The notes beneath the pieces are model-generated. The model was not told where the DNA came from and did not search any database. It saw only the letters and a list, made by a program, of their open reading frames with translations. The translations under genes and the position numbers were made by a program. From the NCBI GenBank assembly GCA_019454835.1, contig JACFNP010000011.1, positions 1-64,000 on the forward strand: DNA of 64,000 nt. Direction: 5' to 3'. Each line of letters begins with the position of its first letter. Within the stretch, counting starts at the first letter, position 1. The stretch is from Rubellimicrobium sp. Lineage in GTDB: Bacteria > Pseudomonadota > Alphaproteobacteria > Rhodobacterales > Rhodobacteraceae. Of this stretch, positions 1-64,000 are shown piece by piece.

Positions 1-78
1 ACTGAGTCAGACCGCGCGGCATATGTCACGGGGGTGTTGGGTTCGTGGCCCTGGCAAGTAACCGGCGCTGCCGCCCCC

Positions 79-948
79 CTACAGCACCCCGGCGTGTTCC
101 ATCGCCGCGCGGATCCTGTCGCGCGTCGCATCCGCAACCGGGGTCAGCGGCAGGCGCACCTCGGCGCTGCAGCGGCCCAGCAGGTCCAGCCCGCATTTCG
201 CGCCTGCGACGCCCGGCTCGAGGAAGATCGCCTCGTGCAGCGGCATCAGCCGGTCCTGCAACTCCAGCGCGCGCGCATAGTCGCCCGCCAGCGTCGCGGC
301 CTGGAATTCGGCACACAACGCGGGGGCGACATTCGCGGTCACGGAAATACACCCCCGCCCGCCATGCGCGTTGAAGCCCAGCGCGGTCGCGTCCTCGCCC
401 GACAACTGGACGAAATCGCGCCCGCAGGCGGCGCGCTGCTGGCTGACCCGTTCCAGCCTGCCGGTCGCGTCCTTCACGCCGATGATCGCGGGCAGCCGCG
501 CCAGTTCGCCCATGGTCGCGGGCGTCATGTCGATGACCGAGCGCCCCGGAATGTTGTAGATGATGATCGGCAGGCCGATCTCGGCCACGGCGGTGAAATG
601 CGCGATCAGGCCGCGTTGCGTGGGCTTGTTGTAATAGGGCGTCACCACCAGCGCCGCATCGGCGCCGGACGCCTGCGCGGCGCGCACCAGCCGCAGCGCC
701 TCGGTCGTGTTGTTCGACCCGGCGCCCGCGATCACCGGAATCCGCCCGGCGGCGGCACGCACCACGGTGGCGACGACCCGGTCGTGTTCCTCATGGCTCA
801 GCGTCGGGCTTTCGCCGGTGGTGCCCACGGGCACGAGGCCGTTCGATCCCTGCGCCACATGCCAGTCGACCAGTTTTTCAAGCGCCGAGAAATCCACCTC
901 GCCGTTGCGAAACGGCGTGACGAGGGCGGGAAGCGATCCGCTGAACAT
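79..948 (-). CDS. dapA: 4-hydroxy-tetrahydrodipicolinate synthase
   Basis: Cytoplasmic class I aldolase-type enzyme that condenses pyruvate with aspartate semialdehyde in the diaminopimelate/lysine pathway. At 289 residues it has the normal family length. Visible motifs are GTTGES at 42-47, TPYYNKP at 103-109, the catalytic Tyr131 in YNIPGR and the Schiff-base Lys159 in GVKD. The ATG has GGAGAG a few bases upstream. It is back-to-back with the lytic transglycosylase gene, sharing a 143 bp upstream region, so a wall-precursor gene and a wall-remodelling gene are divergently arranged. The 78 bp left of its stop contain no recognisable gene. Confidence 0.97.
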
Positions 949-1091
949 GGGTCTCTCCTGTCGCAGGGCGGTTGGGGCGGCATCCGGTGCACCGGGGGCG
1001 ACTTAGACCCGTTTCCGCCGGTTGCCAAGTTTGTGAGTGGTGCCGCGCGCGGCGGCTGATAGCCTTGGGCAAAACTCCGGGCAGGCCCTCC

Positions 1092-3116
1092 ATGCGTCAG
1101 ACCATCCTCGTTGCGCTTGCCGCAGTCGTTCTTGCCGCACCGCAGGCAGGCGCCGACGTTGCGGGCGATGTCGCGGCCGTCCGCGCGGCGGTGGCGGCGG
1201 TGGACCGGGCCACCGCCGAGGCCGCCGTGGCCGATGCAGGCCCCGTCGCGCGCGCGGTGCTGCGCTGGCGCCATCTGCGCGCAGGCACCGACGACACGCT
1301 GACCTTTGCCGACTACCGGGCCTTCACCGCCGATCGGCCCGACTGGCCGGGGCTGGAGCGGCTGCGGCGCGAGGGCGAGGCCTTCATCCTGCCGGAGACG
1401 CCACCCGAGCAGATCATCGCCTGGTTCGGCGACGCCCCCGCCCAGACCCCGCGCGGGGCGCTGGCGCTGGCGGATGCCCTGCACGCGACCGGGCGCGACG
1501 CCGATGCCGACGAGGTCATGCGCCGCGCCTGGCTGTCGCTGGGCCTGTCGGGCGAGGAACAGGGCGCGTTCCTGGCGCGCTGGGGACGGGTGCTCGCGCC
1601 ACTGGTGCAGGCGCGCATCGAGGCGATGCTGTGGCGGACCCGCACCGCCGATGCCGAACGGATGCTGCCGTTGCTGTCGGGCGACGCCCGCGCGCTGGCG
1701 CAGGCGCGCATCGCGCTCATCCGGCGGGCGGGCGATGCGTGGCGGCTGGTCGCGGCGCTGCCCGCAGCGGTGGCCGATGATGCCGGGCTGGCCCGCGACC
1801 GCATGGCGGCGCTGGTGCACGAGGGGCGGCGCGAGGAAGCGGTGGCGCTGATGCTGGGGCGCGCGGCGGGCGATCTTGGCAATCCCGCCGCCTGGGCCGG
1901 GCAGCGCGCGGACCTGGCGCGCTGGCTGATCCGGCAGGGGCGCCCGCGCGAGGCGCTGGCCCTTGCCTCGGCACACGGGCTTCAGGCCGGGGGTGATACG
2001 GGCGCGGCATTCACCGATCTCGAATGGATCGCGGGGCGCGCGGCGTTGCAGGCCGGGGACGCGGCCACCGCCCGGCAGCATTTCGCGGCATCGGGGACCG
2101 CCGCGCCCGGCGTCCCGGCGCAGGCGCGGGCCGCCTTCTGGGCCGGGCGCGCGGCGGGCGATGCGGGCGCGGCGGATTACGCGCGCGCGGCGGACCTTCA
2201 GCCGACCTTCTACGGCCTGCTCGCCGCCGAACATCTGGGCCGGCCGCTGGCCCATGCGGCCCTCGTGCCGGGCGACTTCGGCGACTGGCGTTCAGGCGCG
2301 GCGCTGGGGTCGGACCTCGTGAAGGCCATGCTGCTGCTGGAAGATGCGGGCGAGACCGGCGACGCCGCGCTGTTCGCGCTGAAGCTGGGCCAGACCCTGC
2401 CGCGCGAGGGCATCGGACAGCTCGGCCAGATGCTCGACGCGACGGCGATGCCCTTCCTTGCCGCGACCATGGCGCGCGCGGCGGCGGAACGCGGGATCGC
2501 CCTGCCCTTCATGCAGTTCCCGATGCATCCGCTGTCCGGCAAGGCGCTGCCGGTGGCGCCTGACCTGCTGATGGCGGTGGCGCGGCAGGAATCGGCCTTC
2601 AACCCGCGCGCGGGCAGCGGCGCGGGGGCGCAGGGGCTGCTGCAGCTCATGCCCGCGACCGCCGAAGAGGTCGCGCGCGGGCTGGGCCTGCCCTGGGAAC
2701 GGGCGCGGCTGACCGGTGACTGGGAATACAACGCGACGCTGGGCGCGGCCTATCTGGCGCAGTTGCAGGCGATGTTCGGCAACAGCCCGGTGCTGATCGC
2801 CGCAGGCTACAACGCCGGGCCGTCGCGGCCGCGCACATGGATCGCGGAACGGGGCGACCCGAGGCGCGGCGAGGTCGATCCCGTCGACTGGATCGAGGAC
2901 ATCCCCTTCGACGAGACCCGCGCCTATGTGATGCGCGTGCTCGAGGGCATCCCGGTCTATCGCGCGCGCCTGTCGGGCGACGGCGGCGCCATCGGCATTA
3001 CGGCGCTGATCCGGGGCGAGCTGCCGCGCATCCGCCCGCGTGCACGCGGCCAGGTGGACGCCACGCCGCCGGGCTATGCGCCGGTGGCGGCACTGCGGCC
3101 GGTGGCCAGGCCCTGA
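1092..3116 (+). CDS. soluble-type lytic murein transglycosylase (Slt family)
   Basis: Periplasmic enzyme that cleaves the MurNAc-GlcNAc bond of peptidoglycan to give 1,6-anhydro ends. The 674-residue product starts with a signal peptide (MRQTILVALAAVVLAAP...AGA), then a long helical superhelix-like region rich in Ala/Arg, and a C-terminal SLT domain from about residue 490. The catalytic Glu is Glu500 in the ARQESAFNP motif, followed by GLLQLMPATA and GYNAGP, all typical of the family. ATG at 1092 is chosen because the signal peptide begins there; the frame is open upstream but that part looks non-coding. Its 3' end overlaps the convergent mnmD gene by 43 nt. Confidence 0.93.
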   Translation: MRQTILVALAAVVLAAPQAGADVAGDVAAVRAAVAAVDRATAEAAVADAGPVARAVLRWRHLRAGTDDTLTFADYRAFTADRPDWPGLERLRREGEAFILPETPPEQIIAWFGDAPAQTPRGALALADALHATGRDADADEVMRRAWLSLGLSGEEQGAFLARWGRVLAPLVQARIEAMLWRTRTADAERMLPLLSGDARALAQARIALIRRAGDAWRLVAALPAAVADDAGLARDRMAALVHEGRREEAVALMLGRAAGDLGNPAAWAGQRADLARWLIRQGRPREALALASAHGLQAGGDTGAAFTDLEWIAGRAALQAGDAATARQHFAASGTAAPGVPAQARAAFWAGRAAGDAGAADYARAADLQPTFYGLLAAEHLGRPLAHAALVPGDFGDWRSGAALGSDLVKAMLLLEDAGETGDAALFALKLGQTLPREGIGQLGQMLDATAMPFLAATMARAAAERGIALPFMQFPMHPLSGKALPVAPDLLMAVARQESAFNPRAGSGAGAQGLLQLMPATAEEVARGLGLPWERARLTGDWEYNATLGAAYLAQLQAMFGNSPVLIAAGYNAGPSRPRTWIAERGDPRRGEVDPVDWIEDIPFDETRAYVMRVLEGIPVYRARLSGDGGAIGITALIRGELPRIRPRARGQVDATPPGYAPVAALRPVARP

Positions 3117-3781
3117 TCCTGCCACGCCCGCGTCATGTGCCGCTTGCGGCCAAAGCCGGGGGCGCGGGCGACCGTCAGCCCCGCCGCCGCCAGCGCCCGG
3201 CGGACATGGCCTGCGGCGGTATAGGTGGCCAGCGTGGCGCCGGGCGCCATCCGGGCGGCAACCCCGGCCAGCAGCGCCTCGCCCCAGAGTTCGGGGTTCC
3301 GCGCCGGGGCAAACCCGTCAAGGAACCAGGCGTCCACCATGCCGTTCCATCGCGGCAGGGTCTCGCGCGCGTCGCCGGTGATGATCGCCAGCCGCAGCCC
3401 GCCGGGCAGATCATGCGGGCCGGTTCCGCCCGCCAGCGCCGCGACAAGGGCCTGCGCGTCCTGCGCCAGTCCGGGAAAGGCCGCAAGCGCCCGCGCCATG
3501 TCGGCGGCGGGCAGCGGGTCAAGTTCAAAGGCCGTGTAATGCAGCAGGCCCGCCATCCCCGCCCCGCGCCAGGCGGCCAGCGTCGCCAGCAGGTTCAGCC
3601 CGGTGCCGAAGCCCAGTTCGGCGATGCGGAAGCCGTCGCGGAACCGGGCGGGCAGGTCGTTGCCCGCAAGGAACACATGCCGCGCCTCGTCCAGCCCGCC
3701 CCCGCGCGAAAAATACGGGTCGCCGAAGCGGCGCGACACCGGCGTGCCTTCGGGGGACCAGTCGAGATCGGGCGCGGCCAT
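3074..3781 (-). CDS. mnmD: tRNA U34 methyltransferase, MnmC N-terminal-domain type (MnmD)
   Basis: SAM-dependent methyltransferase of the DUF752/MnmC1 family, predicted to finish 5-methylaminomethyl-(2-thio)uridine at tRNA wobble position 34. The 235-residue protein has the N-terminal RFGDPYFS signature, the SAM-binding AELGFGTGLN motif near residue 50, an acidic FELDP segment, and WFLDGFAPARNPELW, which is diagnostic of this family. It lacks the FAD-dependent MnmC2 half found in enterobacterial MnmC. The start is the ATG at 3781, because the reading frame upstream overlaps the preceding dehydrogenase gene. It lies 35 bp behind that gene, so probably in the same csaA/proC transcript. Its last 43 nt overlap the convergent transglycosylase gene. 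Confidence 0.9.
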   Translation of the reverse strand: MAAPDLDWSPEGTPVSRRFGDPYFSRGGGLDEARHVFLAGNDLPARFRDGFRIAELGFGTGLNLLATLAAWRGAGMAGLLHYTAFELDPLPAADMARALAAFPGLAQDAQALVAALAGGTGPHDLPGGLRLAIITGDARETLPRWNGMVDAWFLDGFAPARNPELWGEALLAGVAARMAPGATLATYTAAGHVRRALAAAGLTVARAPGFGRKRHMTRAWQDQGLATGRSAATGA

Positions 3782-3816
3782 GCGGGATGTCCCGTTGCAG
3801 GCGGTGACGGGCGGGA

Positions 3817-4770
3817 TCAGTTCACCTTCTGCGGCGGCGGGCGGCCTTCGGTGAAGGCGATGATGTTGTCGAGCGCCATCTGCGCCATCGCCTGCCGCGT
3901 TTCCACCGTGGCGGACCCCAGATGCGGCAGCAGCACGCAGTTTTCCAGCGCGCGCAGCCGTTCCGGCACATGGGGTTCGTGTTCGTAGACATCGAGACCC
4001 GCCCCCGCGATACGGCCCGCCTCCAGCGCCTCGATCAGCGCCGCCTCGTCCACCACTTCGCCGCGGGCGATGTTCACCAGAATCCCCTCGGGCTTCATTG
4101 CCGCCAGCGCGTCCCGGTCGACCAGCTTTGCATTTGCCGCCCCGCCCGGCACGGTGATGACGACGAAATCGGCCCCGGCCATCAGGTCGTGCAGGTTTTC
4201 GACCTGCCGCGCCGGGAAATCGACCGTCTTTTGCGAGCGGTTGAAGTAGATCACCGGCATTGCAAAGCCGAAATGCCCGCGCCGCGCGACCGCCTGGCCG
4301 ATGCGGCCCATGCCGATGATGCCGAGGGTCTTGCCGGTGACATGCGTGCCCAGTCCGACCTTGGGACCGAAGCCGCCCCAGCGCCCGGCGCGGACCATCC
4401 GCTCGCCCTCGCCCGCGCGGCGCGCGGTGGCCAGCAGCAGGGTCATGCCGATGTCGGCGGTGGCGTCGGTCAGCACGTCCGGCGTGTTGGTCACCGCCAC
4501 GCCATGCGCGGCGGCAGCGGCAGCGTCGATATGGCTGTAGCCCACGCCGAAATTGCCCAGGATGCCGCAACGCGGGTTCGCGCCTGCCTTCGCAAAGGCC
4601 CCGGCGGTGAAATCGTCGCCCAGCGTCGGCAGGATCGCGTCATAGGCGCCCAGCGCCTCGGCGCAGTCGTCGACCGACAGCGGGGCCGAGGCCAGCGTCA
4701 CGTCGAAACGCGCGCGGGCCTGTTCCAGCACCGGCTCGGCGATATGGCGGGTGATGAGAAGTTTCTTCAA
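3817..4770 (-). CDS. D-isomer 2-hydroxyacid dehydrogenase (glyoxylate/hydroxypyruvate reductase-like)
   Basis: NAD(P)H-dependent 2-ketoacid reductase of the D-2-hydroxyacid dehydrogenase family; the closest functional group is glyoxylate/hydroxypyruvate reductase, but the substrate is inferred. 317 residues, with the Rossmann motif GIIGMGRIG at 150-158 and catalytic Arg236 (NIARGE), Glu265 (YEHEP) and His283 (LPHLGSAT). The start codon is TTG at 4770-4768, which overlaps the csaA stop as TTGA and is preceded by GGAGGG eight bases upstream. The tight coupling puts it in a proC-csaA-dehydrogenase-mnmD run. Confidence 0.9.
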   Translation of the reverse strand: MKKLLITRHIAEPVLEQARARFDVTLASAPLSVDDCAEALGAYDAILPTLGDDFTAGAFAKAGANPRCGILGNFGVGYSHIDAAAAAAHGVAVTNTPDVLTDATADIGMTLLLATARRAGEGERMVRAGRWGGFGPKVGLGTHVTGKTLGIIGMGRIGQAVARRGHFGFAMPVIYFNRSQKTVDFPARQVENLHDLMAGADFVVITVPGGAANAKLVDRDALAAMKPEGILVNIARGEVVDEAALIEALEAGRIAGAGLDVYEHEPHVPERLRALENCVLLPHLGSATVETRQAMAQMALDNIIAFTEGRPPPQKVN

Positions 4771-5105
4771 AACAGGCGCCCTCCAAGCGGCACGTCCATG
4801 TCGGGACGGATCAGCACCACCTCGCCGTCATCGTCGGGCACGCCCAGCACCAGCACTTCGGAGCGGAACTTGCCGATCTGGCGCGGCGGAAAGTTCACCA
4901 CCGCCATCACCTGCCGTCCGACCAGCGATTCGGGCGTGTAGTGGCGCGTCAGTTGGGCCGAGGACTTGCGCTCGCCCAATTCGGGGCCGAAGTCGATCCA
5001 GAGCTTGATCGCGGGCTTCCTCGCCTCGGGATAGGGTTCGGTGCGCAGCACGCGGCCCACGCGGATCTCGACTTTCTGGAAGTCGTCGAAGGTTATTTCA
5101 GTCAC
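4767..5105 (-). CDS. csaA: CsaA-type tRNA-binding protein
   Basis: Small OB-fold protein of the EMAP/CsaA tRNA-binding family; in other bacteria CsaA is described as export-related chaperone and tRNA binder. The 112-residue sequence has the family core FQKVEIRVGRV at the start, LWIDFGPELG, the SSAQLT segment, and VVNFPPRQIG...SEVLVLG towards the end. GTG at 5105 is taken as the start because it overlaps the proC stop (8 nt shared, GTGACTGA), a coupled arrangement; any upstream frame would run inside proC. The downstream dehydrogenase overlaps its stop by 4 nt. Confidence 0.93.
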   Translation of the reverse strand: MTEITFDDFQKVEIRVGRVLRTEPYPEARKPAIKLWIDFGPELGERKSSAQLTRHYTPESLVGRQVMAVVNFPPRQIGKFRSEVLVLGVPDDDGEVVLIRPDMDVPLGGRLF

Positions 5106-5913
5106 GCGACAGTTCCTCTGAACGGATGCGCGCACGATGCACCGCGCGCGCCAAAAGGGGCGGCAGGCCCGTATCGGCATCCATGAGCACCGCCAGCGCC
5201 GCCTCGGTCGTGCCTGCGGGCGAGGTGACGTTGCGGCGCAGGGTGGCGGCGTCCTCGGGCGCGGCATCCAGCAACGCGCCCGCGCCCGCGACGGTGGCGC
5301 GCGCCAGTTGCATCGCCAGCGCGGGGGCCAGCCCCTCGGCCTCGCCCGCTGCCGCCAGCGCCTCGACCATGTGGAACACATAGGCGGGGCCGGACCCCGA
5401 TACGGCGGTCACCGCGTCGATCTGCGATTCGGAATCCAGCCGCACCACCTGCCCGACCACCGCCATCAGCGCCTGCGCCAGATCGAGATGCGCGGGGGTG
5501 GCGGCGGCGTTGCCGACCAGCGCGCTGATGCCGCGCCCGACGGCGGCGGGCGTGTTGGGCATGACGCGGATGACGGGGGTGGCGGCGCCGAACGCGGCCT
5601 CGAACCGGGCGAGCGGCGTGCCTGCGGCGATCGAGATCACGAGGGTCTTGCCCCCACCGAAACCGGCCACCTGCGGCAGCGCGGCCTCCATCATCTGCGG
5701 CTTCACGGCGAGGACGAGAACGGCGGGTTCCGCAGGCGGCCTGGAGTTCAGCCGCACGCCCTGCGCCCGCAGCCACTCGGACGGCGCCGGGTCAAGCACC
5801 GTCACGGCATCGCGCGGGACTTTGGCCGCAAGCCAGCCCTGCAACAGCGCCGACCCCATCTTGCCACAGCCCAGCAGCACGAGGCCGCGCCGCGCGATGT
5901 CGTCCAGTTCCAT
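5098..5913 (-). CDS. proC: pyrroline-5-carboxylate reductase
   Basis: NAD(P)H-dependent last enzyme of proline synthesis. The 271-residue protein has the N-terminal Rossmann motif LLGCGKMGSALL, LAVKPQMM, RVMPNTPA, and the C-terminal family signature SGSGPAYVFHMVEAL followed by TSPAGTTEAAL. ATG at 5913 is preferred; a GTG two codons upstream (5919) is possible. It heads a four-gene coupled run with csaA, the dehydrogenase and mnmD. From memory, in many Rhodobacterales proC is preceded by a ybjN gene; here ybjN lies about 30 kb away and a palindromic repeat sits upstream of proC instead. Confidence 0.96.
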   Translation of the reverse strand: MELDDIARRGLVLLGCGKMGSALLQGWLAAKVPRDAVTVLDPAPSEWLRAQGVRLNSRPPAEPAVLVLAVKPQMMEAALPQVAGFGGGKTLVISIAAGTPLARFEAAFGAATPVIRVMPNTPAAVGRGISALVGNAAATPAHLDLAQALMAVVGQVVRLDSESQIDAVTAVSGSGPAYVFHMVEALAAAGEAEGLAPALAMQLARATVAGAGALLDAAPEDAATLRRNVTSPAGTTEAALAVLMDADTGLPPLLARAVHRARIRSEELSRD

Positions 5914-6286
5914 GACCACCCCCGGAATTGCGGCCGGACCCTAGGACATTTCGCAACCGGATGGAACATTCGGCGTCCCCGCCGATGCGAGGGGGCGGCG
6001 GGCCGCATGTTGCGACGGTGGGGCAGCACGACCGGCGCCCGCACCGGGGGTGGGCGCGGCGCCGCCACCCGCAAACCCCGTCATTGCGAGGCGCAGCCGA
6101 AGCAACCCCGACCGCTCACACACAACATCGGGGTTGCTTCGTCGGCTTGCACCTCCTCGCAATGACGAAATATGTCGTGCGCCCGCGCATTTCCCCCTTC
6201 GGGTGTGCGCGGCACCCCCCCGCGCATCCCACTGGCGGCAGCGCGGCAAGGCGGTTATCGTGGCGGCGGCGGCGGATGGGGCGGCG
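5914..6286. other. intergenic region between proC and the YdcH gene
   Basis: 373 bp between divergent genes. Its main content is one type A palindromic repeat (6079-6167). The rest is GC-rich with no recognisable gene; a forward reading frame running in from about 6050 is just the repeat read through into the YdcH gene. Promoters for both flanking genes should lie here, but I see no clear -35/-10 pair. Confidence 0.7.
6079..6167 (+). repeat. palindromic repeat copy 1 (type A)
   Basis: 89 bp with outer arms CGTCATTGCGAGG / CCTCGCAATGACG and an inner stem AAGCAACCCCGA / TCGGGGTTGCTT around a variable loop (ccgctcacacacaaca). It lies upstream of both proC and the YdcH gene. The plus strand is defined as the orientation with the loop reading ccgctcac. 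Confidence 0.95.
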
Positions 6287-6499
6287 ATGGCATTGCAGAT
6301 GGACGAGGCCGAGGTGCTGCGGGTCAGGCTCGAGGTGCTGCGCCGCGAGCACCGCGACCTTGACGAGGCGATCCATGCGCTCGAGGGCAAGGGCGTCTCG
6401 GATGCCCTGACCCTGCGGCGGCTGAAGAAGCAGAAGCTGGCGCTGCGCGACCAGATCCGCCAGATCGAGGACCGGCTTCTGCCCGACATCATCGCCTGA
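6287..6499 (+). CDS. YdcH family protein (DUF465)
   Basis: 70-residue, highly charged helical protein of the YdcH/DUF465 family; function not established. The core reads LRREHRDLDEAIHALEGKG then LTLRRLKKQKLALRDQI and ends IEDRLLPDIIA, which is the typical two-helix hairpin of this family with a strictly placed HxxLDxxI segment. ATG at 6287 gives MALQMDEAEV and the normal family length; the upstream in-frame extension crosses the palindromic repeat and is rejected. It converges on lnt, with only 6 nt between the two stops. Confidence 0.85.
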   Translation: MALQMDEAEVLRVRLEVLRREHRDLDEAIHALEGKGVSDALTLRRLKKQKLALRDQIRQIEDRLLPDIIA

Positions 6500-6505
6500 C
6501 GCCGC

Positions 6506-8002
6506 TCAGGCGCGGCGACGCCAGAACAGCGCAAGCAGCAACCACAGCCCCAGCAGCAGGCGCACCGGCGCATCGCCCGTGCGGGCGTAGGGCGGCGGGG
6601 CAAGCGCGGGCGGCAGGGCGGCGTCGATGATCCCGGCCTCGCCCAGCGCGAGGCTGTCCAGCACCCTGCCCCGCCCGTCGATCACCGCCGAGATGCCGGT
6701 ATTGGCCGCGCGCAGCAGCGGCAGCCCCTGTTCGATGGCGCGCATCCGGCCCAGCGCGAAATGCTGATACGGCCCGGCGAAATCCCCGAACCAGGCGTCG
6801 TTGGTCGCCAGCATCAGCAGTCGCGGGCGCAGGGGGGCGGCGGCGACTTCGGCGGGGAAGATGCCCTCGTAGCAGATGAGCGGCATCGCCGGGCCGATGC
6901 CCGGCACCTCCATCACCGCAGGGCCGGGTCCGGCGCTGAACCCGCCGCCCTCGGCGGCGGCCAGCCCGTGGATGCCGAACCGCGCCAGCAGGTCGCCGAA
7001 CGGGACATATTCGCCGAACGGCACGAGATGGTGCTTGTCGTAAAGCGCCGCGACCTCGCCCTGCGGGTCCAGCAGCGCCAGCGCGTTGTAATAGACCCCG
7101 GCCCCGCCGCGCTGCACGCCCAGCACCACCGGCGCACCGCCCGCCGCATCGGCGACCATCGCCAGCACATCGGGCATCGTCTCCAGCAGCCACGGCAGCG
7201 CGGTTTCGGGCCAGAGCACGAAATCGGGCGCGCCCGGCAGCGCGGTCAGGTCCAGCAGGCGGCGGGTGTAGACCGGGATCGCAGCCGGGTCGGTCTTGTC
7301 CTCCTGCGGCACGTCGGGCTGCACGATGCGCACCATCGGCGCCTGCGGATCGTCTGCCGGGGCCGGTCCGGGGTCCAGAAGCGGCAGCGCCGCCAGCAAC
7401 GCCGTCGGCGGCACCAGCGCCAGCACCGCGCCCGCACGGGTAAACCCGCGCCGCAGCCCCAGCGCCATCAGTGCCGCCGCCAGCAGCGTCAGCAGCGTCA
7501 GCCCCTCGACACCCCAGAGCCGCAGGCTCTGGAGCAGCGCGGTCTCGCTCCAGACATGGCCGATCAGCGCCCAGGGGAAGCCGGTGAACACGACCGAGCG
7601 CAGCGCCTCGGCCCCGGCCCAGAGCGGCGCCAGCACCAGCGGGCCGGGCAGGCGCGCGCGCGGCGCGATGCGCGCGGCCAGCCAGAAGGCCGCGCCCCAG
7701 AACAGCGCCAGCCCGCCGGTCATCGCCACCAGCCCGAAGGGCGCCATCCAGCCGTCGCGGGCGGCATCGACCATGAAGGGCCGGGTGATCCATTCCAGCG
7801 CGACGAGGAAATGCCCGAAGCCCAGCGCCCAGCCCGCGAGAAAGGCGCCGCGCCGGGGCAAGGGCACCGTCATCGCCACGGCCAGCGCGGCCAGCGCCAC
7901 GAAGGGCAGCGAGAACGGCACCTGACCCAGAGCGACCAGCGCCCCGGTCGTCATCCAGAGCGCGACGCGCCCGATCCCTCCGGCAAGCCGCTGCCGGTTC
8001 AC
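6506..8002 (-). CDS. lnt: apolipoprotein N-acyltransferase
   Basis: Inner-membrane enzyme that adds the third acyl chain to the N-terminal Cys of lipoproteins. The 498-residue protein has about six hydrophobic segments up to residue 215, a periplasmic nitrilase-like domain, and a final membrane helix near 485. The catalytic triad is visible as Glu266 (LWPETALP), Lys323 (YDKHHLVPFGEY) and Cys377 (ICYEG), at nearly the E. coli positions. It starts with GTG at 8002, directly abutting the corC stop. It is the last gene of the conserved phoH-ybeY-corC-lnt cluster. Confidence 0.97.
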   Translation of the reverse strand: MNRQRLAGGIGRVALWMTTGALVALGQVPFSLPFVALAALAVAMTVPLPRRGAFLAGWALGFGHFLVALEWITRPFMVDAARDGWMAPFGLVAMTGGLALFWGAAFWLAARIAPRARLPGPLVLAPLWAGAEALRSVVFTGFPWALIGHVWSETALLQSLRLWGVEGLTLLTLLAAALMALGLRRGFTRAGAVLALVPPTALLAALPLLDPGPAPADDPQAPMVRIVQPDVPQEDKTDPAAIPVYTRRLLDLTALPGAPDFVLWPETALPWLLETMPDVLAMVADAAGGAPVVLGVQRGGAGVYYNALALLDPQGEVAALYDKHHLVPFGEYVPFGDLLARFGIHGLAAAEGGGFSAGPGPAVMEVPGIGPAMPLICYEGIFPAEVAAAPLRPRLLMLATNDAWFGDFAGPYQHFALGRMRAIEQGLPLLRAANTGISAVIDGRGRVLDSLALGEAGIIDAALPPALAPPPYARTGDAPVRLLLGLWLLLALFWRRRA

Positions 8003-8905
8003 TCAGCCGCCCGTGACGGCATCGGGCGCGGGCGGCCAGAGGCGCAGGCGGCGCAGGCGACGCGGATCGGCCTCGATCACCTCGAAGCGCCAGCCCTCGG
8101 GGTGCAGCACGGTCTCGCCCTGCACCGGCATGTGCCCGGCCAGCAGCAGGACCAGACCGCCCACGGTTTCCACCTCCTCGGCGTCGATGTCCTCGTGCGC
8201 GGCCAGCGAATGGCCGATGGCGCGGCACAGGTCTTCAAGATCGGCACCGGCCTGCACCGTCCATGACCCGTCGCGTTCGTGCTGGAAGGGAATGTCCTCT
8301 TCGGTGTCGTGTTCGTCGGCGATGGCGCCCACCACGGTCTCGATCAGGTCCTCGATGGTGACAAGCCCGTCGGTGCCGCCCCATTCGTCGACCACGATGG
8401 CCATATGGGTGCGCTCGGCCTGCATCTTGCGCAGCAGGACGCCCGCCTGCATCGATTCCGGCACGAACAGCAGCGGGCGCAGCATGGCGCGCAGGTCGAA
8501 GGGCAGGTCGCCGCCGGAAAAGCCGTGCCGCAGCGCCATGTCCTTGAGGTTCACCAGACCGAGCGGGCGGTCGAGGCTGCCTTCATAGACCGGAATCCGG
8601 GTGAAGCCGGTCCTGCGGAACGTGTCCACCAGTTCGGGCAGGGTGATCGTGACCGGCACGGCGACGATCTCGGCGGTGGGGACGGCAACGTCCTCGACGC
8701 GCAGCCTGCGCAGGTTGACCAGCGACGGCGCGGGCGCCGGGGGCGGCAGCGTCGTGGCGGGGATGTCCTCGGCGGGGGAAAAGACCTCGCGCAGGCGGGT
8801 CAGAAAGCTGCGTCCGGGACTTTCGCCGTCGGGGTCTGTCGCATCGCCCTGCGGGGCCTGCGGGATGGCCTGCGCGGGTGCGGGGGCCTCGGATGGGTGC
8901 GCCAT
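8003..8905 (-). CDS. corC: CBS-domain hemolysin-family protein (CorC/HlyC)
   Basis: Cytosolic CBS-pair protein with a C-terminal CorC_HlyC (transporter-associated) domain, associated with magnesium/cobalt efflux or membrane-ion homeostasis. The 300-residue product has a disordered Pro/Ala-rich N-terminus, a CBS pair at roughly 65-190 (VPTAEIVAVP..., IVVDEWGGTDGLVTIEDLIE) and the C-terminal domain at about 215-290. ATG at 8905 is preferred over an in-frame TTG at 8923. No membrane segments are present, as in short CorC. It sits between ybeY and lnt in a conserved order. Confidence 0.92.
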   Translation of the reverse strand: MAHPSEAPAPAQAIPQAPQGDATDPDGESPGRSFLTRLREVFSPAEDIPATTLPPPAPAPSLVNLRRLRVEDVAVPTAEIVAVPVTITLPELVDTFRRTGFTRIPVYEGSLDRPLGLVNLKDMALRHGFSGGDLPFDLRAMLRPLLFVPESMQAGVLLRKMQAERTHMAIVVDEWGGTDGLVTIEDLIETVVGAIADEHDTEEDIPFQHERDGSWTVQAGADLEDLCRAIGHSLAAHEDIDAEEVETVGGLVLLLAGHMPVQGETVLHPEGWRFEVIEADPRRLRRLRLWPPAPDAVTGG

Positions 8906-8932
8906 AGCTGTGGTCCCGCGCAAGGCGCGGGG

Positions 8933-9454
8933 TCATCCTTTTTCCTGTTCGTCGGACTGATATGGGTCTGCAATCCCCAGTTTGCCAAGAACCTCGCGTT
9001 CGATCCCCTCCATGAGCGCGGCATCCGCGTCACGTTCGTGATCGAAGCCCAGCAGATGCAGCAGCCCGTGCGCCACCAGATGCAGCGCGTGGTCATGCAG
9101 GGTCCGCCCGGCCTGCGCGGCCTCGGCTAGGCAGGTGTCATAGGCGATGGCGATGTCGCCAAGCTCGACCTCGTCGCCCGAAGGGTCGGGCCGGGGCAGC
9201 GGCGGCATGGCGCCCGGCGCAGCCGCGCCGCGTTCTTCGGACGGCCACGACAGCACGTTGGTGGGCTGCGGCTTGCCGCGAAAATCGGCGTTCAGTTCCG
9301 CGATGCGGGCGTCGTTGCAGCCCAGCAGGCTGACCCCCCATGCACCCGGCTCAAGCCCGAGACGGGCGAACACGCCCGCCGCCGCGGCCTCGGCGATGGC
9401 GTCCAGCCCGACGGCCTGCCAGCGCTGGTCCTCGATGAGGCAGTCAACGGCCAT
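8933..9454 (-). CDS. ybeY: endoribonuclease / rRNA maturation factor YbeY
   Basis: Metal-dependent factor for 16S rRNA 3' processing and 70S quality control. The 173-residue protein carries the zinc motif HLVAHGLLHLLGFDH (HxxxHxxxxxH pattern) and the upstream TNVLSWPS and LGDIAIA segments. ATG at 9454 overlaps the phoH stop by 11 nt and gives the usual M-x-VD start; an alternative ATG at 9466 would add four residues. The order miaB...phoH-ybeY-corC-lnt is a classical conserved neighbourhood linking tRNA/rRNA maturation with envelope functions. Confidence 0.96.
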   Translation of the reverse strand: MAVDCLIEDQRWQAVGLDAIAEAAAAGVFARLGLEPGAWGVSLLGCNDARIAELNADFRGKPQPTNVLSWPSEERGAAAPGAMPPLPRPDPSGDEVELGDIAIAYDTCLAEAAQAGRTLHDHALHLVAHGLLHLLGFDHERDADAALMEGIEREVLGKLGIADPYQSDEQEKG

Positions 9455-10442
9455 CGTCGCCCGCATCCGCTGCGGGCACGCTGTCGCGGTCCCAGGCGTC
9501 GATGATCCGCGCCACCAGCGGGTGCCGCACCACGTCGTCGCGGGTAAAGCGGCTGAAGCCGATCCCGTCCACGCCGCGCAGCAGGCGCTCGGCCTCGATC
9601 AGGCCCGATGTCGTGCCGCGCTGCAAATCGATCTGGGTGCGGTCGCCGGTGACGACCATGCGCGCGCCCTCGCCCAGCCGGGTGAGGAACATCTTCATCT
9701 GCATCGGCGTGGCATTCTGCGCCTCGTCGAGCACGACGAAGGCATGGCTCAGCGTGCGGCCGCGCATGAAGGCCAGCGGTGCGATCTCGATCACCTTCTC
9801 GTCGATCATCCGCTGCAACTGGCGCTGGGGCAGGAAATCGTTCAGCGCGTCGTAAAGCGGCTGCATGTAGGGATCGACCTTCTCCTTCAGGTCGCCGGGC
9901 AGGAAGCCCAGACGTTCGCCCGCCTCGACGGCGGGGCGCGACAGGATGATGCGGTCGACCTGCCCGCCAAGGAAGAAGGACACGCCGACGGCCACGGCCA
10001 GATAGGTCTTGCCGGTGCCCGCCGGGCCGATGCCGAAGTTCAGTTCGTTGTCGTGCAGCGCCCGGACATAGGCGCGCTGCGCGTCGGTGCGCGGCTCGAC
10101 CAGCTTGCGCCGGGTGCGGATTTCAAGTCGGTCGTCGCCGGGAAACATGTTCATCTGCCGAGAGGGGACCGACGGAGTCAGGCGCAGTTCCCGGTCGATG
10201 TCGGCGCCGCCCACCGCGCGCCCCGATTCGAGCCGCGCATAGAGCGCCTCGAGGACACGCGCGGCCTCGTCCCGTTCGTCGGTGTCGCCGACCAGGATCA
10301 GGCTGTTGCCGCGCTGGACGATCTGGACCTTCAGCCGATCCTCGACCTGCTTGAGATTGCGCCCGAATTCCCCGCACAGAAGCGCGAGCAGCCGGTTGTC
10401 CGCAAAGGTGATCGCCGTCTCGGACGGGCTGGCAACGGTCAA
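9444..10442 (-). CDS. phoH: PhoH-like ATPase
   Basis: Cytoplasmic P-loop ATPase of the PhoH family (phosphate-starvation-inducible in some bacteria, and functionally tied to YbeY and RNA metabolism). 332 residues from the chosen start: N-terminal KH-like segment (about 25-75), then GPAGTGKT at 139-146 and the Walker B region VVLDEAQNATP. The start is TTG at 10442: it is preceded by GAGGAG with 6 nt spacing and opens MTVASPSETAITF, which fits the family. The frame extends further upstream, but that portion looks like translated intergenic DNA. Its stop overlaps ybeY by 11 nt. Confidence 0.93.
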   Translation of the reverse strand: MTVASPSETAITFADNRLLALLCGEFGRNLKQVEDRLKVQIVQRGNSLILVGDTDERDEAARVLEALYARLESGRAVGGADIDRELRLTPSVPSRQMNMFPGDDRLEIRTRRKLVEPRTDAQRAYVRALHDNELNFGIGPAGTGKTYLAVAVGVSFFLGGQVDRIILSRPAVEAGERLGFLPGDLKEKVDPYMQPLYDALNDFLPQRQLQRMIDEKVIEIAPLAFMRGRTLSHAFVVLDEAQNATPMQMKMFLTRLGEGARMVVTGDRTQIDLQRGTTSGLIEAERLLRGVDGIGFSRFTRDDVVRHPLVARIIDAWDRDSVPAADAGDDGR

Positions 10443-10560
10443 GCAGTGCTCCTCGGCGCAAGGTTTCCCCAGAAGTGGCAAAGCTCCGGCCCGCAGACAA
10501 GGGGGGGCGGCGAAAATTGCAGCCCTCGTGCCCCGCGCGCCCCGAGTACCGGGACGCAAC

Positions 10561-10586
10561 GGGACCGCAGGTTGCCCTGCGGTCCC
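10561..10586 (-). terminator. GC-rich hairpin downstream of the lipoprotein gene
   Basis: Perfect 11-bp arms GGGACCGCAGG / CCTGCGGTCCC with a 4-nt TTGC loop. It begins 24 bp past the lipoprotein stop in the direction of transcription and ahead of phoH. There is no T-run, so it may be a terminator of reduced strength or an mRNA-end stabiliser separating the two transcripts. Confidence 0.6.
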
Positions 10587-10610
10587 GCAATCATCCCGGC
10601 GGCGGCGCCG

Positions 10611-11051
10611 TCAGCGGCAGACCACCTGCCCCGGCGCGATCTGGCGCAGGCCGTTCGGGCACTGGCCCTCGCGCAGGACGCCGACCGGCGGGTTGTAGGC
10701 GCCCGAGGGCACCCAGTCGCCGATACCCGCATCGGGCGTCTGGTATTCGCGCACGACGGTCCCCGGCGGGTAGATGTCGTTGCAGATCGGCAGGCCCGAG
10801 CGCGGATCGCGGCGGCGGCCGGTATAGCCCTCGACACCGTCATCGAGGATCCACGCCTGGCAGCCGTCGGGGTCATAGGCCACGCCGGGCATCGTCTCGC
10901 GCGCGAGCGGGGTCGAGTCGACCCCCTGGTCGATGGGCCGCGCGATCACCGGCAGTTCGCCGTCGGGGCCGACCCCCGGATAGGGGGTCAGACAGCCCGA
11001 GAGCGCAAATCCGGCGACGACGAGCAACGGGGCGGTAAACAGTTTCGACAT
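10611..11051 (-). CDS. small outer-envelope lipoprotein with two-cysteine DGC/EGY motif
   Basis: 146-residue predicted lipoprotein of unknown function. MSKLFTAPLLVVAGFALSGC is a lipoprotein signal with lipid-attached Cys20. The mature part has a motif PDGC (61-64), Trp67, DG (71-72), EGY (74-76) and GLPIC (86-90), which recurs with identical Cys-Cys spacing in the OmpA-like protein encoded just upstream, suggesting a shared interaction module. Another Cys pair closes the C-terminus (C131, C145). ATG at 11051 has GAGG five bases upstream; a GTG two codons earlier is less likely. Translation is probably linked to the OmpA-like gene, 7 nt away. Confidence 0.75.
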   Translation of the reverse strand: MSKLFTAPLLVVAGFALSGCLTPYPGVGPDGELPVIARPIDQGVDSTPLARETMPGVAYDPDGCQAWILDDGVEGYTGRRRDPRSGLPICNDIYPPGTVVREYQTPDAGIGDWVPSGAYNPPVGVLREGQCPNGLRQIAPGQVVCR

Positions 11052-11058
11052 GATCACC

Positions 11059-11616
11059 TCACCACCGATAGCAGACGATTTCGACGCGCCGGTTGCGCTG
11101 CATGTTCGCAGCGCTGTCGTTCGGCGCGATCGGGCGGAGTTCGCCGAAACCGATCACCCGCTCGACCACGGCACCCGCCTCGCGGGCGACCTGGTAGACG
11201 GCGTTGGCGCGGCGTTCCGACAGACGCTGGTTGTATTCGATCGAGGCGCGCGAATCGGTGTGCCCGTAGATCGCGTAGGAGAAGGCGCCGGTGCTGCGGA
11301 AGAAGTCGAGCAGCCGCCGGTGGCCTTCGGCCGTCAGCGTGTAGCCGTCGGTCGGGAACAGCGTGTCGGTGTTTTCCACCAGACAGGTGTTCACCTGCAG
11401 GCAGACCGGCAGGCCGGTCTCGCGGTCGACGCGGTCCAGCATGTAGCCTTCGATCCCGCCGTCGGCATACCAGTACATGCAGCCGTCGGGCGCCACCCAG
11501 ACGCCCCAGTCGATCATTCCCGTCGCGCCCGGCAACTGTTCCGCTGCCAGTGCCACGGGCCCCAGCGACAGCGCCATCGTGGCGAGCGCCGCCAGGGCAT
11601 TGCGAATCTTGCTCAT
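11059..11616 (-). CDS. OmpA-family peptidoglycan-binding protein
   Basis: 185-residue exported protein. A Sec signal peptide ends near ALA-25. Residues 43-72 carry the PDGC...W...EGY...GLPVC motif shared with the next gene. From about residue 82 there is an OmpA C-terminal domain with YGHTDSRASIEYNQRLSERRA (118-139, broken here into YGHTDSR and SERRANAV), GFGELRPI and NMQRNRRVEI, the usual diaminopimelate/glycan-binding elements. It has no beta-barrel, so it probably anchors the envelope to the wall. ATG at 11616 is chosen for the signal peptide. It is the first gene of a two-gene unit with the lipoprotein. Confidence 0.85.
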   Translation of the reverse strand: MSKIRNALAALATMALSLGPVALAAEQLPGATGMIDWGVWVAPDGCMYWYADGGIEGYMLDRVDRETGLPVCLQVNTCLVENTDTLFPTDGYTLTAEGHRRLLDFFRSTGAFSYAIYGHTDSRASIEYNQRLSERRANAVYQVAREAGAVVERVIGFGELRPIAPNDSAANMQRNRRVEIVCYRW

Positions 11617-11811
11617 CGCCTCGGTTACCCCCGTTCGATTCCCGACGCGACCGGCCGTCACTCCTGAAAGGCAGCGGAGTCGCGGTCGGTCACGTTCACA
11701 CGACCATCACTTCACGTCATTTGGCGCAACTTGCAACAAAAAAGCCCGCCGACCCGCATGTGACCCCGATAATCCGCCATGGTCGCGGCCATTGTCGCAC
11801 GGCAAGAAACG

Positions 11812-13143
11812 TCACGCCGCCGCAAGCAGTTCCCCGGCCAGCGAATGTGCCGCCGAGGCGGTGATTCTCACCCGGCGCAGATCGCCCTTCAGGCTGTCGG
11901 GGCCTTCGACATGGACGGCATGAAGGTAGTCGGACTTGCCGACCCATTGCCCCGGCAGCCGCCCCGGCCGCTCGAACAGCACGCCCACCTCGCGGCCGAC
12001 CATGGAGTCCTGCACCGCGCGCGCCTGTTCGTCGATCAGCGCCTGCAGCCGGTAGAGCCGTTCGGCCACCACCTCGGCGGGCAGTTCCTCGCGGCTGGCC
12101 GCAGGGGTGCCGGGGCGCGGCGAATAGCGGAACGAATAGGCCGAGCCGTAGCCCACCGCGCGCACCAGATCCATCGTCGCCTCGAATTCGGCATCGGTCT
12201 CGCCGGGGAAGCCGACGATGAAATCCGACGACAGCACGATGTCGGGCCGCGCGGCGCGGATGCGTTCGATCAGGCGCAGGTAATGCTCGGCGGTATGCTT
12301 GCGGTTCATCGCCTTGAGCACCCGGTCGGCGCCCGACTGCACCGGCAGGTGCAGGTAGGGCATGAGCTTTGCTTCCGCCCCGTGCGCCGCGATCAGCGCG
12401 TCGTCCATGTCGTTGGGATGGCTGGTCGTGTAGCGGATGCGGTCCAGCCCATCGATCCGCGCCAGTGCGGCGATCAGCTCGCCCAGACCGCCCTCGCGGC
12501 CGCCCGCCATCTCGCCGTGCCAGGCGTTGACGTTCTGGCCCAGCAGCGTGATCTCGCGCACGCCCGCCTCGACCAGCGCGCGGGCTTCCTCGATCACCTT
12601 CGCGGCGGGGCGGCTGACCTCGGCGCCGCGCGTGTAGGGGACGACGCAGAAGGCGCAGAACTTGTCGCAACCCTCCTGCACGGTCAGGAAGGCCGCAGGC
12701 GCCCGCCTGCCGCCGCGCCTTGCGCCAAGGGCCGCGAACTTGTCCCCGGCGGGAAAATCGGTGTCGATGACCCGCGCGCCGCCATCGACCGCGCGCACCA
12801 TGTCGGGGAGGCGGAAATAGCTTTGCGGGCCGACCACCAGATCGACCACGGGCGCGCGGTGGATGATCTCGGCGCCCTCGGCCTGCGCGACGCAGCCTGC
12901 GACACCGATGCGCAGGTCCGGCTTCGCATCCTTCAGCACCTTCAGTCGCCCGAGTTCCGAGAACACCTTTTCCGCCGCCTTCTCGCGGACGTGGCAGGTG
13001 TTGAGCAGGATCATGTCCGCCTCGTCCTGCCGGTCGGTGGTCTCGTAGCCTTCGGCGGCCAGCGTCTCGGCCATGCGTTCGCTGTCGTAGACGTTCATCT
13101 GACAGCCGTAGGTCTTGATGAAGAGCTTTCTGGGTGCGGGCAT
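11812..13143 (-). CDS. miaB: tRNA-2-methylthio-N6-dimethylallyladenosine synthase
   Basis: Radical-SAM methylthiotransferase that converts i6A37 to ms2i6A37 in tRNA. 443 residues. The auxiliary [4Fe-4S] cysteines are Cys14 (YGCQMN), Cys50 (NTCHVR) and Cys84 (AGCVAQ); the radical-SAM CxxxCxxC is Cys159, Cys163 and Cys166. A C-terminal TRAM domain follows at about 380-440. The ATG at 13143 is the only plausible start. It is upstream of, and on the same strand as, phoH-ybeY-corC-lnt, with the two envelope genes inserted between. It is divergent from the next gene, with 115 bp between starts. Confidence 0.97.
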
Positions 13144-13258
13144 GGCAACCCCCGGTCGCGGGCAATGGCAGGGCAGGATTTTTCCTTAGCGGCGCGACCC
13201 GTCACTTGCAATCGCGCGCCGGGGCGACATCATCGCGGGCCACAACCACGAGGCAAGC

Positions 13259-14131
13259 GTGACCCGGCATTTCGACTCTCTGCCCGCCTTCCTGCGCGAC
13301 GGCCGCGCGACCCTTGCCAGGGGGCCGGTCGGGCTGATCCTTGTCGAGGATGCGGTGGAATATGCGTCCACCCTGACGCATCATCTGGACGCAGGCTTTC
13401 GCGCGCTGGCGGTGTTCGCGCCCGCCGACCTGGTGCTGCCGGAATTCGCCGACCCGCGCGTGGTGCGGGTGACGGCGCCGGTGCTGGCGCCCGACGCCAT
13501 GCCCGCCATCGTCAACGCCTGCATCGCCGCCGCGCCGGAAGGCACCTGGTTTCATTACGGCTGGAACGCCGAATACCTGTTCACCCCGTTCTGCGAGACC
13601 CGCACCACGGGCGAGCTTCTGGCCTTCGTGGCCGAGGAGCGGCGCGATTCGGTGCTGGCCTATGTGGTCGATCTCTATGCCGACGATCTGGCCGCCGCGC
13701 CCGATGCGGTGTCGCGCACGCGGGCGCATCTTGATCGCGCGGGCTATTACGCGCTGGCCCGCAAGGGCCCGGACGGCAATCCCGCCGAGCGGCAGCTCGA
13801 CTTCTTCGGCGGGCTGCGCTGGCGATTCGAGGAGCACGTCCCGCCCGCGCACCGGCGCATCGACCGCGTCGCGCTGTTTCGCACCCGTCGCGGGCTGCGG
13901 ATCGGCGCGGATCACACCTTCAACCTGCCCGAATACAACACCTACGCCTGCCCCTGGCACCATTCGCCGACGGCGGCGGTCTGTTCGTTCCGCGCCGCCA
14001 AGGCGCTGCGGCGCAATCCGGGGTCGCGCCATGCCATCGACAGCTTCATGTGGCACAATTCGGTGCCGTTCGCGTGGGACTCGCGGCAGTTGATGGACCT
14101 CGGCCTCATGGAACCCGGCCAGTGGTTCTGA
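13259..14131 (+). CDS. conserved Rhodobacterales protein of unknown function, possibly glycosyltransferase-like
   Basis: 290-residue cytosolic-looking protein without signal peptide or membrane segment. I recognise it as a conserved Rhodobacterales family rather than a characterised enzyme; databases sometimes label relatives as family-2 glycosyltransferase. Notable conserved-looking stretches are YGWNAEYLFTPFCETRT, FFGGLRWRFEEH and YACPWHHSPTAAVCSFRAAKALRRNPGS (quoted only in parts: NTYACPWHH, SFRAAKALRRNPGS), and the C-terminus ends LMEPGQWF. The start is GTG at 13259 with GAGG upstream. It is divergent from miaB and convergent with panB. Function inferred only weakly. Confidence 0.7.
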   Translation: MTRHFDSLPAFLRDGRATLARGPVGLILVEDAVEYASTLTHHLDAGFRALAVFAPADLVLPEFADPRVVRVTAPVLAPDAMPAIVNACIAAAPEGTWFHYGWNAEYLFTPFCETRTTGELLAFVAEERRDSVLAYVVDLYADDLAAAPDAVSRTRAHLDRAGYYALARKGPDGNPAERQLDFFGGLRWRFEEHVPPAHRRIDRVALFRTRRGLRIGADHTFNLPEYNTYACPWHHSPTAAVCSFRAAKALRRNPGSRHAIDSFMWHNSVPFAWDSRQLMDLGLMEPGQWF

Positions 14132-14195
14132 CCCCCGGCGCCGGGTGGCCGTCTGCCCCCCGGTCCCCCCGAGGATATTTTCCGAAAGGTGAAGA

Positions 14196-15008
14196 TCAGC
14201 GGTAGAGCTGGTCCTCGGACGGGAAGGCGCGGGATTTCACATCGTCGGCATAGCGGCGCACCGCATCGGCGATGCCGTCGCCGAGATTGCCGTAGACCTT
14301 CACGAATTTCGGCGGATGCGGGTTCAGGCCCAGCATGTCCTCGAGCACGAGGATCTGCCCGTCGCAGGACGCCGAGGCGCCGATGCCGATGGTCGGAATG
14401 GCGATCTGCGGGGTGATGCGCGCGGCGAGCGGCTCGACCATGCCTTCGAGCACCACGGCAAAGGCGCCCGCCTCGGTGACGGCACGGGCGTCCTCCTCGT
14501 GCAGGTGCCAGGTGTCCTCGTCGCGGCCCTGGGTGCGGAAGCCGCCCATCACGTTCCAAGACTGCGGCGTCAGGCCGATATGGGCCATGACCGGGATGCC
14601 GCGTTCGGTGAGGAAGCGGATCGTTTCGGCCATGCGGCGACCGCCTTCCAGTTTCACCGCGCCGCAGCCGGTTTCCTTCATCACCCGCGCGGCGTTGCGA
14701 AAGGCGACACCGGGGTTTTCCTCGTAACTGCCGAACGGCAGATCGACGACGACCAGCGCACGCCGCGTGCCGCGCACCACCGCCTGCCCGTGCATGATCA
14801 TCAGATCAAGCGAGACGCCGACGGTCGATTCCATCCCGTGCATGACCATGCCGAGACTGTCGCCGACAAGAATGAAGTCGGCATGTTCATCGACGATGGC
14901 GGCGGTATGCGCGTGGTAGGAGGTGAGCGAGACGATCGGCCGCCCGCCTTTCATTTTCGCAATCTGCGGGGCGGTGATGCGGCGGACGGGGGCGGTTTGC
15001 GTTGACAT
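14196..15008 (-). CDS. panB: 3-methyl-2-oxobutanoate hydroxymethyltransferase
   Basis: First committed enzyme of pantothenate synthesis: transfers a hydroxymethyl group from methylene-tetrahydrofolate to 2-ketoisovalerate. 270 residues in a TIM-barrel. Metal-binding Asp50 (VGDSLG) and Asp89 (VVDLPFGSY), the substrate region AVKLEGG around 117-123, and [10 protein letters not shown] are visible, as is the C-terminal [17 protein letters not shown] at 15008 has AAGGAGG seven bases upstream. It follows panC with only 3 nt between, forming a panC-panB operon. Confidence 0.97.
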
Positions 15009-15011
15009 CTT

Positions 15012-15878
15012 TCAACCTCCTTGCGGGGTGATCTCTCGCTGGTCGATGAGAAGGACCGGATCGTCTGCGGCGCCGAATTCGGCGGAAATCATCAGGCCGA
15101 GGCGGCGCGTGACCGGGCCGGTCGCGGGGGTGAAACTATCCGCCCAGACCGCATCGCAGCCGCGCAGGCGGGCGCGGGTTTCGCGGGCGACAGCGGCGCG
15201 GATCACGGCCAGCATGTCCTCGACCGTGGCACCGCTGCGGGCGGCAGCCTCGGCCAGATCGAGCGCGCGGTTCAGCACCGGCGCCGCCGCGCGGTCCGCA
15301 GGCGCAAGGCGAATGTTGCGCGACGACAGCGCCAGCCCGTCCGCATCGCGCAGCGTCGGCACGCCGTGCACCGCCACCGGCAGGAACAGGTCGCGCGCCA
15401 TGCGGCGGATGACGGCAAGCTGCTGGTAGTCCTTCTCGCCGAAAAAGGCGTGGTCGGGCGCGGTGATGTTGAGAAGTTTCGTCACCACGGTGGCGACGCC
15501 GCGAAAATGTCCGGGCCGCACCGCGCCGTGGAACAGGCGGGCAAGGCGGGTGGTCTCGACCACGGTTTCATCGCCCTCGGGGTAGATGTCGCCCACCTCG
15601 GGGATGAAGACCGCATCGACCCCGGCGCCTTCGAGCATGGCGATATCCTGCGCCTCGCGGCGCGGATAGGCGGCAAGATCGGCGCCCGCGCCGAACTGGG
15701 TCGGATTGACGAAGATGGTCACGACGACCCGGTCGCAGATGCCCCGCGCCTCGGCCACCAGCGCCATGTGACCGGCATGAAGCGCGCCCATCGTCGGAAC
15801 AAGGCCGACCCGCGCGCCCCCCGCGCGAAAGCCCGCGACGGCAGTGCGAATATCCCCGACCCGGCGGCAGATCTGCAT
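15012..15878 (-). CDS. panC: pantoate--beta-alanine ligase (pantothenate synthetase)
   Basis: ATP-dependent ligase that joins pantoate and beta-alanine. 288 residues, with nucleotidyltransferase motifs PTMGALHAGH (28-37; HIGH-like His34 and His37), FVNPTQFG, FFGEKDYQQL and LSSRNIRL (KMSKS equivalent). ATG at 15878 follows an AGGGGGG run and gives the usual start; a longer frame upstream enters the divergent promoter region and is rejected. It is the first gene of the panC-panB operon; 158 bp separate it from the divergent flavoprotein gene. Confidence 0.97.
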   Translation of the reverse strand: MQICRRVGDIRTAVAGFRAGGARVGLVPTMGALHAGHMALVAEARGICDRVVVTIFVNPTQFGAGADLAAYPRREAQDIAMLEGAGVDAVFIPEVGDIYPEGDETVVETTRLARLFHGAVRPGHFRGVATVVTKLLNITAPDHAFFGEKDYQQLAVIRRMARDLFLPVAVHGVPTLRDADGLALSSRNIRLAPADRAAAPVLNRALDLAEAAARSGATVEDMLAVIRAAVARETRARLRGCDAVWADSFTPATGPVTRRLGLMISAEFGAADDPVLLIDQREITPQGG

Positions 15879-16036
15879 GGGCGGCCCCCCTTCGCGCCTT
15901 TCTATGGATGCGGGCGGCAGGCGACAAGCCGTCTGGTCGGCGCGGGTCGTTTTTGCGACAAGGGAAGTCGGGTCACGCGCGCGAAACCGGCGGCATTCCG
16001 CCAGATTGCGCGCAAGCGGACGAGGAGATTCGGTCG

Positions 16037-18532
16037 ATGAAGACGCATGTTCGGGCACTGGTCGTGGGCGGCGGTGCCGTCGGAGTGGGCATCGCCTATC
16101 ACCTCGCCAAGGCAGGCTGGGATACGCTGCTGATCGAGCGCGACGAGCTGACCTCGGGTTCTACCTGGCACGCCGCCGGGCTGCTGCCGCTGTTCAACAT
16201 GAGCTATGCGACGACCCATATCCACAAGTATTCGGTCGATTTCTACAAGAGCCTCGAGGCCGAGACCGGCCTGAACGCCGGTTTCGCCGTGGTCGGCAAC
16301 CTGCGCATGGCGCAGACCGATGCGCGGATGGACGAATACATGCTCTATTCGTCGGTCGCGGAAACCGCCGATGTCTACCATGAATTCCTCACCCCCAAGG
16401 AGATGAAGGAACGCTGGCCGCTGCTGCGCACCGATGACCTCAAGGGCGCGCTGTTCCATCCGCAGGACGGCTACATCAACCCCGCCGACGTGACCCAGGC
16501 CATGGCTAAGGGCGCCCGCCAGCACGGCGCGGTGATCGAGCGCAAGCTGCAGGTCGACAGCTACTTCTGGACCGGCGACGAATGGATCGTCACCTGCTCG
16601 CGGATGGAGGAAAAGGGCGGCAATCTGGTCGCCTCGGACGATAAGATCACCATCCACGCCGAACATGTCGTCACCGCGACCGGCAATCACGCCCAGCGCA
16701 CCGCCCTGCTGCTGGGCATCCGCACCCCGGCGATTCCGGTGGAACACCAGTATATCGTCACCGAACCCGACCCGGCGCTGGTCGAGTGGCGCAAGTCGAA
16801 CCCCGAACATCCGGTGCTGCGCGACGCCGATGCGAAATGGTATGTCCGTGAAGAACGCGGCGGCTGGATCCTCGGCCCCTACGAATGGAACGCGCCCGCG
16901 CGGTTCAGATACGGCGTGCCCGACAGCTTCCGCGCCGACCTGTTCCCGCTCGATCTGGAACGGATCGAGGAAGAATACATGTCGATGATCCACCGGCTGC
17001 CGTCGTCGGAACACGTCGGGCTGAAGGACGATTTCAACGGCCCGATCTGCTACACGCCGGACGGCAACCCCCTGATCGGCCCGGCGCCGGGGCTGCGCAA
17101 CATGTGGCTGGCGGAAGGCTTTTCCTTCGGGATCACCGCCGCCGGTGGCGCGGGCTACTATCTTGCCCAGATGATGACCGAGGGCGAGGCCGAGATCGAC
17201 ATGGCCTCGATCGACCCCAAGCGCTATGCGCAATGGATGACCACCGAATATGCGGTGCAGAAGAACGAGGAATGCTATTCCCACGTCTTCATCCTGCACC
17301 ACCCCGACGAGGAACGCGAAGCCGCCCGCCCGCTGCGCACCTCGCCCGCCTATGACCGGCAAAAGGCCGCAGGCGCGCAGTTCGGCCAGGTGAACGGCTG
17401 GGACCGCCCGAACTACTACGGCCCCAAGGACGCGCCCGCCGATTTCGACCACAAATCCCGCAGCTTCCGTCATGGCGGCTGGTGGCAATATGCGGTCGAG
17501 GAAGCCCGCGCCATCCGCGAGGGCGTCGGGCTGGTCGATGCCACCGCCTTCACCAAGCATGTGGTCAAGGGACCGGGCGCGACGGCGTTCCTCGACTGGT
17601 TCACCTGCAACAAGCTGCCGAAGGTGGGCCGCATCAACCTGACCTATGCGCTGACCGATCACGGCACGGTGCGCACCGAATACACCATCGTGCGCATGGC
17701 CGAGGAGGAGTACTACCTTGTTTCGGCGGGCGCCTGGTCGGATTACGACGCCGACTTCCTGAAGAAGGCAGTCGCCGACAAGGAACCCGAATTCGGCCGC
17801 ATCGAGGTGCAGGACGTGACGACCCAGTGGGGCGTCTTTGCCGTGGCCGGACCGAAGGCGCGCGATCTGCTGAAATCGGTGATCCGCGACGAGGACCCGG
17901 AAACCGCGCTGTCGAACAAGCGCTTCCCCTGGCTGTCGGCGCGTCGCATCGAGCTGGGCATGTGCCCGGTGCAGGCGATCCGCGTCGCCTATACCGGCGA
18001 ACTGGGCTGGGAGCTGCATCACCCGATCGAGATGCAGAACTACCTGTGGGATCTGCTGATGGAGGCAGGCGAGCCGCTGGGGCTGAAGCTGGTCGGCGCC
18101 CGCGCCCAGAACTGGCTGCGGCAGGAGAAAAGCTACCGCGCGTTCGGTAACGAACTGGGCCGCGACGCGACCCCGCTCGAGGCCGACCTGCCGCGCTTTG
18201 TCGACATGACGAAGGACTTCAACGGCAAGGCGGGCGTGGAACGGCTGGGCGTGCGGGCGAAATGCGTGACCGTCCTGATCGACGGGCCGGAGGACGCCGA
18301 CCCTTGGGGGAAGGAAGCGCTGGTTCTCGACGGGCAGAAGGTCGGGCGGCTCACCTCGGGCGGCTGGTCGGTCGCCTTCGGCAAGCAGATCGGCATGGGC
18401 TATGTCCGCCCCGATCTTGCCGTGCCGGGCCAGAAGCTGCAGGTGCGGATGCTGCGGCAGCTCTGGGATGCGGTCGTGACCGAGGACAGCCCCTACGACC
18501 CGACCAACGAACGCATCCGCCAGAACGGGTAG
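16037..18532 (+). CDS. FAD-dependent oxidoreductase with GcvT domain, dimethylglycine/sarcosine dehydrogenase-like
   Basis: 831-residue two-part flavoenzyme: an N-terminal DAO-type FAD domain (VVGGGAVGVGIAYHLAKAG at 7-26; FAD-linking His45 in the STWHAAGL motif) and a C-terminal GcvT/aminomethyltransferase half that binds tetrahydrofolate (from about residue 440 to the end, with VAYTGELGWELH). This is the architecture of dimethylglycine and sarcosine dehydrogenases, which oxidise N-methyl groups and pass formaldehyde to folate. The substrate is inferred. It would fit the choline to betaine module at 44-52 kb as a later step. ATG at 16037 follows GAGGAG. It is divergent from panC. Confidence 0.85.
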   Translation: MKTHVRALVVGGGAVGVGIAYHLAKAGWDTLLIERDELTSGSTWHAAGLLPLFNMSYATTHIHKYSVDFYKSLEAETGLNAGFAVVGNLRMAQTDARMDEYMLYSSVAETADVYHEFLTPKEMKERWPLLRTDDLKGALFHPQDGYINPADVTQAMAKGARQHGAVIERKLQVDSYFWTGDEWIVTCSRMEEKGGNLVASDDKITIHAEHVVTATGNHAQRTALLLGIRTPAIPVEHQYIVTEPDPALVEWRKSNPEHPVLRDADAKWYVREERGGWILGPYEWNAPARFRYGVPDSFRADLFPLDLERIEEEYMSMIHRLPSSEHVGLKDDFNGPICYTPDGNPLIGPAPGLRNMWLAEGFSFGITAAGGAGYYLAQMMTEGEAEIDMASIDPKRYAQWMTTEYAVQKNEECYSHVFILHHPDEEREAARPLRTSPAYDRQKAAGAQFGQVNGWDRPNYYGPKDAPADFDHKSRSFRHGGWWQYAVEEARAIREGVGLVDATAFTKHVVKGPGATAFLDWFTCNKLPKVGRINLTYALTDHGTVRTEYTIVRMAEEEYYLVSAGAWSDYDADFLKKAVADKEPEFGRIEVQDVTTQWGVFAVAGPKARDLLKSVIRDEDPETALSNKRFPWLSARRIELGMCPVQAIRVAYTGELGWELHHPIEMQNYLWDLLMEAGEPLGLKLVGARAQNWLRQEKSYRAFGNELGRDATPLEADLPRFVDMTKDFNGKAGVERLGVRAKCVTVLIDGPEDADPWGKEALVLDGQKVGRLTSGGWSVAFGKQIGMGYVRPDLAVPGQKLQVRMLRQLWDAVVTEDSPYDPTNERIRQNG

Positions 18533-18578
18533 CACCTGCCCCACAGCGGGCGCGGGCGACGGGGCAACCGGCACGACC

Positions 18579-18667
18579 CGTCATTGCGAGGCGAAAGCCG
18601 AAGCAACCCCGACCGCTCACGCACGACATCGGGGTTGCTTCGTCGGCTGCGCCTCCTCGCAATGACG
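18579..18667 (+). repeat. palindromic repeat copy 2 (type A)
   Basis: 89 bp, outer arms CGTCATTGCGAGG / CCTCGCAATGACG, inner stem AAGCAACCCCGA / TCGGGGTTGCTT, same orientation as copy 1. It lies 46 bp after the flavoprotein stop and 80 bp before the cytochrome start. Its left arm carries an extra A (gcgaaagccg). Confidence 0.95.
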
Positions 18668-18747
18668 GAACGTGCCGCCCGCCCGCGCAGTCTGGACCTT
18701 GCGCGGCACATGCCGCATCATGGCCGCACCGCCGACAGGAGTCCCCG

Positions 18748-19146
18748 ATGCGCGCCGCCCCGTTCGCCGTTCTCGCAGCCCTCGCCCTTGCCGCCTGCGT
18801 GGACGAGGCCCCGCCCGACGGGCACAGCCTGTTCGCGGAAAACTGCGCCTCGTGCCACGGCGCCGACGCGAAGGGCGGCGGTGAGCTGGCCGCCGGGCTG
18901 CCGGTCGCGCCGCCCGACCTGACCACGATCTCGGCACGGCACCGGGGCGTGTTTCCGCGCGATTACGTCATGTCCACCATCGACGGCTATTCGCGCGGGC
19001 TGCACGGCGCGCAGGTGATGCCCGAATTCGGCGACGGGAACCTGGGCCCCACCGTCATCATCGAGGACGGCGAGGGTAACGGCATCCCGGTGCCGGTCAA
19101 CCTGTTGGCGCTGGCGCAATACATCGAATCGATTCAGGCCCCCTGA
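18748..19146 (+). CDS. c-type cytochrome, lipoprotein-anchored
   Basis: 132-residue class I cytochrome c. The signal MRAAPFAVLAALALAAC has a lipobox (LAAC, Cys17), so it should be membrane-anchored facing the periplasm. Haem attachment is CASCH at 33-37, and Met91 in VMPEFG is the likely axial ligand. ATG at 18748 has AGGAG seven bases upstream. It is convergent with the HExxH lipoprotein gene, 18 nt apart. Which electron donor it serves is unknown; it follows the dimethylglycine-dehydrogenase-like gene but is separated from it by a repeat. Confidence 0.9.
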   Translation: MRAAPFAVLAALALAACVDEAPPDGHSLFAENCASCHGADAKGGGELAAGLPVAPPDLTTISARHRGVFPRDYVMSTIDGYSRGLHGAQVMPEFGDGNLGPTVIIEDGEGNGIPVPVNLLALAQYIESIQAP

Positions 19147-19164
19147 TCCGCCCGCCGGGGCGCC

Positions 19165-19884
19165 TCAGGCCGCCTGATCGCAGATCCCGTCGATCTCGAC
19201 ACCGGACCACGGCAGGAGGATGCCCTCGTCTGCCAGGTCGGAATAGCGCGCCACCGGCATGACCTTCGAGATCATGTCGAACAGGCGCTGCGTGCGCTCG
19301 GCGTCGGGCGCCAGCGTCCGGCAACAGACGAATTCCTCGACGATGGCGCCCTGCTGTTCGTAGCCGAAGGACAGGAAATCGGCCCGCGTTTCCGGGTCAA
19401 AGAGATAGGGGTCGGGGTTGCCGACATGCTCGAAGGCCGCCTTCAGCGGGAAATACCCGGTGAGCGCCCGGTTCTGCCATTGCCAGACATGGGTGGCCTC
19501 ATGCGCAAGCAGCATCGCATCGAGCAGGTCGGGCACCGCCCTGCCCTGCCACTCGGTGCGGGTGAAATCCTCGCGCCAGAGGTCGGGGCGGACATGGACA
19601 TTCTCGAAGATCGTCATCGCGCCGGGGGACGACAGCGCCGGTTCAACGCGCGGCGGGAACAGGCGTTCCTGACAGGTCAGCCGCGGGCGCGGCGGCACCT
19701 CGACCGGCGCGCCGCGCGCCAGATCACCCGCAAGACGCATCCGCCCGGTATCCAGCGTGTCACCCTGGATGGTGGCCAGAAAGGCAGTCTCGGACGGGGT
19801 GAGCGGGCGTCCGGTGCAGGCGGCGAGGAGGAAGAGCGCCACCAGCGCGGACATCCGAGGCAACCGGGTGAGCGGTTTCGTCAT
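19165..19884 (-). CDS. lipoprotein with HExxH (zincin-like) motif, unknown function
   Basis: 239-residue predicted lipoprotein. The start at 19884 gives MTKPLTRLPR followed by a hydrophobic stretch and lipobox LAAC (Cys23). The mature part has HEATHVWQWQNR with His128-Glu129-x-x-His132, a zinc-metallopeptidase pattern, followed downstream by ETRADFLSFGYEQQGAIVEE that could hold a third ligand (parts: RADFLSFGYEQQ, AIVEE). The start ATG lies inside the terminal arm of a palindromic repeat; the alternative ATG at 19854 would leave an n-region without positive charge, so the repeat-borne start is preferred. No clear ribosome site precedes either. Peptidase activity is inferred from the motif only. 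Confidence 0.7.
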   Translation of the reverse strand: MTKPLTRLPRMSALVALFLLAACTGRPLTPSETAFLATIQGDTLDTGRMRLAGDLARGAPVEVPPRPRLTCQERLFPPRVEPALSSPGAMTIFENVHVRPDLWREDFTRTEWQGRAVPDLLDAMLLAHEATHVWQWQNRALTGYFPLKAAFEHVGNPDPYLFDPETRADFLSFGYEQQGAIVEEFVCCRTLAPDAERTQRLFDMISKVMPVARYSDLADEGILLPWSGVEIDGICDQAA

Positions 19885-19967
19885 TGCGAGGCGAAGCCGA
19901 AGCAACCCCGACCTCTCGCGCAAAGCCCTCGGGGTTGCCGCGTCGGCTGCGCCTCCTCGCAATGACG
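19879..19967 (+). repeat. palindromic repeat copy 3 (type A)
   Basis: 89 bp, standard arms, inner stem AAGCAACCCCGA / TCGGGGTTGC with loop cctctcgcgcaaagccc. The left arm overlaps the first codons of the HExxH lipoprotein gene on the minus strand: the CAATGACG end supplies its ATG. It is followed after 9 nt by copy 4. Confidence 0.93.
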
Positions 19968-19976
19968 GGGGGTAAT

Positions 19977-20055
19977 CGTCATTGCGAGGCGGCGCAGCCA
20001 CCGTGGCAATCCATATGTCGGGCCAGTGGATTGCTTCGCTGCGCTCGCAATGACG
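19977..20055 (+). repeat. palindromic repeat copy 4 (type B)
   Basis: 79 bp. Outer arms as in type A, but the inner stem is GCAATCCA / TGGATTGC around a tatgtcgggccag loop. It lies between parE and the HExxH lipoprotein gene, 24 bp beyond the parE stop. Confidence 0.9.
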
Positions 20056-20079
20056 AAACCCATCACCCCGCCGCCCCGC

Positions 20080-22032
20080 CTACACATCCACATCTTCGAC
20101 GAACCGCGCGTTTTCCTGGATATACTGGAACCGCAGTTCGGGCTTCTTGCCCATCAGGCGTTCGATGAGGTCGGCGGTCTCGCCGGGTTCCTCGTCGTGG
20201 AGGGTCACCCGGATCAGCTTGCGGGTGGCCGGGTCCATCGTGGTTTCCTTCAAATCCTTGGCGTCCATCTCGCCCAAGCCCTTGAAGCGCTGCACGTCGA
20301 TCCTGCCCTTGCCGCCCAGCCCACGGGCCAGCCAGTCCTCTTTCCCCGCGTCATCGGCCACATAGACCCGCCGCGCGCCCTGCGTCAGCCGGTAAAGCGG
20401 CGGGCAGGCCAGATACAGATGCCCGCGCGCCACCAGCGGCCGCATCTGGGTGAAGAAGAAGGTCATCAGCAGGCTGGCGATATGGGCACCGTCGACATCG
20501 GCGTCGGTCATGATGATGATCTTGTCGTAGCGCAGATCGTCGATGTTGAAGCGCGACCCCATGCCGGTGCCCAATGCCTCGCACAGGTCGTTGATTTCCT
20601 GATTCTGGCCCAGTTTCGACGACGCGGCCCCCAGCACGTTGAGCACCTTGCCGCGCAGCGGCAGCAGGGCCTGCGTCTCGCGGTTGCGCGCCCCCTTGGC
20701 CGAACCGCCCGCCGAATCGCCCTCGACGATGAACAGTTCCGTTCCCTCGCGGGTCTTGGCGGAACAGTCCGCCAGCTTGCCGGGCAGGCGCAGGCGCTTG
20801 GTCGCGCTCTTGCGCTGGGTTTCCTTTTCGGCGCGGCGGCGCAGCCGTTCCTCGGCGCGCAGCACCAGAAAATCGAGGATCGCCGCCGCGCCCTTCGGGT
20901 CGCTGGCCAGCCAGTTGTCGAAATGGTCGCGCACCGCGTTTTCGACCCATTTCGCCGCCGCCTCGGTGGACAGGCGGTCCTTGGTCTGGCCGACGAAGGC
21001 GGGTTCGCGGATGAACACCGACAGCAGCGCCGCCGCGCCCGACATCAGGTCGTCGCGGCTGATATCGGCGGCGCGGCGGTTTTTCACCAGTTCGCCATGC
21101 GCGCGGATACCGCGCAGGATCGCCGCCCAGAAGCCCGCCTCATGGGTGCCGCCTTCGGGGGTGGGCACGGTGTTGCAGTAGGACAGCAGCGCGCCGTCCG
21201 CGAAGGGCGTCCAGTTGATCGCCCATTCGACCGAACCGGGCACTCCGAACTTGTCCTGAAAATCGACCTTGCCTGCAAAGGGCTGCTCGACCAGCACCTG
21301 CGTGCCGTTCAGCGTCTCGCCAAGATATTGCGCCAGCCCGCCGGGGAAGTGGAAGGTGGCCTCGAGCGGCGTGTCGCCGTCCTCGACGGCGGATTTCCAG
21401 CGGATTTCCACGCCCGAGAACAGATAGGCCTTCGAGCGCACCATGCGGAACAGCCGCGCCGCGCGCATCAGTTGCGAGCCGAATATCTCGGGGTCGGCGT
21501 GGAATGTCACCGAGGTGCCGCGCCGGTTCGGGGCGGGGCCGACCTTTTCCACCGGGCCGGTCGGCACGCCGCGCGCGAATTCCTGTGCGTAAAGCTCGCG
21601 GTTACGGGCGACCTCGACGCGCATGTGGTCCGACAGCGCGTTCACCACCGACGACCCCACGCCGTTCAGGCCGCCCGAGGTCGAATAGGACTTGTCCGAA
21701 AACTTGCCGCCCGCGTGCAGCGTGCAAAGGATCACCTCGAGCGCGCTTCGGTCGGGAAAGCGCGGGTGCGGGTCGACGGGGATGCCGCGGCCGTTGTCGC
21801 GCACGGTGACCGAATGATCGGCGTGCAGTTCGACCTCAATGCGGGTGGCATGGCCCGCGACGGCCTCGTCCATGGCGTTGTCGAGGATTTCCGCCGCCAT
21901 GTGATGCAGCGCGCGTTCGTCGGTGCCGCCGATATACATGCCGGGACGGCGGCGCACGGGTTCCAGCCCCTCGAGCACCTCGATGGAGGCGGCGGTATAG
22001 CTCTCGTGCGCGGAGAGAAGGTCGTCGGCCAT
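20080..22032 (-). CDS. parE: DNA topoisomerase IV subunit B
   Basis: ATPase subunit of topoisomerase IV, which decatenates chromosomes with ParC. 650 residues: GHKL ATPase domain (EILDNAMDEA, DNGRGIPVD, GGLNGVGSSVVNALS), transducer domain, and the C-terminal TOPRIM region with EGDSAGGSAKGARNR, PLRGKVLNV and the acidic MTDADVDGAHIASLL. It lacks the long insert of gyrB and has GGKFSDKSYSTSGGLNGVG, typical of ParE. ATG at 22032 is selected because the product begins MADDLLSAHESYTAASIEVLEGLEPVRRRPGMYIG-like (start MADDLL, then EPVRRRPGMYIG), while upstream residues are non-coding in style. Confidence 0.96.
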   Translation of the reverse strand: MADDLLSAHESYTAASIEVLEGLEPVRRRPGMYIGGTDERALHHMAAEILDNAMDEAVAGHATRIEVELHADHSVTVRDNGRGIPVDPHPRFPDRSALEVILCTLHAGGKFSDKSYSTSGGLNGVGSSVVNALSDHMRVEVARNRELYAQEFARGVPTGPVEKVGPAPNRRGTSVTFHADPEIFGSQLMRAARLFRMVRSKAYLFSGVEIRWKSAVEDGDTPLEATFHFPGGLAQYLGETLNGTQVLVEQPFAGKVDFQDKFGVPGSVEWAINWTPFADGALLSYCNTVPTPEGGTHEAGFWAAILRGIRAHGELVKNRRAADISRDDLMSGAAALLSVFIREPAFVGQTKDRLSTEAAAKWVENAVRDHFDNWLASDPKGAAAILDFLVLRAEERLRRRAEKETQRKSATKRLRLPGKLADCSAKTREGTELFIVEGDSAGGSAKGARNRETQALLPLRGKVLNVLGAASSKLGQNQEINDLCEALGTGMGSRFNIDDLRYDKIIIMTDADVDGAHIASLLMTFFFTQMRPLVARGHLYLACPPLYRLTQGARRVYVADDAGKEDWLARGLGGKGRIDVQRFKGLGEMDAKDLKETTMDPATRKLIRVTLHDEEPGETADLIERLMGKKPELRFQYIQENARFVEDVDV

Positions 22033-22136
22033 GGCTGCTCGGTTCTCTTGTCGGATTGGCCCCATTGTGCCCTGTCGCGGGCGCGGGGGCAATCACGACC
22101 GCGCTTCACGGGACAGGCGCGGCGCCCGGCCCGTTC

Positions 22137-22224
22137 CGTCATTGCGAGGCGAAGCCGAAGCAACCCCGACTGCTCACACACAACATCGGGGTTGCTTCGT
22201 CGGCTGCGCCTCCTCGCAATGACG
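22137..22224 (+). repeat. palindromic repeat copy 5 (type A)
   Basis: 88 bp, standard arms, inner stem AAGCAACCCCGA / TCGGGGTTGCTT, loop ctgctcacacacaaca. It lies between parE (upstream side) and the end of the aldonate cluster; with copies 6-8 it brackets that cluster. Confidence 0.95.
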
Positions 22225-22249
22225 GAATATGCGCCGCGCCCGCCCCCGG

Positions 22250-23167
22250 CTACGGCACGAACGGCGCGACCACCTGCCGCCGCCCCAGCATCAGCGCGTC
22301 GGCGACATGGACCATCGGCGCCAGATCGACCTCGCGCGCGCCGGTGGCGACCAGTTCGGCCATCCGCGCATAAAGCGCCGGATATTCGCCGCCGATGCTA
22401 TCCGAGCCGGTAACCCTTTCGCCCTCGATCCAGATCTCGTTGCCGCCGTGGCGTAGCGACATCTGGCCGTCGTCGGTGTCGAAATCCATGTCCCAGGTCT
22501 GCTCGCCCTCCTGCCGCCAGTCGAAATCGGCGCTGATCCCGCCCGAGAACGACAGCCGCGCGGCGATGGGCGTGAAGCAGTTGGCCGGAATGTCCAGCTC
22601 CGCCGAGGTGACATGCACCGGCTCGGGCAGGATATGGGTCAGGATCGACAGCGCATTGATGCCGGGATCGAAGACGCCGAAGCCGCCGGGTTCAAACACC
22701 CAGTGCTGGCCGGGGTGCCAGTGGCGCACGTCCTCGCGCCAGGTGATGTGCGCGCACATGACGGTGCGGGTGGACAGCCAGTCGCGCGCGGCCTCGACCG
22801 CGCGGGCCATGCGCGAATGCCAGGTGGTATAGAGCGTCACGCCCGCCTCGCGCGCCAGCCGTTCCAGTTCGGCGACCTCGCCCAGCGTCGCGCCCGGCGG
22901 CTTTTCCAGCATCACATGCCGCCCGGCCTCAAGCGCGGCCTGCGCATGGGCAAAGCGCGGCACCGGCGGCAGGCACAGCGAGACCACCTCGACATCGGGG
23001 CGCGCGTCGAGAAAGGTCTCGAGATCGCGGAACCCCTCGACCCCCTCGACCCCGGCGTTGCGGCTGACGGTGGCAGCCAGTTCCCACTCAGGGCTGGCCG
23101 CGAGCGCGGGCACATGCTGGTCGCGGGCGATCTTGCCCACGCCGACAAGGGCGATCCTGCGGGCCAT
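22250..23167 (-). CDS. Gfo/Idh/MocA-type sugar dehydrogenase (galactose/arabinose 1-dehydrogenase-like)
   Basis: 305-residue NAD(P)-dependent oxidoreductase. Rossmann motif GVGKIA at 9-14 and the family EKPP at 88-91; the C-terminal half is an alpha/beta dimerisation fold. Because it is coupled to an IlvD-type aldonate dehydratase and an AraD1/GguC protein, the most likely role is oxidation of an aldose (L-arabinose, D-galactose or D-fucose) to its lactone, the first step of the non-phosphorylating pathway. The exact sugar is inferred. ATG at 23167 overlaps the dehydratase stop by one base (TGATG). Confidence 0.82.
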   Translation of the reverse strand: MARRIALVGVGKIARDQHVPALAASPEWELAATVSRNAGVEGVEGFRDLETFLDARPDVEVVSLCLPPVPRFAHAQAALEAGRHVMLEKPPGATLGEVAELERLAREAGVTLYTTWHSRMARAVEAARDWLSTRTVMCAHITWREDVRHWHPGQHWVFEPGGFGVFDPGINALSILTHILPEPVHVTSAELDIPANCFTPIAARLSFSGGISADFDWRQEGEQTWDMDFDTDDGQMSLRHGGNEIWIEGERVTGSDSIGGEYPALYARMAELVATGAREVDLAPMVHVADALMLGRRQVVAPFVP

Positions 23168-24915
23168 CAGTGCGACTCCCTCCCGACCGGATTGCCCCGG
23201 CTGCCGTTGAGGAAATCGAGATCGGCGCCGGTGTCGGCCTGCTGCACGTGTTCGTGGTGCAGCCAGGCATAACCCGAGGCGGGGCGGTCGTGCGACGGTT
23301 CCCACGCCGCCAGACGGCGGGCGATTTCGGCCTCGGGCACGTCCAGATGCAGGCGGCGGTTCGGCACGTCCAGTTCGATCATGTCGCCGTCGCGCACGAT
23401 GGCCAGCGGCCCGCCGACGGCGGCCTCGGGGGCGCAGTGCAGGACCACGGTGCCGTAGGCGGTGCCCGACATGCGCGCGTCGGAGATGCGCACCATGTCG
23501 GTGATGCCCTTGCGCAGCACCTTGGGCGGCAGGCCCATGTTGCCGACCTCGGCCATGCCGGGATAGCCCTTCGGGCCGCAGTTCTTCAGCACCATCACGC
23601 AGGTCTCGTCGATGTCGAGCGCCTCGTCCCCGATCCGGGCCTTGTAGTCGTCGATGCTCTCGAACACCACCGCGCGGCCCCGGTGCACCATCAGTTCGGG
23701 CGTCGCCGCCGACGGCTTGAGCACCGACCCCTTGGGCGCGAGGTTGCCCTTCAGCACCGCAATGCCGCCCGAGGATGTCAGCGCGCGGTCGCGCGGCAGG
23801 ATCACGTCCTCGTTCCAGTTGCGCACTTCCTTCACCTCGTCCCAGACCGAGCGGCCCGAGACGGTGATCGCGTCCCTGTGCAGCAGGCCGTCCTCGCCCA
23901 GCCGCTTCAGCACCACCGGCAGGCCGCCCGCATAGAAGAACTCTTCCATCAGATAGTTGCCCGAGGGCATCAGGTTCACGATGGTCGGCACGTCGCGCCC
24001 GCAGCGGTCCCAGTCGTCGAGCGTCAGGTCCACGCCCAGCCGCCCGGCCAGCGCCAGCAGGTGAATCACCGCGTTGGTGGAGCCGCCGACCGCCGCATTG
24101 GTGCGGATCGCATTCTCGAAGGCTTCTTTCGTCATGATGTCGGACGGCTTCAGGTCGTCCTTCACCATCTGGACGATACGGCGGCCCGTCATCTGCGCCA
24201 TCATGCGGCGGCGGCTGTCCACCGCCGGGATCGCGGCATTGCCGGACAGGGCCATGCCCAGAGCCTCGGTCATCGAGGCCATCGAACTGGCGGTGCCCAT
24301 CGTGTTGCACGACCCCGCCGAACGCGACATCGCGCCCTCGGCCTCGAGGAATTCGTCGATGGTCATGTGCCCGGCCCGCACCTCTTCCGAGAAGCGCCAC
24401 AGATGTGTGCCGGACCCCACCCGTTCGCCGTGGAACCAGCCGTTCAGCATCGGCCCGCCGGTGACGACGATGGACGGCACGTCGGTCGAGGCGGCGGCCA
24501 TCAGCAGCGAGGGCGTGGTCTTGTCGCAGCCGACCATCAGCACCGCACCGTCGATGGGCAGGCCGCGCAACTGTTCCTCGACCGACATGGCGGCAAGGTT
24601 GCGGAACATCATCGCGGTGGGGCGGAAGCCGGATTCCGAGGTGGAAAACGCCGGCACCTCGACCGGGAAACCGCCGGCTTCATAGACGCCGTTCTTCACC
24701 TTCTCGACCAGCGGCCCCATATGCGCGTTGCAGGGCGTGAGTTCCGAAAACGTGTTCATCACCGCGATGACCGGGCGCCCGTCGAACAGGTCGGGCGGAA
24801 AGCCCTGATTGCGCATCCAGCCGCGGTGATAGATCGCATCCTTGCCGGTGCCGCCGAACCATTCCTGCGAGCGCAGCTTGCGCGGCCAGGGGGCGGGGGT
24901 GAAGGTCTTGGCCAT
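23167..24915 (-). CDS. IlvD/Edd-family sugar-acid dehydratase (L-arabonate dehydratase type)
   Basis: 582-residue Fe-S dehydratase. The cluster ligands are Cys62 (TPCNAH), Cys130 (VGCDKT) and Cys203 (GSCNTM), with the carbamylated-type Lys132, matching the [2Fe-2S] arabinonate/xylonate dehydratase subfamily rather than dihydroxyacid dehydratase (family length about 580). Expected reaction: an aldonic acid such as L-arabonate to its 2-keto-3-deoxy acid. Flanked by a sugar dehydrogenase (1-nt overlap) and AraD1/GguC (23 bp upstream), it forms the middle of a three-gene catabolic operon. ATG at 24915 follows GAGG. Confidence 0.88.
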   Translation of the reverse strand: MAKTFTPAPWPRKLRSQEWFGGTGKDAIYHRGWMRNQGFPPDLFDGRPVIAVMNTFSELTPCNAHMGPLVEKVKNGVYEAGGFPVEVPAFSTSESGFRPTAMMFRNLAAMSVEEQLRGLPIDGAVLMVGCDKTTPSLLMAAASTDVPSIVVTGGPMLNGWFHGERVGSGTHLWRFSEEVRAGHMTIDEFLEAEGAMSRSAGSCNTMGTASSMASMTEALGMALSGNAAIPAVDSRRRMMAQMTGRRIVQMVKDDLKPSDIMTKEAFENAIRTNAAVGGSTNAVIHLLALAGRLGVDLTLDDWDRCGRDVPTIVNLMPSGNYLMEEFFYAGGLPVVLKRLGEDGLLHRDAITVSGRSVWDEVKEVRNWNEDVILPRDRALTSSGGIAVLKGNLAPKGSVLKPSAATPELMVHRGRAVVFESIDDYKARIGDEALDIDETCVMVLKNCGPKGYPGMAEVGNMGLPPKVLRKGITDMVRISDARMSGTAYGTVVLHCAPEAAVGGPLAIVRDGDMIELDVPNRRLHLDVPEAEIARRLAAWEPSHDRPASGYAWLHHEHVQQADTGADLDFLNGSRGNPVGRESH

Positions 24916-24938
24916 GGGGTCACCTCGTGGGGAAAGGG

Positions 24939-25922
24939 TCAGAGCGCGCGCACCTCGGCCACGCCGTCATCGGGGGCCGCGGCCAGCGGATTCACCAGCG
25001 GCAGGCCGAAGGCGGGCGACTCGATCTCGAACACGTCGCCGGGTTCGGTGGTGATGCCGTCGGCGACCGACAGGGTCGCGGTGCCGAACATGTGCACATG
25101 CAGATCGCCCGGCTGGCGGAACAGGCCGTATTTGAACTGGTGGTGTTCGAGATTGGCGAAGCTGTGCGACATGTTCGCCTCGCCCGAGAGGAACGGCTTT
25201 TCCCACAGCACCTTGCCTGCGCGGCGGATGCGGCTGGTGCCCTCGACATGGGCGGGCAGCTCGCCCACCAGGATTTCGGGGCCGAAGGAACAGGGCCTTA
25301 TCTTGGAATGGGCGAGGTAGAGGTAGTTGATCCGCTCCATCGCGTGATCCGAAAATTCGTTCGACAACGCCCAGCCGATCCGCACCGGTACGCCGTCGGG
25401 GGCGATGATGTAGATGCCCGCGACCTCGGGCTCCTCGCCGCCGTCCAGCGCGAAGGCCGGGCTGACCAGCGGCGCGCCGGGGGCGACGGCCCCCGCTCCG
25501 GTGCCCTTCCAGAACCATTCGGGCTGCACGCCGGGCAGGGTGTCGGGCTTGCCGCCCTCGATCCCCATGCGGAACATCTTCATGCTGTCGGTGGCGTCAG
25601 TTGCCTGCGCCGCAACGTGCATCGAATCGCGCGTCGCGGCGCTGCCCAGATGGGTCAGGCCGGTGCCGGTGAGGAACATATGCGCCGGGTCGGGATGGGT
25701 GACGGGCAGCGCCATTTTCCCGGCCTCGAGCAGCGCGGGCAGGTCGAGCGCCTCGCGCTCCATCCCGTGCGCCATGATTTCCTCGCGCATGGTCCTGCCG
25801 TGGCTGACGGCGTTCAGCGCAAGATCGTAGATCGTGGCCCCGCCCCTGAGCGCATGTGCCGTCGTGCCCAGCCGCACGATTCCGACCGGCCCGTCCCCGA
25901 GCATGGCTTGCGACAGGTGCAT
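24939..25922 (-). CDS. AraD1/GguC family protein (fumarylacetoacetate hydrolase-like fold)
   Basis: 327-residue protein related to GguC/AraD1, which accompany sugar-acid dehydratases and are thought to process the 2-keto-3-deoxy acid. Identifiable stretches are MGIEGGKPDTLPGVQPEWFW-type text (parts: GGKPDTLPGVQPEWF), GYIIAPDGVPVRIGWALSNEF in part (PDGVPVRIGWALSNEFSDH), and LHVHMFGTATLSVADGI. ATG at 25922 is chosen: GGAGGA lies 5 nt upstream, while the longer frame has no such site. It heads the operon. No sugar transporter or regulator is in the immediate neighbourhood. Confidence 0.8.
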   Translation of the reverse strand: MHLSQAMLGDGPVGIVRLGTTAHALRGGATIYDLALNAVSHGRTMREEIMAHGMEREALDLPALLEAGKMALPVTHPDPAHMFLTGTGLTHLGSAATRDSMHVAAQATDATDSMKMFRMGIEGGKPDTLPGVQPEWFWKGTGAGAVAPGAPLVSPAFALDGGEEPEVAGIYIIAPDGVPVRIGWALSNEFSDHAMERINYLYLAHSKIRPCSFGPEILVGELPAHVEGTSRIRRAGKVLWEKPFLSGEANMSHSFANLEHHQFKYGLFRQPGDLHVHMFGTATLSVADGITTEPGDVFEIESPAFGLPLVNPLAAAPDDGVAEVRAL

Positions 25923-26023
25923 AAATCCTCCTCCGGCGGGCGCGGCCCGGAAAGCCGCGAGTCCTCGCGCCATGGGCCGTCATAGGACAGGGGCCGCAGG
26001 CGCGCAACAAAGGGGGATGGTCC

Positions 26024-26098
26024 AGCCGAAGCAATCCACGCCGGGCGCAGCACCGCGCCCGTGGATTGCCACGTCGCCTTCGGCTCCTCGCAATGACG
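26024..26098 (-). repeat. palindromic repeat copy 6 (type B, left-truncated)
   Basis: 75 bp; inner stem GCAATCCACG / CGTGGATTGC with a ccgggcgcagcaccgcgcc loop, and an intact right arm CTCGCAATGACG. The left outer arm is missing, so the full palindrome is broken. It runs opposite to the other type B copies. Confidence 0.85.
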
Positions 26099-26108
26099 AG
26101 ATAGTAAC

Positions 26109-26198
26109 CGTCATTGCGAGGAGGCGTCAGCCGACGAAGCAACCCCGATAGTTTACGCGAGAGGGTCGAGGTTGCTTCGGCTCCGCCTCGCAATGACG
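26109..26198 (-). repeat. palindromic repeat copy 7 (type A)
   Basis: 90 bp in inverted orientation: CGTCATTGCGAGG ... AGCAACCCCGA tagtttacgcgaga GGTCGAGGTTGCT ... CCTCGCAATGACG. Separated from copy 6 by 10 nt and from copy 8 by 12 nt. Confidence 0.93.
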
Positions 26199-26210
26199 GG
26201 GTTCTGAAAT

Positions 26211-26299
26211 CGTCATTGCGAGAAGGCGCAGCCGACGAAGCAACCCCGATGTTGTGCATGAGCGGTCGGGGTTGCTTCGGCTTGCGCCTCGCAATGACA
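26211..26299 (-). repeat. palindromic repeat copy 8 (type A)
   Basis: 89 bp in inverted orientation, ends CGTCATTGCGAG ... CCTCGCAATGACA (one terminal mismatch). It lies 20 bp past the lolD stop in transcription direction, where the hairpin could act as an mRNA end. Confidence 0.93.
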
Positions 26300-26319
26300 G
26301 CCCGCGCAACGACGCCCCC

Positions 26320-27003
26320 CTACCCCGCCGACAACCGCCCGCGATCCAGCCGCAGCACCCGGTCCATCCGGGCGGCCAGTGCCGGGTTGTGGGTGGCGAT
26401 CAGGGCGGCCAGCCCGGTTTCGCGCACCAGCGCCAGCAGCGCGTCGAAGACCAGCGCGGCGGTCTCGGGGTCAAGGTTGCCGGTCGGTTCATCCGCCAGC
26501 AGCACACGCGGCGCGTTGGCGAGCGCGCGGCAGAACGCCACCCTTTGCTGCTGCCCGCCCGACAGCGCGGCGGGGCGGTGGGCGGCGCGGTCCTCGACGC
26601 CCACGCGGGCCAGCAGGTCGCGTGCGCGCGATTCAGCCTGCCCGCGCAAGGTGCCGTTGGCCAGTTGCGGCAGGACCACGTTTTCCAGCGCGGTGAATTC
26701 GGGCAGCAGGTGGTGGAACTGGTAGACGAATCCCACCTCGCGCCGCCGCGCTGCGGTGCGCCGCCGGTCCGAGGCATGGCCAAGGTCCGCGCCGCCGATC
26801 AGCACCCGCCCCGCGTCCGCCGTATCCAGCAGCCCGGCGATATGCAGCAGGGTCGACTTGCCCGCGCCCGAGGGGGCGACCAGCGCCACCACCTCGCCGG
26901 GGTCAAGCGACAGGCTGACGCCCTCCAGCACCCGCACCTCGCCGGGGCGGCCGCGCAGGTAGACCTTCTCGATCCCGTCAAGGGCCAGGGCCGGATCACT
27001 CAT
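26320..27003 (-). CDS. lolD: lipoprotein-releasing ABC transporter ATPase
   Basis: Cytoplasmic ATPase that powers LolCDE-type release of outer-membrane lipoproteins to LolA. 227 residues with Walker [10 protein letters not shown] near 43-51, Q-loop region [17 protein letters not shown] signature LSGGQQQR, and Walker [14 protein letters not shown] followed by the switch His in ATHNP. It overlaps the permease stop by 8 nt (ATGAGTGA), so the two are translationally coupled. Together with lnt in this window, it covers steps of the lipoprotein maturation and sorting route. Confidence 0.93.
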
Positions 27004-28279
27004 ACCGCAGGGCCTCGACCGGGTTCATGCGCGCGGCGCGGCGCGCCGGGAACAGCGTGATGATCCACGACAGGCCCAGGGCGAGCGCGGTCGATTTCAC
27101 CAGATCGACCAGATGCAGTTCGGCGGGCAGGCGGTAGAGGCCGCGGATCGACGGATCCCAGACCCCGCCGCCCGATACCCAGTTCACCGCCGAAAAGATC
27201 GGGTCGATCCAGACGACGAAGGCCACCCCCAGCACCAGCCCCAGCGCGGTGCCCAAGGTGCCGACCCCGGCGCCGCAGATGAAGAATATCCGCAGGATCG
27301 ACCCCTGCCCCAGCCCCATCGTGCGCAGGATGCCGATGTCGCTGCCCTTGTTCTTCACCAGCATCACCAGCCCCGAGACGATGTTCATCGAGGCGATCAG
27401 CACCAGGATCGACAGGATCACGAACATCACGTTGTCCTCGACCGTCAGCGCCTGCAGGAACGCACCCGAGGAATCGCGCCAGGTCCAGGCCCAGGTGCCG
27501 GGGCCTGCGGCCTGCAACAGGGCGGGGGTGATGGCATCGACCGCGTCGGGATCGGCCAGCATCACCTCGATCTCGTCCACGCTGTCCGCGCGGTTGAAGA
27601 AGCGCTGCGCCTGATCCAGCGGCAGATAGGCGCGGGTGCGGTCGATGTCATAGCGCCCGGCGGTGAACACATAGGCCAGCGGGAAGGTCGAGGCGCGCGG
27701 CGTCACCCCCATCGGCCCGCGCGCGCCCTGCGGCGAGATGATCCGCACCGGATCGCCAAGGCCCACGCCCAGTTCGCGCGCCACGCCCGAACCCAGCGCG
27801 ATGCCCGCGTCGAAACCGGCCAGATCGCCCGTGGCGGTTTCCGGGTCGGCCACACGCGGGATCGCGGCCAGATCGGCGGCGCTTATGCCGTAGACCTCGA
27901 CGAAGGCGTTGCGGTCGAGATGGTTGCCCAGCACCTGCCCGCGCACGATCGGCGCCGCGCGCAGCACGCCGGGGACCGCCGCCAGACGGGCGGCCATGTC
28001 CTCGTAGCCGGGGATCGTACGGTCCACCTGCCCGTTGTCCTGCATGGCGCCCTGCCGGTAGATCGTCACATGGGCGTTGGCACCGAGGATCGTGTCGACG
28101 AATTCGGCGCGAAAGCCCGAGCGCACCGCCAGCGTCGCCACCAGTGCGAACACCGCCAGCGTGACGCCCAGCAGGCTGATCCAGGTCATCACCGAGACCC
28201 CGCCCTCGGCGCGGCGCGCGCGCAGGTAGCGCCAGGCGATGAGGAATTCAAAGGCGGCAAAGGGGCGCGGCTCGCTCAT
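26996..28279 (-). CDS. lipoprotein-releasing ABC transporter permease (LolC/LolE type)
   Basis: 427-residue inner-membrane permease of the LolC/E (MacB-FtsX) family. One membrane helix near 30-53, a large periplasmic domain to about residue 280, then three helices (about 285-310, 335-360, 390-415) including the conserved [24 protein letters not shown] region (parts: [21 protein letters not shown]). ATG at 28279 begins [12 protein letters not shown]; the longer upstream frame passes through a palindromic repeat. Only one permease gene is present, so the transporter is probably a homodimer (LolF-like) as reported for some bacteria with a single permease. Confidence 0.9.
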
Positions 28280-28342
28280 GCGCAGGGTGGTAGCGGCTTG
28301 CGACGGGTTGCGCCAGTCGGGAAACGGGCCGCCTCTCGCCCC

Positions 28343-28432
28343 CGTCATTGCGAGGAGGCGCAAGCCGACGCGGCAACCTCGATGTTACGTGTGAGCGGTC
28401 GGGGTTGCTTCGCCCTTCGCCTCGCAATGACG
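28343..28432 (-). repeat. palindromic repeat copy 9 (type A)
   Basis: 90 bp in inverted orientation, between the divergent lolC-type permease and HAD genes: arms CGTCATTGCGAGG / CCTCGCAATGACG, inner GCAACCTCGA / GGGGTTGC. It forms inverted-orientation flanks of the HAD gene together with copy 10. Confidence 0.93.
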
Positions 28433-28495
28433 CCCGCGCCCTTGCCCCCGCCGCGCCGATGGATCATTCCCGGCGTGGCACGAAGGAGACCGGAC

Positions 28496-29227
28496 ATGAA
28501 GCTCACCGATTTCAAGGCGCTGACCTTCGACTGCTATGGCACGCTGATCGACTGGGAATCCGGCATGATCGCCGGGCTGGCGCCGCTGACCTCGCGGGTT
28601 GCCGCGCAGCGGGGGCGCGAACTGGCGCGTGATGATATCCTGCAGGCCCATGCCCGCCACGAATCCGCCCAGCAGCGCCAGACGCCGACGCGGCGCTATC
28701 GTGACCTGTTGCCGGTGGTCTATCGCCGCCTCGCCGAGGAATGGGGCGTTTCGGTCACCTGGGACGAATGCCGCGCCTATGGCGAGTCCGTGAAACACTG
28801 GCCCGCCTTCCCCGATTCAGCCGATGCCCTGCGCTATCTGAAGCAGCACTACCGGCTGGTGATCCTGTCCAACGTCGACAACGAGAGCTTTGCCGCCAGC
28901 AATGCGAAGCTGGGCGTCGCGTTCGACGCCGTCTATACCGCCGAGGATTGCGGCGCCTACAAGCCCGCGCCCGGCAATTTCGACTACATGCTGACCCATC
29001 TGGCGACCCTGGGCATCGCCAAGGGAGACATCCTGCACACCGCCGAAAGCATGTTCCACGACCACGTCCCCGCCCGCGCCATCGGCCTCGCGTCCTGCTG
29101 GATCTACCGCCGCCACGCACAAAAGGGCTTTGGCGCCACCATGAACCCCGGCGACCTGCCCCCGGTGGATTTCAGGTTCGACAGCATGGCCGATCTGGTG
29201 AAGGCGCATCGGGCGGAGGTGGGGTGA
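28496..29227 (+). CDS. haloacid dehalogenase-like hydrolase (type II HAD)
   Basis: 243-residue HAD-superfamily protein related to type II (S)-2-haloacid dehalogenases. Nucleophile Asp12 in TFDCYGTLID, motif II Ser125-Asn126 in ILSNVDN, motif III Lys156 in AYKPAPG, and the motif IV region around ESMFHDH. ATG at 28496 is preceded by AAGGAG with 8 nt spacing. The natural substrate cannot be read from sequence. It lies on the opposite strand between proS and the lol genes and is bracketed by repeats, suggesting it was inserted or inverted there. Confidence 0.87.
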   Translation: MKLTDFKALTFDCYGTLIDWESGMIAGLAPLTSRVAAQRGRELARDDILQAHARHESAQQRQTPTRRYRDLLPVVYRRLAEEWGVSVTWDECRAYGESVKHWPAFPDSADALRYLKQHYRLVILSNVDNESFAASNAKLGVAFDAVYTAEDCGAYKPAPGNFDYMLTHLATLGIAKGDILHTAESMFHDHVPARAIGLASCWIYRRHAQKGFGATMNPGDLPPVDFRFDSMADLVKAHRAEVG

Positions 29228-29236
29228 GGCGGCGTT

Positions 29237-29324
29237 CGTCATTGCGAGGCGAAGCCGAAGCAACCCCGACCGCCCATGCACGACATCGGGGTTGCTTCGT
29301 CGGCTGCGCCGCCTCGCAATGACG
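29237..29324 (+). repeat. palindromic repeat copy 10 (type A)
   Basis: 88 bp, standard arms and inner stem, loop ccgcccatgcacgaca. It starts 9 bp after the HAD stop codon. First unit of the triplication. Confidence 0.95.
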
Positions 29325-29390
29325 GGGGGCGGGGTCGGGGCGGCGTGACCGCCCCCTCACACCCCCGCAAACGCCACCGCCCGCGAATCC

Positions 29391-29479
29391 CGTCACCCGC
29401 GCGCCGCAGCCGAAGCAACCCCGACCCCTCGCACACGACATCGGGGTTGCTTCGTCGGCTGCGCCTCCTCGCAATGACG
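29391..29479 (+). repeat. palindromic repeat copy 11 (type A, variant left arm)
   Basis: 89 bp; the left arm reads CGTCACCCGCGCG instead of CGTCATTGCGAGG, so the outer stem is weakened, while the inner stem and right arm are intact. Second unit of the triplication. Confidence 0.9.
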
Positions 29480-29546
29480 GGGGCGGGGGGTCAGGGCGCA
29501 GGATAACCCCCCTCACACCCCCGTAAACACCGCCGCCTGCATCTTC

Positions 29547-29634
29547 CGTCATTGCGAGGCGAAGCCGAAGCAACCCCGACCGCTCATGCACGACATCGGG
29601 GTTGCCGCGTCGGCTTCGCCTCCTCGCAATGACG
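29547..29634 (+). repeat. palindromic repeat copy 12 (type A)
   Basis: 88 bp, standard arms and stem, loop ccgctcatgcacgaca; third unit of the triplication, 29 bp beyond the proS stop. Confidence 0.95.
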
Positions 29635-29663
29635 GAGGCGGGGTCGGGGCGGCATGACCCCCC

Positions 29664-31004
29664 TCACACCCCCGCGAACACCGCCGCGACCCGATCCACC
29701 GCTGCCGCGACGGTCAGTTCCTCGCTCTCGCCGCTGCGCCGCGAGGTCAGTTCCACGACCCCGCGCGCGACGCCCCTCGGGCCGACGGTCAGCCGCCAGG
29801 GCAGGCCGATCAGGTCCATCGTGGCGAATTTCGCGCCCGCGCGTTCCCCGGTGTCGTCGTAAAGCGGCTCCAGCCCGCGCGCCGTCAGCGCGGCATAGAG
29901 TTCCTCGCAGGCCGCGTCGGTGGCCGTGTCGCCCTGCTTGAGGTTCACGATCCCCACCGGGAACGGGGTCACGCCCTCGGGCCAGATGATGCCGCGATCA
30001 TCGTGGCTGGCCTCGATGATCGCGCCCGCCAGCCGCGAGACGCCGATGCCGTGGCTGCCCATGTGGACCGGCACCCGTTCGCCCGCCTCGTTGGTGACAT
30101 ATGCGCCCATCGGTTCGGAGTATTTGGTGGCGAAGTAGAAGATCTGCCCGACCTCGATGCCGCGCGCGACGCGGCGGTGGTCTGCGGGCACCTGCGCCGC
30201 GAAGATGCCCTCGTCGTGGGTCTCGTCGGTGCGGGCGTAGAGGGTGGTGAATTCCTCGCAGACGGCGGCGACCTGCGCGCGGTCGTCGTAGTCGATCTCG
30301 CGCGCACCCAGCTTCAGCCCGGCCACGCGGTCGTCGTAGAAGACCTCGCTCTCGCCGGTCTCGGCCAGCACCAGGAATTCGTGCGTGTTGTCGCCGCCGA
30401 TCGGACCGGATGCCGCGCGCATCGGGATCGCGGTCAGGCCCATGCGTTCGTAGGTGCGCAGGTAGCTGACCATATGGCGGTTGTACGCATGCAGCGCCGC
30501 GTCGCGGTCCACGTCGAAATTGTAGCCGTCCTTCATCAGGAACTCGCGCCCCCGCATGACGCCGAAACGCGGGCGCATCTCGTCGCGGAACTTCCACTGG
30601 ATGTGATAGAGCGTCAGCGGCAGTTGCCGGTAGCTGGTGACATGGGCGCGGAAGATGTCGGTGATCATCTCCTCGTTCGTCGGGCCATACAGCATGTCGC
30701 GGTCCTGCCGGTCGCGGATGCGCAGCATTTCCGGGCCGTAGGCATCATAGCGCCCCGATTCGCGCCACAGGTCGGCGGGTTGCAGCGTCGGCATGAGCAG
30801 CGGGATATGGCCCGCGCGCTGCTGTTCCTCGTGGACGATGCGCTCGATGTTGCGCAGCACGCGCAGGCCCAGCGGCAGCCAGGAATAGATGCCCGCCGCC
30901 TGCTGGCGGATCATCCCCGCCCGCAGCATGAGCCGGTGCGAGACGATCTGCGCCTCGGCGGGGTTTTCCTTGAGCACGGGCAGGAAATAGCGGGACAGGC
31001 GCAT
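29664..31004 (-). CDS. proS: prolyl-tRNA synthetase, short alphaproteobacterial form
   Basis: Class II aminoacyl-tRNA synthetase charging tRNA-Pro. 446 residues, about 125 shorter than the E. coli enzyme because the editing (INS) domain between motifs 2 and 3 is absent, as is usual in alphaproteobacteria. Visible are GIYSWLPLG near the start, motif 2 [21 protein letters not shown] in part ([12 protein letters not shown]), motif 3 [10 protein letters not shown], and a C-terminal anticodon-binding domain. ATG at 31004. From memory of other Rhodobacterales, proS commonly leads directly into the lol permease; here the HAD gene and repeats intervene. Its last codons are duplicated downstream. Confidence 0.96.
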
Positions 31005-31088
31005 GGGAACCCCTGGGGTTGACGGTTGCCGAGGGGTTTAGGTCATGGGGCAACGCGCGGCAAGCAGGGCAATCGCGCCCGTCGGCCC

Positions 31089-31178
31089 CGTCATTGCGAG
31101 GAGGCGAAGCCGACGCGGCAATCCATGGGGCCGGGTGCTGCGCCCGGCATGGATTGCTTCACTTCGTTCGCAATGACG
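31089..31178 (+). repeat. palindromic repeat copy 13 (type B)
   Basis: 90 bp; outer arms CGTCATTGCGAGG / TTCGCAATGACG, inner stem GCAATCCATG / CATGGATTGC with a GC-rich loop that itself pairs (gggccgggtgctgcgcccggc). Upstream of proS; followed after 9 nt by copy 14. Confidence 0.92.
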
Positions 31179-31187
31179 AACCACCCC

Positions 31188-31275
31188 CGTCATTGCGAGG
31201 AGCCGCAGGCGACGAAGCAACCCCGATGTCGTGTGCGAGCGGTCGGGGTTGCTTCGGCTTCGCCTCGCAATGACG
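31188..31275 (-). repeat. palindromic repeat copy 14 (type A)
   Basis: 88 bp, inverted orientation, standard arms and inner stem. It ends 6 bp before the uvrC stop codon position, so it lies at the 3' end of the uvrC transcript. Confidence 0.94.
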
Positions 31276-31281
31276 GCCCCC

Positions 31282-33141
31282 TCACCCCTTGTCGTGAAAA
31301 AAGGCGTAGATCGTCTCGGCCATGCCCTCGGAAATACCCGCCACCGCGCGCAGGTCGGCCAGGTTCGCGCGGCTCACCGCCTTGGCCGAGCCGAAATGCG
31401 CCAGCAGCGCCCGCTTGCGGGTCGGCCCGACGCCCGCGATCTCGTCCAGAGGGGTCGCGCCCACCGCCTTGGCGCGCCTTGCGCGGTGAGTGCCGATGGC
31501 GAAGCGGTGCACCTCGTCGCGCAGGCGCTGGATGAAATAGAGCACCGGGTCGTTATGCGCGAGCGCCTTCACCGGCTTGCCCACGCGGTGGAATTCCTCC
31601 TTGCCCTGATCGCGGTCGATCCCCTTGGCGACACCGATGACCGGCAGGTCCTCGACCCCCAGATCGGCGAGGATGCGATCCACGGCGGCGATCTGCCCGG
31701 CGCCGCCGTCGATCAGCAGCAGATCAGGCCACTGGGGCGACTGGCGGCCGGGGTCGTCCTTCAGGAGCCGGGTGAAGCGGCGGGTCATCACCTCTTCCAT
31801 CATGGCGAAGTCGTCGCCGGGGGTGAAGCCTTCGCCACGGATGTTGAACTTGCGATACTGGCTTTTCTCGAATCCGTCCGGCCCCGCGACGATGAAGGCG
31901 CCGACCGCATCGGTCCCCATGATATGCGAGTTGTCGTAAACCTCGATCCGCTGCGGCGGGCCGTCCAGATCGAAGGTCTCGGCCAGCCCGTCCAGCAACC
32001 GCGCCTGCGTGGCGCTTTCGGACATGCGCCGCGCCAGGCTTTCGCGGGCGTTGCGCAAGGCACCCTCGACCAGCTCGGCCTTTTCGCCGCGCTGCGGCAC
32101 GGTGATCATCACCCTGTGGCCGCGCTTTTGCGTCAGCGCCTCGGCCATCAGGTCGGGATCGTCCAGCCCGCAGGACAGCAGCACAACGGGGGGCGGTTCG
32201 CGCTGGTCGTAGAACTGGCCGACGAAAGCCTGCATCACCTCGCCCGCCTCGGCATCGGGCGCGAGGCGCGGATAATAGTCGTGATTGCCCCAGTTCTGGT
32301 GCGCGCGGATGAAGAACACCTGCACGCAGGCCTGCCCGTGCTCCATGTGCAGCGCGATCACGTCGCCTTCCGCCACGGTGCGCGGGTTGATGCCCTGCGT
32401 GGTCTGCACCGCCGTCAGCGCGCGAATCCGGTCACGAAGCGCGGCGGCGCGTTCGTATTCCATCGCATCCGACGCCGCCTGCATCTGCCGGGCCAACCCC
32501 TCCTGCAATTCGGTCGACTTGCCGGTCAGGAAGCGTTTCGCATCGGCGACCGAGGCGGCGTAGTCTTCCTCGCTGATGTAACCCACGCAAGGCGCAGAGC
32601 AGCGCTTGATCTGATAGAGCAGGCAGGGCCGGGTGCGGCTGGCGAAAACCGCATCGGTGCAGGTGCGCAGCTTGAACGCCTTCTGCAACTGGCTGATGGT
32701 GCGGTTGACGGCCCCGGCATTGGCGAAGGGGCCGAAGTAGTCGCCCTTTTCCTTGCGCGCGCCGCGGTGCTTTTTCACCATCGGGAACGGGTGGTTGCCG
32801 GTCAGCAGGATGTTGGGGAACGACTTGTCGTCGCGCAAAAGCACGTTGTAGCGCGGCTTCAACTGCTTGATGAGGTTCTGTTCCAGCAGCAGCGCCTCGG
32901 TTTCCGTCCGCGTGGTCAGGAACATCATCGACGCGGTTTCGGAAATCATCCGGGCGATGCGCGGGCTGTGGTCGCCGGGGCGGGCATAGTTCGAGACCCG
33001 CGCGCGCAGGTTGCGCGCCTTGCCGACATACAGCACCCGCGCCTCGGCATCGAGCATCCGGTAGACGCCGGGGCTGGAGTCGAGCTGGCGCAGATAGGCC
33101 TGGATCACTTCGTGGCCGGTGGGTGTGGGGTCGTCGGTCAT
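31282..33141 (-). CDS. uvrC: UvrABC excinuclease subunit C
   Basis: Nuclease subunit of nucleotide excision repair. 619 residues: GIY-YIG domain at the N-terminus (GVYRML ... [17 protein letters not shown]), the cysteine region ([18 protein letters not shown]), a UVR motif, the RNase H-like domain with [18 protein letters not shown] in part (YDNSHIMGT) and [10 protein letters not shown], and a C-terminal HhH pair. ATG at 33141 has GGAGG five bases upstream. The 283 bp upstream contain an AT-rich island. Transcribed towards the repeat pair 13/14. Confidence 0.97.
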
Positions 33142-33296
33142 CGCCGCTGCCTCCGATTCTGTCCAGCCGAGGCATGTCCTGCCCCCGGATGCAAGCCGAT
33201 CCAGCCCGGCCCGCCTGTGGATAACTGCGTGGGCAAAATGGGGGGCGGTGGCGATTTCCCTTGAATCCGGCAGGCTTCAGGGCCGCTCTTGCCAAA

Positions 33297-33393
33297 GTGA
33301 CATTTTTTCAACTCGTTGATTTTCAACGATATAGTCATTAACGCAACGTAAGCGCATGGAATCAAAGTCAATCTCTCACATCCGTGTGAGGGC
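33297..33393. promoter_or_regulatory. AT-rich island with two inverted repeats upstream of uvrC
   Basis: About 95 bp whose left half (cattttttcaactcgttga, then tttcaacgatatagtcatta) is far more AT-rich than its surroundings. It includes CGTTGA-TTT-TCAACG (33314-33328) and CTCACA-tccg-TGTGAG (33375-33390). It is the only AT-rich stretch upstream of uvrC, so a promoter/operator role is plausible; no SOS-type LexA box is recognised and I cannot assign a regulator. Confidence 0.4.
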
Positions 33394-33424
33394 CGCGCCG
33401 CGCGGTGTGTAACTTGGTCGCGGC

Positions 33425-34201
33425 CTATTCGACGCCAAGCACGTCGCGCGTCTGCCAGGCAAGATGCTGGCCGCCGTCCGCCGCGATCATCTGCCCGGTA
33501 ACGGCGCGCGCGTCGATCAGATAGGACAGCGCCGCGCAGATGTCCTCGGGGTTCGAGCCGCGCTCCAGCACCGTCGCCGCGCGCTGGCGGGCAAAGTGGC
33601 TGTCGCTCTGCCGCGCGCCCTGCAAGGTCGGCCCCGGCCCGATGCCGTTGACCCGAACCCGTGGCGCCAGCCCCTGCGCCGCCGTCCGGGTCAGCGTCCA
33701 CAGCGCCGACTTGGCCAGCGTGTAGGTCATGAATTCCGGCGTGAGCTTCCACACCCGCTGGTCGATCATGTTGACGACCAGCGCCTGCGCCACGGGTTCG
33801 CCGCGCGCGTCGGCGACCGGGCCGGGCGCCTGCGCGGCAAAATGCTGGGTCAGGACGAAGGGCGCGCGCAGGTTCGAGCCGATATTGCGGTCCCAGCTTT
33901 CGCGGGAGGCGCTGGCGATATTGTCGTAATCGAACGTCGAGGCGTTGTTGACCAGCAGGGTCAGCGGCCCGCCCAGCACTTTTGCAGCCTGCGCGACCAG
34001 CGGCACCACCTGCGCCTCGTCCAGAAGATCGGCATGCAGCGACTCGGCCCGCCGCCCCAGTTTGCGGATGTCGGCGACGGTGGCGGCGGCCTCGGCGGCG
34101 GAATGGGCGTAATGCACCGCGACATCGTAGCCGCGCCCGGCCAGATGCAGCGCCATCGCCCGCCCCAGCCGCCGCGCGGCGCCGGTGACCAGCGCCCTCA
34201 T
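33425..34201 (-). CDS. folM: SDR-family pteridine reductase-like protein (FolM/PTR1 type)
   Basis: 258-residue short-chain dehydrogenase. The N-terminal motif TGAARRLG fits TGxxxRxG, the signature separating FolM/PTR1 pteridine reductases from ordinary SDRs. The catalytic set is Asp147, Tyr160 and Lys164, with the Asp-to-Tyr spacing (13) seen in PTR1 and Asp in place of the usual Ser. NNAS is at 85-88. Likely role: NADPH reduction of dihydrofolate/dihydromonapterin. ATG at 34201 overlaps the stop of the small zinc-ribbon gene by 4 nt (ATGA). Third gene of the sppA operon. Confidence 0.75.
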   Translation of the reverse strand: MRALVTGAARRLGRAMALHLAGRGYDVAVHYAHSAAEAAATVADIRKLGRRAESLHADLLDEAQVVPLVAQAAKVLGGPLTLLVNNASTFDYDNIASASRESWDRNIGSNLRAPFVLTQHFAAQAPGPVADARGEPVAQALVVNMIDQRVWKLTPEFMTYTLAKSALWTLTRTAAQGLAPRVRVNGIGPGPTLQGARQSDSHFARQRAATVLERGSNPEDICAALSYLIDARAVTGQMIAADGGQHLAWQTRDVLGVE

Positions 34202-34362
34202 CGCCGCACCCGCTTGCATTCGCAGGGGTCTTTGCCGATGCGCGGCCGCCCGCAGTCGGGGCAGAACCGCGCCTCGCGCCGCATCCCCGGCAGGCGCACC
34301 CGGCCAAGGATCGCCAGCACCGAGACGGCGACAAGCAGGAAAAGCGCGGCCTTGATGATCAT
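34198..34362 (-). CDS. 54-residue membrane-anchored zinc-ribbon protein
   Basis: Small gene between sppA and folM. The product begins MIIKAALFLLVAVSVLAILG, a single hydrophobic N-terminal helix, and ends with a compact cysteine cluster: CPDCGRPRIG then CECKRVRR, giving CxxC...CxC, which looks like a minimal zinc ribbon with a basic tail. The start ATG at 34362 is 3 nt after the sppA stop, and the stop overlaps the folM ATG by 4 nt, so the three genes are coupled. This tight packing is the main evidence that it is real. Function unknown; a cytosolic zinc finger tethered to the membrane is the simplest reading. Confidence 0.8.
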   Translation of the reverse strand: MIIKAALFLLVAVSVLAILGRVRLPGMRREARFCPDCGRPRIGKDPCECKRVRR

Positions 34363-34365
34363 CGC

Positions 34366-35160
34366 CTACAGCCCGTAGCGGGCGAACATCGCCCGTTCCT
34401 CGACCGCAGCCAGCGCCTGATCCACCGCCACCGCACCAAAGCGGGCCAGCAGCCCGCGCTTCGGCCCGTAGCGACGCAGGCGCACCTTCGGTCCGTAAAT
34501 TTCCTTCATCTTCGGGACAAGATGCCCGATCCCGTCGGCAAGGCCAAGCGCGACCGCCTGCGCCCCCAGCCAATAGTCGCCGGTGAACAGCGGCGGATCA
34601 TCGACCAGCCTCGCGCCGCGCCGCGCCTGCACCTGGGCGATGAACACCTCGTGCAGCTCGTCAAGAAGGCCGCGCAGCCGCGCCACGTCCTCGTCACGCT
34701 CGGGCAGGAAGGGATCGCGCTGCGATTTCGCCGTGCCGGCGGTATGGACCCGCCGCTCGACCCCGGCGCGGGCAAGCAGGTCGGGAAAGCCGAAACCCGC
34801 GCTGACGACCCCGATCGAGCCGACGATGGACCCCGGATCGACCCAGATCGAATCCGCCGCCGTCGCCAGCCAGTAGCCGCCCGAGGCGGCGACATCCTCG
34901 ACGAAGGCATGGACCGGGAGCTTCTTTTCCCCGGCCAGCCTGCGGATGCGCGCCGCGATGAGCGACGACTGCACCGGCGAGCCGCCCGGCGAATTGATCT
35001 CGAGCGCCACCGCCACCGGCCTGCCCCTTGTGAAGGCCCGGCCGATCAGCGGCGCCAGCGCCGCATCCGACAGGCTGCGCCCGCCGGTGGCGATGCTGCC
35101 CTGCAACCGGACCACGGCAACCACGGGCGGCGAGGGAAGAAAGGGGACAAGACGGCTCAT
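34366..35160 (-). CDS. S49-family signal-peptide peptidase-like protease
   Basis: 264-residue member of peptidase family S49 (SppA/SohB). The Ser-Lys dyad is Ser93 in AASGGYWLA and Lys145 in TAGTAKSQRDPF. Conserved INSPGG lies at 55-60 and GSIGVVS at 114-120. ATG at 35160 gives MSRLVPFLPSPP; an in-frame ATG 12 codons earlier is less convincing. There is no clear N-terminal membrane anchor, and it is the short one-domain type common in alphaproteobacteria. It is the first gene of the sppA / zinc-ribbon / folM operon. Confidence 0.9.
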   Translation of the reverse strand: MSRLVPFLPSPPVVAVVRLQGSIATGGRSLSDAALAPLIGRAFTRGRPVAVALEINSPGGSPVQSSLIAARIRRLAGEKKLPVHAFVEDVAASGGYWLATAADSIWVDPGSIVGSIGVVSAGFGFPDLLARAGVERRVHTAGTAKSQRDPFLPERDEDVARLRGLLDELHEVFIAQVQARRGARLVDDPPLFTGDYWLGAQAVALGLADGIGHLVPKMKEIYGPKVRLRRYGPKRGLLARFGAVAVDQALAAVEERAMFARYGL

Positions 35161-35241
35161 GCCGGTGAACCTATGTGCAGCCCGCAGGCACGACAAGCCG
35201 CACTGTTACGCGGGCGGGGTGATCGGGCGAATTGCATATCC

Positions 35242-35328
35242 CGTCATTGCGAGGAGGCGCAGCCGACGAAGCAACCTCGACGGTTGTGCGCGAGCGGTCG
35301 GGGTTGCTTCACTTCGTTCGCAATGACG
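35242..35328 (-). repeat. palindromic repeat copy 15 (type A)
   Basis: 87 bp in inverted orientation; inner GCAACCTCGA / TCGGGGTTGC; its right arm is the TTCGTTCGCAATGACG variant. 10 nt from copy 16. Confidence 0.93.
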
Positions 35329-35338
35329 GTTGTTACCT

Positions 35339-35418
35339 CGTCATTGCGAGGAGCCGCAGGCGACGCGGCAATCCATCATCCCCGGCATGGATTGCTTCGG
35401 CTTCGCCTCGCAATGACG
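35339..35418 (+). repeat. palindromic repeat copy 16 (type B)
   Basis: 80 bp, inner stem GCAATCCAT / ATGGATTGC with a short catccccggc loop. 61 bp beyond the ybjN stop. Confidence 0.92.
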
Positions 35419-35479
35419 AAATATGGCGCGTGCCCGATCACCCCGCGCGCGTGACGGGGCGGAATGCGCCGCGCCCCTC

Positions 35480-35983
35480 TCAGGCGCGGCCCCAGGCTTC
35501 CGAGATCGCCACGCGCATCGCGGCTTCGGCGCTCTCGCCGCCCCAGGTGGCAAGCTGGAAGGCCGGGTAATAGCGCTCGCAGGCGGTGATGGCGGAATGG
35601 ATCATGCGGCCGATCTGGTCCGGCCCGGCCATCTGGTCGCCCGCCAGCAGCAGGCCGTAGCGATAGACCATGAGCTTCTGTTCGTCCCACCAGGTGAAGG
35701 CGCCGGTCCAGCAGTCGTCGTTCACGCGGTTCAGCAGGTCGTGCACCTCGGGCAGGCGATGCGCGGGCGGCTCCATCTCGTAGGTGCAGATGAGGCGCAG
35801 CATCTCGTCGCCCGCCGACCAGGCCAGCGTCAGCGAATAGACCCGCCACGCACCTTCGAGGGCCATGGCGATCTGGTCCTCGGCGATGCGGTCGAAATCC
35901 CAGTCGTTCGACAGCGCCATGTGCTCGGCAAGGTCGATCGGATGGCCGTCGTCACCGGCGCTCGATATGGACGAAAAACCCAT
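35480..35983 (-). CDS. YbjN domain-containing protein
   Basis: 167-residue member of the YbjN family (type III chaperone-like fold; biochemical role unsettled). Identifiable segments are HPIDLAEHMALSNDWDFDR, DQIAMALEGAWRVYSLTLAW (here cited in part), FTWWDEQKLMVYRYGLL and GESAEAAMRVAISEAWG near the end. ATG at 35983 is taken; a GTG at 35992, with GGGAG about 5 nt upstream, would add three residues. It stands alone, flanked on both sides by palindromic repeats, whereas in relatives I remember it next to proC. Confidence 0.85.
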   Translation of the reverse strand: MGFSSISSAGDDGHPIDLAEHMALSNDWDFDRIAEDQIAMALEGAWRVYSLTLAWSAGDEMLRLICTYEMEPPAHRLPEVHDLLNRVNDDCWTGAFTWWDEQKLMVYRYGLLLAGDQMAGPDQIGRMIHSAITACERYYPAFQLATWGGESAEAAMRVAISEAWGRA

Positions 35984-36170
35984 GGCCCGCACCCTGCTCC
36001 CGGTGAGTGGCGGGGCTGACCCCCACCATTAGCCCGCACACCGACAATCTGCGGTCGCAGCCCCCCGCGACTACTGCATATGGTGGTGGTTCAGAGGGAA
36101 TCTGTAAAGCAGATAGTTGGGGATAAGCTGTAAAAGCTGCGGGGGCGGGCGCTGCACCACCCACAAATCC

Positions 36171-36259
36171 CGTCATTGCGAGGCGCAAGCCGAAGCAACC
36201 TCGAACGCTCACACACAACATCGGGGTTGCTTCGTCGCCTGCGGCTCCTCGCAATGACG
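36171..36259 (+). repeat. palindromic repeat copy 17 (type A)
   Basis: 89 bp, standard arms, inner GCAACCTCGA / TCGGGGTTGC, loop acgctcacacacaaca. Upstream of both nfuA and ybjN. Confidence 0.94.
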
Positions 36260-36307
36260 GAACATGCCGTTCGCCCGATAGCCCTGTGCCCACCCACCCC
36301 CGCGAAC

Positions 36308-36336
36308 TTGACTTGCACAGCGCCCGGACGCATATC
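36308..36336 (+). promoter_or_regulatory. possible sigma-70-type promoter of nfuA
   Basis: TTGACT (36308-36313), a 17-nt spacer and CATATC (36331-36336), about 80 bp before the nfuA ATG. The -35 is good and the -10 weak; it is a spacing-based guess. Confidence 0.3.
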
Positions 36337-36418
36337 CGGATCGTCCCGCGAGGCTGCGCCACAGGGCTGCGGCAGGATGCCCGGCACGGGTGTCGCGGGG
36401 GCTATCCAGGAGGCCGTG

Positions 36419-36979
36419 ATGTTCATCCAGACGGAATCGACACCCAACCCGGCCACGATGCGGTTCCTGCCCGGCGAATCCGTGCTCGACGCGGGCATCG
36501 CCGACTTTCCCGATGCGGAGACCGCCGCCCGTTCGCCGCTGGCGCGCAGGCTGTTTGCCAGCGGGCATGTCGCGGGGGTGCTGCTCGGCCCCGATTTCAT
36601 CACCGTGACCCGGCCCGCCGATGCGCGGTGGGAACATATCAAGCCCGCGATCCTCGGCGCGATCATGGAGCATTTCCAGAGCGGCGAGGCCGCCATCGAG
36701 GGCGGTCCGGCGATCGAGCATACCGGCGAAAGCAGCGGCGAGAACGCCGACCTCATCCGCCGCATCAAGGAAGTCCTCGATGCACGGGTGCGCCCGGCGG
36801 TGGCACAGGACGGCGGCGACATCACCTTCCACGGCTACGACCGGGGGGTGGTCTACCTGAACATGAAGGGTTCCTGCGCGGGCTGCCCGTCGGCGACCAT
36901 CACCCTGAAGATGGGGATCGAGAACCTGCTGCGGCACTTCATCCCCGAAGTGACCGAGGTGCGCGCCGTCGCCGCCTGA
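36419..36979 (+). CDS. nfuA: NfuA-type iron-sulfur cluster carrier
   Basis: 186-residue Fe-S scaffold/carrier. The N-terminal Nfu_N domain (MFIQTESTPNPATMRFLPG at 1-19) is followed by a C-terminal NifU domain with the cluster-binding Cys153-x-x-Cys156 in KGSCAGCPSAT. It likely delivers [4Fe-4S] clusters to enzymes such as MiaB, SdhB or the dehydratase in this window (inference). ATG at 36419 has AGGAGG about six bases upstream. It is followed 4 nt later by tsaB, so nfuA-tsaB-rimI form one unit. Confidence 0.95.
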   Translation: MFIQTESTPNPATMRFLPGESVLDAGIADFPDAETAARSPLARRLFASGHVAGVLLGPDFITVTRPADARWEHIKPAILGAIMEHFQSGEAAIEGGPAIEHTGESSGENADLIRRIKEVLDARVRPAVAQDGGDITFHGYDRGVVYLNMKGSCAGCPSATITLKMGIENLLRHFIPEVTEVRAVAA

Positions 36980-36983
36980 ACCC

Positions 36984-37622
36984 GTGCAGCACATCCTTGC
37001 CTTCGACACATCGGCCGCGCATTGCGCGGCCGCCCTGCTGTCGGGCGACACCTGCACCACCCGCATCGAGGCGATGCCCGTCGGGCAGGCCGAGCGCCTG
37101 CTGCCGCTGCTCGAGGACCTGCTGGCCGGGGTAGGGATCGGCTGGCGCGATCTGGCGGCGCTGGGCGTCGGCTGCGGGCCGGGCAATTTCACCGGCACCC
37201 GCATCGCGGTGGCGGCGGCGCGCGGGCTGGCGCTGGCGCTGGGCATCCCGGCGGTGGGCGTGACCACCTTCGAGGCCCTGGCGCTGGGCCGCGATTGCAC
37301 CGTCGTGCAGGACGCGCGGCGCGGGATGGTCTATGCCCAGCGCTTTGCAGACGGCAGCGCGACAGGCGCGGCGGTCATGGTCGCGCAGGATGCGCCGCTG
37401 CCCTTCGATCCCGGCGCGGTGATGACCGGCGATCTGGCCGGAGTGCAGGCGCCGCGCCACGGCGCGCGGGCGGTGGCGCCGACGTATCCGCTGCCCGAGG
37501 CCATCGCCCGCATCGCGCGCAGCCGCCATGCGGGGGCGGTCGCGCGCCCGGCACCGCTTTACCTGCGCCCCGCCGATGCCGCGCCGCCGCGCGGCGGGCC
37601 GCCGGTAATCCTGCCGGGATGA
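36984..37622 (+). CDS. tsaB: tRNA threonylcarbamoyladenosine biosynthesis protein TsaB
   Basis: 212-residue actin-like ASKHA protein that partners TsaD and TsaE in making t6A37 in tRNA. N-terminal ILAFDTSAAHCAAAL, then LGVGCGPGNFTGTRIAVAAARGLALAL in parts (GVGCGPGNFTGTRI, ARGLALALGIP), and ARRGMVYAQ are typical. The start is GTG at 36984. The stop overlaps the rimI start by 4 nt (ATGA). The pairing of tsaB with the GNAT gene rimI is conserved in many bacteria. Confidence 0.93.
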   Translation: MQHILAFDTSAAHCAAALLSGDTCTTRIEAMPVGQAERLLPLLEDLLAGVGIGWRDLAALGVGCGPGNFTGTRIAVAAARGLALALGIPAVGVTTFEALALGRDCTVVQDARRGMVYAQRFADGSATGAAVMVAQDAPLPFDPGAVMTGDLAGVQAPRHGARAVAPTYPLPEAIARIARSRHAGAVARPAPLYLRPADAAPPRGGPPVILPG

Positions 37623-38074
37623 CCGGCGCCGCCGATCTGGCCGCGACCCATGCCGCCGCCTTCGCGGGCGGCGAGGTCTGGAGCGAGGCCGCCATCGCCG
37701 CCCTTCTCGCCGCGCCGGGCGCGATCCTTGCGGGTGACGCGCGCGCCTTTGTGCTGGGCCGCGTCGTGGCCGACGAGGCCGAAATCCTGACCCTCGCCAC
37801 CCGTCCCGGCTGCCGCAGGCAGGGCCTGGCCCGCGCCGCGCTGGCCGCGTTCGAGGCCGGGGCCAGGCAGGCGGGCGCCGCCACGGTCTTTCTGGAAGTC
37901 GATGTCGAAAACACCGCCGCCCGCGCGCTTTACCTTGCGGCAGGCTATGCGCCCGGCGGCCTGCGGCGCGGCTACTACCGCCATGCGGACGGCAGCCGCA
38001 GCGATGCGCTCGTGCTGCGCAAGCCGCTGCGGCACGACGCGCCGCAGCGCGGGGACAGCCAAGATTCCGGTTGA
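37619..38074 (+). CDS. rimI: GNAT N-acetyltransferase, RimI-like (ribosomal protein S18 alanine)
   Basis: 151-residue GNAT-fold acetyltransferase. Acetyl-CoA-binding motif A is TRPGCRRQGLARAAL, followed by FLEVDVENTAARALYLAAGY (cited in part as LEVDVENTAARALYL), the typical RimI motif. Because it overlaps tsaB by 4 nt, it is assigned to N-terminal alanine acetylation of ribosomal protein S18 or similar substrates; that role is family knowledge, not visible here. The C-terminus has a charged tail, APQRGDSQDSG. Confidence 0.88.
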   Translation: MTGAADLAATHAAAFAGGEVWSEAAIAALLAAPGAILAGDARAFVLGRVVADEAEILTLATRPGCRRQGLARAALAAFEAGARQAGAATVFLEVDVENTAARALYLAAGYAPGGLRRGYYRHADGSRSDALVLRKPLRHDAPQRGDSQDSG

Positions 38075-38179
38075 CCGCCCGCGACCACGCTGCCTAACTC
38101 GCGTGCAATCCGGCTTCATGCCGGCTCCGTCGGGGGAGGGCGGATTCCTTCCCAAGGGATTATGGTTCGGGAGCTTCAG

Positions 38180-39175
38180 ATGACCCTCAAGACGACATTC
38201 CTCTGCGCCACGGCGGCCTTCGCCCTTGGCACGGGCACGGCCTTCGCCGATCCGGCGCTGATCTTCGATCTGGGCGGCAAGTTCGACAAGTCGTTCAACG
38301 AATCCTCGTTCAACGGCGCCGAACGCTGGGCCGCCGAGACCGGCGGCACCTATGCCCAGGTCGAGTTGCAGTCCGACGCCCAGCGCGACCAGGCGATCCG
38401 CCGCTTTGCCGACGAAGGCTACAACCCGATCATCATGGCCGGGTTCTCGAACGCCACCCCGCTCGAGGCGATCGCGCCGGAATATCCCGACACCTCCTTC
38501 GTCATCATCGACGCCGAGGTCGACCTGCCCAACGTGCGCTCGGTGATGTTCGACGAGCACGAGGGCTCGTATCTGGTCGGGATCATCGCCGCGATGGCGA
38601 CCCAGACCGATGTGGTGGGCTTCATCGGCGGCATGGACATCCCGCTGATCCGCCGCTTCGGCTGCGGCTATGCACAGGGCGTGACCGACACCAACCCCGA
38701 CATCGAGGTGATCGCCAACTTCACCGGCTCGACCCCGACGGCGTGGAACGATCCGGTGAAGGGATCGGAATTGACACTCGCCCAGATCGCGCAGGGTGCG
38801 GACGTGGTCTATGCCGCTGCGGGCGCGACCGGCGTGGGCGTGCTCCAGACCGCCGCCGACCAGGGCATCTACGGGATCGGGGTCGATTCCAACCAGAACT
38901 ACCTCCATCCGGGTTCGGTGCTGACCTCGATGATCAAGCGGGTCGACAACGCGGTGTTTGCCGCCATGTCCGAAGGGCCGGGCCTTGAAACCGGGCTGCA
39001 CACCATGGGCATCGCCAACGACGGCGTGGCGCCCGCCTTCGACGAATACAACGAAGACCTCATCACGCCGGAAATGCACGCCGCCGTCGATGCCGCCGTC
39101 GCGGCCATCGCCGCAGGCGAGATCGAGGTTCACGACTACTATACCGACCAGGCCTGCCCCGCGATCCAGTTCTGA
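38180..39175 (+). CDS. BMP-family ABC transporter substrate-binding protein
   Basis: 331-residue periplasmic binding protein of the basic-membrane-protein (BMP/PnrA) family, which usually bind nucleosides or related compounds. The signal peptide MTLKTTFLCATAAFALGTG...FA is followed by LIFDLGGKFDKSFNESSFNGAE (in parts: DLGGKFDKSFN), VGFIGGMDIPLIRRFGCGY, and YAAAGATGVGVLQ. ATG at 38180 has GGGAG six bases upstream and is preferred to one six codons earlier. It is followed by a strong hairpin and the ATPase and permease genes, giving a four-gene importer operon. Ligand not determined. Confidence 0.92.
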   Translation: MTLKTTFLCATAAFALGTGTAFADPALIFDLGGKFDKSFNESSFNGAERWAAETGGTYAQVELQSDAQRDQAIRRFADEGYNPIIMAGFSNATPLEAIAPEYPDTSFVIIDAEVDLPNVRSVMFDEHEGSYLVGIIAAMATQTDVVGFIGGMDIPLIRRFGCGYAQGVTDTNPDIEVIANFTGSTPTAWNDPVKGSELTLAQIAQGADVVYAAAGATGVGVLQTAADQGIYGIGVDSNQNYLHPGSVLTSMIKRVDNAVFAAMSEGPGLETGLHTMGIANDGVAPAFDEYNEDLITPEMHAAVDAAVAAIAAGEIEVHDYYTDQACPAIQF

Positions 39176-39193
39176 TCCGGCAGCAGCAAGACC

Positions 39194-39222
39194 CCGAAGG
39201 GCCGGACCATCCGGCCCTTCGG
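39194..39222 (+). terminator. intercistronic hairpin after the BMP gene
   Basis: Perfect 12-bp arms CCGAAGGGCCGG / CCGGCCCTTCGG with a 5-nt loop, 18 bp after the BMP stop and 24 bp before the ATPase ATG. No T-run follows. Such hairpins commonly stabilise the abundant binding-protein mRNA and lower read-through into transporter genes. Confidence 0.7.
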
Positions 39223-39246
39223 CAACAACATCCGACAGGGACAGCA

Positions 39247-40779
<1,533 letters not shown>

Positions 40780-41889
40780 ATGAACAAACTTCCCGACTGG
40801 GCGGACGTGATCCTCATTCCGCTCATCTCGATCCTGCTGGCGATGGGGATTTCGGCGCTGGTGATCCTCGCCATCGGCGGCAACCCGCTGCACGCGCTGG
40901 CGGTGATGATCGAGGGCGCCTTCGGCACGTCGAGCAACCTCGGCTATACCCTGTTCTACACCACCAATTTCATCTTCACCGGCCTGTCGGTCGCCATCGC
41001 CTTTCACGCCCGGCTGTTCAACATCGGCTCCGAGGGGCAGGCGGCGCTGGGCGGCCTCGGCGTGGCACTGGTGTGCCTGTATATCCCGTTCCCGCACTGG
41101 TCACTGGCGCTGGTCGCCGCCTTCATCGCCGCGAGCCTGTTCGGCGCGGCCTGGGCGGCGATCCCGGCCTATCTGCAGGTGAAGCGCGGCAGCCATATCG
41201 TCATCACGACGATCATGTTCAACGCGATTGCGGCGGCGCTGCTGAACTATCTTCTGGTCAATGTCATCAACCTCAAGACCTCGCAGGAACCGGCCACGGC
41301 GCGCTTTCCGGCGGTGACGCATATTCCCAAGCTGTCCGACATCCTCAACCCGCTGGGGATTCCCTTCTCGACCACATCGCCCGCCAACATCGCCCTGCCC
41401 ATCGCGCTGCTGGTGGCGTTTCTGGTCTGGCTGGTAGTCTGGCGCACGCGGCTGGGCTATGAATTGCGCGCCTTCGGCCAGTCGGAAACCGCCGCGCGCT
41501 ATGCGGGCATCAACGCCTTTCGCATCACCATGATCGTCATGCTGGCCTCGGGTGCGCTGGCCGGGCTTTACGCCATCAACAAGGTGATGGGCGAATCCGA
41601 GCGGCTGGTGATGGGCGCGGTCGAGGGCGCGGGCTTCATCGGCATCGCGGTCGCGCTGATGGGCCGCAACCATCCGGTCGGCGTCGTGCTGGCGGCGCTG
41701 CTGTTCGGAGCACTGACCCAGGGCGGCCAGATCCTCAGCCAGGACCAGTCGGCGGCGATCCCCGTCGAACTGGTCGTCGTCATCCAGGCTTTGGTCATCA
41801 TGTTCACCGGCGCACTGGATGAAATGGTGCGGATGCCGCTGGTGCGGCTGTTCGCGCTGCTGCGACCGGCAGGCAGGACGGGGGGCTAG
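40780..41889 (+). CDS. ABC transporter permease (BMP/nucleoside importer), first subunit
   Basis: 369-residue integral membrane protein of the BPD_transp_2 family with about eight to ten hydrophobic segments. Family landmarks are FNIGSEGQAALGGLGVAL and the loop SETAARYAGINAFRITM, and the MGRNHPVGVV segment near the end. It begins with no gap after the ATPase gene and ends 4 nt before the second permease, so the pair forms the heterodimeric channel. Substrate inferred as nucleoside-like from the BMP partner. Confidence 0.92.
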   Translation: MNKLPDWADVILIPLISILLAMGISALVILAIGGNPLHALAVMIEGAFGTSSNLGYTLFYTTNFIFTGLSVAIAFHARLFNIGSEGQAALGGLGVALVCLYIPFPHWSLALVAAFIAASLFGAAWAAIPAYLQVKRGSHIVITTIMFNAIAAALLNYLLVNVINLKTSQEPATARFPAVTHIPKLSDILNPLGIPFSTTSPANIALPIALLVAFLVWLVVWRTRLGYELRAFGQSETAARYAGINAFRITMIVMLASGALAGLYAINKVMGESERLVMGAVEGAGFIGIAVALMGRNHPVGVVLAALLFGALTQGGQILSQDQSAAIPVELVVVIQALVIMFTGALDEMVRMPLVRLFALLRPAGRTGG

Positions 41890-41893
41890 GGCC

Positions 41894-42874
41894 ATGGATT
41901 TCCTTACCCTCGTGCTGATCCTCGATTCATCATTGCGGCTGTCGACGCCGCTGCTGCTGGCCTGTCTGGCGGGGCTGTTTTCCGAACGCTCGGGCGTGTT
42001 CGACATCGGGCTGGAAGGCAAGATGCTGGCGGGCGCCTTCGTCGCGGCGGCGGTGGCCTATCTGACCGGCTCGGTCTGGATCGGGCTGTTCGCGGCGATC
42101 ATCGCCTCGGTCTTCATGTCGGTCCTGCACGGGCTGGCCTCGATCACCTTCCGGGGCAACCAGCTCATCTCGGGGGTGGCGATCAATTTTCTTGCCGCCG
42201 GGCTGACCGTGCTGGTGTCGAACGCGCTGTTCCACGAAGGCGGGCGCACGCCGGGCCTGCCGCCCGATGCGAGGTTCCCGACCATCAACCTGCCCGGCGC
42301 GCTGACCCGGATCCCCGAACTGCGCCACGCCGACCCGATGACGCTGGTGTGGTCCAAGCTGCTGTCGGGCCATACGGTCATCGTGCCCTTCGCGCTGCTG
42401 CTGGTGCCCGCGACCTGGTGGCTGCTCTACCGCACCCGCTTTGGCCTGCGGCTGCGCGCGGTGGGAGAAAACCCGGCGGCGGTGGATACCGCAGGCGTGT
42501 CGGTGATCCGGCTGCGCTGGATCGCGCTGCTGATCGGCGGGGTGCTGTGCGGCATTGCCGGGGCCTATCTGTCCACCGCCATTCAGGCGAGCTTCATCAA
42601 GAACATGACCGCCGACCGCGGCTTCATGGCGCTGGCGGCGCTGATCTTCGCCAAGTGGAAGCCGTGGAACGCGCTCTGGGCCTGCCTGCTGTTCGGCTTT
42701 CTGCAGGCGCTGGAAACCCAGACGCGGGCGGTGAACAACCTCATCGGCATCGCCCTGCCCTCGCAGTTCTACAATGCCCTGCCCTATGTGCTGACCGTGG
42801 TGATCCTCGCCGGGTTCGTCGGCAAGTCGATCGCCCCCAAGGCGGGCGGGGAACCCTATGTGAAGGAACGGTAG
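41894..42874 (+). CDS. ABC transporter permease (BMP/nucleoside importer), second subunit
   Basis: 326-residue membrane protein, the shorter partner in BMP-type importers. Landmarks: [17 protein letters not shown] near residue 30, [18 protein letters not shown], and the loop [21 protein letters not shown] at 41894 begins [27 protein letters not shown]-like text (first residues [11 protein letters not shown]). The upstream frame overlaps the first permease and is rejected. Last gene of the importer operon; a palindromic repeat follows 42 bp downstream and could form the transcript end. Confidence 0.92.
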
Positions 42875-42916
42875 GGGCGCGCGGATCGCGGATTGGGGCG
42901 CCGCCCGCCTCCCCGC

Positions 42917-43005
42917 CGTCACCCGCGAGGCGAAGCCGAAGCAACCCCGACCGCTCAAACACGACATCGAGGTTGCTTCGTCGCCTTTGGCTCCTCGCAA
43001 TGACG
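42917..43005 (+). repeat. palindromic repeat copy 18 (type A, variant left arm)
   Basis: 89 bp; the left arm is CGTCACCCGCGAGG rather than CGTCATTGCGAGG, and the right arm is standard. Inner stem GCAACCCCGA / TCGAGGTTGC. Between the importer operon and yebC. Confidence 0.92.
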
Positions 43006-43113
43006 GGGTATGCTGGTCGCCCGATCCCCCGCATTGACGGCCCGCCCTTGCCCCGCCCCGCGCCGGGGCGCTATGAGGCGCGGCACATATTCAGGACAGA
43101 ACCCGAGGGAACC

Positions 43114-43866
43114 ATGGCCGGCCATTCCAAATGGGCCAATATCCAGCATCGCAAGGGCAAGCAGGACGCCGCGCGATCCAAGCTCTTTTCCAAGCTCTCG
43201 AAAGAGATCACTGTCGCCGCCAAGATGGGCGAGCCGGACCCCGACGCCAATGCGCGGCTGCGGCTGGCGGTCAAGGAGGCGCGGGCCAATTCCATGCCCC
43301 GCGACGTGATCGAGCGGGCGATCAAGAAATCGCAGGGCGGCGAGGGCGACACCTACGAAACCATCCGCTACGAAGGCTACGGCCCGAACGGCGTTGCCGT
43401 CATCGTCGAGGCGCTGACCGACAACCGCAACCGCACCGCATCGAACGTCCGGGCGCTGTTCACCAAGTCGGGCGGCAATCTGGGTGAAACCGGCTCGGTC
43501 GCCTTCATATTCGAGCGCAAGGGCGAGATCACCTACAAGCCCGACGCCGGTGACGCCGACACGGTGATGATGGCCGCCATCGAGGCCGGGGCCGAGGATG
43601 TCGAATCCGACGAGGACGGCCACTGGATCACCTGCGCCGACACCGATCTGGGCGAGGTTTCGGCGGCGCTGGAAGCCGCGCTGGGCGAAAGCGAGACCGC
43701 CAAGCTGGTCTGGCAGCCCGCGACCACTGCTCCGGTCGATCTGGACACGCTGACCAAGGTGATGCGGCTGGTCGAGGCGCTGGAGGACGACGACGACGTG
43801 CAGAACGTCGTCACCAACATGGACGCGCCCGACGACGTGATGGCCGCGTGGGAGGCCGCGACCTGA
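43114..43866 (+). CDS. yebC: YebC/PmpR-family protein (transcription or translation factor)
   Basis: 250-residue protein of the YebC family; relatives act as transcriptional regulators or, more recently, as translation factors easing polyproline stalls. The N-terminus [19 protein letters not shown] is diagnostic, then [16 protein letters not shown] and [21 protein letters not shown] in part ([10 protein letters not shown]). The acidic C-terminus ends [17 protein letters not shown] at 43114 has GAGGG close upstream. Its last 19 nt overlap the argO start. Confidence 0.95.
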
Positions 43867-44468
43867 TCGCCGCCTTCGCCTCGGGCTTCGGCATCGCGCT
43901 CTCGCTCATCATGGCGGTGGGGGCGCAGAACGCCTTTGTCCTGCGGCAGGGCATAAGGGGCGAGCATGTGTTCGCCGTCGCGCTGATGTGCGCGGCATCG
44001 GACGGGGTGCTGATTGCCGCCGGGGTGGGCGGCTTCGGGGTGCTGGTCGAACAGGTGCCGTGGCTGGGCGCGGTGATGCGCTGGGGCGGGGCGGCGTTCC
44101 TGCTGGTCTATGGCGCGCGCGCGTTCCTGTCGGCCTGGCGCGGCGGCGCGTCGCTGGAAGCAGGCAACGGCGGCAGGCAGGGCCTGGGCGCGGTGCTGGC
44201 GACCTGCTTCGCGCTCACCTGGCTGAACCCGCATGTCTATCTGGATACGGTCGTGCTGATCGGCTCGGTCTCGCGCGGCTGGCCCGGTCAGGGGCTGGCG
44301 TTCGGCACCGGCGCGGCGCTTGCGTCATTCACCTTCTTCTTCTCGCTGGCGCTGGGCGCGCGGGCGCTGGCGCCGCTGTTCGCCAGACCCTCGGCATGGC
44401 GCGTTCTCGATGTCATCGTCGGCGTCGTCATGTGGACGGTCGCTGCGGCGCTGATCCTGAAGGGCTGA
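43848..44468 (+). CDS. argO: LysE/ArgO-family amino acid exporter
   Basis: 206-residue inner-membrane exporter of basic amino acids, with about six hydrophobic segments. The N-terminal [17 protein letters not shown] and the [17 protein letters not shown] motif match ArgO/LysE closely. The GTG start at 43848 lies inside the yebC end (19-nt overlap); no better start is seen before the first membrane helix. The 3' end overlaps the convergent choV gene by 41 nt. Confidence 0.88.
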
Positions 44469-45507
44469 GCCCCAGCCCGCGCGGATCGACCAGCCGGGCC
44501 AGCGCCGAATCGCGCGTCACCTCGCCGATGATCCGCCCGTCCTCGGCCACCGCGACCGGCCAGCCCGAGACGTGAAGCCGCTCCATCACCTCGCGGATGC
44601 TGGTTTCGGGATGGACGGGATCGCCCTCGCCCGAACCGCTGGGGGCCACCATCGCGTCGCGCGCAGTCAGCACGCCCAGCGGGTTCATGTTGGCGACGAA
44701 TTCGGCGACGTAGTCGTTGGCCGGGTCCGAGAAGATTTCGCGCGGGGTGCCGCATTGCACGATGCGGCCGCCCTCCATGATGGCGATGCGGTTGCCCAGC
44801 TTGAACGCCTCGTCCAGCCCGTGGCTCACGAAGATGATGGTGCGGCCACGCCGCGCCTGCAGTTCCAGCAATTCATCCTGCAGCCGGTCGCGGATCAGCG
44901 GGTCGAGCGCGGAAAAGGGTTCATCCATCAGCAGGATCGGCGCGTCGGTGGCGAACGCCCGCGCGAGACCGACGCGCTGCTGCATCCCGCCCGACAGTTC
45001 GCCCACCAGCGCATCGGCGCGTTCGTGCAGGTTCACGAGGCGCAGTTCCTCCTCGACCCGCGCGTTGCGTTGCGCACGCGACTGGCCGCGCAGTTCCAGC
45101 CCGAGGCCCACGTTATCGCGCACCGTGCGCCAGGGCAGCAGGCCGAATTGCTGGAAGACCATCGCAACCTTGGTCTGGCGAAGCTGGCGCAGCGTCGCCG
45201 GATCGGCCTTCGTCACCGATTCCATGCCGCTGGCGGTGCGCACCCGCACCTCGCCCCGGCAGACGGGGTTCAGCCCGTTGACCGCGCGCAGCAGCGTCGA
45301 TTTGCCCGATCCCGAAAGCCCCATGAGGACAAGGATCTCGCCCTCCATGACGTTCAGCGTGCAATCGTGGACACCAAGAACCTGCCCGGTTTCCTTCTGG
45401 ATTTCGGAACGGCTCTTGCCTGCGTCCATCAGCGGCAGCGCCTGTTCGGGGCGGTCGCCGAAAACGATGTTCACGGCGTCGAATTCGACGGCGGTCTGCG
45501 CGCTCAT
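44428..45507 (-). CDS. choV: choline ABC transporter ATP-binding protein
   Basis: 359-residue ATPase of the ProV/OpuA family. Walker A GLSGSGKST near 63-71, signature LSGGMQQRVGLARAF and Walker B LLMDEPFSALDPL. A CBS-like segment follows in the C-terminal part (NPLGVLTARDAM, HVSGWPVAVAEDGRIIGEVTR in part), which in this family senses ionic strength. Assigned to choline because choW and a clear ChoX are in the same operon. ATG at 45507 overlaps the choW stop by 4 nt. Confidence 0.92.
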   Translation of the reverse strand: MSAQTAVEFDAVNIVFGDRPEQALPLMDAGKSRSEIQKETGQVLGVHDCTLNVMEGEILVLMGLSGSGKSTLLRAVNGLNPVCRGEVRVRTASGMESVTKADPATLRQLRQTKVAMVFQQFGLLPWRTVRDNVGLGLELRGQSRAQRNARVEEELRLVNLHERADALVGELSGGMQQRVGLARAFATDAPILLMDEPFSALDPLIRDRLQDELLELQARRGRTIIFVSHGLDEAFKLGNRIAIMEGGRIVQCGTPREIFSDPANDYVAEFVANMNPLGVLTARDAMVAPSGSGEGDPVHPETSIREVMERLHVSGWPVAVAEDGRIIGEVTRDSALARLVDPRGLGLSPSGSAPQRPST

Positions 45508-46529
45508 TTGCGGGTCACCCTCAGCATCCGGTCCAGCATGATCGCCACCACCACGATGATGAGGCCCGATTCAAAGCCCAGCGCGGTGTTCACCGTGTTC
45601 AGCGCACGCACCACCGGCACGCCGAGGCCGTTGGCGCCGACAAGGCCCGCGATGACCACCATCGACAGCGACAGCATGATGGTCTGCGTCAGCCCGGCCA
45701 TGATCTGCGGATAGGCCGAGGGCAGTTCCACCTTCCACAGCGTCTGCCGCTTGGTGCCGCCGAACGCCTGCGCCGCCTCGATCAGCGCGGGCGGGGTGCC
45801 GGTGATGCCCAGATGCGCCATGCGGATCGGCGCGGGCATGACGAAGACCACCGTGGCGATGAGGCCGGGCACCATGCCCAGACCGAACAGGCCGATGACC
45901 GGGATCAGATAGACGAAGGTGGGCAACGTCTGCATGAGGTCGAGGATCGGCGCGATGGCCTGATACAGCCTTGGCCGATGCGCGGCAGCGATGCCGATGG
46001 GCACGCCCACTCCCATGCAGACGACGCAGGCGGTCAGCACCAGCGTCAGCGTCTGCGCGGTCGCGGCGTAATAGCCCTGGTCGATGATGAACAGGAAGCC
46101 GACCAGCACCAGAGCGGCGATCTTCCACGACCTTTGCAGCACGAAGGCAAGAAGGACGAACAGCGCGATGACAAGAAGCTGGTGGGTCTGCTCGGACCAG
46201 TACCACGGATCGAAGCGCCGCCCGCTCAGCCAGTTGGTCCCCGGCGGTCGCAGCAGCGCCGCAAGGATCACGTCGATGATCGTCTGCAGCGAATCCGACA
46301 GCCAGTCGAAGAAGGTCTGCGCGCCGTCCTGGAGATACTTGAATCCCTCGGCCGCATCCTTGCCGACCGGAAGGCTTTCGCTCGTCCGCCCGAGCAGGCG
46401 TTCCGGCAGCCACTGGACGAACCAGATCAGCCCGTGGACGAACCACACCAGCAGGTCGATCACCGCCTGCACGCACCAGCCGATGCCGTAGAGGAGGGTG
46501 CCGATGGCGGCTTTCAGAGCAGAAAACAT
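45504..46529 (-). CDS. choW: choline ABC transporter permease
   Basis: 341-residue inner-membrane permease of the ProW type with about seven hydrophobic segments and the BPD EAA-like loop EAAQAFGGTKRQTLWKVELP (about 255-274). The N-terminal stretch before residue 60 is hydrophobic and aromatic (LIWFVQWLPERLLG). It pairs with ChoV (4-nt overlap). Unusually, it is separated from choX by a hydrolase gene and an intercistronic hairpin, 54 bp before its ATG. Confidence 0.92.
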   Translation of the reverse strand: MFSALKAAIGTLLYGIGWCVQAVIDLLVWFVHGLIWFVQWLPERLLGRTSESLPVGKDAAEGFKYLQDGAQTFFDWLSDSLQTIIDVILAALLRPPGTNWLSGRRFDPWYWSEQTHQLLVIALFVLLAFVLQRSWKIAALVLVGFLFIIDQGYYAATAQTLTLVLTACVVCMGVGVPIGIAAAHRPRLYQAIAPILDLMQTLPTFVYLIPVIGLFGLGMVPGLIATVVFVMPAPIRMAHLGITGTPPALIEAAQAFGGTKRQTLWKVELPSAYPQIMAGLTQTIMLSLSMVVIAGLVGANGLGVPVVRALNTVNTALGFESGLIIVVVAIMLDRMLRVTRK

Positions 46530-46558
46530 TGATGGCCCTTCATCGGGTTGTATAACTG

Positions 46559-46578
46559 GCGCCCGGCGAACCGGGCGC
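46559..46578 (-). terminator. intercistronic hairpin between the hydrolase gene and choW
   Basis: Perfect 8-bp arms GCGCCCGG / CCGGGCGC around a CGAA loop, 5 bp after the hydrolase stop. No T-run. Probably an attenuating or stabilising hairpin that sets choX-hydrolase mRNA above choWV mRNA. Confidence 0.6.
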
Positions 46579-46583
46579 TAGCC

Positions 46584-47471
46584 TTACTGCGCGAGAAATT
46601 CCGAGATCATCCTGCCAGTCTGTTCGGGAAGTTCCCAGAACATGTTGTGCCCGTAGCCCTCGAATGTCTCGAACCGCGCCTCCGGCAGCGCGGCACGCAA
46701 GGCATCCTGCGACGCAGCATCGAAGAGCCCGTCCTGATCGCCCCAAAAGACTAGGGTGGGGGCCTCGATCCGCCGCGCGATCGGAGTCCAGTCCGTGATG
46801 GTCAGGCCGATGAGAGCCCCCATCCAGACTTCCGCCGGGCGAGACGCGCTCTCGCGCATCTCATGCTGAAGAAAGTCTTCGTCCACGGGATTGGGATTCG
46901 CATACCACGCCTGCATGAACTCGCCATCAGGATCGACGGGATGAACCATCGCCGGTATCTCATCCCAGAGCCAGTCGCCCGAACCATCGGGTGTTTTCAG
47001 CGCCGACGAGATCAAGACCAAGTGCTCGACGCGCTCAGGCGCAAGACCTGCAACTACACCAGCAGTCATCGAGCCTAACGAATGACCGACAATATCGGCA
47101 CGTTCGATCCCTAACGCATCCATGAACCCAAGGACATCATGCGCCAGCGAATCAAGCCCGTAACAGCAAGCCGGAATATCCGAAGCACCGTGGCCCCGCA
47201 GGTCGAGCGCATAGATCGGCCGCTCTCCGAGCCAAGGGCCTACCAGCGACCAAGACCGCGAATTGTCGGTGTAACCGTGCAGGAGAATCAGCGGAGTCCC
47301 ATCACCCTCACCTAACTCAACGTAGGCGAGATTCAGCCCATCCGCGAGGGTGACTTGCTGACGGGCATCGTTCCATCCGTCCTGTGTGGGGATGGTGACC
47401 TCGGCGGCTGCGGGGAGAGTTCCCGCAGCCAGCACGAATGCGGCCAGCGCCGCACGAAAGCCTCGCATCAT
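46584..47471 (-). CDS. exported alpha/beta hydrolase inside the choline transporter operon
   Basis: 295-residue alpha/beta-hydrolase with a Sec signal (MMRGFRAALAAFVLAAGTLPAAA), so probably periplasmic. Oxyanion HG at 65-66 (LILLHGYTDN), nucleophile Ser131 in GHSLGSM, likely acid Asp247 in WGDQDGLF and His275 in GYGHNMFWE. Its ATG at 47471 overlaps the choX stop by 4 nt, so it is co-translated with the choline-binding protein. GC content is visibly lower than in neighbours (two 60-nt lines give 52% and 57%), suggesting later acquisition. Inference: it hydrolyses choline esters to free choline for the transporter. Specificity is unproven; a lactonase or haloperoxidase-like role is possible. 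Confidence 0.8.
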   Translation of the reverse strand: MMRGFRAALAAFVLAAGTLPAAAEVTIPTQDGWNDARQQVTLADGLNLAYVELGEGDGTPLILLHGYTDNSRSWSLVGPWLGERPIYALDLRGHGASDIPACCYGLDSLAHDVLGFMDALGIERADIVGHSLGSMTAGVVAGLAPERVEHLVLISSALKTPDGSGDWLWDEIPAMVHPVDPDGEFMQAWYANPNPVDEDFLQHEMRESASRPAEVWMGALIGLTITDWTPIARRIEAPTLVFWGDQDGLFDAASQDALRAALPEARFETFEGYGHNMFWELPEQTGRMISEFLAQ

Positions 47472-48391
47472 CCGTTCAGCGCCGCAGTAACCGCCGCCAG
47501 CGCGTCGCCGCCGTCGATGGTGGTCACGCCTTCCAGCCACGGCCCGAGCACTTCCTCATGTGCGGCAAGCCAGTCGCGGGCCGCGTCGCGCGGCTCGACG
47601 CCGTCGTCGAGGATCGCGCCCATGATCTCGTTCTCCATGGCCAGCGTGAACTCGAGGTTCTTCAGGAACTGCCCGACGTTCGGGCATTCGTCGACCCAGC
47701 CTGCGGGCGTGTTGGTGCGTACCTCGGCGCCGCCGAAATCGGGGCCGAACCAGTCGTCGCCGCCCGACAGATAGGTGATGTCGAAATTGGCGTTCATCGG
47801 GTGCGGTTCCCAGGCAAGGAACACGATGGGTTCGTCGCGGCTGTCGGCGCGGGCGACCTGCGCCAACATCCCCTGCTCCGAGCTTTCGACAAGCTCGAAA
47901 TCGCCCAGGTCGAAGGCGTCGGCCTCGATCATCTCGAGGATCAGGCGGTTGCCGTCGTTGCCGGGTTCGATGCCGTAGATTTCATCGTTCAGTTCGTCGG
48001 CATGGGTGGCGATGTCGGCATAGTCCGTGATGCCGATGGCCGCGCCCGCGCCGTTGGTGCCCAGCGTGTATTTCGCGCCGACAAGATTGGTGCGCACGGT
48101 ATCGACGGTGCCCGCGTCGCGGTAGCTGGCGATATCGCCCTCCATCGTCGGCATCCAGTTGCCGAGGAACACGTCCACATCCCCCGAGGCGAGCGACTGG
48201 TAGGTCACCGGGACCGACAGGATCAGGATTTCGGTCTCGTAGCCCAGCGCATCCAGCACATAGGTCGTCGCCGCCGTGGTCGAGGTGATGTCGGTCCAGC
48301 CGACATCGGAAAAGACGATATGGTCGCAGTCGGCGAACGCCGGTGCGGCGGCAAGGACGGCGATGGCCGATAGGGTGGTGGTGAGTCGCAT
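47468..48391 (-). CDS. choX: choline-binding periplasmic protein
   Basis: 307-residue binding protein of the choline ABC importer. Signal peptide MRLTTTLSAIAVLAAAPAFA. The ligand box known from rhizobial ChoX (Trp43, Trp90, Tyr119, Trp205, with Asp45 and Asn156) is present here as Trp32, Trp79, Tyr108, Trp194, Asp34 and Asn145, all shifted by exactly 11, which strongly supports choline/acetylcholine binding. It opens the choX-hydrolase-choW-choV operon; the promoter and BetI site lie between it and the divergent betI. Confidence 0.95.
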   Translation of the reverse strand: MRLTTTLSAIAVLAAAPAFADCDHIVFSDVGWTDITSTTAATTYVLDALGYETEILILSVPVTYQSLASGDVDVFLGNWMPTMEGDIASYRDAGTVDTVRTNLVGAKYTLGTNGAGAAIGITDYADIATHADELNDEIYGIEPGNDGNRLILEMIEADAFDLGDFELVESSEQGMLAQVARADSRDEPIVFLAWEPHPMNANFDITYLSGGDDWFGPDFGGAEVRTNTPAGWVDECPNVGQFLKNLEFTLAMENEIMGAILDDGVEPRDAARDWLAAHEEVLGPWLEGVTTIDGGDALAAVTAALNG

Positions 48392-48434
48392 CTGTCTGGG
48401 TCTCCCTTGGATGTTGGCAGCGAAGGTATTGTTG

Positions 48435-48448
48435 ATTGACGGATCAAT
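48435..48448. promoter_or_regulatory. BetI operator candidate
   Basis: ATTGA-CGGA-TCAAT, a perfect 5-bp inverted repeat resembling the BetI box (ATTGAACGTTCAAT) known in other bacteria. It lies between the divergent choX (48391) and betI (48490) starts, so BetI could repress uptake and its own gene until choline is present. Confidence 0.75.
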
Positions 48449-48489
48449 AAAGAACCATCATTGTCGTTCAGGCAAGCACTTTCGGTCCA

Positions 48490-49068
48490 ATGATGTCACG
48501 CAGCAAGGTCGAGCCTATACGCCGGGCGGCGCTGTTGAAAGCCACGATCGACGAGATCGGGCAGCAGGGTTCGCTCGATGTCACGGTCGCGCAGATCGCG
48601 CGGCGGGCAGGCATGTCGCCTGCGCTCGCGCATCATTACTTCGGCACCAAGGACGACATCTTCCTTGCGGCGATGCGCCATATCCTCAAGCTCTACGGGG
48701 CCGAGGTGCGCGGCGCGCTGACCATGGCCGAAGGCCCGCGCGCCCGGCTCGAGGCGGTGATCCGCGCCGGATTCGGGCCGTCGAACTTTCACCCGTCGGT
48801 CATTGCCGCCTGGCTGAACTTCTGGGTGATGGCCCGCCACAACGAAGGCGCGGCGCGGTTGCTGCGCATCTACGAGGGGCGGTTGCGGGCGAATCTGCTG
48901 TTCAACCTGCGCCCGCTGGTCGGCCCGCGCGCGCCCGAGGTGGCCGAGCGAATCGCCGCGCTCATCGACGGCGTGTTCCTGCGTCAGGGCGTGCGGATGG
49001 GCAGCCCCGACCGGGCCGAGGCCGTGCGGCTGGTGCTGGGCGGGATCGACTGCGAGCTGGGGCCTTGA
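48490..49068 (+). CDS. betI: transcriptional regulator BetI (TetR family)
   Basis: 192-residue TetR-type repressor controlling betaine synthesis. The HTH is at about 31-58 (VTVAQIARRAGMSPALAHHYFG in part). FHPSVIAAWLNFW and the C-terminal ligand domain match BetI. ATG at 48490 is immediately followed by a second ATG, either of which could be used. It is divergent from choX across a BetI-box-like palindrome, and leads betB-betA on the same strand. No choline sulfatase gene (betC) lies between betI and betB, unlike in rhizobia. Confidence 0.93.
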   Translation: MMSRSKVEPIRRAALLKATIDEIGQQGSLDVTVAQIARRAGMSPALAHHYFGTKDDIFLAAMRHILKLYGAEVRGALTMAEGPRARLEAVIRAGFGPSNFHPSVIAAWLNFWVMARHNEGAARLLRIYEGRLRANLLFNLRPLVGPRAPEVAERIAALIDGVFLRQGVRMGSPDRAEAVRLVLGGIDCELGP

Positions 49069-49198
49069 GGTGGCGAAAATGAACGTATCGCGCAGGAATT
49101 TGCGACAAACAGCCGTCTGACATCGGTTTCGGACAAAGGCGGGCCGACCTTCGGGTGACTCCGGGGCGCGCACCCGCGACGAACATTCGGAGAGCGAC

Positions 49199-50659
49199 AT
49201 GCCCTATCCCCTTCAGCCTGCAGGCAGCCATTTCATCGACGGCGACTATGTGGACGACCCGGCGGGCACGCCGATCCCGGTGATCTACCCCGCGACCGGC
49301 GAACAGATCGCCACCGTCCATGCTGCCACCCCGGCGCTGGTCGAACGCGCCATCGCCAGCGCCGCGCGCGCGCAGGCGGCATGGGCCGCACTGCGCCCGG
49401 TGGAACGCGGTCGGGTGCTGCGCCGCGCCGCCGACCTGATCCGCGAACGCAATCACGACCTGTCGGTTCTGGAAACCCGTGACACCGGCAAGCCCTTGTC
49501 GGAAACGCTGGTGGCCGATGCCACCTCGGGCGCGGATGCGCTGGAATATTTCGGCGGGCTGGCGGGCACGCTTGGCGGCGAAACCGTGCCTGTGGGCGGT
49601 GGCGATTTCATCTACACGATCCGCGAACCCCTGGGGGTTTGCGTCGGCATCGGCGCCTGGAACTATCCGACCCAGATCGCCTGCTGGAAATCCGCCCCCG
49701 CGCTGGTCTGCGGCAATGCCATGGTGTTCAAGCCGTCGGAAACCACGCCGCTGGCCGCGCTGAAGGTCGCGGAAATCCTGCACGAGGCGGGCCTGCCTGC
49801 GGGCGTCTTCAACGTGGTGCAGGGCCTGGGCGAGGTTGGCGGGGCGCTGGTCTCTGACCCGCGCGTGGCCAAGGTGTCGCTGACGGGTTCGGTGCCCACC
49901 GGGCGGCGCGTCTATGCGGCGGCGGCGGCGGGCATGAAGCATGTCACGATGGAGCTGGGCGGCAAGTCGCCGCTGGTGATCTTTGACGACGCCGACCTCG
50001 ACAGCGCGGTGTCGGGCGCGATCATGGGCAATTTCTATTCGACCGGGCAGGTCTGTTCCAACGGCACGCGGGTCTTCGTGCAGCGCCCGATGAAGGAGGC
50101 GTTCCTTGCCCGCCTGACCGAACGCCTGCAAGGCGCGGTGATCGGCGACCCGCTGGATATGGCGACGAATTTCGGCCCGATGACCAGCGAGCGGCAACTG
50201 GAAATCGTGCTGGGCTATATCCAGAAGGGCGTCGCGGAAGGCGCGCGGCTGGTCCATGGCGGCCACCGGCTGAACCGGCCCGGCTTCTGGATCGAACCCA
50301 CGGTCTTTGCCGATGTCACTGACGACATGACCATCGCCCGCGAGGAAATCTTCGGCCCGGTGCTGTCGGTGCTGGATTTCGACACCGAGGACGAGGCGCT
50401 CTCCCGCGCCAATGCCACCGAATTCGGGCTGGCCGCAGGCGTGTTCACCGCCGATCTGGCGCGCGCGCACCGCATGGCTGCCGGGTTCCAGGCCGGAACC
50501 TGCTTCATCAACGCCTACAACCTCACCCCGGTTGAAGGGCCGTTCGGCGCGGTGAAGCAATCGGGCGTGGGCCGCGAGAACTCGCGCCTCGCCGTAGATC
50601 ACTACAGCCAGATGAAATCCGTCTACGTCGGCACCCAGCCGTTTGAAGCACAGTTCTGA
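49199..50659 (+). CDS. betB: betaine aldehyde dehydrogenase
   Basis: 486-residue NAD(P)-dependent aldehyde dehydrogenase that converts betaine aldehyde to glycine betaine. Catalytic Glu252 ([10 protein letters not shown]) and Cys286 ([12 protein letters not shown]) are present, with [13 protein letters not shown] and [11 protein letters not shown] typical of BetB. ATG at 49199 follows GGAGAG. 130 bp after betI and 11 bp before betA; with betA it gives the two-step choline oxidation, osmoprotectant or catabolic. Confidence 0.97.
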
Positions 50660-50670
50660 AGGGGGTCACC

Positions 50671-52332
50671 ATGATCGCCGATTACGTCATCGTGGGCGCC
50701 GGGTCCGCCGGGTCCGCCATCGCCTTCCGGCTGGCCGAGGCCGGGAAATCCGTCATCGTCGTCGAGCACGGCGGCAGCGACTGGGGGCCGTTCATCAACA
50801 TGCCCGGCGCGCTGTCCTATCCGATGAACATGGGCATCTACGACTGGGGTTTTCAGACCGAACCCGAGCCGCATCTGGGCGGCCGGGTGCTGGCCACGCC
50901 GCGCGGCAAGGTGATCGGCGGGTCGTCCTCGATCAACGGCATGGTCTATGTGCGCGGCCATGCCAGGGATTACGACCATTGGGTCGAGATGGGCGCGCAG
51001 GGCTGGGGCTATGCCGATGTCCTGCCCTATTTCCAGCGGCTTGAAGACTGGCACGGCGACGAGCGCGAAGGCGAGGGCGATGCAAGCTGGCGCGGGCGCG
51101 GCGGCCCGCTGCATGTGACGCGCGGCCCGCGCGACAACCCGCTGACCCGCGCCTTCGTCGAGGCGGGCAGACAGGCGGGCTATCCGGTGACCGGGGACTA
51201 CAACGGCCGCCAGCAGGAAGGCTTCGGCGCCATGGAGGCGACGATCTGGAAGGGCAAGCGCTGGTCCGCCGCCAACGCCTATCTGCGCCCGGCAATGAAG
51301 ACCGGCAATTGCAAGGTCGTGCGCGGGCTGGCGCGCAAGGTGGTCATCACCGACGGACGCGCCACCGGGGTGGAAATCTCGCACGGCGGCACGGTCGAGG
51401 TGATCGCGGCCCGCGCCGAGGTCATCATCGCGGCGTCGTCGATCAACTCGCCCAAGCTGCTGATGCTGTCGGGCATCGGCCCCGCCGCGCATCTGGCCGA
51501 ACACGGCATCCCGGTGGTGGCCGACCGTCCGGGCGTCGGGCAGAACCTGCAGGATCATCTGGAAATGTATATTCAGGTCCAGTCGAAACTGCCGGTGACG
51601 CTGTACAAATACTGGAATCTGTTCGGCAAGGGTTTCGTCGGCGCGCAATGGCTGTTCACCGGCAAAGGGGTCGGCGCCTCGAACCAGTTCGAGAGCTGCG
51701 CCTTCATCCGTTCGCGCGCGGGGGTGGAATATCCCGACATTCAATACCATTTCATCCCGATCGCGGTGCGTTACGACGGGCAGGCGGCGGCGGGCGGCCA
51801 CGGGTTTCAGGCCCATGTCGGGCCGATGCGGTCTCCGTCGCGCGGCGAGGTGACCTTGCGCTCGGCCAACCCCGAGGACCGGCCGCGCATCCTGTTCAAC
51901 TACATGTCGCACGAGGACGACTGGCGCGATTTCCGCGCCTGCATCCGCCTGACGCGCGAGATTTTCGCGCAGGAGGCGTTTGCGCCCTATGCGGGCCGCG
52001 AAATCCAGCCCGGCGCGGAACTGCAGACAGACGAGGAACTGAACGGCTTCATCCGCGACCATGTCGAATCGGCCTATCACCCCTGCGGAAGCTGCCGCAT
52101 GGGCGCGGCGGACGACCCGATGGCGGTGGTCGATCCCGAGACCCGCGTGATCGGGGTCGAGGGGCTGCGGGTCGCCGATTCCTCGATCTTCCCGCAGGTG
52201 ACGAACGGCAACCTCAACGGCCCCTCGATCATGACCGGCGAGAAGGCGGCGGACCACATCCTGGGCCGCAGGCTGCCGCCGTCGAATCTGCAGCCGTGGA
52301 TCAACCCCGACTGGCGCACCGCGCAAAGGTAG
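50671..52332 (+). CDS. betA: choline dehydrogenase
   Basis: 553-residue membrane-associated GMC flavoprotein oxidising choline to betaine aldehyde. FAD motif [16 protein letters not shown] (8-23), [31 protein letters not shown] in part, and the catalytic His in [11 protein letters not shown] near residue 470. GC-rich coding like its neighbours. It begins 11 bp after betB with a GAAGGGGG ribosome site. Two repeats follow 21 bp after the stop. Confidence 0.97.
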
Positions 52333-52353
52333 CGGTGGCGGGCGGCGGCCCCC

Positions 52354-52442
52354 CGTCATTGCGAGGAGCCGCAGGCGACAAAGCAAGCCCGATGTTGTGT
52401 ATGAGCGGTCGGGGTTGCTTCGCCTTGCGGCTCGCAATGACG
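52354..52442 (-). repeat. palindromic repeat copy 19 (type A)
   Basis: 89 bp in inverted orientation, arms CGTCATTGCGAGG / GCTCGCAATGACG, inner AGCAAGCCCGA / TCGGGGTTGCT (one mismatch). 21 bp after the betA stop. Confidence 0.92.
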
Positions 52443-52451
52443 AATCCCCGC

Positions 52452-52539
52452 CGTCATTGCGAGGAGCCGAAGGCGACGCGGCAACCACGACGGCATCAAG
52501 CATGACGTTCGGGGTTACCGCGCCTCCTCGCGGGTGACG
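52452..52539 (-). repeat. palindromic repeat copy 20 (degenerate)
   Basis: 88 bp; left arm standard, right arm CCTCGCGGGTGACG (variant end), inner stem decayed (GGCAACCACGA / TTCGGGGTTACC). 9 nt after copy 19. Confidence 0.85.
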
Positions 52540-52666
52540 GGGGCAGTTTTCGCGGGGCGAAAGCGCGGGCGAGGTTGTGACTCGCCCGCGAAAGGCGCTA
52601 TGACTGGCGCGAGCCAGGCATGCGATGGTATACTGCGCGTTGCCAGCCAGAGACGAAGGACGCGCC

Positions 52667-53059
52667 ATGACAGCACCGAAGCCGGTCGCCCGCCCGCAAT
52701 CGCCGTTCATGATCCCGAAATACTATCGGCTGCAGATGACCTCGGCGAGTTCGTTCGCCACACGGGCGACGGGACATGCGATCATCGTGACGGCGGCGCT
52801 GGTGGTCTGGTGGCTGGTCGCCGCCGCCACTTCGGATCAGGCGTTCGCGCTGGCCGATCTGGTTGCGACAAGCTGGTTCGGCGATCTGGTGTTCACCTTG
52901 TCGCTCTGGGCGTTCTGGTATCACTTCCTCGCCGGGCTGCGGCATCTGTATTACGACGCCCTGCACGGGATGGAGATCAGGACCGCCGAACTGCTCGGCT
53001 GGGTCTGCTTCATCGGGGCGACCGTGCTGACGCCGATCACCATTCTTCTCGTGCAGTGA
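52667..53059 (+). CDS. sdhC: succinate dehydrogenase cytochrome b556 subunit
   Basis: 130-residue membrane anchor of complex II with three hydrophobic segments. His86 in WYHFLAGLRHLYYD corresponds to the haem-b ligand of E. coli SdhC (His84). The N-terminal RPQSPFMIPKYY then FATRATGHAI (usual S..HRxTG position) also fit. ATG at 52667 has GAAGGA upstream; an ATG 14 codons earlier lacks one. First gene of sdhCDA-...-sdhB; 7 bp before sdhD. Confidence 0.93.
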   Translation: MTAPKPVARPQSPFMIPKYYRLQMTSASSFATRATGHAIIVTAALVVWWLVAAATSDQAFALADLVATSWFGDLVFTLSLWAFWYHFLAGLRHLYYDALHGMEIRTAELLGWVCFIGATVLTPITILLVQ

Positions 53060-53066
53060 GGGTGCC

Positions 53067-53438
53067 ATGCGCTATCTGACCGACCGCAAGCGCGCCGAAC
53101 GTCTGGGTTCCGCCCGGCGCGGGACCGAGGCCCACTGGGCGCAGACCATATCCGCCGTGGCGCTGGCGCTGATGATGCCGACCTGGCTGGTCGTCTTCGG
53201 CCGCGCCCTGGGCGGCAGCCGCGATTCGGTGCTGGCCACCTTTGCCCAGCCGTTCCCGGCGATCCTGACCGCGCTGGTCCTGGTCGTCGCCATGCGGCAT
53301 TTCGCGCGCGGCATGGTGAACATGATCGACGACTACGCGCGCGGCACGGCGCGCAAGATCGGCATCATGGCGGCATATTTCATCGCCGGAGGCATCGGCG
53401 CCACGGGCATCTTCGCGATCCTGAAGATCGCGCTCTGA
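53067..53438 (+). CDS. sdhD: succinate dehydrogenase membrane anchor subunit
   Basis: 123-residue partner of SdhC with three predicted helices (about 28-48, 60-78, 95-118). [20 protein letters not shown] carries the conserved His and the Asp-Tyr pair (DDYARG) of the quinone site. ATG at 53067 follows GAGGG. 10 bp before sdhA. Confidence 0.92.
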
Positions 53439-53448
53439 AGGATTCGAG

Positions 53449-55254
53449 ATGACGGCTTACCCTTACGAAGTGCACGAATTCGACGTTGTCGTGGTGGGCG
53501 CCGGCGGCTCGGGCCTGCGGGCGACGCTGGGCATGGCCGAACAGGGGCTGCGCACCGCCTGCGTCACCAAGGTCTTTCCGACCCGCAGCCATACGGTCGC
53601 CGCACAGGGCGGCATCGCCGCCTCCCTGGGCAATATGGGGCCGGACAACTGGCAATGGCACATGTACGACACCGTGAAGGGGTCGGACTGGCTGGGCGAC
53701 ATGGACGCCATCGAATACCTGACCCGCCACGCGCCCAAGGCGGTCTACGAGCTGGAACATTACGGCGTGCCGTTCTCGCGCACCGAAGAGGGCCGCATCT
53801 ACCAGCGCCCCTTCGGTGGCCATACAACCGAATTCGGCGACGGCCCGCCGGTGCAGCGCACCTGTGCTGCCGCCGACCGCACGGGACATGCGATCCTGCA
53901 CACGCTTTACGGCCAGAGCCTGAAGGAAAAGGCCGAGTTCTACATCGAATATTTCGCCATCGACCTGCTGATGGCCGAGGACGGCACCTGCAACGGCGTG
54001 CTGGCCTGGAAGCTGGACGACGGCACGCTGCATGTCTTTGCGGCCAAGATGACGGTGCTGGCGACCGGCGGCTACGGGCGGGCCTATTTCTCGTGCACCT
54101 CGGCCCATACCTGCACCGGCGACGGCGGCGGCATGGCGGCGCGGGCCGGGCTGCCGTTGCAGGACATGGAATTCGTGCAGTTCCACCCGACCGGCATCTA
54201 CGGCGCGGGCTGCCTGATTACCGAGGGCGCGCGCGGCGAGGGCGGCTACCTGACCAATTCGGAAGGCGAGCGGTTCATGGAACGCTACGCCCCGCACTAC
54301 AAGGACCTTGCCAGCCGCGACGTGGTGTCGCGCTGCATGACCATCGAAATCCGCGAGGGGCGCGGGGTCGGCAAGAACAAGGACCACCTCTATCTGCACC
54401 TCAACCACCTGCCGCCCGAAGTGCTGCACGAACGCCTGCCGGGTATCAGCGAATCGGCCAAGATTTTCGCGGGAGTCGACCTGACCCGCGACCCGATCCC
54501 GGTGCTGCCGACCGCGCATTACAACATGGGCGGGATTCCGACGAACCCCTGGGGCGAGGTGCTGAACCCGACGGCGGGTGATCCCGACGCGGTGCATCCC
54601 GGCATCATGGCCGTGGGCGAGGCGGGCTGTGCCTCGGTGCATGGCGCGAACCGGCTGGGGTCGAACTCGCTCATCGACCTGGTGGTGTTCGGCCGCGCGG
54701 CCTCGATCCGCGCCGGGCAGATCATCGACAAGGCGGCGGCGGTGCAGCGTCCGACGACACATGCCATCGACAAGGCGCTTGATCGTTTCGACCGGCTGCG
54801 CAACGCGGACGGCGGCACGCCCACGGCGGCGCTGCGGCTGGAAATGCAGCGCACCATGCAGCGCGACGCGGGCGTGTTCCGCACCAATGAATCGCTGGCC
54901 GACGGCGTGAAGAACATGACGGCGGTGGCGGCGAAGCTGGACGACCTGAAGGTGACCGACCGCTCGCTGATCTGGAACAGCGACCTGATGGAAACGCTGG
55001 AGCTGACCAACCTGATGCCCAACGCGCTGGCCACGATGGTCGCCGCCGAGGCCCGCAAGGAAAGCCGCGGCGCCCACGCACACGAGGATTTCCCCGACCG
55101 CGACGACACCAACTGGCGCAAGCATTCGCTGGCGCGGGTGGACGGCACCGGGGTGCGGCTCGACTATCGCCCGGTCCACATCACCCCCCCCACCCCCGAG
55201 GCCGAGGGCGGGATTTCGGTCGAGGTGATCGCGCCGAAGGTGCGGGTGTATTAG
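53449..55254 (+). CDS. sdhA: succinate dehydrogenase flavoprotein subunit
   Basis: 601-residue catalytic subunit of complex II oxidising succinate to fumarate at the inner face of the membrane. FAD motif [16 protein letters not shown] (12-28), covalent FAD His48 in [10 protein letters not shown], the [12 protein letters not shown] segment, and the capping domain with HPTGIYGAG. The C-terminus ends APKVRVY. No odd features. 27 bp after its stop begins a VapD homologue rather than sdhB. Confidence 0.98.
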
Positions 55255-55281
55255 GATGCTCTCCGGGAGGGAGGGTCGACC

Positions 55282-55641
55282 ATGAACGTCAGGGCCACAA
55301 TCGGCGACAATTCGAGGATCAGACCCGTCGTGTATGCGATAGCCTTCGATCTCGACACCGCGACCCTGCGGGAAAGCTATCACAACGAAAGCTGGCAAAA
55401 CGCCTATGCCGACATCGGCAAGGCGCTGCGCGGGCACGGGTTCGACCGGATGCAGGGGTCGGTCTATTTCGGCGATGACAGCGTCGATGCCGTCACCTGC
55501 GTTCTGGCGGTGCAGCAACTGACCGCCGATTTCGCCTGGTTCGGCCCGGCGGTGCGCGACATCCGCATGTTGCGCATCGAGGACAACAACGACCTGCGCC
55601 CCGCCGTGGACCGGGCGCTTGCCATGAAGCGGGCCGTCTGA
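55282..55641 (+). CDS. VapD-family endoribonuclease (Cas2-like fold)
   Basis: 119-residue protein matching VapD along its length: AIAFDLDTATLRESY (19-33), NAYADIGKALRGHGF, QGSVYFG (58-64), WFGPAVRDIRMLRIEDNNDL (86-105, cited in part). Asp23 corresponds to the catalytic Asp of H. pylori VapD. It has an extra 14-residue N-terminus. ATG at 55282 follows a strong GGGAGGGAGG site. The stop overlaps the next ATG by one base (TGATG). VapD homologues are mRNA-cleaving ribonucleases that act as toxins or in persistence; no antitoxin gene is next to it. Placement inside an sdh operon is unusual. Confidence 0.88.
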   Translation: MNVRATIGDNSRIRPVVYAIAFDLDTATLRESYHNESWQNAYADIGKALRGHGFDRMQGSVYFGDDSVDAVTCVLAVQQLTADFAWFGPAVRDIRMLRIEDNNDLRPAVDRALAMKRAV

Positions 55642-55928
55642 TGCGCGCGCTGGTTCTGCTTGTCGCCCTTCTTGCGCTGACCGCCTGCGCGGCGCCGCCG
55701 ATGGACCCGGAACGTGCCGCGCAATATTGCGAGGAGCGCGCCCGTGCCGCGCAAGGCCCGACCGGGAGCGTCACGCTCGGCGTGAACTCGAACTCCGGCA
55801 GCAGCGTCGGTGCCGCCATCGGCGTCAGCGGCGACTTTCTTGCCGGGCGCGACCCGCTTGCCGTCTACGAGGATTGCGTCCGCAGCCGCACCGGCCAGGG
55901 TCCGATCCGCCCCCCACGCCTGCGCTGA
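55641..55928 (+). CDS. small lipoprotein in the sdh operon
   Basis: 95-residue predicted lipoprotein. MRALVLLVALLALTAC gives a lipobox (LTAC, Cys16). The mature part has EERARAAQGPTGSVTLGVNS then a Gly/Ser-rich stretch (SNSGSSVGAAIGVSGDF), ending DPLAVYEDCVRSRTGQGP. I recall similar small lipoproteins between sdhA and sdhB in other Rhodobacterales; function unknown. Starts within TGATG of the VapD stop and ends 9 bp before the next small gene. Confidence 0.75.
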   Translation: MRALVLLVALLALTACAAPPMDPERAAQYCEERARAAQGPTGSVTLGVNSNSGSSVGAAIGVSGDFLAGRDPLAVYEDCVRSRTGQGPIRPPRLR

Positions 55929-55937
55929 GAGGTTTCC

Positions 55938-56216
55938 GTGCGCCGACTTGTCCTTGCCCTCGCCCTGATCCCCGCCGCCGCCTTCGCCCAGTCGGCGACG
56001 GAACGCGCCACCGCCACCGTCCTGCCGATGATCCAGGAAATCCAGCCCGGCGACGCGGGCGTGATCCTGACCGGCTGCATCATCGGCGCCGCCAGCAGCG
56101 ACGAGATCGCCACCCTTGCCGCTGCGCCCGGCCCGAGCGCCGAGATCGGCGGCCTCATCAACGGCATCCTGACCCGCCCGGCCGTGATGCAATGCCTGCA
56201 GGCCGCCGCCAACTGA
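55938..56216 (+). CDS. small exported protein in the sdh operon
   Basis: 92-residue product with signal peptide [17 protein letters not shown], mature [22 protein letters not shown] and two cysteines (Cys47 in [10 protein letters not shown], Cys86 in AVMQCLQ) that could pair in the periplasm. GTG at 55938 with GAGAGG close upstream. No recognisable family. Lies 40 bp before sdhB; together with the lipoprotein it may be an accessory envelope factor of complex II, but that is only a neighbourhood inference. Confidence 0.7.
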
Positions 56217-56256
56217 CGCGCCCCCCTGCCCCACGTCTCGATCCGGAGGACAACAG

Positions 56257-57036
56257 ATGGTCCAGTTCACCCTGCCGAAGAACAGCCGCCTCACCGTCGG
56301 CAAGACCTGGCCCATGCCCGAGGGCGCAACCCGCGTGCGCAAGGTGAAAATCTATCGCTGGAACCCCGATGACGACGCCAACCCGCGTGTCGATACCTAT
56401 TTCATCGACATGGACGACTGCGGGCCGATGGTGCTGGACGCGCTCATCAAGATCAAGAACGAGATCGACCCGACGCTGACCTTCCGCCGTTCCTGCCGCG
56501 AGGGGGTCTGCGGTTCGTGTGGCATGAACATCGACGGGATCAACACGCTGGCCTGCATCCAGGCGATGGAGGACATCGACGGCGACATCCGCATCCATCC
56601 GCTGCCGCACATGCCGGTGGTCAAGGACCTCGTGCCCGACATGACGCACTGGTATGCGCAGCATGCCTCGATCAAGCCGTGGCTCGAAACGAAAACCAAC
56701 GCGCCGGAAAAGGAATGGCTGCAATCGCCCGAGGACCGGCGCAAGCTGGACGGGCTGTATGAATGCGTCATGTGCGCCTGCTGTTCCACCGCCTGCCCGA
56801 GCTACTGGTGGAACCCGGACCGCTTCCTCGGCCCGGCGACGCTGCTGCACGCCTATCGCTGGTTGCAGGACAGCCGCGACGAGGCGACGGGCGAACGGCT
56901 GGACGATCTGGAGGATCCGTTCAAGCTGTATCGCTGCCACACGATCATGAACTGCACCAAGACCTGCCCCAAGCACCTGAACCCGGCCAAGGCGATCGCC
57001 GGGATCAAGAAGATGATGGTCGACCGGATCGTGTGA
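56257..57036 (+). CDS. sdhB: succinate dehydrogenase iron-sulfur subunit
   Basis: 259-residue electron-transfer subunit of complex II. [2Fe-2S] ligands are Cys80, Cys85, Cys88 and Cys100 ([12 protein letters not shown]...NTLAC); the [4Fe-4S] and [3Fe-4S] groups lie in [14 protein letters not shown] (170-182) and [14 protein letters not shown] (227-240). ATG at 56257 follows CGGAGGACA. It closes the sdhCDA-vapD-lipoprotein-exported-sdhB unit and converges on mqsA with 7 bp between stops. Confidence 0.98.
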
Positions 57037-57043
57037 GGGGGGG

Positions 57044-57475
57044 TCAGGCGCGCCGTGCCTGCCGCAGCTCGGACAGGCGCTGGGGCTTGCCGTCAAGAAG
57101 GCGCAGGGCGGTGTCGACCGCCTTGCTGATGACGATGTCGCCGGATTCGTATTTCTGAAAGGCGTTCGGTCCGCCGCCGATCAGGGCGCCCGCCTCGCGC
57201 TGGGTAATGCGCAGACCCTTCCTGATCTTGCGGACCATATCCGGCGGAAACAGCCCGGCATCCAGCGCCTTGAGCGTGTTCAGGGCGCGGTCGCTGACCC
57301 GCATGTCGCGGGCGTCATGCAGGCCGCTTTCCCCCGCCGGATCGTCGGGCGCATACCAGCCCGGCATATCGACCACCATCGACTGTCCCCGATATGCCAC
57401 CGTGAACGGGCGGGTGCCGCGCACCAGAAGAGTGCCGGTTTCGGGGTGGTGGCGGGTGCGGGACGCATCGCTCAC
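57044..57475 (-). CDS. mqsA: MqsA-family antitoxin, cysteine-free N-terminal domain
   Basis: 143-residue antitoxin. C-terminal HTH_XRE-type region is clear (MVRKIRKGLRITQREAGALIGGGPNAFQKYESG at 78-111, cited in parts), matching MqsA. The N-terminal domain keeps the MqsA pattern (TRPFTVAYRGQSMVVDMPGWYA) but the zinc-ligand CPxC and CxxC positions are replaced by RHHPETG and APDDPAG; the protein has no cysteine at all. The start is GTG at 57475, overlapping the mqsR stop as GTGA. It neutralises MqsR and likely represses the promoter. Confidence 0.85.
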   Translation of the reverse strand: MSDASRTRHHPETGTLLVRGTRPFTVAYRGQSMVVDMPGWYAPDDPAGESGLHDARDMRVSDRALNTLKALDAGLFPPDMVRKIRKGLRITQREAGALIGGGPNAFQKYESGDIVISKAVDTALRLLDGKPQRLSELRQARRA

Positions 57476-57777
57476 GGGTCGAGTTCCTTGAACGAGGTGC
57501 AGGCAAATTCGGCGACCATATCCTGCACGAACTTGATATAGATGTCATAGCCACCGGCGCGCGCATGGTAGACATCCATCCAGACGCGGTGATCGGCATG
57601 GGTGGTCACCGACTTGTAGAAATTCCGATGCGTCAGCCCGCCGATGACCGCCTCCATGTCCTTGCGCCCCATGCCCATCGCCTGCGCGCCGGTCAGAGCC
57701 GCGCGGGTCATCACCATCACGGGCGCAGCCCGCCGGATCGACGCCAGGTCATGGCTCGGCTTGCGCTTGTCCGTCAT
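57472..57777 (-). CDS. mqsR: MqsR-family toxin (mRNA interferase)
   Basis: 101-residue toxin aligning with MqsR end to end: RNFYKSVTTHADHRVWMDVY then YIKFVQDMVAEF and SFKE. Of the E. coli active-site set Lys56, Gln68 and Tyr81, the Lys (Lys55) and Tyr (Tyr80) are kept, while Gln is Met67. Known members cleave mRNA at GCU. ATG at 57777 has no ribosome site; an inverted repeat and a TATGAT box sit directly before it. First gene of mqsR-mqsA, toxin before antitoxin as in E. coli. Confidence 0.87.
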   Translation of the reverse strand: MTDKRKPSHDLASIRRAAPVMVMTRAALTGAQAMGMGRKDMEAVIGGLTHRNFYKSVTTHADHRVWMDVYHARAGGYDIYIKFVQDMVAEFACTSFKELDP

Positions 57778-57787
57778 CTAGAATCAT

Positions 57788-57811
57788 AGTGGTGTATTTT
57801 CAAGCACCACT
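57788..57811. promoter_or_regulatory. inverted repeat before mqsR (candidate MqsA operator)
   Basis: AGTGGTG - 10 nt - CACCACT, perfect 7-bp arms, ending 11 bp before the mqsR ATG. On the coding strand a TATGAT box follows, 5 nt from the ATG, so transcription may start at or next to the start codon (leaderless mRNA). Autoregulation by MqsA is the natural reading. Confidence 0.5.
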
Positions 57812-57846
57812 CCGGCTGTCAGGGCAATCGGGCGACCGGCATATCC

Positions 57847-57935
57847 CGTCATTGCGAGGAGGCGCAGCCGACGCGGCAACCCCGAGGGCATTGAGATAGC
57901 GGTCGGGGTTGCTTCGCCTGCGGCTCGCAATGACG
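57847..57935 (-). repeat. palindromic repeat copy 21 (type A)
   Basis: 89 bp in inverted orientation, arms CGTCATTGCGAGG / GCTCGCAATGACG, inner GGCAACCCCGA / TCGGGGTTGCT. Between mqsR and the deoD stop. Confidence 0.93.
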
Positions 57936-58006
57936 GGGTTTGCGGGCGGCGACGCCGTGCGGACCTGCGCAGGGCGGCTCGTCCGGTTGCCCTGCTCCGG
58001 CTGTCC

Positions 58007-58711
58007 TCAGGCAAACGCCGCCTCGAGCGCGATTTCGACCATCCGGCCAAAGCTGCGTTCGCGGTCCTCGGACGGCAATGCCTCATGCGTGAGAAGATGG
58101 TCGCTGACCGTCAGCACCGCCAGCGCGCGGCGGTCGTAGCGGGCGGCGAGGGTGTAAAGCTCGGCTGCTTCCATTTCGACGGCCAGAATACCGTGGCGGG
58201 TCATCTGTTCATTCAGGTCGGGGCGTTCGTCATAGAACACGTCCGCCGAATAGATGCCGCCGACATGAACCCGGTCACCGCCGCGTTCGGCAGCGGCGAC
58301 CGCAGCGGACAACAGGCCGTAATCGGCGCAGGGGGCATAGTTCAATTCGCGGAAGATGCCGCGCGACGGGGTCGAGATCGAGCTGGCCGTCATCGCAATA
58401 ACGACATCGCGGATTCCGACCCGTTCCTGCATTGCCCCGCATGAACCGATGCGGATCAGCGTCTGCGCGCCGTAATCGCGGATCAGTTCGTTGGCATAGA
58501 TCGACAGCGAGGGCATTCCCATGCCCGAGCCGTGGATCGTCACCGGATGGCCGCGCCAGGTGCCGGTAAAGCCCAGCATCCCGCGCACCCGGTTCACGCA
58601 GCGGGCATCGTCGAGAAACTGCCCGGCGGCCCATTCCGCCCGCAGCGGATCGCCGGGCATGAGGACGACCGGCGCGATATCGCCGGTCGCCGCACCGATA
58701 TGGACGGTCAT
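58007..58711 (-). CDS. deoD: purine nucleoside phosphorylase
   Basis: 234-residue low-molecular-weight hexameric-type phosphorylase that splits purine (deoxy)nucleosides with phosphate. PGDPLRAEW near the start, [45 protein letters not shown] and VSDHL (catalytic Asp) match DeoD. ATG at 58711. It lies 6 bp downstream of the H-NS-like gene, probably in one transcript. The BMP importer at 38-43 kb could supply its substrates (inference). Confidence 0.96.
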
Positions 58712-58717
58712 TGCGGC

Positions 58718-59041
58718 TCAGATCGCCAGATCGGAGAGGGCCTTGCCCTCGGCCAGGGCGGCATTCACCCAGTCCGGGCGACGGCCACGGCCGGACCAGG
58801 TCTGGGCCGGATTGGCGGGATTGCGATATTTCGCCGGAAGCGGCGCCCGGCGCCCGCGACCGCGCGCGGGGGCCATTCCGGTCACGTCCGCCAGCGTAAA
58901 GCCGAATTCGGCAACCGCACGTTCGGCAGCCTCGAGCGCGCGCTGCCGGTTGCGGTCATCCACCGAGGCAATCGCCTTTTCGACATCGCGGCGAAGTTTC
59001 TTCAGGTCGTCCCTGGAAAGCGACTCGAGGTCCATTGTCAT
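58718..59041 (-). CDS. H-NS/HvrA-family nucleoid-associated protein
   Basis: 107-residue DNA-binding protein. N-terminal coiled-coil (LSRDDLKKLRRDVEKAIASV then NRQRALEAAERAV), a basic linker ARGRGRRAPLP and the C-terminal H-NS-type DNA-binding motif KYRNPANPAQTWSGRGRRPDWV (cited in parts: YRNPANPAQTW, SGRGRRPDW). This is the HvrA form found in photosynthetic and related Rhodobacterales, where it modulates redox and light-responsive genes. ATG at 59041 with AAGGAG four bases upstream; a second ATG two codons on (59035) is possible. Divergent from the acyltransferase; deoD follows. Confidence 0.88.
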   Translation of the reverse strand: MTMDLESLSRDDLKKLRRDVEKAIASVDDRNRQRALEAAERAVAEFGFTLADVTGMAPARGRGRRAPLPAKYRNPANPAQTWSGRGRRPDWVNAALAEGKALSDLAI

Positions 59042-59226
59042 TCGTCTCCTTGAATTGCGCGCGATGCGCGGCACCATACCGGCCATCAGCAATGCCGCAT
59101 TATGCCGCGATTCACAATAGCCGATTACCGGGGCGGCCAACTCGTGCCGGTCGCGCGGAATCATGCCGCAGGGGCAATCGCGCATGGGCCATTTACCTCG
59201 CCCCCGACTTCGGCCAACGTCCCACC

Positions 59227-60609
59227 ATGTTGCGCCCGGTGACCCTTCCGCTCTGGCTGTTCGTCCTGATCCTGCTCTTTGCGGGCGTCACCTTCGCGTC
59301 GAACTTCCTGTTCCCCTCGGTGCGCTGGTTCTTCCGCCGCCGGATGGAGCGCGCGGTGGCGCGGCTCAACCGCAGCCTCAAGCGTCCGATCGCGCCGTTC
59401 AAGCTGGCCCGGCGTCACGACATGGTCGAACGGCTGGTCTACGACCCCGCCGTGGCCGAGGCCGCCGCCGCCCATGCAAGGCGCACCGGCGAACCCGGCG
59501 CGGTGGCCTTCCAGCTTGCCCGCCGCTACGCGCGCGAGATCGTGCCCGCCTTTTCCGCCACGGTCTATTTCGGCTTCGGCGCCCGCGTGTCGCGCTGGCT
59601 GTCGCAATCGTGGTATAATGTGCGGATCGGCGCGGGTGCGGGCAATCCGCTCGACGCGATCCCGCCCGAGGCGGCGGTGGTCTATGTGATGAACCACCGC
59701 TCCAACATGGATTACGTCCTGCTTACCCATCTGGTGTCGGACGACGCCACCCTGTCCTACGGAGTGGGCGAATGGGCGCATTTCTGGCCGGTATCGTGGC
59801 TGGTCCGGGCGATGGGTGCCTATTTCATCCAGCGCGGGCGGCGCGGCAAGCTCTACCACCGCATCCTCGAACGCTATGTGCAGATGGCGACCGAAAGCGG
59901 CGATCCGCAGGCGGTATTTCCCGAAGGCGGGCTCAGCCTGGACGGGCATACGGGACCGGCGCGCATCGGAATCGTCAGCTACATCTGCGCGGGCGTGAAA
60001 GAGGGCGGCCGCGATGTCGTCTTCGTGCCGGTGGCGGTGAATTACGACCGGGTGATCGAGGACCGCTTTCTTGTCGCGGCCGGGCAATCGGGCGAACGGC
60101 GGTTCCGGCTGCCGTGGCGCTACATCACCGGCGCCGCGCTGCGCCATGTCGGACAGCGGCTGACCGGGCGGTTTCACAAGCTCGGCACGGCAAGCGTCGC
60201 CTTCGGCGCGCCGGTCGTGCTGGCGTCGGGGACCGATGACGCGGCGCAGTCGCCCGACATGCTGGCCCGGCGGCTCATGGCGGAAATCACCGCTGTCATG
60301 CCGGTCCTGCCGGTGCCGCTGGTGGCGCATCTTTTGATCGAGAACGGTGCGCAGAGCCGCGCCGCGCTGGTGCAGGCGGTCGAGACGACCTGCGCCGATC
60401 TCGCGCAGCGCGGCATCCCCATCCCGCGCCGCGAACCCGAGGTGGCCGTGGCCGACGCGGTGACGCTGCTTGCGCGGCGCGGCATGGTGGAGGAACGCGA
60501 CGGCATGGTCACCGTCACCTCCGGGGGCGAGCCGCTGGTCGCCTATTACGCGGCCTCGATTGCCGGGCATTTTGCCCGGCAAGAAAATGGTTGCGGATCA
60601 AGGGCCTGA
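59227..60609 (+). CDS. glycerol-3-phosphate/lysophosphatidate acyltransferase-like protein (PlsB/PlsC fold)
   Basis: 460-residue membrane-associated acyltransferase. One N-terminal hydrophobic helix (8-26), then the catalytic HX4D block MNHRSNMD (His157, Asp162), the substrate block GAYFIQRGRRGK (197-208) and FPEGGLS (231-237). Its length and the region after 240 resemble PlsB-like glycerol-3-phosphate acyltransferases of alphaproteobacteria more than short PlsC. Exact acyl-acceptor not certain. ATG at 59227; the upstream frame shows no coding features. Confidence 0.82.
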   Translation: MLRPVTLPLWLFVLILLFAGVTFASNFLFPSVRWFFRRRMERAVARLNRSLKRPIAPFKLARRHDMVERLVYDPAVAEAAAAHARRTGEPGAVAFQLARRYAREIVPAFSATVYFGFGARVSRWLSQSWYNVRIGAGAGNPLDAIPPEAAVVYVMNHRSNMDYVLLTHLVSDDATLSYGVGEWAHFWPVSWLVRAMGAYFIQRGRRGKLYHRILERYVQMATESGDPQAVFPEGGLSLDGHTGPARIGIVSYICAGVKEGGRDVVFVPVAVNYDRVIEDRFLVAAGQSGERRFRLPWRYITGAALRHVGQRLTGRFHKLGTASVAFGAPVVLASGTDDAAQSPDMLARRLMAEITAVMPVLPVPLVAHLLIENGAQSRAALVQAVETTCADLAQRGIPIPRREPEVAVADAVTLLARRGMVEERDGMVTVTSGGEPLVAYYAASIAGHFARQENGCGSRA

Positions 60610-60651
60610 AAACTAGGCTGACGATACTGTGTTCTTATATGGGAGGCCGAT

Positions 60652-60996
60652 ATGAAACTCGGAATGATCGTGGGCGCGATGGCGCTGGCTGTAGGGCTTG
60701 CGGGCTGCGACGACGTGCCGGTCAGCAGCGGCGGCGGGCTGGACCGGCATGTGCTGATCAACAACCAGACCGGACGCACGATCTGGGCACTCTACGGATC
60801 GCGCACGACGACCAATTCCTGGGAGGAGGACATCCTCGGCGCGAACACACTACCCAACGGGCGATCGGTCAACGTCAATTTCGACGACGGCACCGGCGCC
60901 TGCATGTTCGACTTCAAGTTCGTGTTCCCGAACGGCCAGGCGATCGAACATTACGGCATCAACGTCTGCACCACGGCCACCTACACGGTGCGCTGA
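60652..60996 (+). CDS. small lipoprotein, first of two tandem paralogues
   Basis: 114-residue predicted lipoprotein: MKLGMIVGAMALAVGLAGC gives a lipobox (LAGC, Cys19). Mature part DRHVLINNQTGRTIWALYGSR, NSWEEDILG, VNVNFDDGTGAC and VFPNGQAIEHYGINVC holds two cysteines that likely pair. The neighbouring gene at 61120 encodes a close paralogue (about 55 of 85 aligned residues identical) with a Sec signal instead of a lipobox. ATG at 60652 follows GGGAGG. Similar proteins are known to me only as hypothetical Rhodobacterales proteins. Confidence 0.82.
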   Translation: MKLGMIVGAMALAVGLAGCDDVPVSSGGGLDRHVLINNQTGRTIWALYGSRTTTNSWEEDILGANTLPNGRSVNVNFDDGTGACMFDFKFVFPNGQAIEHYGINVCTTATYTVR

Positions 60997-60999
60997 TCC

Positions 61000-61030
61000 G
61001 GCGGGGGGGCGGTTCCTGCCGCCCCCCGCC
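61000..61030 (+). terminator. GC-rich hairpin after the first paralogue
   Basis: GGCGGGGGGGC paired with GCCCCCCGCC across a 10-nt ggttcctgcc loop (one bulged G), 3 bp after the stop. No T-run; a similar hairpin follows the second paralogue, so the duplication copied gene plus hairpin. Confidence 0.65.
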
Positions 61031-61119
61031 AATGCGGATATCCGCCGCATGACGAAAGTGCTTGCCAAGCCCGCGACCCGTCACTATGCCTTCGCACCAC
61101 CCAGCATCGGAGGAATATC

Positions 61120-61455
61120 TTGAGGTTACAGTCACTTGCTTGCGCGGCATCCATTGCTGTCGCCAGCTTTCTTGCGACAACCGCAAGCGCGGACAATTTT
61201 GACCGGCATGTCATCGTCACCAACAACACGGGTCGCGTGATCTGGGCGATCCATGGCTCACGCTCGGACACCAACTCCTGGGAAGAAGATATCCTGGGTG
61301 ACAATGTGCTCCCCGACGGGGACTCGGCGAACATCAACTTCGACGATGGCACCGGCGCCTGTCAGTTCGATGTGAAGGTCGTGTTCCCGGAAGGCGACTC
61401 GATCGAGGAATACAACATCGACGTTTGCTCGGTCGGCACGCTGACGGTCGAGTGA
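61120..61455 (+). CDS. small exported protein, second tandem paralogue
   Basis: 111-residue product with signal peptide MRLQSLACAASIAVASFLATTASA; the mature part (DRHVIVTNNTGRVIWAIHGSR, NSWEEDILG, INFDDGTGAC, VFPEGDSIEEYNIDVC) follows the first paralogue closely, both cysteines conserved. The start is TTG at 61120, supported by GGAGGA five bases upstream. The loss of the lipobox means one copy is lipid-anchored and the other soluble in the periplasm. GC is somewhat lower than the surroundings. Function unknown. Confidence 0.82.
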   Translation: MRLQSLACAASIAVASFLATTASADNFDRHVIVTNNTGRVIWAIHGSRSDTNSWEEDILGDNVLPDGDSANINFDDGTGACQFDVKVVFPEGDSIEEYNIDVCSVGTLTVE

Positions 61456-61463
61456 CATGCTCC

Positions 61464-61493
61464 GGCAGGGGGCGGTCCTGGCTGCCCCCTGCC
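61464..61493. terminator. hairpin between the convergent paralogue and SDR genes
   Basis: Perfect 10-bp arms GGCAGGGGGC / GCCCCCTGCC with a 10-nt loop, exactly between the two stops (8 bp after one, adjacent to the other). It can serve both directions. Confidence 0.7.
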
Positions 61494-62219
61494 CTACCCG
61501 CGTCCCACCAGCGGCATCTTCGTCGCCATGATGGTCTGGAACAGCACGTTCGCCTCGGGTGGCAGTTCGGCCATGTGCAGCACGGCATCAGCCACCAGCC
61601 CCACATCCATCGTATAGGGCACCGGGCGCCCGGCGGCCTGTTCGCGTTCCATCAGCGCCTCGACCATTTCGGTGCGCGCGTTGCCGATGTCGATCTGGCC
61701 GCAGGCGATGTCGAACGCCCGCCCGTCAAGGGCAAGCTGCTTCGTCAGCCCGCTGATCGCGTGTTTCGTCATCGTGTAGGTCACCGCCCCCTCGCGCGGC
61801 ATGGAGGCCGACACCGAGCCGTTGTTGATGATCCGCCCGCCCTGCGGTGCCTGCCTGCGCATCTGGCCGAAGGCGGCGCGGGCGCAGAGGAACATGCCGG
61901 TCTGGTTCACCGCCACCGCCCGGTTCCAGTCATCGAGCGAGGTCTCGTCGATCATGCCCGGCGGCGTGAAGATGCCCGCGTTGTTGAACAGCACGTCCAG
62001 CCGCCCCGCCGCAGAAACGAACGCCCCGAAGGCCGCCGCTACCTGGTCCGCATCGGTTACGTCGCAGGGCAGGACCACCGCACCGGTTCCGGCGGCGATG
62101 TCGCGCAGCGCCGCCTCGCGCCGCGCCAGCAGCCCCACACGCCAGCCCGCCGCGATGAACCGCCCGGCGACGGCCCGGCCGATGCCGCCCGAAGCTCCGG
62201 TGATGATGATGGTCCTCAT
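61494..62219 (-). CDS. SDR-family NAD(P)-dependent oxidoreductase
   Basis: 241-residue classical short-chain dehydrogenase. TGASGGIG at 7-14, NNAG at 79-82, catalytic Ser135/Ser137 region (NNGSVSAS) with Tyr148 and Lys152 (YTMTK). No extension or membrane segment. Substrate unknown. ATG at 62219 overlaps the helicase stop by 4 nt (ATGA); the chain TIGR02186 protein - helicase - SDR is coupled throughout. Confidence 0.87.
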   Translation of the reverse strand: MRTIIITGASGGIGRAVAGRFIAAGWRVGLLARREAALRDIAAGTGAVVLPCDVTDADQVAAAFGAFVSAAGRLDVLFNNAGIFTPPGMIDETSLDDWNRAVAVNQTGMFLCARAAFGQMRRQAPQGGRIINNGSVSASMPREGAVTYTMTKHAISGLTKQLALDGRAFDIACGQIDIGNARTEMVEALMEREQAAGRPVPYTMDVGLVADAVLHMAELPPEANVLFQTIMATKMPLVGRG

Positions 62220-63742
62220 GGCTCGTCTCCTGCGGTAAGGGCCAGCGCGGCAGGCGCGGCGATCAGGTCGTCGGTGCCCAGCGGCCGGGTCGGACGCGCC
62301 AGCGCCGCGCGCACCACCCAGCGCAATTCGTGTTCGGCGCGGGTGATCGCCACATAGGCCAGCCGCTTCCACAGCGGCAATCCCGCCTCGACGCGGCCCA
62401 TGCGCGCCGCCACCATGATGTCGGGCGCATAGACCTGCACGGTCTCCCATTGCGAGCCCTGCGCCTTGTGGATCGTCACCGCCGCACCGTGCAGGAACAC
62501 CGCGCCCATATGGGCGGCATAGGGCAGGAAAGGTTCCGCCTCGCCCTCGCGCTCGATCTTCACGATGCTGGCGACGGAAAGCTGCGGCTCGGGGGCGGCG
62601 AACAGGTGCAGCCGCGAGAAACCCTGCCGCCTGCCGGGGCCGAGATAGACCGCCTGCGCGCCCTTGATGAGACCGCGTGCCTCGAGGTCCAGCCGCTTCT
62701 TGCGGTGCTTCAGCGGCAGTTCGATCCCGTCGCAGATCAGCGGCTCGCCGGGCAGCATCTGGCCGTCGGCGATGCCGTGCGCGCTGCGAAAGGCGTGGAT
62801 CAGGCGAATCCGCGTCGCATTGCGCCACACCAGCACCGGCGAGCGCGCCATCAGGTCGGCATCGGCACGCGGCGCGACCACGACGCGCGGATCGCGGGCG
62901 GCGGCGTCGTGCACCATGTCCTCGAAGCCCGCAAAGGTCAGCTCGGGGTCGGCCAGCGCATGGGCCAGGTCGAGGATCGGGTTGTCGGCATCCTGCCGGT
63001 GGATGCGGTGCAGGGTGAAGCGGCGGTCCTCGGGCAAGTGCTCGAAGACCATGCCGCCCTCGCCCTGCACCGGCGGCAGTTGCGCGGGATCGCCGAACAG
63101 GATCAGGGTCGGGAACACCTCGCGCAGGTCGTCGAGCTGGCGCCGGTCCAGCATCGAGCTTTCGTCCACCAGCCCGATATCCAGCGGCGCATCGCGGCGC
63201 TTCCAGCCGGTGATGAAGTCCGACCCGCGCAGCCCCGCCGAGGCCAGCGCGGCAGGGATCGAGCCGTGCAGGCGATACGCCGCCTCGGCACGGGTCAACT
63301 GGTCGTCGGACAGCACGCCGCCCTCGGGGCGCGCGGCCTGCCCGGCCAGCCATTCGGCGACCAGTTCGTATTCGGGATCGTAGACCGGGGTATAGAGGAT
63401 GCGGTGAATCGTCGTCGCGGGCACGCCGCGCGCGCGCAGCACCGCCGCCGCCTTGTTGGTCGGCGCAAGGATCGCGGCGGTGCGGCTGTCGCGCTTGCGG
63501 CGGCTCTCCCAGTCGCCCGAGACGATGTCCACCCCGGCCTCGGCCAGCGCGCGGGCCAGCGCGGCCAGCAGCATCGTCTTGCCCGATCCGGCCCGGCCGG
63601 TGACGGCGGTAACCTCGGGTTCCGCGCCGTCGGCGGGCGTGATCTCGCCCATGTCGATATCGACCCCGGCGCGGCCCAGGATCGCCGCCAGTGCGTCCCA
63701 GGCCTCGGCCTGGTCGGGGGAAAATCCGGGCGCTTCCGTCAC
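62216..63742 (-). CDS. RecD-like SF1 helicase / AAA-type ATPase
   Basis: 508-residue P-loop helicase of the RecD/exodeoxyribonuclease V alpha type. Walker A GRAGSGKT at 49-56, Walker B LVDESSML, GDPAQLPPVQGEGGM in part, an SH3-like insert, AVTIHKAQGSQW and motif VI YVAITRAEHEL. There is no RecB/C partner nearby, so it probably acts alone in DNA repair or recombination, like RecD2-type proteins. The start is GTG at 63742, overlapping the upstream stop as GTGA. Confidence 0.88.
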   Translation of the reverse strand: MTEAPGFSPDQAEAWDALAAILGRAGVDIDMGEITPADGAEPEVTAVTGRAGSGKTMLLAALARALAEAGVDIVSGDWESRRKRDSRTAAILAPTNKAAAVLRARGVPATTIHRILYTPVYDPEYELVAEWLAGQAARPEGGVLSDDQLTRAEAAYRLHGSIPAALASAGLRGSDFITGWKRRDAPLDIGLVDESSMLDRRQLDDLREVFPTLILFGDPAQLPPVQGEGGMVFEHLPEDRRFTLHRIHRQDADNPILDLAHALADPELTFAGFEDMVHDAAARDPRVVVAPRADADLMARSPVLVWRNATRIRLIHAFRSAHGIADGQMLPGEPLICDGIELPLKHRKKRLDLEARGLIKGAQAVYLGPGRRQGFSRLHLFAAPEPQLSVASIVKIEREGEAEPFLPYAAHMGAVFLHGAAVTIHKAQGSQWETVQVYAPDIMVAARMGRVEAGLPLWKRLAYVAITRAEHELRWVVRAALARPTRPLGTDDLIAAPAALALTAGDEP

Positions 63743-64000
63743 CGCTTCAACGCCTGCGCCGCCGCATTCGCCGCCCAGCCCGCCGCCACCGCCAGCACCA
63801 GCGACAGCAGGCCGTAAAGAAACGCCTGATGCTGCGCGAGATTGAACAGCCAGCGTTCGAGCCCGACCTTCTCGACCGAAATCGTCGTGTCGAAGCGATC
63901 CACCAGCCGCCCGCCGCGGGTCAGGAAGATGCGGGCGTGATAGATGCCCTCGATCAGGTTCGCGGGCAGGTCGAACGAGGTGCGGAACAGGGTCTCCTGA
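63739..64000 (-). CDS. TIGR02186-family membrane protein, C-terminal part (cut by window edge)
   Basis: The last 86 residues of an alphaproteobacterial membrane protein family (TIGR02186/Alph_Pro_TM). QETLFRTSFDLPANLIEGIYHARIFLTRGGRLVDRF in parts (FDLPANLIEGIY, RIFLTRGGRLVDRF), then FDTTISVEKVGLERWLFNLAQ, and a C-terminal helix FLYGLLSLVLAVAAGWAAN. The start lies beyond 64000. Its stop overlaps the helicase GTG by 4 nt. Family function is not established; members accompany sulfite-exporter-like genes in some genomes. Confidence 0.8.
   Translation of the reverse strand, partial: QETLFRTSFDLPANLIEGIYHARIFLTRGGRLVDRFDTTISVEKVGLERWLFNLAQHQAFLYGLLSLVLAVAAGWAANAAAQALKR

Follow-up and report, generated by a model that had tools for sequence, protein, structure and literature searches.

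A gene for an exported alpha/beta hydrolase lies between choX and choW in a Rubellimicrobium sp.. Its predicted place in the choline (BetI) regulon has good support from a conserved gene order, from BetI operators at both linked and unlinked copies, and from betI associations of its homologues in Sinorhizobium. The enzyme very probably releases choline from a bigger molecule of which choline is a part, most likely an acetylcholine-like ester. Our fuller reading – that a serine esterase belonging to the BetI regulon cleaves choline conjugates, most likely small carboxylic choline esters, in the periplasm – has, in our judgment, a somewhat better than even chance of being correct. The locus appears to be a variant of the bet/cho choline-utilization locus that was not found described before in the literature searched. 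Here, we describe this locus within a 64,000-nucleotide stretch of DNA (the window; contig JACFNP010000011.1), and compare it with loci carrying homologous hydrolases.

Organization of the cho/bet locus

All three subunits of a choXWV importer are encoded in the window with scores above their curated cut-offs (Table 1), and the best solved relative of this ChoX is S. meliloti ChoX (2reg, 1.8e-126). The minus strand carries choX, the hydrolase gene, choW and choV in that order, and betI, betB and betA run in the opposite direction from position 48490. The original prediction described an exported hydrolase with Ser131, Asp247 and His275, overlapping choX by 4 nt, positioned before choWV and lower in GC than its neighbors, and each of these points was borne out: the open frame, triad and signal-peptide-like N-terminus are present, the ATGA at 47468-47471 serves as both choX stop and hydrolase start, choW (45504-46529) and choV (44428-45507) follow downstream on the minus strand, and the GC content is 60.9% as against 65-68% for choX, choW and choV (GC3 of 0.68 versus 0.85-0.89). 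Same-position orthologues in three other genomes (loci L008, L017 and L019) have a GC3 of 0.90-0.96, matching their neighbor genes, so the low value reflects local history rather than a property of the system, perhaps gene exchange in place in the Rubellimicrobium genome.

The hairpin between the hydrolase gene and choW (folding energy z of -3.55 in the window) may form a boundary between mRNA segments, setting expression of choX and the hydrolase above that of choWV; in three relatives, the folding energy at this junction was not above shuffles, giving no sign of a conserved hairpin. The window's genome also encodes a second ChoX (G000:C46:1788-2711, L035), 81% identical to the first, with neither choWV nor a hydrolase within the 9 kb read.

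Table 1. Features of the choline locus, in window coordinates
Feature	Position	Strand	Evidence
choV, choline ABC ATPase with CBS domain	44428..45507	-	TIGR03415 above cut-off; CBS match
choW, choline ABC permease	45504..46529	-	TIGR03416 above cut-off
GC hairpin, TTCG loop, between hydrolase and choW	46559..46578	-	Perfect 8-bp inverted repeat
Exported alpha/beta hydrolase, candidate choline-ester hydrolase	46584..47471	-	295 aa; Pfam Abhydrolase_1 3.1e-35
His275 codon	46647..46649	-	Invariant, 20 homologues
Asp247 codon	46731..46733	-	Invariant, 20 homologues
Nucleophile Ser131 codon, within GHSLG	47079..47081	-	
Signal-peptide-like N-terminus, residues 1-23	47403..47471	-	AxA motif before Glu24; sequence, hydropathy
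choX, choline-binding protein	47468..48391	-	TIGR03414 423 bits, cut-off 379; ATGA overlap with hydrolase
Putative BetI operator ATTGACGGATCAAT, choX/betI intergenic	48435..48448	.	Class of verified R. pomeroyi BetI1 box (PMC12442346)
betI, choline-responsive repressor, divergent from choX	48490..49068	+	TIGR03384 206.8 bits, cut-off 201.3
betB, betaine-aldehyde dehydrogenase	49199..50659	+	TIGR01804 above cut-off
betA, choline dehydrogenase	50671..52332	+	TIGR01810 above cut-off

Recurrence of the gene order

A search for the choX-hydrolase-choW order elsewhere, proposed with the original prediction, found it in five more Rhodobacteraceae genomes, each with choV following and betI divergent as in the window: L008 (Pararhodobacter sp. 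SW119), L017 (G293), L019 (G292), L049 (G779) and L050 (G776). The order is therefore not due to chance and, because the hydrolases of these five relatives are 57-70% identical to that of the window, the arrangement has been kept through long divergence. The hydrolase has few close relatives: eight loci came out of a scan across bacterial genomes, of which just three exceeded 50% identity. Within the family, 6 of 395 genomes have the gene, whereas choX was found in 36 of 51 family genomes.

The choline link is not universal among exported homologues, as four of 13 (L007, L018, L022 and L048) have neither adjoining cho or bet genes nor a clear BetI box. At L048 (3502-8409, in G778) transposase-like genes are found within a few kilobases of the hydrolase gene, which lacks a BetI box, suggesting that the hydrolase gene moves between genomes. 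The L022 homologue, on a Paracoccus seriniphilus plasmid, lies between genes for histidine degradation and a cluster for peptide transport, and has no choline genes in its vicinity. These hut genes raised urocanoylcholine as a substrate, a passing thought only, which we set aside because the hydrolase gene is convergent to that for urocanate hydratase. At L006 (790-6882), genes for a TRAP transporter, the binding protein belonging to it and a sulfatase with distant similarity to choline sulfatase precede the homologue, which nevertheless has a BetI box of its own.

Predicted BetI operators at linked and unlinked copies

The operator of R. pomeroyi BetI1 has been footprinted as ATTGACG*CGTCAAT (PMC12442346). 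A pattern for this 14-bp box, ATTGAYNNRTCAAT, has a single match in the window (48435-48448, with 0.01 expected), which is also the only full BetI site in the window's genome, and the box is found in the betI/choX promoter at all six cho-linked hydrolase loci. We scanned nine whole genomes with a 13-base core and read the flanking genes afterwards. The window's genome (G000), G292, G293 and G776 each have one full box, at betI/choX. In G737 and G742, the choXWV genes at betI/choX are without the hydrolase, which is encoded elsewhere. G737 has two full boxes, one at betI/choX and the other just before the hydrolase gene, which is on a different contig. G742 has three, of which one is at betI/choX and one precedes the hydrolase gene, its palindrome ending 21 bp before the ATG. 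The box at the hydrolase gene is perfect in both genomes. The third G742 box (L078, about 6747) is unexplained and has no choline gene beside it; it could be a chance match or a member of the regulon not yet recognized.

From genome size and the number of sites, we estimate that the probability of a non-bet box falling by chance in the 100 bp or so before any one particular gene is only a few in 100,000 for each of G737 and G742. A box thus lies in the promoter of the hydrolase operon and also at the unlinked copies, and the latter are the strongest evidence, because they put the hydrolase under the same operator sequence even outside the operon. BetI would be expected to bind these predicted boxes.

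Sinorhizobium homologues

In S. meliloti, pSymA (L021) encodes an exported homologue (53% identity) whose gene is divergent from a betI gene scoring over the TIGR03384 cut-off. Plasmids of S. fredii and a Sinorhizobium sp. (L024 and L025) have betI divergent from choX, which is followed by an overlapping homologue of 37-39% identity. The L024 and L025 proteins have no signal peptide as judged by hydropathy, so the cellular compartment varies among these relatives. In a tree, they occupy a long, well-supported branch away from the Rhodobacteraceae group, indicating that the association with choX is either very old or of repeated origin; the tree leaves the branching order inside the exported group unsettled.

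Enzyme class and active site

The hydrolase belongs to the alpha/beta hydrolase superfamily, scoring 122 bits against Abhydrolase_1 (curated cut-off 25.8), with GHSLG at residues 129-133, the Ser131/Asp247/His275 triad, and fold matches of Z above 30. By eye, and from the hydropathy of the first residues, its N-terminus (MMRGFRAALAAFVLAAGTLPAAA before EV) looks like a Sec signal peptide, and the protein is predicted to be exported to the periplasm. The AlphaFold model has a pLDDT of 89.9 overall and of about 45 across residues 1-20.

Curated families gave no known enzyme name, as none of the 25 NCBIfam families listed (equivalogs including PcaD, BioH, MenH, macrolide esterases and acetoin E2) reaches its cut-off; the best score among the matches listed is 119.6 bits against a cut-off of 307, and the PcaD model scores 98 bits against 256. 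An animal-type cholinesterase (carboxylesterase type B) was rejected, with no PF00135 match at 0.001, as was an SGNH/GDSL cholinesterase of the ChoE kind, the nucleophile being in GHSLG within an Abhydrolase fold instead. The model aligns with the PcaD-type enol-lactonase 2xua (Z 33.5, 251 residues) and the P. fluorescens aryl esterase 1va4 (Z 32.0, 253 residues) at an rmsd of 1.9, and shares with both the fold and helical cap, although they are just 20-23% identical to it and act in other pathways. Scores are nearly equal for enol-lactonases, aryl esterases, C-C hydrolases and other capped alpha/beta hydrolases; with esterases and lactonases thus tied, the fold points to no one substrate.

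Across the ten exported homologues that were compared, seven aromatic residues (W74, W167, W169, W189, Y190, W216 and W279, with Trp 74, 167 and 169 numbered as output by the alignment script) are invariant. Five are changed in outer relatives, Trp216 and Trp279 being general. The conserved aromatics are compatible with a predicted pocket for a quaternary ammonium group.

Proposed substrate and pathway

Choline esters, acetylcholine among them, occur widely in plants and animals. ChoX of S. meliloti binds acetylcholine (Kd about 100 uM) as well as choline (2.3 uM) (PMC2635726), and S. meliloti betICBA is reportedly induced by acetylcholine (PMC6189696; PMC12442346). From these observations we infer that the substrate would be a choline ester of a carboxylic acid, of which acetylcholine is the simplest case.

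In the pathway that we propose, a choline ester would reach the periplasm and be cleaved to choline and an acid by the Ser131/His275/Asp247 charge relay, beside ChoX. The acid would be used separately, and the freed choline would be captured by ChoX, imported by ChoWV and oxidized by BetA and BetB to glycine betaine. Choline would also relieve BetI repression, so that the enzyme, the importer and the oxidation genes would rise together. The hydrolase would act alongside choline sulfatase, not in its place.

Alternative explanations

The choline link could hold for a different substrate, with the enzyme cleaving another quaternary-ammonium or phospholipid-derived ester (e.g. lysophosphatidylcholine, an acylcarnitine or a betaine ester) and choline or a relative being freed indirectly. 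BetI control is compatible with any choline source, and the solved structure that the hydrolase matches best by sequence (6i8w) bears the title of a membrane phospholipase A. However, the identity to 6i8w is only 26-27%, there are no lipid or carnitine genes beside the hydrolase in the six cho operons, and direct coupling to ChoX favors a substrate that yields choline itself; we regard this explanation as unlikely, if still a serious competitor. More improbable is the reading in which the enzyme is an esterase or lactonase of a general kind, acts on a substrate that has nothing to do with choline and is encoded in a strongly expressed operon by accident. The generic fold, the several homologues outside choline loci, and the unusual GC3 in the window, suggestive of gene exchange, are all in its favor, but the BetI operators just upstream of hydrolase genes unlinked to cho genes in two genomes, and the betI and choX associations seen separately in Sinorhizobium, count against it. 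A passenger gene would not be expected to gain BetI operators repeatedly or to become associated with betI and choX.

Cleavage of a choline ester by the hydrolase, the reading we prefer, was originally coupled to the idea that the enzyme is a functional replacement for choline sulfatase (BetC), whose gene was noted as missing between betI and betB. The absence is real, and the betC query found no copy in the whole assembly to which the window belongs (94% complete), nor in G293; the same query found betC in four of five related genomes. Nonetheless, four of the six cho-operon genomes (L008, L019, L049 and L050) have betC beside betI, in the betI/betB gap, as well as the hydrolase, and in G034, G737 and G742 betC is located elsewhere in the genome. 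This co-occurrence contradicts a stand-in role and makes the two enzymes complementary, such that one cell can use both. Moreover, alpha/beta hydrolases of this kind cleave carboxylic rather than sulfate esters, and the hydrolase matches alpha/beta hydrolase families only, not sulfatases. Replacement of BetC is thus very improbable. What stands of the earlier proposal is an exported hydrolase that belongs to the choline system and plausibly releases choline from an ester, a reading reinforced by synteny, BetI operators and acetylcholine binding by ChoX.

Relation to known choline systems

The betICBA, BetC and ChoXWV systems of S. meliloti and the Roseobacter group use the same regulator, importer and oxidation genes as the locus described here, and BetC is likewise a BetI-controlled conjugate hydrolase yielding choline. 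In R. pomeroyi, betC is induced by choline, which its enzyme itself produces, paralleling the control proposed for the hydrolase. BetC differs in that it is a class I sulfatase and its gene adjoins betI, whereas the exported serine alpha/beta hydrolase is encoded between choX and choW and presumably acts on a carboxylic ester. ChoE of Pseudomonas aeruginosa is a bacterial acetylcholinesterase, described as exported and of the SGNH/GDSL type. It is similar to the hydrolase in presumed substrate class and exported location, but that description sets it apart from an Abhydrolase_1 protein with a GHSLG motif.

We found no description of a choline-ester hydrolase at a bet/cho locus in the literature searched, which took in few subscription journals. 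Tentatively, and with rather less than even confidence, we propose that the hydrolases constitute an alphaproteobacterial family of periplasmic cholinesterases that is controlled by BetI, translationally coupled to ChoX and unrelated to either ChoE or animal cholinesterases. Such a family would form a carboxylic-ester branch of choline salvage beside the sulfate-ester branch of BetC, and its pSymA member would explain the reported acetylcholine induction of the S. meliloti bet genes. A BetI-controlled esterase would supply the step that frees choline from esters in Alphaproteobacteria, for which no assignment was found in the literature searched, and would account for acetylcholine binding by ChoX together with the S. 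meliloti bet response; its gene would be a marker of choline-ester use in marine and plant-associated bacteria. The comparison also suggests that choline salvage is built of modules in which a ChoX-type binding protein is paired with differing conjugate hydrolases.

A choX paralogue in G737 (L083, 3773-6312) overlaps the start of betC, forming a choline sulfate module that mirrors the choX-hydrolase arrangement and indicating that a ChoX-type gene can couple to that of a choline-conjugate hydrolase.
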